From: Bacteroidia bacterium
GTDB lineage: Bacteria > Bacteroidota > Bacteroidia > Bacteroidales > VadinHA17
Direction: 5' to 3'
NCBI GenBank assembly: GCA_026391595.1
Contig: JAPLDY010000086.1
Coordinates: 1-45,931 of the forward strand
Length of the DNA stretch: 45,931 nt
Shown here piece by piece: positions 1 to 45,931 of this stretch. Made by a program: the position numbers and the translations under genes. Every line of letters begins with the position of its first letter. Position 1 is the stretch's first letter. Under the pieces are notes generated by a model that was given only the letters and a program-made list of their open reading frames with translations, had not been told where the DNA came from and did no database searches.

Positions 1-291
1 GGCCAGATGCCCCTTCAGAGACGGGTTCCGAAGTACGGTTTTAAAAACATCAACCGCAAGGATTACAAAGGCATCAATATAGGTGTCCTCCAGAACCTTG
101 CTGAAAATAACAAGCTCGATAAAATCGATTTTGAAGTTCTGGTCAAAGCTGGACTGGTTTCGAAAAATGCACTGGTGAAGATCCTTGGAAAAGGTACACT
201 TGAAAGAAAGCTCGAAGTTCATGCACATGCATTCAGCAAATCAGCTGTTGCAGCAATTGAAGCAAAAAACGGGACCGTAGTAAAACTGTAA
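1..291 (+). CDS. rplO: 50S ribosomal protein L15 (uL15), C-terminal part
   Basis: The window opens inside this gene; the reading frame runs from base 1 without a start, so the 5' part lies outside. The visible residues begin GQMPLQRRVPKYGFKN, the conserved L15 stretch that contacts 23S rRNA, and continue into the typical C-terminal fold (VLVKAGLVSKNALVKILGKG). L15 is a late-assembling large-subunit protein. The stop is 4 bases before secY, the order expected in the spc operon. An ATG at position 7 is an internal methionine and not the start. Confidence 0.95.
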   Translation, partial: GQMPLQRRVPKYGFKNINRKDYKGINIGVLQNLAENNKLDKIDFEVLVKAGLVSKNALVKILGKGTLERKLEVHAHAFSKSAVAAIEAKNGTVVKL

Positions 292-295
292 TTTC

Positions 296-1633
296 ATGAG
301 ATTCATTCAGACCATAAAGAACATCTTCAAGATAGAAGACCTTCGCGCAAGGTTGTTCTATACTTTTGGAATTGTATTGTTGTACAGGCTTGGGAAATAT
401 GTCTCCCTGCCTGGTATCAACCCTGAGTTTCTTGGAAATCTCCAGACCAGTACATCCAAAGGTATTATGGGACTTCTTGATATGTTCTCTGGAGGTGCAT
501 TCTCTCAGGCTTCCATTTTTGCCCTTGGGATCATGCCTTATATATCTGCATCAATCGTAGTACAGCTTCTTGGTATAGTCTTTCCTTATTTCCAGAAACT
601 TCAGAAAGAGGGTGAAAGCGGAAGACGCAAAATGAACCAGTACACCAGATATCTTACGGTTGCCATTCTGATCCTTCAGGCGCCTACATATCTTATAAGC
701 CTGACGCGTACCCTCGAAGGAGGGGCATTTGTACTCTCAGGTGCATATCAGCGCTTCTTCATGGTATCGTCAACGATAATACTTACGGCAGGAACGATCT
801 TTATAATGTGGCTTGGAGAAAAGATAACCGATAAGGGTATCGGTAATGGTATCTCACTCATTATCATGATAGGTATCGTAGCCCGTCTGCCTCAGAACTT
901 CCTCTTCGAATGGGGAACAAGGATGAACGGTGAAGGAGGCCCGATTGCCCTTATAGTTGAGATCATCTTCTGGTTTGTAGTGATTATCGGGACAATTTTG
1001 CTGGTTCAGGGCACTCGAAGGGTGCCTGTCCAGTATGCAAGACGAATTATCGGAAACAAGCAATATGGAGGAGTGCGGCAATATATTCCTTTGAAAGTCA
1101 ATGCTGCCGGTGTTATGCCGATCATCTTCGCCCAGGCAATCATGATGCTCCCGATGCTTATCGCAGGATTTAAAGATCAGAGCTCAGGATTTGTTGTTGT
1201 TTTCTCAAATATTTATGGATTCTGGTACAACTTTGTAACTGCATTACTGATTATTGCATTTACCTATTTCTATACAGCGATTACGATAAATCCCGTTCAG
1301 ATGGCTGAAGATATGAAGAAGAACGGTGGATTCATACCGGGAATCAAACCGGGGAGGAAAACCGTGGAGTTCTTTGATATGATTATGTCAAGGATCACTT
1401 TGCCCGGTTCAATTTTCCTCGCAATAATTGCTGTTTTGCCCTCTGTGGCAGTTATAGCCGGTGTTACACCGCAGTTTGCGCAATTTTATGGAGGAACTTC
1501 GCTTTTGATCCTTGTTGGCGTTGTGCTTGACACACTACAGCAGATTGAAAGTCACCTGCTTATGCGTCATTACGATGGTCTCATGAAATCGGGCCGCGTG
1601 AAAGGCAGAACAGGCGCTGTTACCTCGATATAA
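296..1633 (+). CDS. secY: Preprotein translocase subunit SecY
   Basis: Channel-forming subunit of the SecYEG translocon in the inner membrane. The 445-residue length and about ten hydrophobic segments fit the family. Recognisable landmarks are the N-terminal FTFGIVLLYRLGKYVSLPGI region, the plug and TM2 region around GLLDMFSGGAFSQASIFALGI, the cytosolic loop QGTRRVPVQYARR, and the C-terminal QQIESHLLMRHYDGLMKSGR. The ATG lies 4 bases after the rplO stop, so it is translated from the same transcript. Typical in every respect. Confidence 0.98.
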   Translation: MRFIQTIKNIFKIEDLRARLFYTFGIVLLYRLGKYVSLPGINPEFLGNLQTSTSKGIMGLLDMFSGGAFSQASIFALGIMPYISASIVVQLLGIVFPYFQKLQKEGESGRRKMNQYTRYLTVAILILQAPTYLISLTRTLEGGAFVLSGAYQRFFMVSSTIILTAGTIFIMWLGEKITDKGIGNGISLIIMIGIVARLPQNFLFEWGTRMNGEGGPIALIVEIIFWFVVIIGTILLVQGTRRVPVQYARRIIGNKQYGGVRQYIPLKVNAAGVMPIIFAQAIMMLPMLIAGFKDQSSGFVVVFSNIYGFWYNFVTALLIIAFTYFYTAITINPVQMAEDMKKNGGFIPGIKPGRKTVEFFDMIMSRITLPGSIFLAIIAVLPSVAVIAGVTPQFAQFYGGTSLLILVGVVLDTLQQIESHLLMRHYDGLMKSGRVKGRTGAVTSI

Positions 1634-1653
1634 ATATATATTTACGTTCTTTG

Positions 1654-2430
1654 ATGTTGTATTTGAAGACTGATGAAGAGATCGGGTTGTTAAAGGAGAG
1701 CAACATGCTGGTGTCGAAAACACTGGCTGAAGTTGCAAGACATATCAGACCCGGGGTGACCACTCTTTATCTTGATGAAATAGCCGAAACATTTATTCGC
1801 GATCATTCCGCAGTTCCGGCATTCAAGGGATATAGTGGTTTTCCAAATACTCTCTGCACATCTGTCAATGATGAAGTGGTACATGGTATTCCTTCAAACT
1901 ATGTGCTTAAAGACGGTGACATTATATCAGTTGACTGCGGAGCGACACTGAATGGTTGGGTTGGTGACAGTGCTTTTACTTTTGCTGTCGGAGAAATAAA
2001 AGAAGAGATCAGACGCCTCCTCGTTTTCACCAGGGCATCGCTTGAAGAGGGTGTAAAAGCTGCAATTGCAGGAAACAGGATTGGTGATGTTTCAAATGCG
2101 GTGCAGTCGAAAGCAGAAAGCGGGGGATATTCAGTTGTAAGGGAACTTGTCGGGCATGGCATAGGGAAAAAAATGCATGAACCGCCTGAAGTGCCGAACT
2201 TCGGGAAAAAAGGCACGGGACCTAAGATTGAAAAAGGATTGGTCATCTGCATCGAACCGATGATCAACCTTGGCAGTAAAGAGACTCTTCAGATGAGCGA
2301 TGGATGGACAATAAAAACTGCTGATGGGAAACCCTCGGCGCACTTTGAATATGCCGTAGCGGTAAATAAAGGAAAAGCAGACGTATTGACAACATTTGAA
2401 TTTATTGAAGAAGTACTAAATAAATTGTAA
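1654..2430 (+). CDS. map: Type I methionine aminopeptidase
   Basis: Removes the initiator methionine from nascent proteins. The 258-residue protein has all five metal ligands of the family: Asp in SVDCGA, Asp in WVGDSAFTF, His in [10 protein letters not shown], Glu in CIEPMI and Glu in HFEYAVAV. I chose the ATG at 1654; a TTG three bases upstream is possible but less likely. It lacks an N-terminal zinc-finger extension, as usual for bacterial type Ia enzymes. It sits between secY and infA, the standard position in Bacteroidetes, and is part of the spc operon. Confidence 0.97.
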
Positions 2431-2434
2431 TAGT

Positions 2435-2653
2435 ATGGCTAAACAACCATCAATTGAGCAGGACGGTACTATCATTGAAGCCCTTTCTAATGCGATGTTC
2501 AGAGTTGAACTCGAGAACGGGCATGTTATTACCGCGCATATCTCAGGTAAAATGAGGATGCACTATATAAAGATTCTGCCAGGTGATAAGGTTAAGGTTG
2601 AAATGTCACCTTACGATCTTACAAAAGGAAGAATAACATTCAGGTATAAATAG
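2435..2653 (+). CDS. infA: Translation initiation factor IF-1
   Basis: A 72-residue S1/OB-fold protein that occupies the ribosomal A site during initiation. It is full length, with the conserved stretches [16 protein letters not shown] and the C-terminal KGRITFRYK. It starts 4 bases after the map stop and is followed closely by rpmJ, so it belongs to the same operon. Confidence 0.98.
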
Positions 2654-2666
2654 AAACTATAAGATA

Positions 2667-2783
2667 ATGAAAGTAAGAGCATCTGTAAAAAAGCGCAGCG
2701 CTGACTGCAAGATAGTCAAGAGAAAAGGGCGCATCTACGTAATCAATAAGAAAAATCCCAAGATCAAACAGAGACAGGGATAA
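2667..2783 (+). CDS. rpmJ: 50S ribosomal protein L36 (bL36)
   Basis: A 38-residue protein beginning [20 protein letters not shown] and ending NPKIKQRQG, the universal L36 pattern. It binds 23S rRNA in the large subunit. Of the four zinc ligands of the C-plus form only Cys14 remains; the others are Ser11, Asn27 and Ile33, so this is the zinc-free C-minus type, which is usual in this phylum. It sits between infA and rpsM with a 13-base gap after infA. Confidence 0.96.
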
Positions 2784-2789
2784 TTAAAC

Positions 2790-2797
2790 TATTTTTG
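2790..2797 (+). promoter_or_regulatory. Bacteroidetes-type -7 box upstream of rpsM
   Basis: TATTTTTG matches the Bacteroidetes sigma-ABfr -7 consensus TAnnTTTG and lies in the 39-base gap between rpmJ and rpsM. No TTTG is found about 19 bases upstream, so only half of the promoter is visible. If active it would give separate transcription of rpsM-rpsK-rpsD-rpoA-rplQ inside the superoperon. Confidence 0.45.
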
Positions 2798-2822
2798 CAA
2801 CTAAATTTAAGAAAAGTAAAAT

Positions 2823-3200
2823 ATGGCACGAATTGTTGGGGTAGATTTACCAAGACATAAAATAGGCGAAGTCGGTCTTACCTACATTTACGGGGTGGGA
2901 AGAAGCACTGCACAGAAAGTACTCGATGAAGCCGGTGTTGACAGGAACACTAAGGTTGAGGAGTGGACTGATGATCAGATCAATAACATCCGTCGCATCC
3001 TCAATGAGAAATATAAGCTGGAAGGTGAACTACGGTCTGAAACACAGATGAACATCAAGCGTTTGATGGATATCGGATGCTACCGTGGCGTACGTCACAG
3101 AATCGGGCTCCCGGTAAGAGGACAGAGCACAAAAAACAATGCCAGAACACGTAAAGGCAGAAAGAAAACCGTTGCAAATAAAAAGAAAGCTACTAAATAA
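2823..3200 (+). CDS. rpsM: 30S ribosomal protein S13 (uS13)
   Basis: Small-subunit head protein that contacts tRNA and forms bridges with the large subunit. The 125-residue sequence begins [20 protein letters not shown] and has the helix-two-turn-helix segment and the conserved basic C-terminal tail [18 protein letters not shown]. It is full length. The next gene rpsK starts 7 bases after the stop. Confidence 0.98.
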
Positions 3201-3207
3201 ATAAACT

Positions 3208-3597
3208 ATGGCAAAGAAGACTGGAGCATTAAAGAAGAGGATAGTAAAGGTTGAACCTACGGGCCAGGCACATGTTCATTCATCATTCAATAATATCATT
3301 GTAACCCTGACCAATAATTCCGGACAGGTTATATCATGGGCTTCTGCTGGTAAAATGGGATTTAAGGGTTCAAAGAAGAATACTCCTTATGCAGCTCAGA
3401 TGGCATCTGAAGAATGCGGAAAGGTAGCTTATGACCTTGGACTGAGAAAAGTTAAGGTCTTTGTAAAAGGACCAGGATCAGGACGTGAATCTGCTATCAG
3501 GGCTATTTCAAATGTCGGAATAGAAGTCACTGAAATCATTGATGTTACACCAATGCCACATAATGGATGCCGTGCACCAGGTAGAAGAAGAGTATAA
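3208..3597 (+). CDS. rpsK: 30S ribosomal protein S11 (uS11)
   Basis: Platform protein of the small subunit near the mRNA exit. The 129 residues include the family signatures [28 protein letters not shown] and the C-terminal [16 protein letters not shown]. It is full length and lies between rpsM and rpsD as usual. Confidence 0.98.
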
Positions 3598-3633
3598 TTA
3601 AGTATAATAGTCTGATAATTAATTAATAATACA

Positions 3634-4242
3634 ATGGCAAGATATACCGGCCCAAAAACAAGAGTCGCAAGAAAATTCGGAGAAGCTATTTACGGACCCG
3701 ATAAACACCTCGAAAGAAAGAATTTTCCTCCCGGCCAGCATGGGATGAATAAAAAGAGAAAGAAGACTTCAGAATACGGAGTTCAGCTCAGGGAGAAACA
3801 GAAAGCAAAATATACTTATGGCATACTTGAGCGTCAGTTCAGAAATACATTTGAGAAAGCTTCCAGATCAAAAGGTGTTACTGGCGAGGTCCTTCTTCAG
3901 CTCCTCGAATCACGTCTCGACAATGTTGTTTTCCGTATGGGCGTGGCTCCCACAAGGGCAGGTGCACGTCAGCTCGTTTCTCACCGCCATATAACGGTGA
4001 ACGGAGTTGTTGTCAATATTCCATCTTTCCAGCTTAAACCTGGCGATATCATCGGTGTTCGCGAGAAATCAAAATCACTCGAACCCATTATCGAATCGCT
4101 CACCACAAGAAAATCATCCAAGCTTCCATGGCTTGAATGGGACGACACCCAAATGGCCGGCAAATTCATGAGCCTGCCTCAACGTACTGATATTCCTGAA
4201 AATATAAAGGAACAGCTTATAGTAGAATTGTATTCAAAATAA
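3634..4242 (+). CDS. rpsD: 30S ribosomal protein S4 (uS4)
   Basis: Primary 16S rRNA-binding protein that nucleates 30S assembly. It is 202 residues long, starting [20 protein letters not shown], with an S4 RNA-binding domain around residues 93-155 ([29 protein letters not shown] in two parts). S4 often represses its own operon by binding the leader; I did not find a clear leader structure here. Confidence 0.98.
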
Positions 4243-4260
4243 TTATTTAAGATAAACTCT

Positions 4261-5253
4261 ATGGCCATATTATCATTCCAGAAGCCCGACAAAGTAATAA
4301 TGCTGGAAGCGGATGACAAACTCGGAAAATTCGAGTTCCGTCCACTTGAACCTGGCTATGGTATTACTGTAGGTAATGCTCTGAGAAGAATACTTCTCTC
4401 TTCACTCGAAGGTTTTGCCATCACTACAATTAAAATTGACGGTATCGACCACGAGTTCTCCACCATTACTGGCGTCATTGAAGACGTAACCGAGATCATC
4501 CTGAACCTGAAACAGGTAAGGTTCAGAAGAACAGTTGATGATGTCGATCATGAAAAAGTCACCGTGAAGATCCACAATAAGGAAATTTTCAAAGCCGGTG
4601 ATCTGAACAACTCATTAAGCAGCTTTGAGGTGCTTAATCCGGAGCTGGTTATCTTCAGGATGGAATCGGATGTTAAACTCCATTTTGACCTTACAATAAA
4701 TAAGGGCCGCGGTTATGTTCCTGCAGAGGAAAATGAACCTGCCGACGCTGAATTTGGCCTTATCGCAATAGACTCCATCTTCACCCCGATAAGGAATGTG
4801 AAATATTCCATTGAGAACTACCGTGTTGAGGAAAAGACTGATTATGAAAAGCTTCTCTTTGAAATTGAAACAGATGGATCAATACATCCAAAGGAAGCAC
4901 TCAAAGAGGCTGCAAAGATCCTCATATATCATTTTATGCTCTTCTCCGATGAAAAGATAACACTTGATTCCGATGATAAGCTTGCAAATGAGGAATTTGA
5001 TGAGGAAGTACTGCATATGAGACAGCTGCTTAAGACAAAACTGATCGATCTCGATCTGTCTGTAAGAGCACTTAATTGCCTCAAAGCTGCTGAAGTTGAG
5101 ACACTTGGTGATCTTGTAAAATTCAACAAGAACGACCTTCTCAAATTCAGGAACTTCGGGAAGAAATCACTTACTGAACTTGATGAGCTTCTCGAATCAA
5201 TGAACCTTTCATTCGGAATGGATGTGAGCAAATACAAGTTAGAGAAAGATTAA
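4261..5253 (+). CDS. rpoA: DNA-directed RNA polymerase subunit alpha
   Basis: Dimerises to scaffold beta and beta-prime and contacts promoters and regulators. The 330 residues contain an N-terminal domain ([20 protein letters not shown], then SSLEG) and a C-terminal domain with helix-hairpin-helix motifs ([20 protein letters not shown], then [15 protein letters not shown]). It is full length and 18 bases after rpsD, as expected for the alpha operon. Confidence 0.98.
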
Positions 5254-5280
5254 TTTGAAAATTGGGAAGGAAACATAGCA

Positions 5281-5802
5281 ATGCGACATTCAAGAGTTAT
5301 AAATCATTTGGGAAGGACGAGTTCACACAGGAAGTCGATGCTTTCAAACATGGCCACCTCGCTTATCATGCATAAGAAGATCATCACGACCACTGCTAAG
5401 GCTAAAGCTCTCAGGACTTATGTTGAACCGATAATAACAAAATCAAAGGAGGATTCAACTCACTCAAGGAGAGAGGTTTTCAGTTTCCTCAAGGATAAGA
5501 AGGCTGTAGCAGAGCTTTTCAGGGAAATATCACCAAAGATTGCCGAAAGACACGGTGGCTATACACGAATCCTGAAAACAGGTAACAGGATTGGCGATAA
5601 TGCAGAGATGTGCGTACTGGAGCTCGTGGATTATAACGAAGCCATGATGGGCAAAGGCGAAGCTGGAAAAGCCAAAACTACAAGGAGAAAAAGAGCAGCA
5701 GGCAAAAAGAAAGCTGAAACCGCAGAAGCAGCAGTTGAAACAGCCAAGGATGCTGCTGCTGAAGCACCGGCCGAAGAAAAGGCCCCGGAAGAGAAAAAGT
5801 AA
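5281..5802 (+). CDS. rplQ: 50S ribosomal protein L17 (bL17) with C-terminal extension
   Basis: Large-subunit protein near the exit tunnel. Residues 1-120 are the L17 domain ([39 protein letters not shown]). From about residue 130 there is a low-complexity Ala/Lys/Glu tail ending APEEKK, which makes the protein 173 residues against about 120 in most bacteria. Such tails are common in Bacteroidetes L17. It is the last gene of the operon and is followed by a terminator. Confidence 0.96.
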
Positions 5803-5824
5803 ACAGAATAAATATTTTGAGCTG

Positions 5825-5862
5825 AAAGGGATATGTCATTACGATCAATATCCCTTTTTTTT
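5825..5862 (+). terminator. Rho-independent terminator after rplQ
   Basis: A ten-base-pair stem (AAAGGGATAT pairing with ATATCCCTTT) around a 13-base loop, with the right arm running into eight T. It closes the ribosomal/rpoA superoperon and separates it from eno. Confidence 0.85.
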
Positions 5863-5894
5863 GTATATTGCATGATTGTTTAATATAAAATTAA

Positions 5895-7178
<1,284 letters not shown>

Positions 7179-7183
7179 CACGT

Positions 7184-7261
7184 ACTCACCCCCTTCCTTC
7201 GCTCCGCTCAGGATTCCCTCTCTCTCCACCGGCTGGCGGAAAGAGGGGGTTGGGGGTGAGT
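7184..7261. repeat. Palindromic intergenic repeat after eno
   Basis: Outer arms ACTCACCCCC (7184-7193) and GGGGGTGAGT (7252-7261) are perfect inverted copies. Inside, CCCTCT pairs with AGAGGG. This is a large imperfect hairpin of the type often scattered in Bacteroidetes intergenic regions. It may end eno transcription, although no T-run follows. Similar but not identical palindromes occur at 14481 and 23161. Confidence 0.7.
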
Positions 7262-7407
7262 GCATGAATAATATAATGATAGCTTCATTTTCTGGTCTCT
7301 TCCGACGTTATTAACAATTGTTGATAACTTATGTTCATATCGGGTTTACAACATGGATTGCTTAAAATTGGATTTTATTCATTCTTGATATAAATTTGAT
7401 CTATCGG

Positions 7408-7910
7408 GTGAGCGATAAAAGGCTGCTTGAACGATGTGGAACCGGAAAAGGTTACTTAAATGAAACATGATCCGGCTCATCCAGACCTTCGGGCCTGCGC
7501 ATCATGAGAGCCGAAGCCTGAGCGAAGGGAACCTGGTCCTAGACCAATCCCTGGTGTTCAGCAGGTCGACGAAAACCGGAAACGTTCTTTCAACGACTGG
7601 GTCACAGGGCCTCAGAAAAACGAAGGGCTTCGGCCCCAAGTGATCTGAAACTGATGCCAGATCCTCCGGGAGATGTGCATCGGAGCCTGAAAGACACTTC
7701 GTCCTGGAATGTCCTGTCGAAAGACGGGAACAAAGGGACAGCTGGAAGGATCTGCTGTAACAAGCAGAACCGGAAGGCCATGGGTTGCAAAAGCAGATCG
7801 TAAGACCTGTAATGCAGCCGGCCAGAATAACAGTAATCCGACGCCGTTAACGGCTTCGGTCGTAAACGGTGAATGGGAACTACTCCTCGGAATAGTTCCC
7901 ATTATTGTTT
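7408..7910 (+). ncRNA. Structured RNA element, possibly a truncated or ORF-less group II intron (domain I-like)
   Basis: There is no credible coding frame, but there is a dense set of nested helices: GAACCGG/CCGGCTC (7439-7445/7472-7478, one mismatch); CCTG/CAGG (7517-7520/7562-7565) enclosing AGGGA/TCCCT and TGGTC/GACCA (7534-7538/7542-7546); and a multi-branch junction AAGTG/CACTT (7638-7642/7695-7699) enclosing ATCTG/CAGAT and CTCC/GGAG with GATG/CATC. TCTGC/GCAGA follows at 7751/7764. The start GTGAG at 7408 fits a group II 5' splice boundary, and stretches such as AAAAGGTTACTTAAATGAAA and GCGAAGGGAACCTGGTCC resemble, from memory, domain I of Bacteroidetes group II introns. No reverse transcriptase and no recognisable domain V were found, so this may be a remnant or another large RNA class. 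RNase P, tmRNA and SRP RNA signatures are absent. Confidence 0.5.
7872..7910 (+). terminator. Terminator-like hairpin at the end of the structured RNA
   Basis: A perfect 11-base-pair stem (AATGGGAACTA at 7872-7882 with TAGTTCCCATT at 7893-7903) around a 10-base loop, followed by ATTGTTTTAT. This could end transcription of the structured RNA. It lacks the AGC triad and bulge of a group II intron domain V. Confidence 0.55.
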
Positions 7911-7916
7911 TATAAA

Positions 7917-8049
7917 CCTGCCCCCTTCAAATCCATACCCTAGCCCCCAAAGGGGGGATTTTTCTCCTACTCGCCCCCTCTCCCCATCCTTCTTCGGTCT
8001 TTGGTCATTGGTCTTTTATCTTTTATCTTTGGTCTTTTATCTTTTTCCT
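7917..8049 (+). repeat. Low-complexity leader with short direct repeats before the UbiD-family gene
   Basis: This C/T-rich stretch contains an inverted CCCCC/GGGGG hairpin near 7942-7960 and two exact copies of GGTCTTTTATCTTTT at 8010-8024 and 8031-8045, ending just before the ATG at 8050. Although the downstream frame stays open through it, the translated Pro/Ser/Leu-rich sequence has no family similarity and is not considered coding. Confidence 0.5.
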
Positions 8050-9870
8050 ATGCCATATACCGGCTTATCTGATTTCATCTGTGATCTGGAAAAACATTCG
8101 GAACTGCACCGAATTAAGACATTCGTAGACCCCGTTCTCGAAATAACCGAAATAACCGACCGCATATCCAAATCCGGAGGCAACGCCCTGCTGTTCGAAA
8201 GTACTGGTACATCATTTCCTCTGCTCATTAATGCTTTTGGCTCAGATAAACGCATGGCTATGGCTTTAAGCCAAAGAGACCTTGATCAGGCAGCTGTCGA
8301 AATAGCCTCAATCTTTGATGGTATTTCAGAATCAAGGGATTCCCTGCTTAAAAAAATATCTTCAATCCCCGTGCTTGTAAAGATTTCCGGTTACCTGCCT
8401 TCCCACGTTAAGGGAAAGGGTATATGCCAGCAGGTTGTTCACAGGAACCCCGACCTTTCAATCCTACCCGTTATTAAGTGCTGGCCTCATGACGGTGGCC
8501 GTTTTATTACGCTCCCTTTGGTTCACACAATTCACCCGTTGACGGGGAAAACGAATGTGGGGATGTATAGGATGCAAATACTCGATAATAACACTACTGC
8601 AATGCACTGGCAGCGCCATAAAACCGGAGCCAATCACTTTGAAGAATGGAAGAAGACCGGCAGGAAAATGCCTGTCTCGGTCGCACTTGGCGGGGACCCT
8701 GTATATACATACGCGGCAACAGCACCGCTGCCTGAGAATATTGATGAGTATATTCTTGCAGGTTTCCTGAGAAAAAAGAAGGTAAATCTTGTCAGATGCA
8801 TCACTAACGATCTATATGTTCCTTCTGATGCAGATATTGTCATCGAAGGGTATGTTGACCCTGCAGAAGAACCGGTGCTTGAGGGTCCCTTTGGCGATCA
8901 TACCGGATTTTATTCACTGGCCGACTACTATCCGAAGCTGCATGTGACATGTATTACGCATTCTCATAAAGCTGTTTATCCTGCAACTGTCGTTGGCATT
9001 CCTCCCATGGAAGATGTATGGTTTGCCAAAGCGACGGAAAAAATCTTCCTGGCTCCCCTGAAACTTGTAATTTTACCCGAAACCGAGGATTTTCACATGC
9101 CTGAGGCCGGAGTAGCCCATAACCTGGTGATTGTAAAAATCAGGAAATCGTACCCCGGGCAGGGAAAAAAAGTAATAAGCTCCTTAATGGGAGCCGGTCA
9201 GATGATGTTCACCAAATATCTTGTGGTCGTCAGCGGCGATGTCGATATCAGGAACTACAGGCAGCTTTCAGAACATGTCTTCAGAAATACGACTTTCAAA
9301 AATGATCTGCTTTTCATGTCAGGTCCTCTGGATGTCCTTGACCATACTTCGGATGTTCTTGCACTTGGCGGCAAGATGGGTATCGATGCTACTATAAAGT
9401 TTAAGGAAGAGAAGCCGGTAGAAATGACTGAGGATTTTTCTGTTGAAATGAAAGTGGTTGTAACCGGACTTAACCAGTCAGAGGATCGTCAGGCAGTTGC
9501 AAAATCAAAAAAAGAGTTTGCAGAGAAATTCCGGAAGGATGATATCAGACTTATATTGGCTGTTGATAAAACCGTGGATGTAAACGACATGTACCAGGTT
9601 GCATGGCAGGTACTTGGAAATTCAGATCCGAGTCGTGATGCTGAACTTGTACCGGATAACATTCTTTATATTGATGGAACCATTAAGGCATACCGCGATG
9701 GTGGTTTCATGCGTAAATGGCCAAATGTCGTTTGCTCTTCAAAGGAAACAATTGAATGCATTGACAGGAAATGGGAGTCATTGGGGATTGGCGATTTAAT
9801 TTCTTCTCCCTCAATAAAAAATTCACGTCTTCTACTGCCGGGTAATGACGAGGTAATTACAAATTCCTGA
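8050..9870 (+). CDS. UbiD-family decarboxylase (menaquinone biosynthesis decarboxylase type)
   Basis: A 606-residue member of the prenylated-FMN-dependent UbiD decarboxylase family. Supporting stretches are LPVIKCWPHDGGRFITLPLV near residue 150, the prFMN/metal-binding segment NVGMYRMQILDNNTTAMHWQ followed by RHKTGANHFEEW, the EGPFGDHTGFYS catalytic-site region and VGIPPMEDVWFAKATEKIF. The best-known role in organisms without ubiquinone is a step of the futalosine route to menaquinone; that function is inferred, because no other pathway gene is in the window. I start at ATG 8050 (MPYTGLSDFI), because the upstream in-frame extension is low-complexity intergenic DNA. The gene is probably monocistronic. 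Confidence 0.9.
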   Translation: MPYTGLSDFICDLEKHSELHRIKTFVDPVLEITEITDRISKSGGNALLFESTGTSFPLLINAFGSDKRMAMALSQRDLDQAAVEIASIFDGISESRDSLLKKISSIPVLVKISGYLPSHVKGKGICQQVVHRNPDLSILPVIKCWPHDGGRFITLPLVHTIHPLTGKTNVGMYRMQILDNNTTAMHWQRHKTGANHFEEWKKTGRKMPVSVALGGDPVYTYAATAPLPENIDEYILAGFLRKKKVNLVRCITNDLYVPSDADIVIEGYVDPAEEPVLEGPFGDHTGFYSLADYYPKLHVTCITHSHKAVYPATVVGIPPMEDVWFAKATEKIFLAPLKLVILPETEDFHMPEAGVAHNLVIVKIRKSYPGQGKKVISSLMGAGQMMFTKYLVVVSGDVDIRNYRQLSEHVFRNTTFKNDLLFMSGPLDVLDHTSDVLALGGKMGIDATIKFKEEKPVEMTEDFSVEMKVVVTGLNQSEDRQAVAKSKKEFAEKFRKDDIRLILAVDKTVDVNDMYQVAWQVLGNSDPSRDAELVPDNILYIDGTIKAYRDGGFMRKWPNVVCSSKETIECIDRKWESLGIGDLISSPSIKNSRLLLPGNDEVITNS

Positions 9871-9915
9871 CAGCCGAATCAGGTAATTAAAGGTCGGAGC
9901 TGCTGTTTTTTAAAC

Positions 9916-9923
9916 TATTTTTG
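9916..9923 (+). promoter_or_regulatory. Bacteroidetes-type -7 box just upstream of the SpoIIE-like gene
   Basis: TATTTTTG matches TAnnTTTG and is followed by GCAG. It ends only nine bases before ATG 9933, so a transcript from it would have almost no leader, or the true start lies further in (GTG 10020). No -33 TTTG is visible. Confidence 0.45.
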
Positions 9924-9932
9924 CAGAACAGC

Positions 9933-10967
9933 ATGAGCCCTTACTCAAAATATTGTTTTGTACCCTGTTCATTTACAGGTTTATTGACTTCTGGAGTACC
10001 GTGTATTCCAGAGATTGACGTGACTGCACCCTGGTTGAGGTTTATCCTTTATGGTACACTTTTAGTTGTTCTGGTTGCACTGGTGGTAATTAGCCAGACG
10101 AGGAACCTTAATAAGACCCGTAAGCTGCTGAAGGAAAAGGAGCAGGCCCTTGATCAGATTGAGAAGCAAAAATTCGAGCTTGAAACACGCGACAAGAACC
10201 TTACTGACAGTCTGATATACGCCCAAAGGATACAGGAAGCACTCCTCCCATCAGAAGAATATTTCCGCAGGTACTTCAATGCCTCTTTTATTTTTTTCAA
10301 GCCAAAGGATATTGTCAGCGGTGATTTTTACTGGATAGGAGAGAAGAAAGATAAGATCTTTGTTGTAGCCGCTGATTGTACCGGACACGGAGTACCTGGG
10401 GCCCTTATGTCGATGATCGGGCTGGAGATTATAGATAAAGCCATCAATGAAGATAATATTGAAAGTCCTGCAGTTATCCTGGACGTGATGAACAGAGGGC
10501 TTGAAAAAACATTCAGCAGGGAAAAGAATTTAGGGACCATTATCCGGGATGGTATGGATATAGGTCTTTGTATGATAGACAGGAAAAAAAGGAAAATAGT
10601 GTATTCAGGTGCATTTTTTCCTCTTTACCTTATCCGCGATAATACCCTGACAGAAATAAAAGGCGACAAGATTATCATTGGCATGAATCCGGAAAGACTT
10701 GAATATGCATCTCACGAGATCGACCTGATGGAAGATGATATTGTCTATATTTTCTCTGACGGCTATGTCGACCAGTTTGGAGGTGATGAAAATAAAAAGT
10801 TCATGTACAGAAGGTTCAGATATCTTTTAACAAGAATTCATACTTTTGCTGTTGAAGACCAGAAGTCTATACTCGAGGATAATATAAAGTCATGGATGGC
10901 CGGGAATCCTCAGCTCGACGACATGATGGTTCTCGGATTCAAACCTCTTTCCGGTAACTCTAAATAA
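9933..10967 (+). CDS. Membrane-anchored SpoIIE/PP2C-type serine phosphatase
   Basis: About 344 residues: a short N-terminal segment, one transmembrane helix near residues 34-53 ([17 protein letters not shown]), a coiled coil near 60-95, then a SpoIIE phosphatase domain. The metal-binding signatures are present: [41 protein letters not shown] and [10 protein letters not shown]. Such proteins dephosphorylate anti-sigma-antagonist type partners in partner-switching pathways; no partner gene is adjacent. The first ATG is 9933; a GTG at 10020 just before the membrane helix is an alternative. The 3' end overlaps the convergent kinase gene by 8 bases. Confidence 0.85.
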
Positions 10968-12306
10968 ATTTCTTGATCTTTTCTATCAGTGCTGATGGCT
11001 GGAAAGGCTTGCTGATATAGTCATCTATTCCGGCAGATATGCATTTCTCCTTGTCACCGATCATGGCATTTGCAGTGATTGCAATTATTGGCACATGTGT
11101 ATTGGTGCTGGCTTCAAGCGCCCTGATTTTTTCGGCAGCAATAAGTCCGCTCATGATAGGCATCTGTATATCCATCAGTATAAGATCGTAAGCAGCAGTG
11201 CCGAATTTGTCGAGAGCCTCCTTTCCATTGGAAGCTGTGTCTATAATGTTGACAAGAGGCTTAAGGGTAAGATGTGTAATTTTCTGGTTTATGAGGTTGT
11301 CTTCCACCAGAAGTATCTTGATGTCTTTAAGCTCCTTGTGGACCTTATCCTTCAGTATCAATTCTTCTATTTTCGGGGATGCGATATGATGTCTGGGTTC
11401 ATGGACGACTTTTGTAAAAGGAAGAGTAATATTAAGTACTGTGGAACTGGTACCTGATTCCTGATTGAAAATACCTTTGCTGGTGGCGATAAGCCTTGCA
11501 GAAAGACTTTGTTCAGGGTTATTTTCGTCAATCAGGACTATTTTCCTGTCGGTTTGAATTCTCAAGCCAACATAGTTCTCTTTTCCGTCCTCTTTTTCCC
11601 TTTTCAGGTTTATTGTGACTTTTGTCGGCCTTTCCGAATACTGGTCTTCAATTGTATTAAATATGTCCAGGAAAATCTGCTTCAGGATTATAGGATCACC
11701 CAGGCACTCAAAGTCGCCGAACTCCTTCTTATTAAGGATGAAATCGATATTGGCTTTATCTTTCAGACTGTATAATTCGATAGTATTCTGGATGGTAGAC
11801 AAAAAGTTGAACCTAATATGTTTCCTTGCTTCAAAACTCAGGTTACCAGCCGATTGCATCGTTAACTCGTTTAGAGTGGTTACCATGTTTTTGGTAGAGG
11901 CAACGAATGTTTCAAGCAGTTCCTTTTGTTTTTTCTGAAGTCCTGATTCCATCAACAGGTCGGTAATAATTACAAGATTGTTCAGAGGTTCCCTGATCTT
12001 GTGAGAGAAGTCGGTGATCACATCATCCTTCTTTTCATTGGACGAAGAAGCATCCGTAAGGGAATTTCTTAGCTTATCCACAGTCCGGATTGTATTCCTT
12101 ATCACATAAGTAAAAAGAATTGCGATCAGGATAACTAAAACCCCTGCAGCAAGATTTAATTTTAACATAATCAGGATAACACTACCAATCAGAGCAATGA
12201 CACCAATGTATGAAATGGATCGTAGTCTGTCCCGGCTCTTTTCATAAGCTTTTCCGGCTTCTTTTTGAATATTTGTATTAATAGCTTGTCTGGCTTCCCT
12301 GGCCAT
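10960..12306 (-). CDS. Hybrid sensor: histidine-kinase-like protein with receiver domain, degenerate ATPase
   Basis: 448 residues. Two membrane helices lie near residues 31-50 and 52-70, so there is almost no periplasmic part. A HisKA domain follows with the phospho-acceptor His102 in [13 protein letters not shown]. The region expected to be the HATPase (about 195-300) keeps a weak N-box-like [16 protein letters not shown] but has no visible DxGxG or GxG boxes. A complete receiver domain starts near residue 327 with acidic residues in LLVEDN, phospho-acceptor Asp379 in [13 protein letters not shown], and the conserved Lys in YISKPF. It may act as a receiver or phosphotransfer protein and not as a working kinase. 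It is convergent with the SpoIIE-like phosphatase, which could be a functional partner (inference). Confidence 0.8.
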
Positions 12307-12393
12307 GATTGCTTTTATTGGATTATGTAAAAGTAATCAAAATATATAATAAATATACGTATGCGGAAGTTAACACCCTTTCGGGGAAATGGT

Positions 12394-12401
12394 TAAATTT
12401 G
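12394..12401 (+). promoter_or_regulatory. Bacteroidetes-type -7 box before the 12448 gene
   Basis: TAAATTTG, an exact TAnnTTTG match, lies 46 bases before the ATG of the first of two secreted-protein genes. No clear -33 TTTG is seen at 19-21 bases upstream. Confidence 0.5.
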
Positions 12402-12447
12402 CCCAAACGATATAATTTTTGAATCGGAAAGGTAAATAGATGTTGTT

Positions 12448-13200
12448 ATGAAGAAGTATTTCAGGATGATAATCTTTGCTGCCGTCTTGTTTCTGGTGCC
12501 AGCTGCTTATAATGCAGCCGGACAGGGGCAGGAGGGAATGATCAAATATACTCCTGATTTCAGGTTCAGGGATGGCATTTATGTGAATTTTGAACAGGTG
12601 AAACTTAATAGCCCGATCCCGAAAGCCAAACTTCTTACATCAACTGATTATAATGATAAAGAATTCTTTAAGAAGCTCCTTGAATCTGAAAAGATATATT
12701 ATTATGATGGCATGGGCCTCAGGCAGGAGATTAAGGTCGACAATATCTGGGGTTATTCCAGGAATGGTGTTCTTTATATACAGATACAGGGAAATTTCAA
12801 CAGGATAACATTTATTGGCAGTATCTGTCATTTTGTTGCTGATGTAACAACTTACGACAACCGATATTCCTCACCTTACGGAGGAGGATATTACGATCCC
12901 TATTATTATTCGCCGTATAGCTCTTATGGTAATTACTATTCCCCCTATGGGTCATATTATTCTCCTTACAATCGAAACAGCATGTCGAGAAGTGAAATAA
13001 AGCAATATCTTTTAAATTTTGAGGATGGTAAAATAGTTGAGTTCGACCAGAAAAATACTGAATTGATGCTGATGAAAGACAACCAGCTTTATGAGGAGTA
13101 TGTAAGACTTCCGAGAAAAGACAGGAAGGATCTCATGTTCGTTTACATTCGCAGGTTCAATGAAAAAAATCCTTTGTATATACCTGTAAATCAACAATAA
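12448..13200 (+). CDS. Secreted protein of unknown function with Tyr/Gly/Pro-rich segment
   Basis: I do not recognise the family. The 250 residues begin with a signal peptide (KKYFRMIIFAAVLFLVPAAY, with cleavage probably after NAAG). The N-terminal half has a mixed beta-strand pattern. Around residues 136-178 there is a strongly tyrosine-rich stretch in which YSPY, SPYG and similar short units recur, flanked by ordinary sequence. The C-terminal part is charged (LRLPRKDRKDLMFVYIRRFN-like). The next gene starts 1 base after the stop, so the two are co-transcribed and probably act together in the envelope. Confidence 0.75.
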   Translation: MKKYFRMIIFAAVLFLVPAAYNAAGQGQEGMIKYTPDFRFRDGIYVNFEQVKLNSPIPKAKLLTSTDYNDKEFFKKLLESEKIYYYDGMGLRQEIKVDNIWGYSRNGVLYIQIQGNFNRITFIGSICHFVADVTTYDNRYSSPYGGGYYDPYYYSPYSSYGNYYSPYGSYYSPYNRNSMSRSEIKQYLLNFEDGKIVEFDQKNTELMLMKDNQLYEEYVRLPRKDRKDLMFVYIRRFNEKNPLYIPVNQQ

Positions 13201-13201
13201 G

Positions 13202-14056
13202 ATGAAAAAAATGTTTATTTCGATCCCGGTTTTTTTACTTGCCGGCATGCTGCTTGGACAGGCTCCTTTCCCAAGCAAGGATGAAATAAAGCAGTTCACT
13301 GTATCAAAAACATGCGTGGTGCTTGAGGATGATCCTTTTTCTTCATTCAATGCATATATAAAGGATGCGATGAAGCAATACTGGCAAGTTACACCTTTTG
13401 AATTCATCGATACCAGGGAATTTAATTTACGGAATACCAAACCGGAATATTCGTTCATTGTTCTTACAGAAACCAATTATGAAAAGGATAAGACCAGGTC
13501 GGTTTACAAATTCATAAACCTTTTACAGGGCAAGAAAGTTGAAAAGCTGGGTGAGATGCCTGAGATTTGTGCTGTTCCTCTTGCCTATGCCGGTGAAGAT
13601 GATCTTGAATATGGCTATAAGCTGGGGGCAATACTCGAATTCATGCAGAAGCATGCCCGGCTGATAATGGAAGACCCTTCAAAGACCGGAAGGAAATACC
13701 TGAAGTATTACAACGAGAATATTCCTAAGGTGATGAATAAGACTATTCTTGTAAAGCTTGAAGATCTATCGCCTGCAATCAATTCTGCTGAGAAGATCAA
13801 ATCTATTTATTCAAATAAGATAGAGATAGTTCCGGAAGAAGAAATTGTAAAGGCAATTGAAACCAAAGCCCCGAATACAGTCATTCTGCACAAGGTAGGA
13901 CCTGTCGGGGCTACCAAAGACCAGGGATATTGTTTCAAGATGCTTATTGGTACTGACGATGCCGATATGTATTATTATGACCTTCATACAATTGACAAAG
14001 CCAATCCGAATGGCTTTTTGCCGGCCGATCTTAAACGCCTTGCAAAGTTTGAATGA
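13202..14056 (+). CDS. Secreted protein of unknown function, partner of the preceding gene
   Basis: I do not recognise the family. The 284 residues start with a signal peptide (KKMFISIPVFLLAGMLLGQA), followed by a soluble alpha/beta sequence without membrane helices. No catalytic motif is evident. The ATG is one base after the preceding stop, which indicates translational coupling. No cysteine lipobox is present, so it is probably periplasmic or exported. Confidence 0.75.
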   Translation: MKKMFISIPVFLLAGMLLGQAPFPSKDEIKQFTVSKTCVVLEDDPFSSFNAYIKDAMKQYWQVTPFEFIDTREFNLRNTKPEYSFIVLTETNYEKDKTRSVYKFINLLQGKKVEKLGEMPEICAVPLAYAGEDDLEYGYKLGAILEFMQKHARLIMEDPSKTGRKYLKYYNENIPKVMNKTILVKLEDLSPAINSAEKIKSIYSNKIEIVPEEEIVKAIETKAPNTVILHKVGPVGATKDQGYCFKMLIGTDDADMYYYDLHTIDKANPNGFLPADLKRLAKFE

Positions 14057-14103
14057 TGCAACACTGAGGAAAAAGTCAAGTCTTTTGGATAAACAATAGT
14101 GTC

Positions 14104-14475
14104 ATGGAAGAGAATAAAGTAGAAAATAAGGTCTTATCAGAATCGGAAAGGAACTGGGCTATGCTCTGCCACCTTTCAGGATTTGCAAGTTTCTTGCCAA
14201 TTCCCTTTGGAGGTGTAATCGGCCCGCTGATATGCTGGGTATCGCGAAAAGATGAATCTGCCTGGATCGATGAGAACGGGAAAGCATCCATGAACTTTAA
14301 CCTGTCAATATTATTATATTGTATTCTGATCATCCCGCTATGCTTTATTATTGTCGGTTTCTTTCTGATAGGCATGCTGATGACTCTCAAGATAATTTGT
14401 ATAATCATTGCAAGTATAAAATCTTCCAAGGGAGAGAGATTCAAATACCCGATGACTATACCCTTTATACAATAG
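14104..14475 (+). CDS. DUF4870 (Tic20-like) small membrane protein
   Basis: A 123-residue membrane protein with the DUF4870 pattern: a start segment ESERNWAMLCHLSGFASFLP, then GGVIGPLICWVSRKDES, WIDENGKASMNFNLSIL and hydrophobic helices to the end. The family has three to four membrane segments and no firmly known function. It is 47 bases after the previous gene and is followed by an inverted repeat. Confidence 0.85.
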   Translation: MEENKVENKVLSESERNWAMLCHLSGFASFLPIPFGGVIGPLICWVSRKDESAWIDENGKASMNFNLSILLYCILIIPLCFIIVGFFLIGMLMTLKIICIIIASIKSSKGERFKYPMTIPFIQ

Positions 14476-14480
14476 TTTGG

Positions 14481-14557
14481 AGTGCCTAAAGTGCCTGAAG
14501 TACTTAGAGTTAAATAACTAGTCTTCAACTTTAAGTACTCTAAACTTTAGCTCACTT
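14481..14557. repeat. Imperfect inverted repeat with 31-base arms
   Basis: The left arm at 14481-14511 (AGTGCCTAAAGTGCCTGAAG onward) and the right arm at 14527-14557 are approximately reverse complementary, with a 15-base loop. The left arm itself contains the doubled unit AGTGCCT(A/G)AA. It lies between a DUF4870 gene and ppk2 and looks like a dispersed Bacteroidetes intergenic repeat. Confidence 0.6.
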
Positions 14558-14564
14558 CACACTT

Positions 14565-14599
14565 AAAAAACTGAAAATTATATATTTTCAGTTTTTTTT
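14565..14599 (+). terminator. Rho-independent terminator before ppk2
   Basis: AAAAAACTGAAAAT pairs with ATTTTCAGTTTTTT around a five-base loop and ends in a T-run. The stem is A/T rich and nearly symmetric, so it could act in both directions. Confidence 0.75.
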
Positions 14600-14632
14600 A
14601 TTATCTTTCTTCTTCATTTTAAACTATTTGCT

Positions 14633-15490
14633 ATGGGATCACACGATAAGAAAAAGAAAGTTCAAAAGTTTAATAAGGAAGAACTTTATCACGATGTAAA
14701 ACAGGAAAAGAAAGATAAGCTTAGCGGTAAAGATTTCGAAAAACTCCTTCTCAAACAGGAAATAGAGCTTGTGAAACTACAGGAGTGGGTAAAGGCAAAT
14801 AAGCTTAAAGTAGTTGTTATTTTTGAAGGAAGGGATGCTGCAGGCAAAGGTGGTGTAATAAAAACGATTGCAGGCTGTCTTAATCCCAGGATCTGTAGGA
14901 TTGTTGCTCTGGGTACTCCCACCGAAAAGGAAAAATCTCAGTGGTATTTTCAGCGTTATGTATCACAGCTTCCTGCCGGAGGAGAGATTGTCCTCTTCGA
15001 CAGAAGCTGGTATAACAGGGCAGGTGTCGAAAAAGTAATGGGCTTCTGTACAAACGAAGAGTATGAGGAGTTCCTCAGATCATGCCCGGAATTCGAAAAG
15101 ATGCTCATCAGATCAGGTATAATCCTGATTAAGTACTGGTTCTCGGTAAGCGATCATGAGCAGGAAAAAAGGTTCCAGGACAGGATAGAGGATCCTACAA
15201 AACGGTGGAAGATAAGCCCAATGGATGTGGAATCACGCGATAAATGGGTTGAGTATTCCATGGCGAAGGACAAGATGTTCTCATATACCGATACCAAGCA
15301 GTCGCCATGGTATGTCGTTCATGCCGACGATAAAAAGAGAGCCAGGCTGAATACCATAGATCATTTTCTGTCACTCATTCCTTTTAAGGATCTTACTCCC
15401 AAACCGTTCAAGCTGCCACCTCTCAAACACGATGTTGCCTACGTACGGCCTCCGGTAACTGACCAGACTTTCGTTCCGGAAAAATACTAA
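14633..15490 (+). CDS. ppk2: Polyphosphate kinase 2 family protein
   Basis: Transfers phosphate between polyphosphate and nucleotides. The 285 residues carry the PPK2 signatures: Walker A VIFEGRDAAGKGGVIKTI, the Walker B/lid region FDRSWYNRAGVEKVMGFC, and KYWFSVSDHEQEKRFQDR followed by WKISPMDVES. The length fits single-domain class I enzymes. Whether it prefers ADP or GDP cannot be decided from the sequence. It is monocistronic, with a terminator upstream and a repeat downstream. Confidence 0.93.
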   Translation: MGSHDKKKKVQKFNKEELYHDVKQEKKDKLSGKDFEKLLLKQEIELVKLQEWVKANKLKVVVIFEGRDAAGKGGVIKTIAGCLNPRICRIVALGTPTEKEKSQWYFQRYVSQLPAGGEIVLFDRSWYNRAGVEKVMGFCTNEEYEEFLRSCPEFEKMLIRSGIILIKYWFSVSDHEQEKRFQDRIEDPTKRWKISPMDVESRDKWVEYSMAKDKMFSYTDTKQSPWYVVHADDKKRARLNTIDHFLSLIPFKDLTPKPFKLPPLKHDVAYVRPPVTDQTFVPEKY

Positions 15491-15494
15491 AATC

Positions 15495-15580
15495 GTCTTG
15501 CAGTCTTGCAGTCTTGCAGGTCTTGCAGGTCCTGACTGTCAAAATGACTTGCAGTACCGGCAGGACTTGCACGACCTGCA
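15495..15580. repeat. CTTGCAG tandem units and inverted repeat between ppk2 and hisS
   Basis: The unit TCTTGCAG(G) is repeated four times in tandem at 15495-15530. The 20-mer at 15515-15534 (TGCAGGTCTTGCAGGTCCTG) pairs with 15561-15580 with two mismatches, giving a long hairpin. The downstream arm is not followed by a T-run. Confidence 0.6.
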
Positions 15581-15635
15581 TGACATTTAATAATTCTTTC
15601 TTATTTTTACCATTTGACTTACAGTAAGTACTTTA

Positions 15636-17012
15636 ATGGCAAATAAACCTTCCATCCCCAAGGGAACCCGCGACTTCTCTCCCGGAGAGATCCAGAAGAG
15701 AGAATATATTTTTGACACTGTCAGGAAGGTTTTCAAATTATATGGTTATCAGCCTATTGAAACACCCGCAATGGAAAACCTTTCTACTCTTCTGGGTAAA
15801 TATGGAGAGGAAGGCGATAAGCTTATTTTCAGGATACTCAATTCAGGCGATTTTCTTTCTGGTGTTGAAGAGGCAGATCTTAAAACAAGGGATAATGTCA
15901 GGCTCTCATCACGGATCTGCGAGAAAGGGCTGAGATATGATCTCACCGTACCCTTTGCCCGCTATGTAGTCCAGCATCGTGATGAGATAGTCTTCCCTTT
16001 CAGGCGATACCAGATACAGCCGGTATGGCGTGCCGACAGACCTCAGAAGGGAAGATACCGCGAGTTCTTTCAGTGCGACGTGGATGTAATTGGCAGCGAT
16101 TCATTGCTGAATGAGTATGAGCTGGTAAGGATAATCGATGATGTTTTTGCCCGTTTGAATATTGCTGTTGTGGTAAAAATCAACAATAGGAAAGTGCTTG
16201 CAGGGATCGCCGGATATATAGGTGAGAGCTCAAGAATGACCGATATCACCGTAGCAATCGATAAACTCGACAAAATCGGTATTGATACCGTAAATGAAGA
16301 GCTGAAGGAGAAAGGTGTCTCCCGCGAGGCAATAAAAAAGCTTCAGCCTGTTCTTGAACTAAAGGGTAGTACAACTTCAAAACTGCAAAGACTTGAGGAG
16401 CTCCTTTCAGGATCGGAAACCGGAATGAAGGGTATTTCCGAGCTTAAAGCCCTGTTTTCATATATAAGCAGGGAAAAGATGGTTTGCACAACTGAACTTG
16501 ACCTTACTCTTGCCAGGGGACTAAATTATTATACCGGCGCCATAATAGAGGTTAAAGCGGCTGATGTTGCTATTGGCAGCGTCTGCGGAGGCGGCCGGTA
16601 TGATGATCTCACCGGAATATTCGGCCTCGAAGGAATATCAGGTGTTGGCGTTTCATTCGGAGCCGACAGGATCTATGATGTCATGGAGCAGCTTGAACTC
16701 TTTGGTAAAATATCTGCATCCACAACAGATATCCTGGTACTGAATTTTGGTGATGCTGAAATTCAATATGCCCAGGAGATAGTTGATCTACTCAGGAAAA
16801 ACGATGTAAGGGCTGAGCTTTTTCCTGATCAGGTAAAATTAAAGAAACAGATGTCATACGCAGATGCAAGGAAGATACCTTATATTATCATTGCGGGCGA
16901 AGAGGAGATAAAATCACGTGAAGTCATTGTCAAAATAATGTCCACAGGTGAACAGAAAAGAATGAAGATCAATGAATTAATATCTTTCTTTTCATCCCGG
17001 ATTAAATCTTAA
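15636..17012 (+). CDS. hisS: Histidyl-tRNA synthetase
   Basis: Class II synthetase that charges tRNA-His. The 458 residues begin [13 protein letters not shown] (motif with GTRD). Motif 2 is [20 protein letters not shown], followed by [12 protein letters not shown]. The histidine-specific signatures are [15 protein letters not shown] and [16 protein letters not shown], and an anticodon-binding domain occupies the last 90 or so residues. It is full length. The stop codon abuts the stop of the convergent downstream gene. Confidence 0.98.
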
Positions 17013-17474
17013 TTACCGCTGGACCGGATTTGGCTTTCCCTGCCTTTTATCTTGTAATTGATTCAGCAATACCAGTTTATACTGATTTTCAGCCTGGAAA
17101 TACCTCAATATTTTAACCGGAGGAAGTATTCCCTTCATATTATTATAGAACTCCTGGCTAAGAGCCGCTTCCCGGATTTCCAGACCAATATATTTATCGC
17201 CGAGATCAAGCATCTCTTTATCTGACATCGAAGCCGATTCCTGGTTGACACTCCTGTTTATCTGCATCCTCTCCATCTGGATACTATTTTTCTTTTCCTG
17301 GTATTCGTTATAGGCAGGCCAGAATTTCTCAGCCTCTCTGGGTGAAAGATCAAGCTTCTGCGTGAAGAATGCAATTCTGTAGGAATTCAGTCTTTCACGA
17401 TTGGGATTCTGGGCTGATACAAATGACACTGATAAGATCATCAGTGCAATTAAAATAAGGACTCCTCTTTTCAT
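17013..17474 (-). CDS. Periplasmic Spy/CpxP-like protein, ECF sigma operon
   Basis: 153 residues with a signal peptide (MKRGVLILIALMILSVSFVSAQ). After it comes a helical domain with LDLSPREAEKFWPAYNEYQE and further amphipathic helices, the pattern of the Spy/LTXXQ-like proteins often placed after ECF sigma/anti-sigma pairs in Bacteroidetes. I chose the ATG at 17474, 10 bases after the upstream stop. Upstream in-frame ATGs at 17507 and 17498 would overlap that gene and give a poorer signal peptide. The role as envelope stress sensor or chaperone is inferred from the family. Confidence 0.75.
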   Translation of the reverse strand: MKRGVLILIALMILSVSFVSAQNPNRERLNSYRIAFFTQKLDLSPREAEKFWPAYNEYQEKKNSIQMERMQINRSVNQESASMSDKEMLDLGDKYIGLEIREAALSQEFYNNMKGILPPVKILRYFQAENQYKLVLLNQLQDKRQGKPNPVQR

Positions 17475-17484
17475 GACTTTATAT

Positions 17485-17907
17485 TTATAATATTTCATAG
17501 ATATCATTCAGGTCAATATTCTCAAGTATTAGATAATCAATAATTTCTGAATTACTGACATCGGACACTTTAGTATAAAATGCAAGGGGATCAGCATCTT
17601 CTTCGAGTGTAAGAACATCAATATCATTAAGATATGTATCAGAAAACTCCTGGAGACTTATTTCAGGGGTTTGTCCGGTTCTGCCTGACGGCTGGAATAT
17701 CTTCATAGCAGCAAAGCCTAAAAGAATTAATACCGCAACAGAAGCAGCTATTGCGAGAACCGGTCTCATCCTGCGGTACAATCCTTTTTTCCTGACCTCT
17801 GGCTCAATACCGGTAGTTAAGGAGATGATTTTATTATTTATCTCCCCGAAATAATTTTCCGGTACTTTGAAAGGATTCTTGTCTGCTATTTCTTTTAAGT
17901 CTTTCAT
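17485..17907 (-). CDS. Membrane protein, probable anti-sigma factor
   Basis: 140 residues with one transmembrane helix near residues 49-69 (PVLAIAASVAVLILLGFAAM). The cytoplasmic N-terminus (KEIADKNPFKVPENYFGEIN) is typical of small Bacteroidetes proteins that follow ECF sigma genes, and the C-terminal part is acidic. It lacks an obvious zinc-binding HxxxCxxC. It lies 32 bases after the sigma gene. The anti-sigma role is inferred from position and topology. Confidence 0.7.
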   Translation of the reverse strand: MKDLKEIADKNPFKVPENYFGEINNKIISLTTGIEPEVRKKGLYRRMRPVLAIAASVAVLILLGFAAMKIFQPSGRTGQTPEISLQEFSDTYLNDIDVLTLEEDADPLAFYTKVSDVSNSEIIDYLILENIDLNDIYEIL

Positions 17908-17939
17908 TTCTCAATTAGATATATAAAGTCCAAAAAGGT

Positions 17940-18485
17940 TTAACTCAATCCCAGCATTTGTTCAATTTTTTTTACAGCAAGGTGGTACGACGCCTTGAGA
18001 GCGCCTTCCGAGGTTGATAGCACTTTGCTCATCTTTTCATAGGGCATTTCGTCAAAATATCTGAGATTAAATACAATACGCTGTTTTTCAGGTAGTTGAA
18101 GAATCGCGTTCTGAAGCTTAATCTGTGCATCATCTCCATCGAACCAGGTACTGCCTTCTGCTGAGTTTGCCAGGTAGCTTCCTATGTCGTCGACAGAGAT
18201 CGCAGCATTTTTTTTTCTTTTATTGATCAGTGCGAGAGATTCGTTGGTTGCTATGGTATAGAGCCAGGTGTAAAGAGCACTTTCATTCCTGAACTCAGCT
18301 ATGTTTTTCCAGACATTGATAAAGGTGTTTTGCAGAGCGTCATCAGCATCCTCATGAAGGATAACCAGGCGGCGGATGTGCCAGTAGAGCCTTTTGCTGT
18401 AGGTCTCAACCAGAAGCCTGAATCCCTTGTCGGAATCCTTTTTTAGGAGCTGGATTATATCTTTATCCTGATCAGAAAAGCCCAA
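17940..18485 (-). CDS. ECF-type RNA polymerase sigma factor
   Basis: 181 residues with region 2 (LVETYSKRLYWHIRRLV; EDADDALQNTFINVWKNI) and region 4 (LPEKQRIVFNLRYFDEMPYE then KMSKVLSTSEGALKASYHLA). These are the two domains of extracytoplasmic-function sigma factors. No ATG lies in frame between the upstream stop and the first conserved residues, so TTG at 18485 is the likely start, giving (M)GFSDQDKDIIQLL. It is the first gene of a three-gene minus-strand operon with the anti-sigma-like and Spy-like genes. Confidence 0.9.
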   Translation of the reverse strand: MGFSDQDKDIIQLLKKDSDKGFRLLVETYSKRLYWHIRRLVILHEDADDALQNTFINVWKNIAEFRNESALYTWLYTIATNESLALINKRKKNAAISVDDIGSYLANSAEGSTWFDGDDAQIKLQNAILQLPEKQRIVFNLRYFDEMPYEKMSKVLSTSEGALKASYHLAVKKIEQMLGLS

Positions 18486-18541
18486 GAGAAAACATCTTTT
18501 AACTTAGATGAAAGATAATGGAAAAGGTTTAAAGTAAATCG

Positions 18542-18549
18542 TAAATTTG
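18542..18549 (+). promoter_or_regulatory. Bacteroidetes-type -7 box before ychF
   Basis: TAAATTTG, an exact TAnnTTTG match, lies 26 bases before the ychF ATG in the divergent 89-base region between the sigma factor gene and ychF. The -33 element is not clear. Confidence 0.5.
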
Positions 18550-18574
18550 CTCTCAGAATTTAATATGCAATCTG

Positions 18575-19672
18575 ATGGCTCTTCAATGCGGGATAATAGG
18601 AATAACCAATGTCGGAAAGACAACAATATTCAACTGTATTTCAAACACAAAAGGTGAGACTAATGCTTTTGCATTCAGCGCTACAAAATCAAATATAGGA
18701 GTAGTTCAGGTTCCTGATCAGCGACTGTATGAACTTGAAAAACATCAGGTTACTGAGAAAATAGTACATACGACTGTCGAAATTGTCGATATTCCCGGAC
18801 TGGCAAAAGGCTCCAATAAGGGTGAAGGAGTTGGCAATAAATTTCTGGGAGATATTCGCAACACCAATGCACTGATCCATGTCCTCAGGTGCTTCGACAA
18901 TGATGCTCTTCAGCATATCGACGGATCTGTCGATCCTGTGAGGGACCTTGAGACCATCGACCTTGAGCTGCAGGTCAAGGATCTTGAATCTGTGGAGAAG
19001 AAGATCGAAAGGCTCCAAAGAGCATCAAAGACAGGCGACAAGGATGCAATTCACGGACTCGAGGTACTGGAACGCTACCGCCAGCATATTGAAGGCTTTA
19101 ATAATGCACGTACTCTTGAGGTTAAGGGTGACGATAAAAAATATATCGACGATATTTTCCTCCTTACAATGAAACCTGTGATGTATGTCTGCAATGTAGA
19201 TGAAAAATCGGCAAATAAGGGAAATCAGCATGTCGAAAGGGTGAAGGAGTTCCTGAAGGGCAAAAATGCTGAGATACTGGTGATTGCCGGTGCAATTGAA
19301 GCCGAAATAGCAGATCTGGAAAATATTGATGACCGTATGGCGTTCCTGAAAGATGCAGGCCTTGATGAACCGGGTGTCGACAAGCTTGTCAGGGCAGCAT
19401 ATAAGCTGCTGAACCTTCAGACATTCTTTACTGTCGGACCAAAGGAGATCAGAGCATGGACTATTAAGAAGGGAATGACAGCACCGCAGGCAGCAGGAGT
19501 CATCCACAGCGATCTTGAGCGGGGATTCATAAGAGCGGAGGTAATGAAATACGGTGATTTTGTTACGCTGGGCTCAGAGCATGCATGCAAAGAGGCAGGG
19601 AAGTTTTATATTGAGGGAAAGAATTATATCGTCGGTGACGGCGATATTCTGAATATACGTTTTAATGTTTGA
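18575..19672 (+). CDS. ychF: Redox-regulated ATPase YchF
   Basis: Ribosome-associated Obg-family P-loop ATPase. The 365 residues contain G1 GITNVGKTT, G3 DIPGLAKGSNKGEGVGN, the altered G4 VCNVDE (NxxE in place of NKxD, the basis of ATP preference), a coiled-coil insertion, and a C-terminal TGS domain (FFTVGPKEIRAWTIKKG; HSDLERGFIRAEV). It is full length. The stop TGA overlaps the ATG of the next gene (TGATG), so the two are translationally coupled. Confidence 0.97.
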   Translation: MALQCGIIGITNVGKTTIFNCISNTKGETNAFAFSATKSNIGVVQVPDQRLYELEKHQVTEKIVHTTVEIVDIPGLAKGSNKGEGVGNKFLGDIRNTNALIHVLRCFDNDALQHIDGSVDPVRDLETIDLELQVKDLESVEKKIERLQRASKTGDKDAIHGLEVLERYRQHIEGFNNARTLEVKGDDKKYIDDIFLLTMKPVMYVCNVDEKSANKGNQHVERVKEFLKGKNAEILVIAGAIEAEIADLENIDDRMAFLKDAGLDEPGVDKLVRAAYKLLNLQTFFTVGPKEIRAWTIKKGMTAPQAAGVIHSDLERGFIRAEVMKYGDFVTLGSEHACKEAGKFYIEGKNYIVGDGDILNIRFNV

Positions 19673-21375
19673 TGAATAAGCGTCTGATAGTCATACTGAT
19701 ACTGCTTCAGGTTCTTAGTCTGGAGATCTTTCCGCAGAACCTTGATAACGATAACCGTCTGAGGGCCTTCATACATCAGTACGGCCAGGTGGCCGTGACT
19801 GTCCCTCAACCCGGTTCATGGGATCTCAGCGTTCTTTCAGGGAAAGTCTCAATAAGTTCCGTTAAGGACAAAAAGCTGGAGATAGTGCTATCAACCCTGA
19901 CTGTGGAATGGTTCATATCCCAAAAGTATAACTATACAATCCTTGAAAATGATGACGCAAAAGGCATCGTAACAGCCTCAGATACAAAGCAGGCAATGGA
20001 GTGGGCTAAATATCCGACCTATGCGCAATACGATTCCATCATGCAGAGCTTTGCTTCATTGTACCCTGCTTTATGTCATCTGGATACAATCGGGACTACA
20101 AATTACGGAAAGCTTGTACTGGCTCTTAAAATCTCCGACAATCCTCTGATTGATGAGGAAGAACCAGAGACATTTTATTCTTCATCCATCCATGGTGACG
20201 AAACCGGGGGATTCATTCTCATGCTGCGCCTTGCCGATTATCTGCTGAAGAATTATTCTCTCAACAGCAGGATAAAAAATCTTATCGACAATCTTGAGAT
20301 ATGGATCAATCCGCTGGCTAATCCTGACGGTACTTACAGAACAGGGAATATAATCTCTTCTCCAACAAGATATAATGCCAATGGATATGACCTCAACAGG
20401 AATTTCCCGGATCCTGACAATGACGACCCTGTAAAGCAAAAGGAAACTATTGACATGATTAAGTTTATGAGAGAACACAATTTCGTTCTGTCAGCAAATT
20501 TTCATGGAGGCGAAGAGGTTGTCAATTATCCGTGGGACAGATGGCCGGTACTTCATCCTGATAATGACTGGTTTTATAATATCAGCAGGAAATACGCTGA
20601 TACTGTTCATCTTCACTCTCCGACAGGTTATATGACATTCAGGGTAAATGGAGTTACAAACGGATGGCAATGGTATTTTATTTATGGAGGAAGGCAGGAT
20701 TTTGTCACCCTGGAATTGCAGGGCAGAGAGGTCACTATTGAGCTCAGCAATACTAAATTGGTACCCGCCGCGAGCCTTAACACTTTATGGGAGTCCAACT
20801 GGCGTTCTCTCCTGGGCTATATCGAAAATGCATTATATGGCATTCACGGGAAAGTTACAGACTTTATAACCGGAGAGGCAGTTCCGGCAAAGATCTTTAT
20901 CGAAGGACATGATGCGGACAGCTCCCATATTTATTCAGATACGGTTTCAGGAGAGTTTGTAAGATTGATTGCTCCGGGAGCATGGACTCTTAAATTCACC
21001 GCTGATGGCTATATGACCAAAACAGTTGATGTTACTGTTGAAAATGAAAAAATGTCATGGATTGATGTGCAGATGGTACCCATAATAAATCCAATTGATA
21101 CCGTTTCGGTGAGCGATCTTTTGATTTACCCCAACCCGGCCAATGAATACATACATTTGGTCCTGCCTGACCGTCAGATAGGATCAGTCGGAGTAAGGAT
21201 TATTAATTCGGTGGGTATCATTATCATGGATAAAAATGATGTGCAGACAATCGAAGATTTCCCGGTTGAAGTCAATGTACAGGATATGCCTGCAGGGATG
21301 TGTACTATAATAATAACCAACAGTGCCACAAAAGTCACTGACAAGACGCCTTTTATTATAATGCACCGGAAATAA
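19672..21375 (+). CDS. Secreted M14 zinc carboxypeptidase with type IX sorting domain
   Basis: 567 residues. A signal peptide (NKRLIVILILLQVLSLEIFP) is followed by a peptidase M14 domain from about 105 to 390 with zinc ligands His174 and Glu177 in SIHGDETGG, His278 in ANFHGGEEVVNYPWD, the substrate Arg in LNRNFPD and the catalytic Glu348 in VTLELQGRE. A carboxypeptidase-regulatory-like beta domain follows (GIHGKVTDFITGEAVPAKIF). The last 80 or so residues are a type A sorting domain starting LLIYPNPANEYI. It is predicted to be exported by Sec and then the type IX system to the cell surface. The ATG overlaps the ychF stop. Confidence 0.9.
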   Translation: MNKRLIVILILLQVLSLEIFPQNLDNDNRLRAFIHQYGQVAVTVPQPGSWDLSVLSGKVSISSVKDKKLEIVLSTLTVEWFISQKYNYTILENDDAKGIVTASDTKQAMEWAKYPTYAQYDSIMQSFASLYPALCHLDTIGTTNYGKLVLALKISDNPLIDEEEPETFYSSSIHGDETGGFILMLRLADYLLKNYSLNSRIKNLIDNLEIWINPLANPDGTYRTGNIISSPTRYNANGYDLNRNFPDPDNDDPVKQKETIDMIKFMREHNFVLSANFHGGEEVVNYPWDRWPVLHPDNDWFYNISRKYADTVHLHSPTGYMTFRVNGVTNGWQWYFIYGGRQDFVTLELQGREVTIELSNTKLVPAASLNTLWESNWRSLLGYIENALYGIHGKVTDFITGEAVPAKIFIEGHDADSSHIYSDTVSGEFVRLIAPGAWTLKFTADGYMTKTVDVTVENEKMSWIDVQMVPIINPIDTVSVSDLLIYPNPANEYIHLVLPDRQIGSVGVRIINSVGIIIMDKNDVQTIEDFPVEVNVQDMPAGMCTIIITNSATKVTDKTPFIIMHRK

Positions 21376-21480
21376 ATCTGCTGTCAGTCTTCCTTGCTAT
21401 TGCCGGTCTCCTTAAAAAAACTACTTTTGAAACTTGTTTATTTTATGCCGTTTTAGAAAGGTACGAACGATAATAATTCT

Positions 21481-23148
21481 ATGAAGAGGGAAAAGATTTT
21501 AAAAAGGAGTGCAGCGATTTTTTCAGCGACAATCTTGTTTAATGCTATAATGGGGCAGGGTGCATACATACCTCCTGAAAAACCTGCACTGGTAGTGGGT
21601 ATAATTGTTGAACAGCTCAGATATGATCAGATTGAAAGATTCAGAAGCCGGTTTGGTGAGAATGGTATAAGAAAGCTTCTTAACGAAGGTACTTTTTTTC
21701 AGAATGCATCATTCGAATATATGCTGACACAGTCGGCTCCTGGTCATGCTACAATAGCCACCGGGGCAGAGCCTTCTTCTCATGGTATTACCTCTGATTC
21801 ATGGTACCTGCCTCTCAGGAATGAACAGGTCTATTGTACAAAAGATATAAATGTTGATCCGGTCGGAGGCGGCATAGAGTCAGGACTTCATTCGCCGGTT
21901 AACCTTCAGGCTTCGACTTTCACCGATGAGCTCAAGGTCAATTCGGGAGGAAAATCGAAAATCTTTGCCGTCGGGATGAAAGAGCATTCAGCAATCCTGT
22001 CTGTTGGTCATGCGGCTAACGGTGCATTCTGGTACGATAATACTTCCGGCACATGGATGTCGAGCACATATTATATGGATTCGCTCTCATCTTGGGTAAA
22101 CGATTACAATGCAATGAAATACGCCGAGTCATACCTGAATAATCCATGGACACTGGCACGGCAGAAGCAGGATTATTACGATTGTGTTCCTGATTCAACC
22201 ATCCAGGAAGCAGGTTTTAACGGGCAGATTTATTTCCCGTACGACCTGAAGAAGCTAAGCAGCAAGGGCAAGGGTGGTACATCCCGTGATTATTCAATAC
22301 TCAGGGAAACTCCTTTCGGAAATACTTTTACAACTGGCTTTGCAAAGAAATTAATAGAGGTGGAAGGACTTGGCAAGGATGATATAACTGATTTTCTTGC
22401 AGTATGTTACACGGCTACTGATTATATCGGTCACAGGTTTGGACCTTCCTCATATGAGATGGCTGATGCAATAATGAGGCTCGATAAGGATATCGAGGAT
22501 CTTTTAAAATATCTGAACGACAACATCGGTAAGAAGAATATCCTTATTTATTTTACCTCTGCTCATGGTATTTCCGAAGTGCCCGGCATTCTTGAAAGCA
22601 TGAGGGTTCCTTCAGGTTATTTCAGACAGGATCAGGCTTTAATGCTCCTGAAAAGTTATCTTAAGGCTTTATATGGCGATGGAGATTGGGTAAAGGGTTA
22701 TTCAGAGAAACAGGTATTTCTTAACAGGACGCTTATTGAAGATGCAAAGATACCACTTGAAGATATTCAGAAAAAAGTCGCCAGATTCCTGATACAGTTT
22801 TCAGGTGTCTCCTCGGCGTACCCATATTATGCCTTTGAAGCCAACGATTTTAGTAACGGGAACCTGAAAAGGATAATTAATAACTTCAGTCCGCAAAGGT
22901 CGGGCGATGTAATCATTACTCTTAACCCGGGGTGGGTAGAAAAAGAAGGCACTTCTGTTACAAATCATAATTCTCCCTACGAATGCGATTCGCATGTTCC
23001 GCTTATCTGGTATGGATGGAGTGTAAGCAGGGCAACCGTAACCAGGAAAGTGAATATGGCTGATATAGCTGCCACGCTCTCCTCGCTTTGCAAGGTGCCA
23101 TATCCAAATGCATGCACCGGCGAACCTATGTTTGAGCTATTCAGATAG
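21481..23148 (+). CDS. Alkaline phosphatase superfamily protein (PafA-like), metal ligands altered
   Basis: 555 residues with a signal sequence and the PafA/nucleotide-pyrophosphatase fold. Conserved landmarks are LVVGIIVEQLRYDQ, the nucleophile loop TQSAPGHATIATGAEPSSHG, TATDYIGHRFGPSS with RLDKDIEDLL, and SHVPLIWYG. Compared with active PafA-type enzymes, the first metal Asp is Glu44 (VEQLRYD where VDQxRxD is usual). The nucleophile is Ser85 where Thr is usual. The Asp-His pair of TADHG is Ala361-His362 (TSAHG). Other ligands (Asp314, His318 and the late His) remain. It may be inactive or have a changed reaction. It is probably monocistronic, starting at ATG 21481. Confidence 0.85.
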   Translation: MKREKILKRSAAIFSATILFNAIMGQGAYIPPEKPALVVGIIVEQLRYDQIERFRSRFGENGIRKLLNEGTFFQNASFEYMLTQSAPGHATIATGAEPSSHGITSDSWYLPLRNEQVYCTKDINVDPVGGGIESGLHSPVNLQASTFTDELKVNSGGKSKIFAVGMKEHSAILSVGHAANGAFWYDNTSGTWMSSTYYMDSLSSWVNDYNAMKYAESYLNNPWTLARQKQDYYDCVPDSTIQEAGFNGQIYFPYDLKKLSSKGKGGTSRDYSILRETPFGNTFTTGFAKKLIEVEGLGKDDITDFLAVCYTATDYIGHRFGPSSYEMADAIMRLDKDIEDLLKYLNDNIGKKNILIYFTSAHGISEVPGILESMRVPSGYFRQDQALMLLKSYLKALYGDGDWVKGYSEKQVFLNRTLIEDAKIPLEDIQKKVARFLIQFSGVSSAYPYYAFEANDFSNGNLKRIINNFSPQRSGDVIITLNPGWVEKEGTSVTNHNSPYECDSHVPLIWYGWSVSRATVTRKVNMADIAATLSSLCKVPYPNACTGEPMFELFR

Positions 23149-23160
23149 GATGAGAATTTT

Positions 23161-23231
23161 CTCCTCCTTTTGAAGGAGAGCCTGTCCCGCTCCTGCGGGA
23201 AGTACCCCTGACAGTACCGTCAGGGGGGAGG
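23161..23231. repeat. Compound palindromic repeat between convergent genes
   Basis: Three consecutive hairpins lie inside an outer CCTCC/GGAGG stem: CTCCTT/AAGGAG (23164/23173), CCCGC/GCGGG (23186/23195) and CCCCTGAC/GTCAGGGG (23205/23219). It fills the space between two convergent stop codons and may serve as a bidirectional terminator. It resembles dispersed Bacteroidetes palindromes. Confidence 0.65.
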
Positions 23232-23236
23232 TGGTT

Positions 23237-23962
23237 TTACTTTCTGCGTAATTTATCTCTTACCATACAGGCCTCGGTAAGAAGATCCGGGTTGTTTTCG
23301 CATCCATTGCCCAGGATAATAAGATCGGCACCGGCTTTAAAGACAGCTTCTACTTCCCGTCTGTTTTTGATGCCTCCGCCAACGGCAAGAGGGACAGAGA
23401 TGTTTTTTCTGACTGCGCTGATTATGCTCACAGGAATATGACTTGAGGCACCGCTTCCTGCTTCAAGATATATCATCCTGAGGCCAAGCATTTCTCCTGC
23501 CATGGCAGTAGCAACCACAATCTCTGGCTTATTGGAAGGTATAGCTTCAGTCTGACTGATGTATTCCACTGAAGTTCTTGTCCCGCAGCTTATGAGGATA
23601 TAGCCTGTCGAGATAAGCTTTTTCCTGACATTCCTTAGATATGGTGCTGCAATAACATGATTTCCGATCAGCAGCTCGGGATTTCTCCCTGAGATGAGAG
23701 AAAGGAGAAGGATTAAATCTGCTTTATGGCTCAGCTGAAGCAGGTTACCGGGAAACAAAACAACTGGAATAGTACAAAGTTCCCTTATCGAGTCGATAAG
23801 ATTATCTATACTGTTGAATGTCAGGCTGCCTCCGGCCATTATATAATCGGTTTTGCATTTTACAGCCGTTCTGATGATCCTGCGCAGCGAACTGCTGTCT
23901 GCCTTGTCAGGGTCAAGCAGCAAAGCCACACTCTTATTCCCGGGGAAATTATTTGTTGCCAT
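23237..23962 (-). CDS. Geranylgeranylglyceryl phosphate synthase family protein
   Basis: 241 residues, a TIM-barrel prenyltransferase of the GGGPS/PcrB family that joins a polyprenyl diphosphate to sn-glycerol-1-phosphate, the first step of archaeal-type ether lipids. Signatures are ALLLDPDKAD, YIMAGGSLTF, VVLFPGNLLQLS, IYLEAGSGAS, PLAVGGGIKNRREVE and ADLIILGNG. I start at ATG 23962 (MATNNFPGNKSVAL); the gene then overlaps the preceding phosphopantetheinyl transferase gene by 14 bases. A longer start at 23998 is possible. The substrate chain length in this organism cannot be told. Confidence 0.9.
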   Translation of the reverse strand: MATNNFPGNKSVALLLDPDKADSSSLRRIIRTAVKCKTDYIMAGGSLTFNSIDNLIDSIRELCTIPVVLFPGNLLQLSHKADLILLLSLISGRNPELLIGNHVIAAPYLRNVRKKLISTGYILISCGTRTSVEYISQTEAIPSNKPEIVVATAMAGEMLGLRMIYLEAGSGASSHIPVSIISAVRKNISVPLAVGGGIKNRREVEAVFKAGADLIILGNGCENNPDLLTEACMVRDKLRRK

Positions 23963-24596
23963 AATCCTTTTTTGTCCAAACAATAGCATAGTTATCATAT
24001 TTGGAATACCAGAGATCGAATGATTCGTTAATCTTATCGGTCTTAACGTAGCCTTTTATCTCTCCCGATTCCATCACTTCAAACGGTTCAATGGTGATAT
24101 TCTTCTTGAAGATTATCCCTTCTTTGTCGCATATCTTATAAAGAGATTCTTTGGCACACCAGTGAATATACATATGATACTTGCGGGTGTCGCTGTTTTT
24201 TGTCACCTTCTCCTTCCTGTTAAGAAATTTGAAAGCGAATGCACCGATATTGGAACTCATGTATTCAAGGTCGATACCAACCTTTTCGTTTGTGCTGGTC
24301 AGTATTGCGGTAAGCTTGTGCGAATGTGTTATGGAGATGAATCTTGAACCGTCTTTCAGGAAGGGTTTGTTGTTTTTATTATAGACTATCCTTGCATCTT
24401 TTCCGAGCAATTCCGCAAGAAGGGCCCTTACACTCAAAAATTCCAGCCTCCGGGAGTTACTGGCAAATCCTTTGAATCGCTTCCTGTCTTCATTATCCAG
24501 CACTGAAAGTTCCAGGAGAGTATTTATATCCTCTTCTATCTTCCATACTCCCAGTACAGTATTCTCGTTAAGATAATGTTTTGTAATACAACCCAT
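23949..24596 (-). CDS. 4'-phosphopantetheinyl transferase superfamily protein
   Basis: 215 residues of the Sfp/AcpT type, which load the phosphopantetheine arm of CoA onto carrier proteins. Visible motifs are NNKPFLKDGSRFISITHSHK, the metal site VGIDLEYM, and WCAKESLYK (Glu and Lys of the active site). It is 14 bases after the gldD remnant in the same direction and overlaps the GGGP synthase gene, so it is part of the ssb-gldE-gldD cluster. The target carrier protein is not identifiable from the window. Confidence 0.88.
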   Translation of the reverse strand: MGCITKHYLNENTVLGVWKIEEDINTLLELSVLDNEDRKRFKGFASNSRRLEFLSVRALLAELLGKDARIVYNKNNKPFLKDGSRFISITHSHKLTAILTSTNEKVGIDLEYMSSNIGAFAFKFLNRKEKVTKNSDTRKYHMYIHWCAKESLYKICDKEGIIFKKNITIEPFEVMESGEIKGYVKTDKINESFDLWYSKYDNYAIVWTKKDYGNK

Positions 24597-24610
24597 TTCC
24601 CCGCTTTGAG

Positions 24611-25206
24611 TTATTTATCCTTCCACTTCAGGGTCTCTATTATATGGATAATATCCTCCCTGAAGAATTCAGTCACTGGTGCCAAAGAATCAGAATTAGG
24701 CTCTGCAAAGAAGTAGAGCGATCCCCTGAAAAAATGTTTTGTGCTGTCTGTCACAAAAAACTGAACTGATGTCGCAGTATTCCCTTTCAGATCATACAGG
24801 ATGCCGTAGACCTGACGATCAGGATCAATGATCATCTGCTCATTTATTGCATCAGCTTTTTGAATGTGGTTGTGTACGTCTGTTCCATCAGGCTTTCCAG
24901 ATCATTATGGACGTTTTTATAAGTAAGGTAGATTCTGGCTTTATATGAATTGAAATCAATGTTGAACCATCCTGGTTCGGAGTAGGCATCAGACTGGAAG
25001 GAGATTTTACCATATGAAGGATACTCGAAGGAAAGAGGAAGGTCGGTTGCCTGTTTGAAATCACTGTTGAATGAAATATACTCACGTGCCGGAAGGTCGA
25101 TCCTGAAATAGCCTTTTGGTCTTGGAACTGCAACTTCCCTGCAACTGATCATAAGAACCGGGAAGGCAAGAAGGATTAAGAGACTATTTTTTTTCAGGTT
25201 CCGCAT
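24611..25206 (-). pseudogene. gldD: Gliding motility lipoprotein GldD, interrupted by a frameshift
   Basis: The first frame (25206 to 24844, 120 residues) has a lipobox (PVLMISC) and the GldD core (VPRPKGYFRIDLPAREY; FEYPSYGKISFQ). It then stops after TTTFKKLMQ. In another frame the sequence continues KADAINEQMIIDPDRQVYGI and LYDLKGNTATSVQFF up to IIETLKWKDK, which is the rest of GldD. The switch lies in a run of five T at 24857-24861 (A on the coding strand); one extra base restores a full-length protein of about 197 residues. This may be a sequencing or assembly error, a real mutation, or slippage. GldD is needed for gliding and type IX secretion. It overlaps gldE by 23 bases. Confidence 0.85.
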
Positions 25207-26530
25207 CTTCTTTATGTATTTCTACCCTTATTTCTTTTATTCTTCTTCTGTCAGCAGACTCTATCCCGAAGGTAAAGTTACGGAATTTGATTGTCCTGTC
25301 TTTGGGAGGAATTTCACCGGTAAGCTCAAGTATCAGCCCTGCAAGCGTTTCAGATTCGCCCCTTACATAATCAAACGGATCATCTTCAAGCTCAAATACC
25401 TTGTTGAAATCATTCAGCAGTGTTTTTCCTTCAAAGATATATGTGTTTTCATTCACCTGCCTGTACATCGGCATCTCCGCATCGCTCTCGTCGGTTATTT
25501 CACCGACTATCTCTTCGAGGATATCCTCGAGGGTTATTATGCCTGAAGTTCCTCCATATTCATCAATAACAATGGCCATGTGAATTTTTTTGCTCTGAAA
25601 CTCTTTCAGAAGATCGTTGATTTTCTTCGTCTCAGGGACAAAATATGGAGGTCTGATCAGTGACTGCCATTTAAAACTGGTGGGATTCTTCATATAAGGC
25701 AGGACATCCTTGGCATAGAGGACACCCTTTACATTGTCGAATGATTTTGAGTAGACAGGTATCCTTGAGAATCCGGAATTAATAATCAATGGCATTATCT
25801 GACTGAAGTTTTCTTCTATATCGATAGCCGTTACATCCATTCTTGGGCACATGACAGCATTCACATTCAGATTTCCGAAATTGACTATGCCTTTCAGGAT
25901 CTTTTCATCATCGTAAAGTTCGTCAGATGACGCAAGTTCGAGTGCATCCGACAGGTCATCCATGCTGATATCTGACCTGTGGATACCTGCTTTTTTCTTT
26001 ACAAATGAAGTAGAGCGAACCAGAAGAGACGTCACAGGGTTGAAGAGCCTTTCCAGGAACGTAAGGGTAGAAGCAGTAAATAGTGCTACTGAGACATTAT
26101 TCCGTGAAGCATATACCTTTGGCATTATCTCTCCGAAGAAGAGAAGCATGAAGGTAATTGCGACTGCTTCAATGATAAATCCCAGAACTGGTTTCTCTGT
26201 AAAGTCGAAAAGGCTTGAGCTTATATATGCCGACAGGAGTACAATAGTAACATTGACTGTGTTGTTTGTGACAAGAATAGTACTGAGAAGCTTTTCAGGA
26301 ATATTGTAAAGCTTCACTACAGTATGGCATTTCTTTGACTTATCGTTTTTGAATTTTTCTATGTCACCTGGTCCCAGGGAGAAAAAAGCCACTTCGGAGG
26401 CTGACATCAGGGCTGAAATATATAATAATCCCACAAGCACTACAAATCCTATAATAACTTTAATATCAGGAGCATGTACAACAACTCCTGATAAAAGTGT
26501 TAAATATGGAAATGCAAATCCTGTTTCCAA
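25184..26530 (-). CDS. gldE: Gliding motility-associated protein GldE (CNNM/CorC family)
   Basis: 448 residues with the CNNM/DUF21 membrane domain (about 1-190, SALMSASEVAFFSLGP and following helices), a CBS pair (about 205-335, including VMCPRMDVTAIDIEE and VIDEYGGTSGIITLEDILEE), and a C-terminal CorC/HlyC domain (about 350-435). The overlap with gldD and position after ssb give the standard Bacteroidetes gldE context. The start at 26530 is TTG, and no in-frame ATG lies upstream before ssb ends. The role in gliding/type IX secretion is known for the family in flavobacteria; the molecular function is not settled. Confidence 0.92.
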   Translation of the reverse strand: METGFAFPYLTLLSGVVVHAPDIKVIIGFVVLVGLLYISALMSASEVAFFSLGPGDIEKFKNDKSKKCHTVVKLYNIPEKLLSTILVTNNTVNVTIVLLSAYISSSLFDFTEKPVLGFIIEAVAITFMLLFFGEIMPKVYASRNNVSVALFTASTLTFLERLFNPVTSLLVRSTSFVKKKAGIHRSDISMDDLSDALELASSDELYDDEKILKGIVNFGNLNVNAVMCPRMDVTAIDIEENFSQIMPLIINSGFSRIPVYSKSFDNVKGVLYAKDVLPYMKNPTSFKWQSLIRPPYFVPETKKINDLLKEFQSKKIHMAIVIDEYGGTSGIITLEDILEEIVGEITDESDAEMPMYRQVNENTYIFEGKTLLNDFNKVFELEDDPFDYVRGESETLAGLILELTGEIPPKDRTIKFRNFTFGIESADRRRIKEIRVEIHKEDAEPEKK

Positions 26531-26553
26531 TCCGATTGATTTAAAAACAATCC

Positions 26554-27069
26554 CTAGAATGGCAGATCATCTTCACTCTGGCCGGCACCTGGTATATCGT
26601 TGAATGGTCCGCCTTGTCCGGCATCAGCGTCATTTGCACCACTTTTTGGCTGATAAACAGCCCCGGGCTCATTAACCTCTGATGGCCCGCTTTTTTCGGG
26701 TGCAGTATTCCTGTTACCGTCAGGAACATTATTCTGCCCCTGCTTCTTTTCAAGGACAAGCATCGTATCAGCCAGTATCTCTGTAATGTACTTGTTATTT
26801 CCCTCTTTATCCACGTACGATCTGGTTTTTATCTTGCCGACGATATAAAGCTGTGAACCTTTTTTAACTGTTTTTTCGACAACCTCCGCCAGTGCCCGCC
26901 ACAATACAATATTGTGCCATTCTGTGGATGTAATTGTCTCACCCTGCTGATTTGTATAGGTTTCACTGGTAGCAAGAGGGAAAGTTGCCTTGGCAACACC
27001 TTTGTCAAAATATCTTACAACCGGATCTTTTCCGACATTACCGACAAGTATGACTTTATTGATTGACAT
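26554..27069 (-). CDS. ssb: Single-stranded DNA-binding protein
   Basis: 171 residues. An OB-fold domain covers residues 1-110 (MSINKVILVGNVGKDPVVRY; EWHNIVLWRALAEVVEK; GSQLYIVGKIKTRSYVDKEG), followed by a Gly/Pro/Gln-rich linker and the acidic tip SEDDLPF that recruits partner proteins. It is full length with an ATG start. It is the first gene of the minus-strand ssb-gldE-gldD-PPTase-GGGPS cluster. Confidence 0.97.
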   Translation of the reverse strand: MSINKVILVGNVGKDPVVRYFDKGVAKATFPLATSETYTNQQGETITSTEWHNIVLWRALAEVVEKTVKKGSQLYIVGKIKTRSYVDKEGNNKYITEILADTMLVLEKKQGQNNVPDGNRNTAPEKSGPSEVNEPGAVYQPKSGANDADAGQGGPFNDIPGAGQSEDDLPF

Positions 27070-27404
27070 GTAGTTATGTAATAATTAGTTAATTTAATAC
27101 CGAAGTGTAAAGTTAAGAAAAAAAAGGCTCTTTACAACCGGTAACCTATTATAAGCCAAAATTTGGGATATTTCATCGTTTACAGTTTTTTCATATTTAT
27201 GAGACATATATGCCCACTATCATTGGCAGGCAGGAACGAAAAGCTGTATATATTGTCTATTTCATTGTATTTTAGGCAATAATAAACCTTTAATAAAAAA
27301 TTTATTGCTTAAGTGTTTCATTTTAAACAAATAATATTTTTATATTTGCAGGGTTGAAAAAAAGATACTCAAAATAATTTGTTGAATTTTAAACTCCAAG
27401 TAAA
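27070..27404. other. Divergent intergenic region between ssb and the HU gene
   Basis: No credible gene is seen in these 335 bases. It is A/T-rich with several poly-A and poly-T runs. Toward ssb (minus strand) there is a TAACTTTA at 27108-27115 that weakly resembles a -7 box. Toward HU there is a clear -7 box at 27341-27348. A mutY gene is often found here in other Bacteroidetes, but no trace of one can be read. Confidence 0.5.
27341..27348 (+). promoter_or_regulatory. Promoter -7 box for the HU gene
   Basis: TATATTTG, an exact TAnnTTTG match, is followed by CAGG. A TTTC at 27316-27319 lies 21 bases upstream as an imperfect -33 element. The ATG of the HU gene is 57 bases downstream, leaving a short leader. 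Confidence 0.6.
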
Positions 27405-27692
27405 ATGACAAAAGCAGACATTGTTAATGAAATTGCCAAGAACACTGGTATTGAGAAGGTAACAGTACAGAAAACTGTAGAAGCCTTGATGGAAACTATA
27501 AAGCATTCGATGGTAACTGGTAATAACGTTTATCTCAGGGGTTTCGGAAGCTTCATCGTTAAGAAAAGGGCCAAGAAAACTGCAAGGAATATCTCCAAGA
27601 ACACTACCATTATCATTCCTGCACACAATATCCCAGCTTTCAAGCCGGCAAAATCATTCATCACGAAAGTTAAATCACACGTTAAGAAATAA
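27405..27692 (+). CDS. HU/IHF-family DNA-binding protein
   Basis: 95 residues of the histone-like fold. The dimerisation helices begin MTKADIVNEIAKNTGIEKVT, the core includes VYLRGFGSFIVKKRAKKTAR, and the DNA-binding arm has IIPAHNIPAFKPAK. It bends or coats DNA as a dimer. It is followed after 6 bases by the tiny basic gene at 27699 and ends at a shared terminator. Confidence 0.95.
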   Translation: MTKADIVNEIAKNTGIEKVTVQKTVEALMETIKHSMVTGNNVYLRGFGSFIVKKRAKKTARNISKNTTIIIPAHNIPAFKPAKSFITKVKSHVKK

Positions 27693-27698
27693 ACTTCC

Positions 27699-27788
27699 AT
27701 GCCAAGCGGAAAAAAAAGAAAAAGACATAAGATGGCCACTCACAAACGTAAAAAACGTTTGCGGAAGAACAGACATAAGAAGAAATAA
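27699..27788 (+). CDS. Tiny basic protein, bS22/mS38 (AURKAIP1/COX24)-like
   Basis: A 29-residue ORF starting MPSGKKRKRHKMATHKRKK and continuing RLRKNRHKKK. Two thirds of the residues are Lys, Arg or His. The pattern KMxxHKxKKxLRKxRxK resembles the small ribosomal protein bS22 and the mitochondrial mS38 domain. Likely it binds 16S rRNA in the small subunit, but this rests on a very short match. It lies 6 bases after the HU gene and just before a terminator, so it is co-transcribed with HU. Confidence 0.75.
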   Translation: MPSGKKRKRHKMATHKRKKRLRKNRHKKK

Positions 27789-27818
27789 CAGATCATTGAG
27801 TGGTCTTGACTGAAAAGA

Positions 27819-27855
27819 TAAACCTAAAGGTCCCATGATCTTTAGGTTTATTGTA
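27819..27855 (+). terminator. Terminator after HU and the bS22-like gene
   Basis: TAAACCTAAAG (27819-27829) pairs with CTTTAGGTTTA (27840-27850) around a ten-base loop, followed by TTGTA. The T-run is short, but the 11-pair stem is perfect. It separates the HU pair from ribonuclease G. Confidence 0.65.
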
Positions 27856-27907
27856 TATAATAGATGTCGTAGAAAGTAGGTCATATTAACTCAGATTAAT
27901 ATAGTAA

Positions 27908-29467
27908 GTGGCAAATAAGGATCTCATCATTGATGCAAGTGATTCCGAGGTCTCTTTAGCGTTGTTGGAAGACAATCAGTTAATTGAGTTAAACAAGGAA
28001 AAACGCAATATCAGGTTTTCAGTTGGGGATATTTACCTGGGAAAGGTTAAAAAAATCATGCCCGGACTGAATGCCGCATTTGTCAATGTCGGTTATGAGC
28101 GTGACGCATTTCTGCATTATCTCGACCTGGGCGCTCAGTTCAGAACCCAGCAAAAATATTACCTGTCGGCTTTGCAGAAACAGGGGAAAGTCGTTCCGAT
28201 ACATAAATTCAAACCTGAACCTGATATTGACAAGGATGGCAAAATTACAGATGTCCTTACACAGGGACAAACAGTAATCGTTCAGATTACTAAAGAACCT
28301 ATCTCAACAAAAGGACCGAGGCTTGCTTCGGAAATTTCGCTCGCCGGAAGGAATCTGGTGCTGATCCCTCATTCTGATAAAGTATCTGTCTCATCGAAGA
28401 TTGAAAATGCTGATGAAAAAAATCGGCTGAAAGCACTTTTACAGAGCATCAAGCCAAGAAACTACGGAGTGATCATAAGAACTGTAGCAGAAGGCAAGAA
28501 AGTAGCCGTGCTGGACGCAGAGCTGCGAGAGCTGGTAAGAAAATGGGAATCAGCGTTTTCCTCTGTCAGGAAAGAAATAAAGTCGCCACGTCTGCTAATT
28601 GGGGAGATGAACAGAACATCAACTATCCTTCGCGATATGCTGAATGTTACGTTCAACAGCATCTGGACTAACGATCCGTCACTGGCTGACGATATCCGCA
28701 AGTATATCAAAGAGATAGCTCCTGAAAAATCTAAGATCGTCAAGATCTACAAAGGAACCATTCCACTATTTGATCACTTTGGGATCAATAAGCAGATAAA
28801 AGCTCTTTTCGGGAAGACAGTCTCCTTTAAACATGGTGCATACCTTATCATTGATCACACCGAAGCCCTTCACGTGATTGACGTGAACAGCGGTAACCGG
28901 TCGCGAAAGGGCAACGACCAGGAATTGAATGCCCTGGAGGTTAACATGGAAGCTGCAGTCGAAATAGCCCGCCAGCTGAGGCTTAGGGATATGGGAGGGA
29001 TAATCGTGATCGATTTCATTGATATGCAGTCGTCAGAAAATAAGCAGACGCTGTTCGACAAGATGAAGGAGGTAATGGCCAGCGACAGAACCAAACATAA
29101 CATTCTTCCTCTCACGAAATTCGGATTGATGCAGATAACCCGCCAGAGAGTAAGGCCTGAAATGAATATCATCACCAATGAAAAATGTCCGTCATGCCTG
29201 GGTACTGGTGAGATCAAACCTACAATCCTGTTCACCGATGAACTCGAAGGTCATCTTGCATTTATCGTCGATAAAATAAAAACCAGAAAACTGATCCTTA
29301 ATGTTCATCCTTTTGTAGCTGCCTGGCTGAAGAAAGGGCTATTCCCCATCTTTAGAAAATGGAACCTCAAATATAAAATCAGCCTTAAAGTTCAGCCTGT
29401 TGTTTCGTACCATATGCTCGAATACCATTTCTACGACAGGGAGGAGAATGAGATAGACCTTTCATAA
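27908..29467 (+). CDS. rng: Ribonuclease G (RNase E/G family)
   Basis: 519 residues. An S1 RNA-binding domain lies near 30-125 (IYLGKVKKIMPGLNAAFVNV then GYERDAFLHYLDLG), the catalytic domain holds DHTEALHVIDVNSGNRS and GGIIVIDFIDMQ (Asp residues binding magnesium), and the zinc-link is CPSCLGTGEI. It processes 16S rRNA 5' ends and decays mRNA. It starts at GTG 27908, giving (M)ANKDLIIDASDSEVSLAL, which matches the family N-terminus; no in-frame ATG is nearby. The position after the HU gene is typical for the phylum. Confidence 0.95.
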   Translation: MANKDLIIDASDSEVSLALLEDNQLIELNKEKRNIRFSVGDIYLGKVKKIMPGLNAAFVNVGYERDAFLHYLDLGAQFRTQQKYYLSALQKQGKVVPIHKFKPEPDIDKDGKITDVLTQGQTVIVQITKEPISTKGPRLASEISLAGRNLVLIPHSDKVSVSSKIENADEKNRLKALLQSIKPRNYGVIIRTVAEGKKVAVLDAELRELVRKWESAFSSVRKEIKSPRLLIGEMNRTSTILRDMLNVTFNSIWTNDPSLADDIRKYIKEIAPEKSKIVKIYKGTIPLFDHFGINKQIKALFGKTVSFKHGAYLIIDHTEALHVIDVNSGNRSRKGNDQELNALEVNMEAAVEIARQLRLRDMGGIIVIDFIDMQSSENKQTLFDKMKEVMASDRTKHNILPLTKFGLMQITRQRVRPEMNIITNEKCPSCLGTGEIKPTILFTDELEGHLAFIVDKIKTRKLILNVHPFVAAWLKKGLFPIFRKWNLKYKISLKVQPVVSYHMLEYHFYDREENEIDLS

Positions 29468-29543
29468 TTGTCTCTCAACAATTTCATAACTTTGTTGTCT
29501 TCTGTTTTATTACTTTTATGCAGAAATAATATCCTGTTTTTTT

Positions 29544-31541
29544 ATGAAAACGCGATTCTCAAGATTATTTATTTTTTCCTCACTCCTGCTTGCACTCTCA
29601 CTATCATTGTGCGCCCAGATCTACGACCCGGTTTCGTGGGACTTTACCTATGAGAAAAAAGGCAATCAGATCTATGAGCTTGTTTTTAGTGCGCTGATTG
29701 AAGAAGGATCTCATATTTATTCAATGGATGTTCCGAAAGGCGGGCCAATTCCTACTTCATTCAGCTTCGATACGGTTGCCGCCTTCTCATTTGACGGAAA
29801 ACCTTTTGAGGTTACAACTCCGGAAGAAAAATATGAAGAGGCCTTTGGATTCAATATCAAGTCGTTCAGCGAAAAAGCCGAGTTCAGACAGAAGATAAGA
29901 TCTTCATCCTCAGACTTCGTAGTTAAAGGCCTGGTAAACTTCATGTCATGCAATAATGCTACTTGCTCTCCGCCAAAAGATGTTGAGTTTGAAATAAAAA
30001 TATCAGGAGGGAATGAACAGCAGGGTGCTGTCATTCAGGTTACAGCAGATGAGGTTTTGGCTGGTGAAGCTCCTAAAAAGGGATTGATGGTCTTTTTTCT
30101 CCTCTCAATGCTTGCAGGCTTTGCAGGGATCCTTACCCCGTGTGTCTTTCCGATGATACCCATGACGGTTGCCTTCTTCTCCAGGGATTCGCAGAACAGA
30201 AGAAAATCTGTCGTAAACGCAATAATCTTTGGCATTTCCATTATCCTTATTTATTCTTCGTTAGGTATAGTAGTTTCGCTCACAAGTGCCGGCGCGGGAT
30301 TTGCAAATACTCTTGCCACTCACTGGATCCCGAATATAATATTCTTTGCCCTGTTCATTATTTTCGCAGTTTCATTTCTGGGAGCTTTCGAGATAGTTCT
30401 GCCAAATAAATGGGTTACAGGAGCGGATTCAAAAGTCGATAAGGGAGGAATGCTTGCCGCCTTTTTCATGGGACTCACAACAGTAATAGTCTCCTTCTCA
30501 TGTACAGGTCCTATTGTAGGAGCTCTTCTGGTTGAAGCTGCCAGCGGAGATGTGTTGCGTCCTACTGTCGGAATGTTCGGTTTTGGCCTGGCTTTTGCCC
30601 TGCCATTCACGCTGTTTGCGCTATTCCCATCAATATTGAACAGGATGCCCAAATCAGGAGGTTGGCTTAATTCCATTAAAGTGGTGCTGGGATTCATTAT
30701 GCTGGCATTCAGCATGAAATTCGTTATGACAATTGACAGCGTTTATAATGTCGGACTTGTTTCCAGGGATATCTACCTGGAAATCTGGATTGTACTATTC
30801 ACGCTTCTTGGCCTTTACCTCATGGGCAAGATCAGGTTTGCACACGACAGCGACCTTTCTCATATTGGTACTTTCAGGTTCTTTCTGATAGTGGCAGTTT
30901 TTACATTTGTTGTTTACCTGGCAACCGGCCTCATTGGAGCCCCGCTCAAGGGATTATCATCACTTCTTCCTTCACAGGAGACCTCTTGGTTTTACAAGCG
31001 GCAGGCTGCTGTAAATAATCCTGCAAACAATCCATCAATTTTACCGGCTGCCTCAAGCCAGCAATGCAGTGAACCGAAATACGATGATATATTCGAAATG
31101 CCTCTGGGGCTTAAAGGATACTACGATTTGAAGCAGGGACTTGCGTGTGCAAAAGAGCAGGGTAAGCCTGCGCTTATCGATTTCAAAGGGCATGCATGTG
31201 CCAACTGCAAACAGATAGAAGCCAGGGTATGGTCAGATCCGGAAGTGCTTCGCCGGCTCAGAGACAACTTTGTGATCATTTCCCTTTATGTCGACGACAG
31301 GACTCCGCTGCCTGAAAATGAATGGTTTGTGTCTTCTCTTGACGGGAAGCAAAAGAAGACAATAGGAAAACAGAATGAAGATATTGAGATTTCACGATAT
31401 AAGACAAATGCTCTTCCACTTTATGTAATTGCTGACCATGAAGGTAATGCTCTTAACAAGCCAATGCCCTCAAACATGAATATTGAGGAATACAAGCTTT
31501 GGCTTGATGAAGGAATGGAGCAGTTCAATAATAAATACTAG
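29544..31541 (+). CDS. dsbD: Thiol:disulfide interchange protein DsbD family
   Basis: 665 residues: a signal peptide, then an N-terminal periplasmic DsbD-alpha-like domain with a cysteine pair (FMSCNNATCSPPKD). A membrane electron-transfer domain of about eight helices has cysteines in LTPCVFPMIPMTVAFF and SFSCTGPIVGALL. A C-terminal thioredoxin-like domain follows with the CANC active site in FKGHACANCKQIEARVW. It passes reducing power from the cytoplasm to periplasmic thiol proteins. It lies 76 bases after rng in the same direction. Confidence 0.92.
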   Translation: MKTRFSRLFIFSSLLLALSLSLCAQIYDPVSWDFTYEKKGNQIYELVFSALIEEGSHIYSMDVPKGGPIPTSFSFDTVAAFSFDGKPFEVTTPEEKYEEAFGFNIKSFSEKAEFRQKIRSSSSDFVVKGLVNFMSCNNATCSPPKDVEFEIKISGGNEQQGAVIQVTADEVLAGEAPKKGLMVFFLLSMLAGFAGILTPCVFPMIPMTVAFFSRDSQNRRKSVVNAIIFGISIILIYSSLGIVVSLTSAGAGFANTLATHWIPNIIFFALFIIFAVSFLGAFEIVLPNKWVTGADSKVDKGGMLAAFFMGLTTVIVSFSCTGPIVGALLVEAASGDVLRPTVGMFGFGLAFALPFTLFALFPSILNRMPKSGGWLNSIKVVLGFIMLAFSMKFVMTIDSVYNVGLVSRDIYLEIWIVLFTLLGLYLMGKIRFAHDSDLSHIGTFRFFLIVAVFTFVVYLATGLIGAPLKGLSSLLPSQETSWFYKRQAAVNNPANNPSILPAASSQQCSEPKYDDIFEMPLGLKGYYDLKQGLACAKEQGKPALIDFKGHACANCKQIEARVWSDPEVLRRLRDNFVIISLYVDDRTPLPENEWFVSSLDGKQKKTIGKQNEDIEISRYKTNALPLYVIADHEGNALNKPMPSNMNIEEYKLWLDEGMEQFNNKY

Positions 31542-31569
31542 AATCTCCCGAAGGAAACCTGATGCATGG

Positions 31570-32463
31570 TTACTTAATCAGAAGCTTTTTTACATTCTTT
31601 AACAGCCCGGGGCGGTTGATCAGATAAATCCCGGCCAGTATGATCAGAACTGATACCAGCATTGATGAGGTCAGGCGCTCACCATCGGCAATTCCCCAGA
31701 TTGTTGCAACTATTGGCACAAAATAAGTTACCATAGATGCAAATACCGGCGATGTCTCCTGTATAAGCAAATAAAACAATGCCAGGGCCAATGAGCTTCC
31801 AACAATGGAGAGTAGTGCAATAAATCCGAGATTCCTAAGCCAATTATCAGTTTCCATGGCAGCATGGATATCAGTGAACAGGAATACCGCAATTGCAAAG
31901 GGGCTCAGTATGAAAAATGCCAACGCTGTTAATTGTAAACCATTGATTACCTTTATTTTACTGACTTCATTGGAGCTGATCCCATAGAGAATTGTAGCAA
32001 GTACGACAAAAAGGCCATAAAAATTGAACGTCAATGATCCGCTGTAAAGCAATCCCATAGCTCCCAGGAGACCCAGGAATACCCCGGCAACCTGTGATCT
32101 TATAACCCTTTGCCTGTAGAATATAATACCTATTATAAGAGTAAAAACAGGGCTCAGGGAGTTGAGCATCCCTGCAAGAGAGCTGTCGATCCTGGTTTGT
32201 GCCAGCGGAAAGAGGAAAGCGGGTATTCCGCTTCCGAAGAATCCGATAATGACTATTGATAATATATTGCCTCGGTTCAGCTTTGGCAGGTTTCGTATGG
32301 CAACAGGTAAAAGGCAGAGGAAGGTGATGATGATCCTCAGTGAGCCAATCTGAAAGGTGGAAAAGGATTCAAGTCCCTTTTTCATTAGAATGTAGCTGGT
32401 CCCCCAGATTAGTGAGAGTGCTGCCACAATTAGCCAGTGCCAGATCTTTCTTTTGGTTTGCAT
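31570..32463 (-). CDS. DMT superfamily transporter (EamA family)
   Basis: 297 residues with about ten membrane helices and two EamA repeats. The first begins LSLIWGTSYILMKKGLESFS, with ending GSLRIIITFLCLLPVAI. The second begins FNFYGLFVVLATILYGIS, with PVFASMVTYFVPIVATIWGI near the end. Members export metabolites or amino acids; the substrate here cannot be told. I start at ATG 32463; a GTG 15 bases upstream is possible. The gene is isolated and convergent with dsbD. Confidence 0.9.
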   Translation of the reverse strand: MQTKRKIWHWLIVAALSLIWGTSYILMKKGLESFSTFQIGSLRIIITFLCLLPVAIRNLPKLNRGNILSIVIIGFFGSGIPAFLFPLAQTRIDSSLAGMLNSLSPVFTLIIGIIFYRQRVIRSQVAGVFLGLLGAMGLLYSGSLTFNFYGLFVVLATILYGISSNEVSKIKVINGLQLTALAFFILSPFAIAVFLFTDIHAAMETDNWLRNLGFIALLSIVGSSLALALFYLLIQETSPVFASMVTYFVPIVATIWGIADGERLTSSMLVSVLIILAGIYLINRPGLLKNVKKLLIK

Positions 32464-32673
32464 AAAATACGAATTCACAAAAATAGCAGAAGAACTGACA
32501 CCAGACCTGTAGGGTTATGATTTTTTAATTATATGTATGTTCACCCCAATAAAATAGCAGTTCGTCTATTTTTTTCCGACACTGATGAAAATGAACAAAA
32601 TATTATTGCTTTTTGTTTGATTTTAGTATATTTTTACAATGAAGTTTTAGTTTGGACATAAAACTATCTCAAA

Positions 32674-33159
32674 ATGAAGCGCTCCGTTCTCATCTTAATC
32701 ACACTCTTTTTTGCTTTATCTGCCTCATCTCAGTATAAGCAGGATGTAATTGCAAGTGCCGGCGGTTTTAATACCGCTACCGGCATCTCAATAAGCTGGA
32801 CACTAGGGGAAACAATCATCCCGAATTTCAAATCAGCTGATAATTCACTGATACTTACCCACGGATTTCAGTCGCAGGTGATTATAACCACCGTTGAGGA
32901 AAATCTGGAAACACTTGTCACAGTAACAGTTTACCCCAATCCGGCAAGCGATAATGTTAATATCAAATTTGAAGAGGCTATCGATGATGAAGTCAACCTG
33001 GTGCTGATCAACTCCCAGGGTAAACCCATGAAGTCTGTTATCATTGAAGCTACCACCATTGAAAAACAGATTAACCTCCAGGATCTGCCAGCAGGAGTCT
33101 ATTACCTTAAACTGACCAAAGGAAAACTTAAAAACGTATATAAAGTTGTAAAACTTTAA
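32674..33159 (+). CDS. Small secreted protein with type IX secretion sorting domain
   Basis: 161 residues. A signal peptide (KRSVLILITLFFALSASSQ) is followed by a short N-terminal region (VIASAGGFNTATGISISWTL, GETIIPNFKSADNSLILTHG) and a C-terminal type A sorting domain beginning VTVYPNPASDNVNIKF and ending GVYYLKLTKGKLKNVYKVVKL in two parts. The N-terminal pattern is frequent in small Bacteroidetes surface proteins whose function is unknown. It should be exported through the type IX system. A strong terminator follows at 33208. Confidence 0.85.
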   Translation: MKRSVLILITLFFALSASSQYKQDVIASAGGFNTATGISISWTLGETIIPNFKSADNSLILTHGFQSQVIITTVEENLETLVTVTVYPNPASDNVNIKFEEAIDDEVNLVLINSQGKPMKSVIIEATTIEKQINLQDLPAGVYYLKLTKGKLKNVYKVVKL

Positions 33160-33207
33160 AGAAGCTTTTACTGTCCAAAAGCAAATTTTTCCATTCTTTT
33201 CATGGCT

Positions 33208-33236
33208 GCCCCGAGCGAAGTCTCGGGGCTTTTTTT
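33208..33236 (+). terminator. Rho-independent terminator after the sorting-domain protein
   Basis: GCCCCGAG pairs with CTCGGGGC around a six-base loop, followed by seven T. The form is canonical. Confidence 0.9.
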
Positions 33237-33333
33237 GAACTTTTCCAACAGATATCTATCATCAATATGGCGGATATGAAAATTTTATCTGTATTTTCAT
33301 TACCTTTCTTACTTGATTCCAAAAACATAAGAA

Positions 33334-34320
33334 TTGAAAAAAGTACTTTTAACAGGAGCTGATGGATTCCTCGGAAGCAACATAGTCAGGGAATTGCTGG
33401 CAAGAGGGTATCTCGTCAGGGCATTTATTGAGAGTGGGAAGAACTTGTTTACGCTGAAGGGCCTGGATATTGAATTGGTATCTGGTGATATTCTTTCTCC
33501 AGCTGACGTAATGAACGCAGCTGAAGGTTGCAATTATATTATTCATGCAGCTGCAAGCACCTCTCTCTGGCCGCCCAGATCTGAAATAACCAGAAGGGTA
33601 AACATCGATGGTACAAGGAATATTATTGAAGCTGCCCTGATAAAAGGTTCAGAACGCCTTATTCACATTGGTACAGCTAATTCATTCGGATTTGGAAGTA
33701 AATCAAATCCGGGAGATGAATCAAAGCCTTATAAGGCATTTCGTTATAAAACAGATTACATTGACTCAAAATACGAGGCACACAAATTAGTTCTTGATTC
33801 AGTGACAGGCCATGGACTTAATGCAGTTGTTCTGAATCCAACCTTTATGCTGGGCGCATACGATTCGAAGCCAAGTTCCGGAGCTATGATCCTTGCTGTG
33901 GCTGGTGGTAAAGTACCTGGATATACCAGGGGAGGCAGAAACTATATATATGTAAAGGATGCCGCAAAAGGAGTCGTCAATGCTCTTGAAAAGGGAGAAA
34001 AGGGAGAAAGCTATATACTTGGCAATCAAAATCTTTCGTACAGGGAGATATTTTCGCTTATAGCTGAAACAATAGGCGCTAAAAAACCAGGTACATATAT
34101 ACCACCGGCATTGTCACTTGGTCTGGGATCTATTCTCACCCTGTTCTCAAAGATTACCGGGAAAGCGCCTCTTGTATCTCTTGCAATGGCAAGGATTTCA
34201 AATGATGAACATTATTTTACAGCAGCTAAGGCCAGAACTAAGCTGGATCTGCCTCAAACCGATATCCGTACTGCAATAGTGAACGCATTCGCATGGTTCA
34301 AGGAAAATAATTATGTCTAA
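33334..34320 (+). CDS. NAD-dependent epimerase/dehydratase (extended SDR)
   Basis: 328 residues of the extended short-chain dehydrogenase type, similar to dihydroflavonol-reductase-like proteins. The Rossmann motif is VLLTGADGFLGSNIV. The catalytic residues fit YIDSKYEAHK (a YxxxK-like pair, Tyr-Ile-Asp-Ser-Lys), and ILGNQNLSYREIFSLIAET is a typical later segment. The start is TTG at 33334, immediately after an in-frame stop, so no longer start exists. It is translationally coupled (TAATG) to the next SDR gene. The substrate is unknown; a lipid or steroid-like ketone is plausible only by family. Confidence 0.88.
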   Translation: MKKVLLTGADGFLGSNIVRELLARGYLVRAFIESGKNLFTLKGLDIELVSGDILSPADVMNAAEGCNYIIHAAASTSLWPPRSEITRRVNIDGTRNIIEAALIKGSERLIHIGTANSFGFGSKSNPGDESKPYKAFRYKTDYIDSKYEAHKLVLDSVTGHGLNAVVLNPTFMLGAYDSKPSSGAMILAVAGGKVPGYTRGGRNYIYVKDAAKGVVNALEKGEKGESYILGNQNLSYREIFSLIAETIGAKKPGTYIPPALSLGLGSILTLFSKITGKAPLVSLAMARISNDEHYFTAAKARTKLDLPQTDIRTAIVNAFAWFKENNYV

Positions 34321-35132
34321 TGATGAAAAGATCATCACTGTCATTCAATGGAAAAGTTGCAATAGTCACCGGTTCATCAATGGGGATCGGTAAGGCTGTG
34401 TCAATTGAACTTTGCCGATGTGGAGCCTCTGTTGTCATTAACGGCAGAAATGCTGAAAAGCTGAACGCAACGAAGAATGAGCTTGAATCAATGGGTTTTG
34501 ATTTAATAGCCTGTCCTGCAGATGTAACTAACTACAATGAATGTGAAATGCTTGTTCAGGCAGCCATAGCAAAATACAAAAAACTGGATATTCTGGTTAC
34601 ATGCGCCGGAGTAGCAGGGCGTGCTTCCTTCGAAACTTTAAGTCCTTACCATTTTAAAACTATTGTCGACAGCAATATTTATGGCACAGTTTTTCCTGCC
34701 AGGGCTGCGTTGCCTTTTCTTAAGGAGTCAAAAGGCAGCCTTGTATTCATCTCATCACTTGCAGGAATGATGGGGATCCCCTATTATACTGCGTACTGTT
34801 CCGGAAAAATGTCACTCACTGCACTTTACCAATGTCTGAGAGGAGAACTGAAGAATACCGGAATACATACCGGAATTGTTTATGTCGGGTTTACCAAAAA
34901 TGAAGAAGGGAAACAGTTCATCAGTGCAGATGGTAACCTGGTACCGGTTCCGCCGCGTAATGAACGTCTGCAGCAACCACGCGGTAAAGTCGCAAGATCA
35001 ATAGTGAATCTTATTAAAAGACGTAAATCCAAAATGATCCTTTCCCCGATAGGGAAAATTAATGCTTTACTTATCCGGTATTTCCCAATTTTAGTCAGGA
35101 CAATTATTGAACGTGCATCAGTAAAATCATGA
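34320..35132 (+). CDS. Short-chain dehydrogenase/reductase
   Basis: 270 residues of the classical SDR type: cofactor motif VAIVTGSSMGIGKAV, NAG-like CAGVAG, catalytic Ser in LVFISSLAGMMG and catalytic YCSGK within YTAYCSGKMSLTAL. The C-terminus has a hydrophobic stretch (INALLIRYFPILVRTIIE), suggesting membrane association like the 3-ketosphinganine-reductase or 11-beta-HSD type. It overlaps the preceding epimerase stop by one base. The substrate is unknown. Confidence 0.88.
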   Translation: MMKRSSLSFNGKVAIVTGSSMGIGKAVSIELCRCGASVVINGRNAEKLNATKNELESMGFDLIACPADVTNYNECEMLVQAAIAKYKKLDILVTCAGVAGRASFETLSPYHFKTIVDSNIYGTVFPARAALPFLKESKGSLVFISSLAGMMGIPYYTAYCSGKMSLTALYQCLRGELKNTGIHTGIVYVGFTKNEEGKQFISADGNLVPVPPRNERLQQPRGKVARSIVNLIKRRKSKMILSPIGKINALLIRYFPILVRTIIERASVKS

Positions 35133-35141
35133 ATGCATGAC

Positions 35142-35168
35142 TGCCCTGAATAACAAGCGGGGCTTTTT
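35142..35168 (+). terminator. Weak terminator after the SDR pair
   Basis: GCCC (35143-35146) pairs with GGGC (35160-35163) around a 13-base loop, followed by TTTTTGC. The short stem makes this uncertain. Confidence 0.4.
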
Positions 35169-35261
35169 GCTTTATTAAGTTAATTAGTGTTAAATCAGCA
35201 ACTTTGACAAATCAAAGGCTCCCAATTTTGTTATATTGCATCGACAAAATAACACTGGAAG

Positions 35262-36476
35262 ATGAAGAAATTCTTACCTGTTTTGCTGACTCTTCTGTTT
35301 TTAACGGCATGCAGCACCAGCGAGGAAAAACTCGTAAAACACACTGACAGGATACACCGAGAAATCCTTACGGTTGATACCCATTGCGATACCCCGATGG
35401 GCATCATGGAAGAAAATTTCGACCTTGGTTTGAAGCATGATAATGGCTGTGTAGATTTCCCGAGGATGAAGGAGGGAGGACTTAACGCAGAGTTCTTTGC
35501 AGCTTACCTGGGACAGGGACCCAGGAATGATTCTGCCTTTAATCAGGTTCATGCAGAAGCACTTGCCATACTTGATGCAATCCATAAGAATGTGGAAAAG
35601 AATTCGTCAATGGCAGAAATTGCTCTCACACCTGACGATGCGTACAGGCTCAAGAAAAATGGGAAAATAGCAGCTTTCATCGGAATAGAAAATGGATATC
35701 CCGTAGGTAAGGACCTTTCACGTATCAGAGTTTATTATAACCTTGGTGCACGTTATATAACTCTTTGTCATTCAGGAAATAACGATATATGCGATTCGTC
35801 AACTGACCCTGCAGGAGCTGAAAACAATGGACTCTCTGCTTTTGGTGCTGAGGTTGTAAGGGAAATGAACCGACTTGGTATGATGATCGATGTTTCTCAT
35901 ATTTCCGATAAATCATTTTATGACGTCATAGCTGCTTCCAAAGCACCTGTGATAGCATCCCATTCTTCATGCCGCTCACTCTGCTCAAGCCCTAGAAATC
36001 TTTCCGACGATATGCTTCAGGCACTGAAATCGAATGGCGGAGTTATACAGATATGCATTCTCAGTAATTATCTGAAGACTCCTGAACCGAACCCGGAGCT
36101 GGAAGCCAAGATCAAAGAGCTGAAGGAGAAATATGGGGATTCCAGCAAACTCACTAATGAACAAAAAGCTGCATACCGGGATGAAAGATGGGATATCTGG
36201 AGCAAATACAGGAAACTGGCAACAGTATCAGATGTTGTTGATCATATCGACCATGTTGTTCAGGTGATCGGCATTGATCATGTAGGTATAGGAACAGATT
36301 TTGACGGAGGAGGAGGAGTTGACGGTTGCAAAACCACTGCCGAAATGAAAAATATAACTATTGAGCTTCTTCGACGTGGCTATACCAAAGCCGAAATTGA
36401 AAAGATATGGGGTGGCAATTTAATGAGAGTATTTCGGGAAGTTGAAAAAATAGCTGCGAGCCAGAAACCTTCCTAA
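35262..36476 (+). CDS. Membrane dipeptidase (renal dipeptidase family, M19) lipoprotein
   Basis: 404 residues. A lipoprotein signal (LLTLLFLTACSTSEE) indicates anchoring in the periplasm or outer membrane. The M19 metal sites are readable: VDTHCDTPMGI, FIGIENGYPV, LCHSGNND, IDVSHISDKSFYDV, ASHSSCRSLC with SSPRNLSDD, and HVGIGTDFDGGGG. It hydrolyses dipeptides, possibly with D-amino-acid residues. The 3' end overlaps the convergent VOC gene by 4 bases. Confidence 0.92.
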   Translation: MKKFLPVLLTLLFLTACSTSEEKLVKHTDRIHREILTVDTHCDTPMGIMEENFDLGLKHDNGCVDFPRMKEGGLNAEFFAAYLGQGPRNDSAFNQVHAEALAILDAIHKNVEKNSSMAEIALTPDDAYRLKKNGKIAAFIGIENGYPVGKDLSRIRVYYNLGARYITLCHSGNNDICDSSTDPAGAENNGLSAFGAEVVREMNRLGMMIDVSHISDKSFYDVIAASKAPVIASHSSCRSLCSSPRNLSDDMLQALKSNGGVIQICILSNYLKTPEPNPELEAKIKELKEKYGDSSKLTNEQKAAYRDERWDIWSKYRKLATVSDVVDHIDHVVQVIGIDHVGIGTDFDGGGGVDGCKTTAEMKNITIELLRRGYTKAEIEKIWGGNLMRVFREVEKIAASQKPS

Positions 36477-37549
36477 AGCTTTACCCTAGAGAACTTAAGC
36501 GTTTTTACCATCCAGTTTGGCAATGGTTTATAAGGATCTCTCTCTTTAATGTTGAGATACCATCCAAGCTTCTTCAGCAGAGGGATCCTGTGTGTTTCCA
36601 CAAACTCAATAAGGGTACCGTCAGGATCTGCGAGATACGAGAAGTGGCCTGCTGCCTCACCCATGTCGAAACTGTTCCCTTCATGACTTTTCTTACTGTC
36701 AACCGTGAAAGGGAATCCTTTTTCACTGCACCAGGCTTTCAACTCGTCCATGTTGCGGATATCAAAACAAAGGTGAATGAATCCCAGGTCGCCCCAGAAG
36801 CGTCCCTCAAATATCTTTCTTCCTGGTTTCACGGGAGAAGAAATAAGTTCAATTTCACTTGTCCCGAAAATCCTGCTGAACGGACCAGCTACCGGCTGTA
36901 ATCTTCTCAGCAAAACCCTTCTCAGCTCTTCTGATCCTCCGGGAATTGTAGCCAGGTCTGGAAAAATGCCCCTCATGTCGTATGCAACTTCATCATAACC
37001 AAGTATATCTGAGTAGACAATTCTTGCTTTTTCGATATCTGAAACACCAATGATCGCTCCGTAAGAGCCTCCTGAAACCTTGTTTTCGTTCATGAACCAT
37101 GCGTTCCGTCCTACCATCTGGAAGATATTCCCATAAGGATCCTTCACGAAGAAGCTTTTTGCACCGGATGGATCATCTGCTGGTTCAGCGGGCAGGGTTA
37201 CTCCATTGCCCCTGTAAAACGAGTAAGCTTCATCAATATTCTTGACTTTCATCTTGCAGGCAATAATTCCGAGGTCTCCCAACCTAATCTCACCGTTTAT
37301 CGGAAGAGGGTCCCTTCCCTTGTATTGCCATATTTCAAATCCGCCTCCGCTCTGAAGGTTAAGTGCCAGTGCAGCATGCCTGCTTCTTGGCTGGCCGCCG
37401 GTATATGGGAGCATTAGTTTTGCTTCAGCTTCATCCTCAAATATCCTGCAATCCATTCCGAACTGATCAATATACCATTTCCATGCTTCCCCGAGGTTTT
37501 TTACACCTATCCCGACCTGCTGAATTCCGCAGATAACATATCCCTTCAT
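36473..37549 (-). CDS. VOC (glyoxalase/dioxygenase fold) family protein
   Basis: 358 residues built from four beta-alpha-beta modules, i.e. two VOC domains: GIQQVGIGVKNLGEAWKWYI, then DLGIIACKMKVKNIDEAYSF, a third at SYGAIIGVSDIEKARIVYSD and a fourth at DLGFIHLCFDIRNMDELKAW. Some positions that normally carry metal-binding His at module starts are Gln or Ala here, so the metal site is uncertain; possible ligands are in GFIHLCF and GTLIEFVE. The reaction is unknown. It is the last gene of the acyltransferase-SDR-VOC operon, 20 bases after the SDR stop. Confidence 0.82.
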   Translation of the reverse strand: MKGYVICGIQQVGIGVKNLGEAWKWYIDQFGMDCRIFEDEAEAKLMLPYTGGQPRSRHAALALNLQSGGGFEIWQYKGRDPLPINGEIRLGDLGIIACKMKVKNIDEAYSFYRGNGVTLPAEPADDPSGAKSFFVKDPYGNIFQMVGRNAWFMNENKVSGGSYGAIIGVSDIEKARIVYSDILGYDEVAYDMRGIFPDLATIPGGSEELRRVLLRRLQPVAGPFSRIFGTSEIELISSPVKPGRKIFEGRFWGDLGFIHLCFDIRNMDELKAWCSEKGFPFTVDSKKSHEGNSFDMGEAAGHFSYLADPDGTLIEFVETHRIPLLKKLGWYLNIKERDPYKPLPNWMVKTLKFSRVKL

Positions 37550-37569
37550 AACTTTAAATATTTCGAATA

Positions 37570-38376
37570 TTAAGTTGATTTTATTTTATCCCCGATTCTG
37601 AAAAAAAGCCATGGCCATATTCTCCTGATATACAGTATTATAAGTTCACTGCTGCCGACAAGGATCTCTCTTTTATTTCTGGCTATGCCTCTTATTATCA
37701 TTCTTGCAGCTTTCTCAGTTGAAATTCCCCCTGCGAGTCCCTGATCCATTTTCCCATGCTCCCTGCCATCAGGATCCAGTGCATGCAGCGATATGTTCGT
37801 TCTAACCCTTCCTGGAATAATAACGGATGTTCTGATGTTATTATTCTTGTTCTCCAGAAAAAGGGTTTCGAAGAAGCCATGAAGTGCCTGCTTCGAGGCT
37901 GAATATGCTGAACGCAGAGGAAAACCAAACCGGCCGGATATACTGCTTGTAGCGGCAATGTGACCGGATTTTTGTTTTATCATGTATGGCAGGACGGCTT
38001 TTGTAAGTGCAATAGTCCCGAAATAATTTATCTCAAAAATTTTCCGGTCAAGCCATAATGGTGTTTCATCTATCCTTGCCCTTTGGCTTATTCCACCGAT
38101 ATTAATAAGAAAATCAATCCCTCCGATAGCTTTAATCTGCTGTTCTGCAAGTGTTTCAATCCCAGAAGTGTCGCTGAGGTCGAAAGGAGCGATTATAACA
38201 TTGTCCGCATTTTCGAGACAGGCAGCCTTAACCCTTTCAAGCCCCGCGATATCGTTGGAGGAAATAATAGTTTTTGCTCCATTTCTGACAAACTCATAGA
38301 CGAGAGCTTCGCCTATCCCGGAGGAAGCACCGGTTATCCATACTTTCTTACCGTCCAAAATGTTTTTCCCCCTCAT
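37570..38376 (-). CDS. Short-chain dehydrogenase/reductase
   Basis: 268 residues of the classical SDR fold: VWITGASSGIGEALVYEF, INIGGISQRARI in place of the usual NNAG, catalytic Ser in IAATSSISGRFG and YSASKQALHGFF. The C-terminus is hydrophobic (LIILYIRRIWPWLFFRIG), similar to membrane-associated DHRS7-type dehydrogenases. The ATG is 2 bases after the stop of the acyltransferase gene, so they are one operon. The substrate may be a lipid (inference). Confidence 0.88.
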   Translation of the reverse strand: MRGKNILDGKKVWITGASSGIGEALVYEFVRNGAKTIISSNDIAGLERVKAACLENADNVIIAPFDLSDTSGIETLAEQQIKAIGGIDFLINIGGISQRARIDETPLWLDRKIFEINYFGTIALTKAVLPYMIKQKSGHIAATSSISGRFGFPLRSAYSASKQALHGFFETLFLENKNNNIRTSVIIPGRVRTNISLHALDPDGREHGKMDQGLAGGISTEKAARMIIRGIARNKREILVGSSELIILYIRRIWPWLFFRIGDKIKST

Positions 38377-38378
38377 TC

Positions 38379-39707
38379 CTAAAGGCTGGCTATTAGGTTA
38401 ATTAATTTGTCGTGATCTCTTTTAAGCAGAAAATAATCACTGTTATTGTCCCTTATAAAGTTTTTGATTCTGAACCCTCCGATAATCCGGCGGAATAAAA
38501 GGTAATAGTTCCAGGCAAACAAACCAGAAAGAGGGAGTGAAATGAAGAAAATGATGGCAATCCACCAGGAAGGTATGAAAACAAGCATGAGAATAAAAAT
38601 CAAAGGTGTCAGTATCAGAGCAATTCCAGCTGAGAATCCGAATTTAATTGAGGAGCGGAACTGGACATCCTTTATCTTCCTGCTCTGCAGGTTTGGTACT
38701 TCCAGAAATGTCATATTGAAGATATTTCCATAAAGAAAAAGAGGAAAAGATGCAATAAGTGCAAGAAATCCTGATATGAGCCATAAAATCGGATGCTTCT
38801 TTTTTGCAAGAAGCCTGTAGTCGGTATTCAGATCCATTGCTTTCTGCTTAACCTGAAGGCTTAATGAGCATATTTTCTGGTAGAGCAGCAGATTCGTGAT
38901 TTTCAGCCTGTTCATTTTTTCAATTAGAATCCTGTCCCTGAACAATTTAGGAAATTTTACGTTGTCGCTGTAATGACCGTTTATCAAAGTTCTTAATTCA
39001 TCAATTGCCTCATAATCCTCCTCTGATTCAATATGCACGATAAGCTTTTTCATTTCACCAGAGAGTTTGCTCCGGAGTTCATTAAGAGCTATCTCAGGAT
39101 TTTTTTTATAGAGATCATAAAATTCGGCTACTTCAACGGGTTTTCCATAAACAACTGTCAGCACCTGCCTGTAGCGCGTATAATGGCTGTACTCAAGTCC
39201 GACCGGGATGATCTTTATATTAAGATTGAAATCAGATGCCTCTTCAGCCTGGAATGCAACCCTGCAAATCCCCTTTTTAAGCTGGCGGAGCCTCCTGTAA
39301 CCTGCGTGATTGCCTTCGGGCAGTATTGCAAGGCCGTTTTTGTTCCTGATGACATCAATTGTCTTGTCAAATATCTCATCATTGCCTATGACACTCCTGA
39401 ATCCATCTCTTATCCTGTATACGGGAAGCATTTTAAGATAATAAAGGATCGTTGCAATGAACTTGCTTTTGAAAATATCTGCACGTGTAAGAAAGACAGG
39501 CTGGCCTTTATGGGTAAAAATAACAGCCAGGGCATCCATCAGTGCATTCTGATGGTTGGGTGCAAAGATTAAATGATCATCAGGATTGATATTATCACGG
39601 CCCAGCACAATGATCTTCCTGTAAAAGATATTATTGTGCCAAAATCCAACAATCATCTTTATAAGAGCATATCCTTTCGAATATTTTTCGATGTTTTCTT
39701 TACCCAT
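38379..39707 (-). CDS. 1-acyl-sn-glycerol-3-phosphate acyltransferase family (PlsC-like) membrane protein
   Basis: 442 residues. The acyltransferase domain occupies about residues 30-250, with the His-Asp box APNHQNALMDAL (five residues between His and Asp, a variant seen in Bacteroidetes homologues) and ILPEGNHAGYRRLRQLKKGI. The C-terminal 150 residues contain three to four membrane helices. It is expected to acylate a glycerol-type or other lipid on the inner membrane. It is the first gene of the three-gene minus-strand operon. Confidence 0.85.
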   Translation of the reverse strand: MGKENIEKYSKGYALIKMIVGFWHNNIFYRKIIVLGRDNINPDDHLIFAPNHQNALMDALAVIFTHKGQPVFLTRADIFKSKFIATILYYLKMLPVYRIRDGFRSVIGNDEIFDKTIDVIRNKNGLAILPEGNHAGYRRLRQLKKGICRVAFQAEEASDFNLNIKIIPVGLEYSHYTRYRQVLTVVYGKPVEVAEFYDLYKKNPEIALNELRSKLSGEMKKLIVHIESEEDYEAIDELRTLINGHYSDNVKFPKLFRDRILIEKMNRLKITNLLLYQKICSLSLQVKQKAMDLNTDYRLLAKKKHPILWLISGFLALIASFPLFLYGNIFNMTFLEVPNLQSRKIKDVQFRSSIKFGFSAGIALILTPLIFILMLVFIPSWWIAIIFFISLPLSGLFAWNYYLLFRRIIGGFRIKNFIRDNNSDYFLLKRDHDKLINLIASL

Positions 39708-39844
39708 ACCTGGAATATCTCTGCAAGAGTCCTGCGATCAGGATCGCTGAGTACATGTGCAAGTTAGAAAAAATGAATTTGCCTGTAAAATACAGGAATG
39801 ATTTTAAGGTTATTTATGAGATATTTAAGTCTTTATACCACCTT

Positions 39845-40240
39845 TCAGCGGTCGCTGAAATCATCTCTAAAACTGTCGATTATACGTCTTTCTTTTTTTG
39901 TCGGCCGGCCGGTCCCTTTTTTCCTGAAGCCCGCTGATCCGGTGCGGTTTATTTCAACCTTGATTTTTTCACTGTCGGGAGTCATATCTTCGAGGTATAA
40001 TGGAACCAGTTTGGCAGATAAACGGTTTTCGACAGGTTCAGTCACTTTATAGGAAAATGTGGCAGGGGGTTTCTTTACTGTCAGAACTTCTCCTCCTTCG
40101 ATCATTCTTGAAGGCTTTAAGGCGACATCATTGACCAGTATCCTTCCCATACGGCATGCACTGGCGGCAAGGCTTCTGGTTTTGAATATCCTGACTGCCC
40201 AGAGATATTTGTCTATTCTTACCGATTTATTACCAGACAT
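39845..40240 (-). CDS. S4-domain RNA-binding protein (Hsp15/HslR-like)
   Basis: 131 residues. An S4 domain is at the N-terminus (VRIDKYLWAVRIFKTRSLAA then GRILVNDVALKPSRMIEGGE), followed by a basic tail with KKGTGRPTKKERRIID, the layout of heat-shock protein 15. In E. coli the family rescues stalled 50S subunits carrying nascent chains. It is 35 bases after the pth stop and in the same direction, probably co-transcribed. Confidence 0.88.
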   Translation of the reverse strand: MSGNKSVRIDKYLWAVRIFKTRSLAASACRMGRILVNDVALKPSRMIEGGEVLTVKKPPATFSYKVTEPVENRLSAKLVPLYLEDMTPDSEKIKVEINRTGSAGFRKKGTGRPTKKERRIIDSFRDDFSDR

Positions 40241-40275
40241 TTTATTCTGCGATCCTGTTAACGGAGATTTCTGAA

Positions 40276-40875
40276 TCAGGGAGTTTCACTGCCTGTGTTT
40301 CCCGGAAGCTTCCCTTTCTTGTTGAAAACTGTCATAGTAAGCTCAATACCTGCCATGCAAAACGACCTGATCATCTCTATCACAACAGGGATTTTCTCGC
40401 TCAGGATCTTTTTCTCCTCTTCATCCCATGTTCCCAGGACATAATCTATCTGTTTGCCCCGCCTGAAGTTATTGCCTATGCCTATTCTTATCCTGGCATA
40501 TTCATCTGTTGCCAGCACAGACGTGATATGAGCAAGTCCGTTGTGCCCTCCGTCGCTACCCTTGGGTCTCATCCTGAAGCTTCCAAGGGGGAGGGCAATA
40601 TCATCGACGATCACCAGCATGTTCTCAAGAGAGATATTCTCTTTCTGAAGCCAGTATCTGACTGAATTGCCGCTGAGGTTCATAAAAGTGGAAGGTTTAA
40701 GAAGGATGAAATCCCTTCCCTTGTACTTTACGGAACAGACAAACCCGTAGCGCTTATCCTTAAAAGCAGTATTGGATGCCTGAGCCATGGCATCCAATAC
40801 TGTAAATCCTATATTATGTCGGGTATCAGAGTTATCGTCACCTATGTTTCCCAGGCCAACTATCAGATATTTCAT
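40276..40875 (-). CDS. pth: Peptidyl-tRNA hydrolase
   Basis: 199 residues. Releases peptides from peptidyl-tRNA. The signatures are YLIVGLGNIGDDNSDTRHNI (catalytic His), LLKPSTFMNLSGNSVRYWL, VIVDDIALPLGSFRMRPKGS followed by DGGHNGLAHI, and RIRIGIGNNF. It is full length. It lies 24 bases after rplY, the standard rplY-pth pairing. Confidence 0.96.
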   Translation of the reverse strand: MKYLIVGLGNIGDDNSDTRHNIGFTVLDAMAQASNTAFKDKRYGFVCSVKYKGRDFILLKPSTFMNLSGNSVRYWLQKENISLENMLVIVDDIALPLGSFRMRPKGSDGGHNGLAHITSVLATDEYARIRIGIGNNFRRGKQIDYVLGTWDEEEKKILSEKIPVVIEMIRSFCMAGIELTMTVFNKKGKLPGNTGSETP

Positions 40876-40899
40876 TGTGCCTGAATTTTATTCTTAAGA

Positions 40900-41610
40900 T
40901 TATTTTTTATCCTTCTCTTTATCTTTCTCTTTCTCTTTGTCCTTCTCCTTACCCTTTTCCTTTCCCTTTTCATCTGCGGGAGCAGCGGCAGCAGCAGCTT
41001 CAGCGCCTTCTGCAGCAGCAGCGGCAGCAGCAGCTTCAGCAGCTTCTTCCTCTTCAGTTTTGAGCGCAACGCGCGAAGTTGCGACAGTAACAACAGTAGT
41101 AATCTTTGGGTCGATCATTTCAATCTTATCGAATGCGAGATCACCAACCTTAATAGAATGCGCTATTTTAAGTTCTGTAACATCGACAACCAGCTTTTCA
41201 GGAAGATCATTTGCATATCCTTTGACTTTGAGGGTCCTTTTCTTAACAATAAGCTTACCTCCAGTCTTTACCCCGACTGCATCTCCTTCTACCGTAACCG
41301 GAATATTTATAATAATGGGTTTGTTATCAAATATCTGAATAAAATCAGCATGCAATATTTTATCATTCACGGGATGGAACTGCATGTCTTGAAGGACAGC
41401 ATTATATTCCTGACCTTCAATATTCAGTTTTACCAGGTGTGCTTCATGCGTATAAACCAGGTTCTTGAAGCTGAGCTCCGGCGCCTGGAAATGAATATTC
41501 TTTTCCTTGCCATAGATCACGCAAGGTACACTGCCTTCATTTCTGACTTTCTTTGTACTTTTCTTCCCCAGATCATTTCTGAACGTTCCTTTGATCTCTA
41601 TTGTCTTCAT
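40900..41610 (-). CDS. rplY: 50S ribosomal protein L25/Ctc with low-complexity C-terminal tail
   Basis: 236 residues. The L25 N-terminal 5S-rRNA-binding domain (KTIEIKGTFRNDLGKKSTKK; NEGSVPCVIYGKEKNIHF) and the TL5-type beta domain are complete to about residue 185. They are followed by a tail of about 50 residues that is first Glu/Ala-rich and then a Lys/Glu/Asp repeat (KGKEKGKEKDKEKEKDKEKD). I chose ATG 41610 (MKTIEIKG); an upstream ATG 36 bases earlier is in frame but adds an unrelated stretch. A matched promoter lies at 41693-41723. Confidence 0.93.
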   Translation of the reverse strand: MKTIEIKGTFRNDLGKKSTKKVRNEGSVPCVIYGKEKNIHFQAPELSFKNLVYTHEAHLVKLNIEGQEYNAVLQDMQFHPVNDKILHADFIQIFDNKPIIINIPVTVEGDAVGVKTGGKLIVKKRTLKVKGYANDLPEKLVVDVTELKIAHSIKVGDLAFDKIEMIDPKITTVVTVATSRVALKTEEEEAAEAAAAAAAAEGAEAAAAAAPADEKGKEKGKEKDKEKEKDKEKDKK

Positions 41611-41692
41611 ATTTACTTTTGTTATTGTGCTACTCAAAGCTGCCACTATGGCAACCTCCCATTACACGTTAGATATTTAAAAAATTGGACTG

Positions 41693-41723
41693 CAAATATA
41701 TATCAAAGGAATCAGAATACAAA
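41693..41723 (-). promoter_or_regulatory. Full Bacteroidetes promoter for rplY-pth
   Basis: On the minus strand TTTG (41720-41723), exactly 19 bases, then TATATTTG (41693-41700), which is a complete match to the sigma-ABfr consensus. It lies between prs and rplY, and the -33 element falls within the last codons of prs. The leader of about 75 bases contains a short hairpin (GTTGCC/GGCAGC). Confidence 0.75.
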
Positions 41724-42650
41724 ATTTGTGCTGATAGACTCATTTTCATTTACTGCCTGGATAGTTTTGGCAAATATATCAGCTATTGAAAGTACTTTGA
41801 TCTTATCTGAATGGATATTCAATGGAACTGAGTCAGTTACAACGAGTTCCTCAATTGCAGAGTTGTTTATTCTTTCGACAGAGTTGCCCGATAAAATCGG
41901 ATGTGTGGCAAAAGCCCTGATGCTCTTTGCACCTCTTTCCTTCATCATGTCGGCTGCAAGGACAAGTGTGCCGGCTGTATCAACCATGTCATCGACGATT
42001 ATTACATTTCTACCTTCGACCTCGCCGATGATCGACATTTCTTCAATTACATTGGGCTTCTTCCTGAGCTTGTAACAAAGTACCATCTCTGATTGCAGAT
42101 GGCGGGAATAGGCATTGGCTCTTTTTGATCCACCCATATCGGGTGCAGAAACCGTAAGGTTATCAAGCTTCAGTTTTCCTATGTAAGGAGCAAACAGGGC
42201 AGAACTGTAAAGATGGTCAACCGGAACATTGAAAAATCCCTGGATCTGGTCGGCATGAAGGTCCATTGTTATTATCCTGTCGACTCCTGCAGCGCTCAGC
42301 AGGTCAGCTGTAAGCTTTGATCCGATAGATACCCTTGGACGATCTTTCCTGTCCTGGCGGGCATAACCATAATAGGGGATAACAGCTATCACTTTGTAGG
42401 CAGATGCTCTTTTTGCGGCATCGATCATAAGAAGGAGTTCGAGAAGATTTTCGGCGGGCGGATTAGTTGACTGTACAATAAAAACCATATCGCCCCTTAC
42501 CGACTCGTCGAAGCACGGCTGAAATTCTCCATCGGCGAATTTGGTAACGGAACTTTTTCCTAATTCAATTCCAAGTTTCTCTGCGATCTTTTCAGCGAGC
42601 TGTCTTGAAGATCTGCAGGAAAAGAGTTTCATTGGAGCTTTCCCGTACAT
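41712..42650 (-). CDS. prs: Ribose-phosphate pyrophosphokinase
   Basis: 312 residues. Makes PRPP from ribose-5-phosphate and ATP. Signatures are FADGEFQPCFDESVRGDMVF, IVQSTNPPAENLLELLLMID, the flexible loop region YYGYARQDRKDRPR, MDLHADQIQGFFNVPVDHL and the PRPP-binding loop NVIIVDDMVDTAGTL. It is full length from ATG 42650. A -7 box lies 41 bases upstream. Confidence 0.97.
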   Translation of the reverse strand: MYGKAPMKLFSCRSSRQLAEKIAEKLGIELGKSSVTKFADGEFQPCFDESVRGDMVFIVQSTNPPAENLLELLLMIDAAKRASAYKVIAVIPYYGYARQDRKDRPRVSIGSKLTADLLSAAGVDRIITMDLHADQIQGFFNVPVDHLYSSALFAPYIGKLKLDNLTVSAPDMGGSKRANAYSRHLQSEMVLCYKLRKKPNVIEEMSIIGEVEGRNVIIVDDMVDTAGTLVLAADMMKERGAKSIRAFATHPILSGNSVERINNSAIEELVVTDSVPLNIHSDKIKVLSIADIFAKTIQAVNENESISTNFVF

Positions 42651-42690
42651 TATTCTGTTTATTAGCTGTATTAATTCTGATTGGTACCTG

Positions 42691-42698
42691 CAAAATTA
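42691..42698 (-). promoter_or_regulatory. Promoter -7 box for prs
   Basis: TAATTTTG on the minus strand, followed by CAGG, matches TAnnTTTG. It lies in the 64-base gap between engB and prs. The -33 element is not clear. Confidence 0.5.
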
Positions 42699-42714
42699 AT
42701 GATTCCTTACGAAA

Positions 42715-43323
42715 TTAAACCCTTTTTGATAAGTTGTTAATAGATTCTTCAATGAAATCAAGGATCTCGTCCCTACCTTTCTTTTTTGCAGAAGAAGTGA
42801 TGAATGTCACTGGTAGAGACTCCCACTTTTTGAGCATCTCCTCGTCGTACAGTTTTACCGACTTTTCAAGGCTTATGCCCGCAAGCTTATCACTTTTCGT
42901 GAAGACCCTGGCAAATGGGAACCCTTCTAAACCCAGGAATTCCATAAACTGAAGATCTGATTTCTGAGGCTTAATTCTTGCATCCAGCAGTACGAAAAGA
43001 CAAATCAGGTTCTCTCTTCCAAGTACATATTCACGGGCAGCGCTGACCCATTTTGCCCTGACGTTCGCAGGGACTCTAGCATATCCGTAACCGGGCAGGT
43101 CAACAAGAAACCATTTCCCATTTATAAGGAAATGGTTAATTGTCCTCGTCTTCCCGGGTTCGCCGGATATCTTAGCCAGCTTCGTCCAGCCTGTAAGCAT
43201 GTTGATCAAAGAAGATTTGCCCACATTTGATCTCCCGATAAAACCGAATTCCGGATTCACGGAAACCGGGCATTGCTTTAATGTAGTGCTGCTTTTAATA
43301 AACGAAGCTGAATGGATGATCAT
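42715..43323 (-). CDS. engB: Ribosome biogenesis GTP-binding protein EngB/YsxC
   Basis: 202 residues. GTPase motifs: G1 GFIGRSNVGKSSLINML, G3 LVDLPGYGYARVP, G4 TKSDK, and G5-like FITSSAKKKGRDE. It helps late assembly of the 50S subunit. It is full length and starts 8 bases after the YwqK-like gene stop; prs follows but has its own -7 box. Confidence 0.95.
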   Translation of the reverse strand: MIIHSASFIKSSTTLKQCPVSVNPEFGFIGRSNVGKSSLINMLTGWTKLAKISGEPGKTRTINHFLINGKWFLVDLPGYGYARVPANVRAKWVSAAREYVLGRENLICLFVLLDARIKPQKSDLQFMEFLGLEGFPFARVFTKSDKLAGISLEKSVKLYDEEMLKKWESLPVTFITSSAKKKGRDEILDFIEESINNLSKRV

Positions 43324-43331
43324 ACAGTCGT

Positions 43332-44093
43332 CTATTTCAAGTCGTTGTATGGCAGATCAAATTTCTTGCTTGTAAGGTATCTGTTACCCAGAGGGGTAAG
43401 GATATATGCAATTACATCAATTGAACCAGGGCCGGGAGTTGTGCTCTTTTTAAGAACCAGCCCTGCCTTTCCCTCGATTGTGGTTAATTGTTTGAACATG
43501 ATAGTATCGAAACGGCCATCTGTAAAATCACCTCTGTAGAATTTGACATCTCTGGCTTTTCCAGAAAGATCCAGATTAATCCTGTATATACCTTTTGAGC
43601 TGTACTCATCATTGATAGTTGAGACGATAGAAGGATACCCTCCCATCAATTTACCGTCTGAGCCGAATTCCTGAAAAAATGTCGTACGCATTCCTTTACT
43701 CCAACCAATCTTGGCCCTTATTTTTCCTCCTCTGTAGAATTGTTTCTGTATTCCTTCAACGGTATCATTTTTAAACGGGGTTGTCCTAAAAAGCTGACCT
43801 TCCTGGTAATACCATCTTGCAGAGTCTTGCCTAAGTCCATTCACATACCAGAACGTTGTACGAAGCTGTCCGCTCTGGTAAAATGTTTTCATCAGCCCGT
43901 CACGAACTCCGTTTTTGAATTCGATTTCACTGACCACATACTGTCCGCTCATCATTTTCTTTATGCCGGTAAAGCCGGTATCCGGTGCAGTAGTAGCAGC
44001 AGCATTAAGCTCTTTCTTCCCCGGTCCCTTACCTGTGCAGCCAATAGCAGCAATCAGGATAAATGTAAAGAATGGAAACAGAATTTTTTTCAT
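43332..44093 (-). CDS. MORN-like repeat lipoprotein (YwqK family)
   Basis: 253 residues. A lipoprotein signal (FTFILIAAIGCTGKG) is followed by at least three MORN_2-like units, for example GLMKTFYQSGQLRTTFWYVN, WYYQEGQLFRTTPFKNDTVE and KQFYRGGKIRAKIGWSKGM. YwqK-type proteins are sometimes labelled antitoxins, but nothing here supports a toxin-antitoxin pair. It is likely anchored in the envelope. It lies between manA and engB, 5 bases after the manA stop. Confidence 0.82.
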   Translation of the reverse strand: MKKILFPFFTFILIAAIGCTGKGPGKKELNAAATTAPDTGFTGIKKMMSGQYVVSEIEFKNGVRDGLMKTFYQSGQLRTTFWYVNGLRQDSARWYYQEGQLFRTTPFKNDTVEGIQKQFYRGGKIRAKIGWSKGMRTTFFQEFGSDGKLMGGYPSIVSTINDEYSSKGIYRINLDLSGKARDVKFYRGDFTDGRFDTIMFKQLTTIEGKAGLVLKKSTTPGPGSIDVIAYILTPLGNRYLTSKKFDLPYNDLK

Positions 44094-44098
44094 GACAA

Positions 44099-45109
44099 TT
44101 AATTTTTAGATTTATATTTATTTATGTCTTCGTTGATAAAGATCTCAAGCACCTTCGCTCCGGGTGCCGGTTCGAGAACTACCTCCTTGATCATTGCAGG
44201 AAGTAAAACCGTTTCTCCCTTTATTACCGGTTCTGAATTTCCCTCCCACCGGATGAGAAATTTACCTTCGATACATATATATATTATAAAGGAGTCGATG
44301 AGATTATAATCTTTGCTGATTAGTTCATTGAAACTGATAATATTTGTTGTAAAGAACTCGCAATTGACAAGGTTTTCTGTTTTATTAAACGTGGTGTTCA
44401 CCTTAATTTTATTCATTCCGGATGCTTTGAAATCAATTGCGTCAAGGGCTAGTTCGGTATGCAATTCCCTGCTCTTGCCGTCAGAATCCTTCCTGTTCCA
44501 GTCGAAGATCCTGTAGGTTATATCGGAAGTCTGCTGTATCTCGGCAAGGATTATTCCTGCACCAATAGCGTGTAATCTTCCTGCCGGTGTGAAAAACACA
44601 TCCCCGGGTTCAGGATTTTCAGTATTCATCAGCTTTGCAATGTCTCCAGATTTCACTGCATTGAGATAGGTATCTTTATCTGCAGGTTCTTTAAAACCGG
44701 TGAAAATCCTTGAGTCTTTTTCACTTTCAAGGATATACCACATCTCTGTTTTGCCATATGCGTTGTGTCTTTCCCTTGCCAGTTCATTCCCGGGATGAAC
44801 CTGAATCGAGAGATCATCTCTTGCTTCTATAAGCTTGATGAGAAGAGGGAATTCAAGTCCGAACTTTTCATATACGGCATCACCTGTTACGTCACCCATA
44901 TATACTTCAATGAGCTCCTGGATGTTGTTCCCGGCAAGGAAGCCATTGCTTGCGACAGAGAGATTATCTGCAACAGCTGATATTTCCCAGCTTTCACCAT
45001 ACTTTAACGCAGGATCTGCTTTCTTATAATAATGGCTAACCAGTGCGCTGCCTCCCCAGATCTTCTCTTTGAGTATCGGTTCAAATTTAAGCGGGTATAG
45101 CTCTGACAT
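44099..45109 (-). CDS. manA: Mannose-6-phosphate isomerase, class I
   Basis: 336 residues of the cupin-type zinc isomerase, converting mannose-6-phosphate and fructose-6-phosphate. Motifs: FEPILKEKIWGGSALV, the zinc site LSIQVHPGNELARERHNAYG, KTEMWYIL and GRLHAIGAGIILAEIQQTSD. It is full length for the short class I form. It has a -7 box upstream and is divergent from udk. Confidence 0.93.
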   Translation of the reverse strand: MSELYPLKFEPILKEKIWGGSALVSHYYKKADPALKYGESWEISAVADNLSVASNGFLAGNNIQELIEVYMGDVTGDAVYEKFGLEFPLLIKLIEARDDLSIQVHPGNELARERHNAYGKTEMWYILESEKDSRIFTGFKEPADKDTYLNAVKSGDIAKLMNTENPEPGDVFFTPAGRLHAIGAGIILAEIQQTSDITYRIFDWNRKDSDGKSRELHTELALDAIDFKASGMNKIKVNTTFNKTENLVNCEFFTTNIISFNELISKDYNLIDSFIIYICIEGKFLIRWEGNSEPVIKGETVLLPAMIKEVVLEPAPGAKVLEIFINEDINKYKSKN

Positions 45110-45144
45110 TCTAACTTTTCATTATTTTTGAGAATTATTGCACG

Positions 45145-45152
45145 CAAAAATA
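45145..45152 (-). promoter_or_regulatory. Promoter -7 box for manA
   Basis: TATTTTTG on the minus strand, followed by CGTG, matches TAnnTTTG in the 50-base divergent region between manA and udk, about 36 bases from the manA ATG. No clear -33 TTTG. Confidence 0.45.
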
Positions 45153-45159
45153 CAAATAA

Positions 45160-45807
45160 ATGCTCATTGTTGGAATAGCAGGAGGTACAGGTTCGGGAAA
45201 AACTACTGTCGTAAGAAAATTGATGGATAATCTGCCCACTGGTGTAGTGGTTGTAATGCCGCAGGACTCTTATTACAAAGACAATAGCGATATTCCTCTT
45301 AAGGAGAGACAGAAGATAAATTTCGACCACCCCGATTCTGTTGAATTCACGCTCCTTATCGATCACCTGAGACAGCTCAGGAAAGGTAAGTCCGTTGAGA
45401 TGCCAGTCTATTCCTATCTTACCTGTATAAGGGCGAAAGAAACAATCCCCATCAGGCCTGCTAAAGTTGTTCTGATTGAGGGAATACTCATCCTGGCCGA
45501 TGCGGGACTACGTGATATGCTTGATATTAAGGTATTTGTGGATGCTGACGCTGACGACAGGCTTGGACGCGTTATTCAACGCGACATAGTCGAACGGGGA
45601 CGCTCCGTAATGAAAGTCCTCGAAAGATATCATGATACTGTAAAACCTTCACATCTCCAGTTCATTGAGCCTTCAAAAAGATATGCCGACATAATTATCC
45701 CAGGAGGCGGAGAGAATCAGGTAGGAATCGAAGTGCTTATCTCTATAATTGAAAAACATCTGAAAAAGAAAAAAACTGTAAAAAATGCTGGGAACCATAA
45801 AAATTGA
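45160..45807 (+). CDS. udk: Uridine kinase
   Basis: 215 residues. Phosphorylates uridine/cytidine in salvage. Walker A GIAGGTGSGKTTVVRKL, the substrate loop MPQDSYYKDNS, FDHPDSVEF, and VVLIEGILILAD are typical. It is full length. The 3' end overlaps the next gene by 23 bases. Confidence 0.95.
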   Translation: MLIVGIAGGTGSGKTTVVRKLMDNLPTGVVVVMPQDSYYKDNSDIPLKERQKINFDHPDSVEFTLLIDHLRQLRKGKSVEMPVYSYLTCIRAKETIPIRPAKVVLIEGILILADAGLRDMLDIKVFVDADADDRLGRVIQRDIVERGRSVMKVLERYHDTVKPSHLQFIEPSKRYADIIIPGGGENQVGIEVLISIIEKHLKKKKTVKNAGNHKN

Positions 45808-45931
45808 AGATGTACTATTTCTCGATATCGAGACTGTTCCTCAAGCTGCATCAGCAGACTTACTTGATGAACCAATACAGGTCCTATGGGATAAAAAGTC
45901 TAAATTATTCCGTTCTCCTGAACAGAGTGCA
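45785..45931 (+). CDS. 3'-5' exonuclease (DnaQ/RNase H fold), N-terminal part
   Basis: The window ends inside this gene; 49 residues are visible from ATG 45785. They contain an exonuclease I motif, VLFLDIETVP (DxE metal-binding pair), the start of an RNase H-like 3'-5' exonuclease domain. The family after udk in Bacteroidetes is usually annotated as a predicted polysaccharide-synthesis-like or DNA polymerase-like exonuclease. The start overlaps the end of udk by 23 bases. The rest is outside the window. Confidence 0.7.
   Translation, partial: MLGTIKIEDVLFLDIETVPQAASADLLDEPIQVLWDKKSKLFRSPEQSA

Follow-up and report, generated by a model that had tools for sequence, protein, structure and literature searches.

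A probable stand-alone structured RNA of Bacteroidota that matches no Rfam family

About 500 bases of a contig from a VadinHA17 bacterium (Bacteroidales) raise the question of what a large, densely paired sequence without a credible gene might be. The contig was analysed over 45,931 nucleotides, and this whole stretch of DNA is called the window here. The initial annotation placed the element at 7408-7910, saw in it a resemblance to domain I of group II introns, and left three options: an intron remnant, an ORF-less form acting in trans, or a different large ncRNA with its own terminator. The two intron options found no intron match, and the third fits. The element is very probably a stand-alone, trans-acting structured RNA of a class absent from Rfam. 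Comparison of related sequences shows a promoter of the primary-sigma type at constant distance, a fold that an end helix closes beside a nearly invariant two-strand internal loop, and then a hairpin and a terminator, all at one inherited site in the genus and beside different neighbours elsewhere. The features concerned, in window coordinates, are as follows.

7307-7328, no strand assigned: 22-bp palindrome GTTATTAACAATTGTTGATAAC, a candidate operator
7329-7353, no strand assigned: further conserved upstream DNA, TGTTNATA.. GGTTTACAACA, from the 51-sequence alignment
7368-7370, plus strand: TTG of the putative -33 element, placed by its position relative to the -7 box
7391-7398, plus strand: putative -7 promoter element TAAATTTG, matching the Bacteroidota TAnnTTTG
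7402-7912, plus strand: the structured RNA, its 5′ end placed by promoter spacing; fold, alignment and compensation
7404-7409, plus strand: end helix P1, 5′ strand, pairing with 7836-7841
7410-7420, plus strand: 5′ strand of the conserved internal loop, GAGCGAUAAAA, with almost no variation among 46 genus sequences
7421-7424, plus strand: helix P2, 5′ strand, pairing with 7820-7823, every cell paired
7425-7819, plus strand: apical part with multi-branched domains, variable between copies
7826-7835, plus strand: 3′ strand of the conserved internal loop, AAUAACAGUA, whose AAUAAC is the same in all 51 genus sequences
7836-7841, plus strand: end helix P1, 3′ strand, from the 51-sequence genus consensus
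7842-7871, plus strand: hairpin P3 with a UUCG loop, UNCG-type in most relatives (by eye)
7872-7911, plus strand: terminator made of hairpin P4 (11 pairs) and a T-run, its sequence likewise conserved

The dense pairing and the lack of a credible gene are both borne out. The RNA at 7400-7915 folds to -198.8 kcal/mol, compared with -157.9 ± 6.5 for 100 dinucleotide shuffles, none of which was as low (z -6.33). No conserved ORF was found among 51 genus sequences, in which the longest run without a stop codon in any one frame measures between 28 and 153 codons; because no frame is kept open throughout them, a protein-coding gene was rejected. The initial limits nearly hold, with the start shifted to about 7402, and the perfect 11-pair hairpin described at the end is indeed formed by 7872-7882 with 7893-7903, followed by the T-run. 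A junction said to be closed by AAGTG/CACTT is absent from the consensus structure, where AAGTG is unpaired and CACTT pairs elsewhere. The GTGAG at 7408 is present, partly in the end-helix strand and partly in the conserved internal loop.

The consensus of the 51 genus sequences comprises 24 helices and 145 pairs with 93.7% of cells paired; 21 of the 24 helices contain at least one pair changed on both sides, as do 77 of the 145 pairs overall. One pair of P1, for example, is A-U in 36 of the 51 sequences and G-C in 14, and one pair of P2 is A-U in 30 and G-C in 17; across families, another P1 pair is G-C in 61 and A-U in 21 of 83 copies. A lack of compensatory change had been named beforehand as an outcome that would speak against a functional RNA; the covariation proved strong. 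Judged by shuffle and slide controls that leave some relatedness in place, and on structures derived from the same sequences as those tested, the genus alignment holds 461 doubly changed cells against 140.6 ± 10.5 when shuffled and 77 doubly changed pairs against 41.9 ± 3.1, with neither value reached in 500 shuffles, and sliding the partners by 1-3 columns never gave more than 47 pairs or 113 cells; for the 68 3′ modules compared across families, 23/25 pairs and 259 cells are doubly changed (87.1 ± 9.0 cells when shuffled), including all 12 pairs of P3. For the A3 alignment, 68 copies were taken from 82 non-redundant ones, L069 and 13 copies from the genus having been removed by hand and L138 earlier, and the joined core was built without L023, which has a differing 3′ motif. 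A pairwise covariation test with a phylogeny-preserving null gave a weak result, with no pair at E<0.05 in the genus, where helix pairs nevertheless made up 10 of the 13 highest-ranking ones and the first of all lay above every null value; the same type of test on the cross-family core gave one or three pairs at E<0.05, depending on the null.

In the minimum-energy fold of the element of this contig taken alone P1 is not formed, and the sequence from Draconibacterium orientale folds only modestly better than its shuffles (z -2.52). The 216-nt short form L164, trimmed at its terminator, has P1, P2, P3 and P4 as in the consensus (z -7.66); when the folded sequence extends past the terminator, P1 is not formed.

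What the aligned copies share is P1 (AYCARG paired to CYUGRY), an internal loop whose strands read UGAGMGAUAAAA and AAUAACNGUAR, P2, P3 with a mostly UNCG-type loop, and the terminator. The cross-family copies were found through parts of the loop strands, so that the invariance of the loop among them is partly selection, which is not so in the genus; similarly, the AUAAC of the 3′ strand in 68 cross-family modules occurs in sequences picked using TAAC in the pattern. Around this core, in the order end helix, two-strand internal loop, second helix, UNCG-type hairpin and terminator, the element takes forms of about 220 to about 620 nt. The lengths were counted on the 85 elements kept minus L062, L063, L064, L129 and L147, whose end was misplaced; the longest forms include ones of 614 and 619 nt, measured separately. 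The distance from the 5′ to the 3′ motif is mostly 400-540 nt and about 300 in some copies, and it falls to about 210 in Aquiflexum relatives and to 130-170 in the shortest forms. Some of the apical part is missing in the congeners L053, L054 and L055, and most of it is gone in the shortest forms. Because R2, a model trained like R1 on 46 of the 51 genus sequences, detects the short form L136 at E 9e-9, the long and short forms are related. A hairpin loop in the 5′ domain, ACUUAAnUG (window 7451-7464), is apparently kept in the shortest forms L136 and L164 (by eye), and is possibly a contact or antisense site.

Within the genus the element occupies a constant place. When 98 genomes were searched by blastn, 53 of the 58 that belong to the genus matched strongly (E<1e-20), the source genome with its single copy included, mostly at full length and with 73-94% identity; in the 40 genomes of other families the best E was 0.0039. 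The five congeners without a convincing 3′ module (G002, G018, G019, G030 and G040) gave weak matches at E 0.004 and 0.03 or, in three cases, none, and two of the five lacking a convincing copy are 98-100% complete. A UbiD gene follows on the same strand at 47/53 loci, the contigs of the remaining 6 ending within 0.5 kb, and either enolase or ribosomal protein L17 lies upstream at 48/53, with neither in the available DNA of L024, L037, L054, L055 and L056. The constancy of these neighbours in the genus argues that the element is an inherited locus and not a scattered insertion. Between L17 and the RNA, enolase is truncated or was not found, its neighbours being kept, at L018, L022 and L027 and at L043, L046, L049 and L051; this may be a moved gene or an assembly effect.

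A decayed or ORF-less group II intron, surviving as a domain I remnant, would account for the GTGAG string near the start and for a large multi-branched fold, both of which recall group II intron RNA. Rfam, which presumably includes the group II intron models, nevertheless gives it no footing. None of the Rfam 15 families scored at gathering level anywhere in the window, and the covariance-model scan that had been proposed, run over 7200-8100 with permissive filters against 4227 Rfam families, returned no intron family, group II included, at E≤10; the six matches at that level were to microRNA, snoRNA, Xist, LhrC and riboswitch families, all below threshold. Eight relatives compared with Rfam at E≤5 gave one snoRNA match below threshold, within L164 (24.4 bits against a gathering score of 40, E 1.8), and 10 other relatives at gathering gave one tRNA, outside the element. 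The initial annotation had seen neither a reverse transcriptase nor a domain V; the domain V catalytic hairpin found no match via the Rfam models, and there is no reverse transcriptase among nine neighbouring proteins of the window; nor is there one among ten neighbour proteins of relatives. Moreover, the element differs from such introns in having no intron context and what appear to be its own promoter and terminator, with the promoter-like box at fixed spacing, and it is a single copy at one orthologous site within the genus. It is also not decaying, because compensatory changes maintain its helices. The resemblance to domain I finds no support in these comparisons, and the intron reading is extremely improbable. 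RNase P RNA was rejected as another candidate, RF00010 lying at other places in 5/5 genomes.

Beyond the genus, the search in other Bacteroidetes that had been suggested found relatives beside different genes in Draconibacterium, Mariniphaga, Gaoshiqia and Aquiflexum, and the named hosts among the matches listed also include Tangfeifania and Cognataquiflexum; Aquiflexum belongs to Cytophagales and Draconibacterium to Prolixibacteraceae in the NCBI taxonomy. The 5′-motif scan of named genomes gave at least 80 stretches, and among the matches listed 73 carry the 3′ motif, namely 70 together with L089, L132 and L144, which show it under a laxer pattern; L097, L114 and L122 end too early, and the 4 listed stretches without the motif lie in records labelled Tolypothrix, Bacilli, Thiogranum and Anaerolinea. 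R1, a covariance model built on the 5′ domain, had matches at E≤0.1 in 25 of the 393 genomes searched in the order, and most of the 16 R1 loci inspected have AATAAC.GTA downstream under the strict pattern, with a variant seen by eye in L066 and L069.

A model of the 3′ module, R3, reached further. At E≤0.001 its matches in the order fall in 90 of the 393 genomes, representing 35 families and 50 of the 206 genera; in the class sample 31 of 395 genomes matched, the source genome included (30/394 others). Both tallies may include false positives, and the 303 genomes of the order without a match indicate a patchy presence. The 5′ motif was found upstream of 42 of 59 R3 loci checked, out of 136 distinct R3 places, and in 0/59 reversed controls; a looser 5′ pattern, applied without a control, adds 4 loci. 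Among the 46 checked loci that hold no training sequence (13/59 hold one), 29 have the motif. Because it is present at 27/30 loci of the order and at 15/29 loci of the class sample, the class-level tally is less certain than that of the order. In 463 kb, mostly of D. orientale, only two true copies scored above 23 bits with R3. In a phylum sample, a 22-base 5′ motif with at most one mismatch occurred in 9/395 genomes, of which only the source genome and G536 look real; R3 matched G536 as well as G571 and G654, both missed by the 22-base motif, and the 5′ motif therefore undercounts. Genomes with two or three RNA copies occur. Two copies lie 0.8-2 kb apart on one contig at L103, L116, L131 and L137, with an M48-peptidase-like gene between them at L103, L116 and L137. 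A phage or plasmid origin was rejected, with no blastn match in phage and plasmid records and no exact 5′ motif in viral contigs.

If the RNA were a cis-regulatory leader or attenuator of the gene behind it, UbiD in the genus, the same-strand UbiD follower at all genus loci whose contigs extend beyond 0.5 kb and the terminator at the end of the RNA would both be accounted for. The copies elsewhere speak against this: among the matches listed for named genomes, 55 copies of which a few are of the genus, the closest gene downstream shares the strand of the RNA in 27, runs opposite to it in 23 and is lacking nearby in 5, and the downstream genes fall into 32 protein clusters, 17 on the same strand and 15 on the opposite one. 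A cis role is unlikely because of this near-even split of strands and the many neighbour clusters, and we consider the leader reading very improbable. No constant neighbour gene was found outside the genus. Ten neighbour proteins drawn from the common clusters were alpha-L-fucosidase, biotin carboxylase (twice), carboxyl transferase, biotin carrier, PLP-dependent decarboxylase, UbiD, M48 peptidase, a protein resembling RimK and one that matched no Pfam family, that is, metabolic proteins or proteins of no known type, with no shared one. Acyl-CoA carboxylase genes recur near the RNA among the matches listed (biotin carboxylase at 13 loci, carboxyl transferase at 13 and biotin carrier at 9), at L091, L094, L106, L111, L112, L122, L124, L136, L149, L150, L158, L159 and L164; the lineages are several, including MAGs labelled Cyclobacteriaceae and Cytophagales, and sides and strands vary, so this neighbourhood may be an ancestral location or a coincidence.

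That the RNA is a free-standing transcript is suggested by the DNA in front of it. TAnnTTTG, the consensus of the Bacteroidota -7 box given with that of the -33 element in the relevant passages of PMC7366714, stands 4-5 nt ahead of the 5′ motif in 102 of 112 copies and in 104 of 14950 control windows, the 112 upstream regions being those of 83 copies together with R3 loci pre-selected for a TTT run upstream; in the 83 copies, chosen without any upstream feature, the box is present in 78. Of the 102 copies having the -7 box, 93 show a TTG within the 10 nt where it is expected, compared with 16.6% of control windows. Further upstream, the palindrome GTTATTAACAATTGTTGATAAC seems to contain two inverted DnaA-box-like 9-mers. 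Its 14-bp core occurs within 150 bp upstream of 62/112 copies and in 23/9482 overlapping control windows, TTATTAACA at 69/112 against 49/9482, and the textbook DnaA box TTATCCACA, exact, at 16/112 against 42/9482, mostly in Aquiflexum-type copies (by eye); in the 83-copy subset, 53 have the palindrome core and 14 have TTATCCACA. Searches allowing up to 3 mismatches locate the palindrome GTTATTAACAATTGTTRATAAC at a single site per genome in G000, G010, G022 and D. orientale, and this site lies 75-96 bp ahead of the RNA. The TGTTNATA../GGTTTACAACA repeats stand about one helical turn apart, and similar strings are seen in other families (both by eye). The upstream repeats could thus be DnaA sites.

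Such sites also invite the reading that this is an origin-of-replication region, in which the DnaA-box-like DNA is what matters and the RNA serves replication locally. The enrichment of TTATCCACA and TTATTAACA and the one palindrome per genome in four genomes would suit it. In D. orientale, however, the RNA lies at 0.42 Mb with dnaA at the record start, and the GC skew of 20 sampled stretches reverses at 1.7-2.05 and at 4.2-4.6 Mb; the origin of that genome lies elsewhere. Some genomes carry two or three copies, and the RNA itself is under structural selection, and the origin reading is very improbable, slightly more so than the leader. Comparable to the leader in its low probability is the reading as an RNA-polymerase-binding equivalent of 6S RNA in Bacteroidota. 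A stand-alone RNA with an end helix and a conserved internal loop is in keeping with it, as is the lack of an RF00013 match in 5/5 genomes; yet a multi-branched fold of 500 nt is unlike 6S RNA, which is rod-shaped. The missing match means little, because RF00013 was silent also in a Bacteroides ihuae control, although B. thetaiotaomicron has an experimentally validated 6S RNA, as a passage of PMC7366714 states.

The stand-alone, trans-acting RNA would be transcribed from its own promoter at about 7402 to an end at about 7911, and would act as a free molecule, most likely as the core of a ribonucleoprotein. A protein partner would recognise the internal loop beside P1, and the apical domains would be lineage-specific arms. 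More tentatively, the palindrome and the DnaA-box-like repeats may bind a regulator that times synthesis of the RNA. The fullest form of this proposal is a class of ribonucleoprotein-core RNAs across Bacteroidota whose promoter is controlled by DnaA or a dedicated regulator at the DnaA-like repeats, giving an abundant RNA tied to replication or growth state; we regard it as rather doubtful.

To our knowledge, only a handful of large structured RNAs without a known function have been described in bacteria, and none of them has been easy to place. No prior description of the present element was found in the open-licence PMC literature, and it has no Rfam family; it thus appears to be new as an RNA class and, as a kind, to join a short list of large orphan RNAs. 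The raiA-motif RNA, or ModT, of Bacillota and Actinomycetota is likewise a conserved structured RNA across large bacterial groups, and acts in trans by a molecular mechanism described as open in the pertinent part of PMC11706538; unlike it, the present element has no Rfam match, belongs to a different phylum and is known from sequence alone. OLE RNA, comparable in kind as a large structured RNA, is portrayed in PMC9723947 and PMC10898510 as an ornate RNA of about 600 nt, part of a ribonucleoprotein, with an unsettled biochemical function; it occurs in Gram-positive bacteria and is bound by OapC, whereas the present element has no Rfam match or constant neighbour. GOLLD and ROOL, which PMC12286853 describes as structured RNAs of very large size and unknown function, are encoded in phages and prophages according to the same paper; the element differs from them in having no exact 5′-motif hit in viral contigs and no blastn match in phage or plasmid records.

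Named cultured hosts include D. orientale, with a complete genome, and Mariniphaga, Aquiflexum and others, with drafts; because the RNA is present in these strains, expression, deletion and pull-down are directly possible. The natural size range of about 220-620 nt already marks a minimal core, and many intergenic regions of Bacteroidota would gain an RNA gene. Two repeats flank the element in the window. Between enolase and the RNA, at 7185-7263, lies a strong GC-rich inverted repeat, CTCACCCCC...GGGGGTGAG, which gave a sub-threshold microRNA-model match only, and between the RNA and the UbiD gene, at 7998-8046, short TTTGGTC/TTTTATC repeats follow one another in tandem-like fashion.
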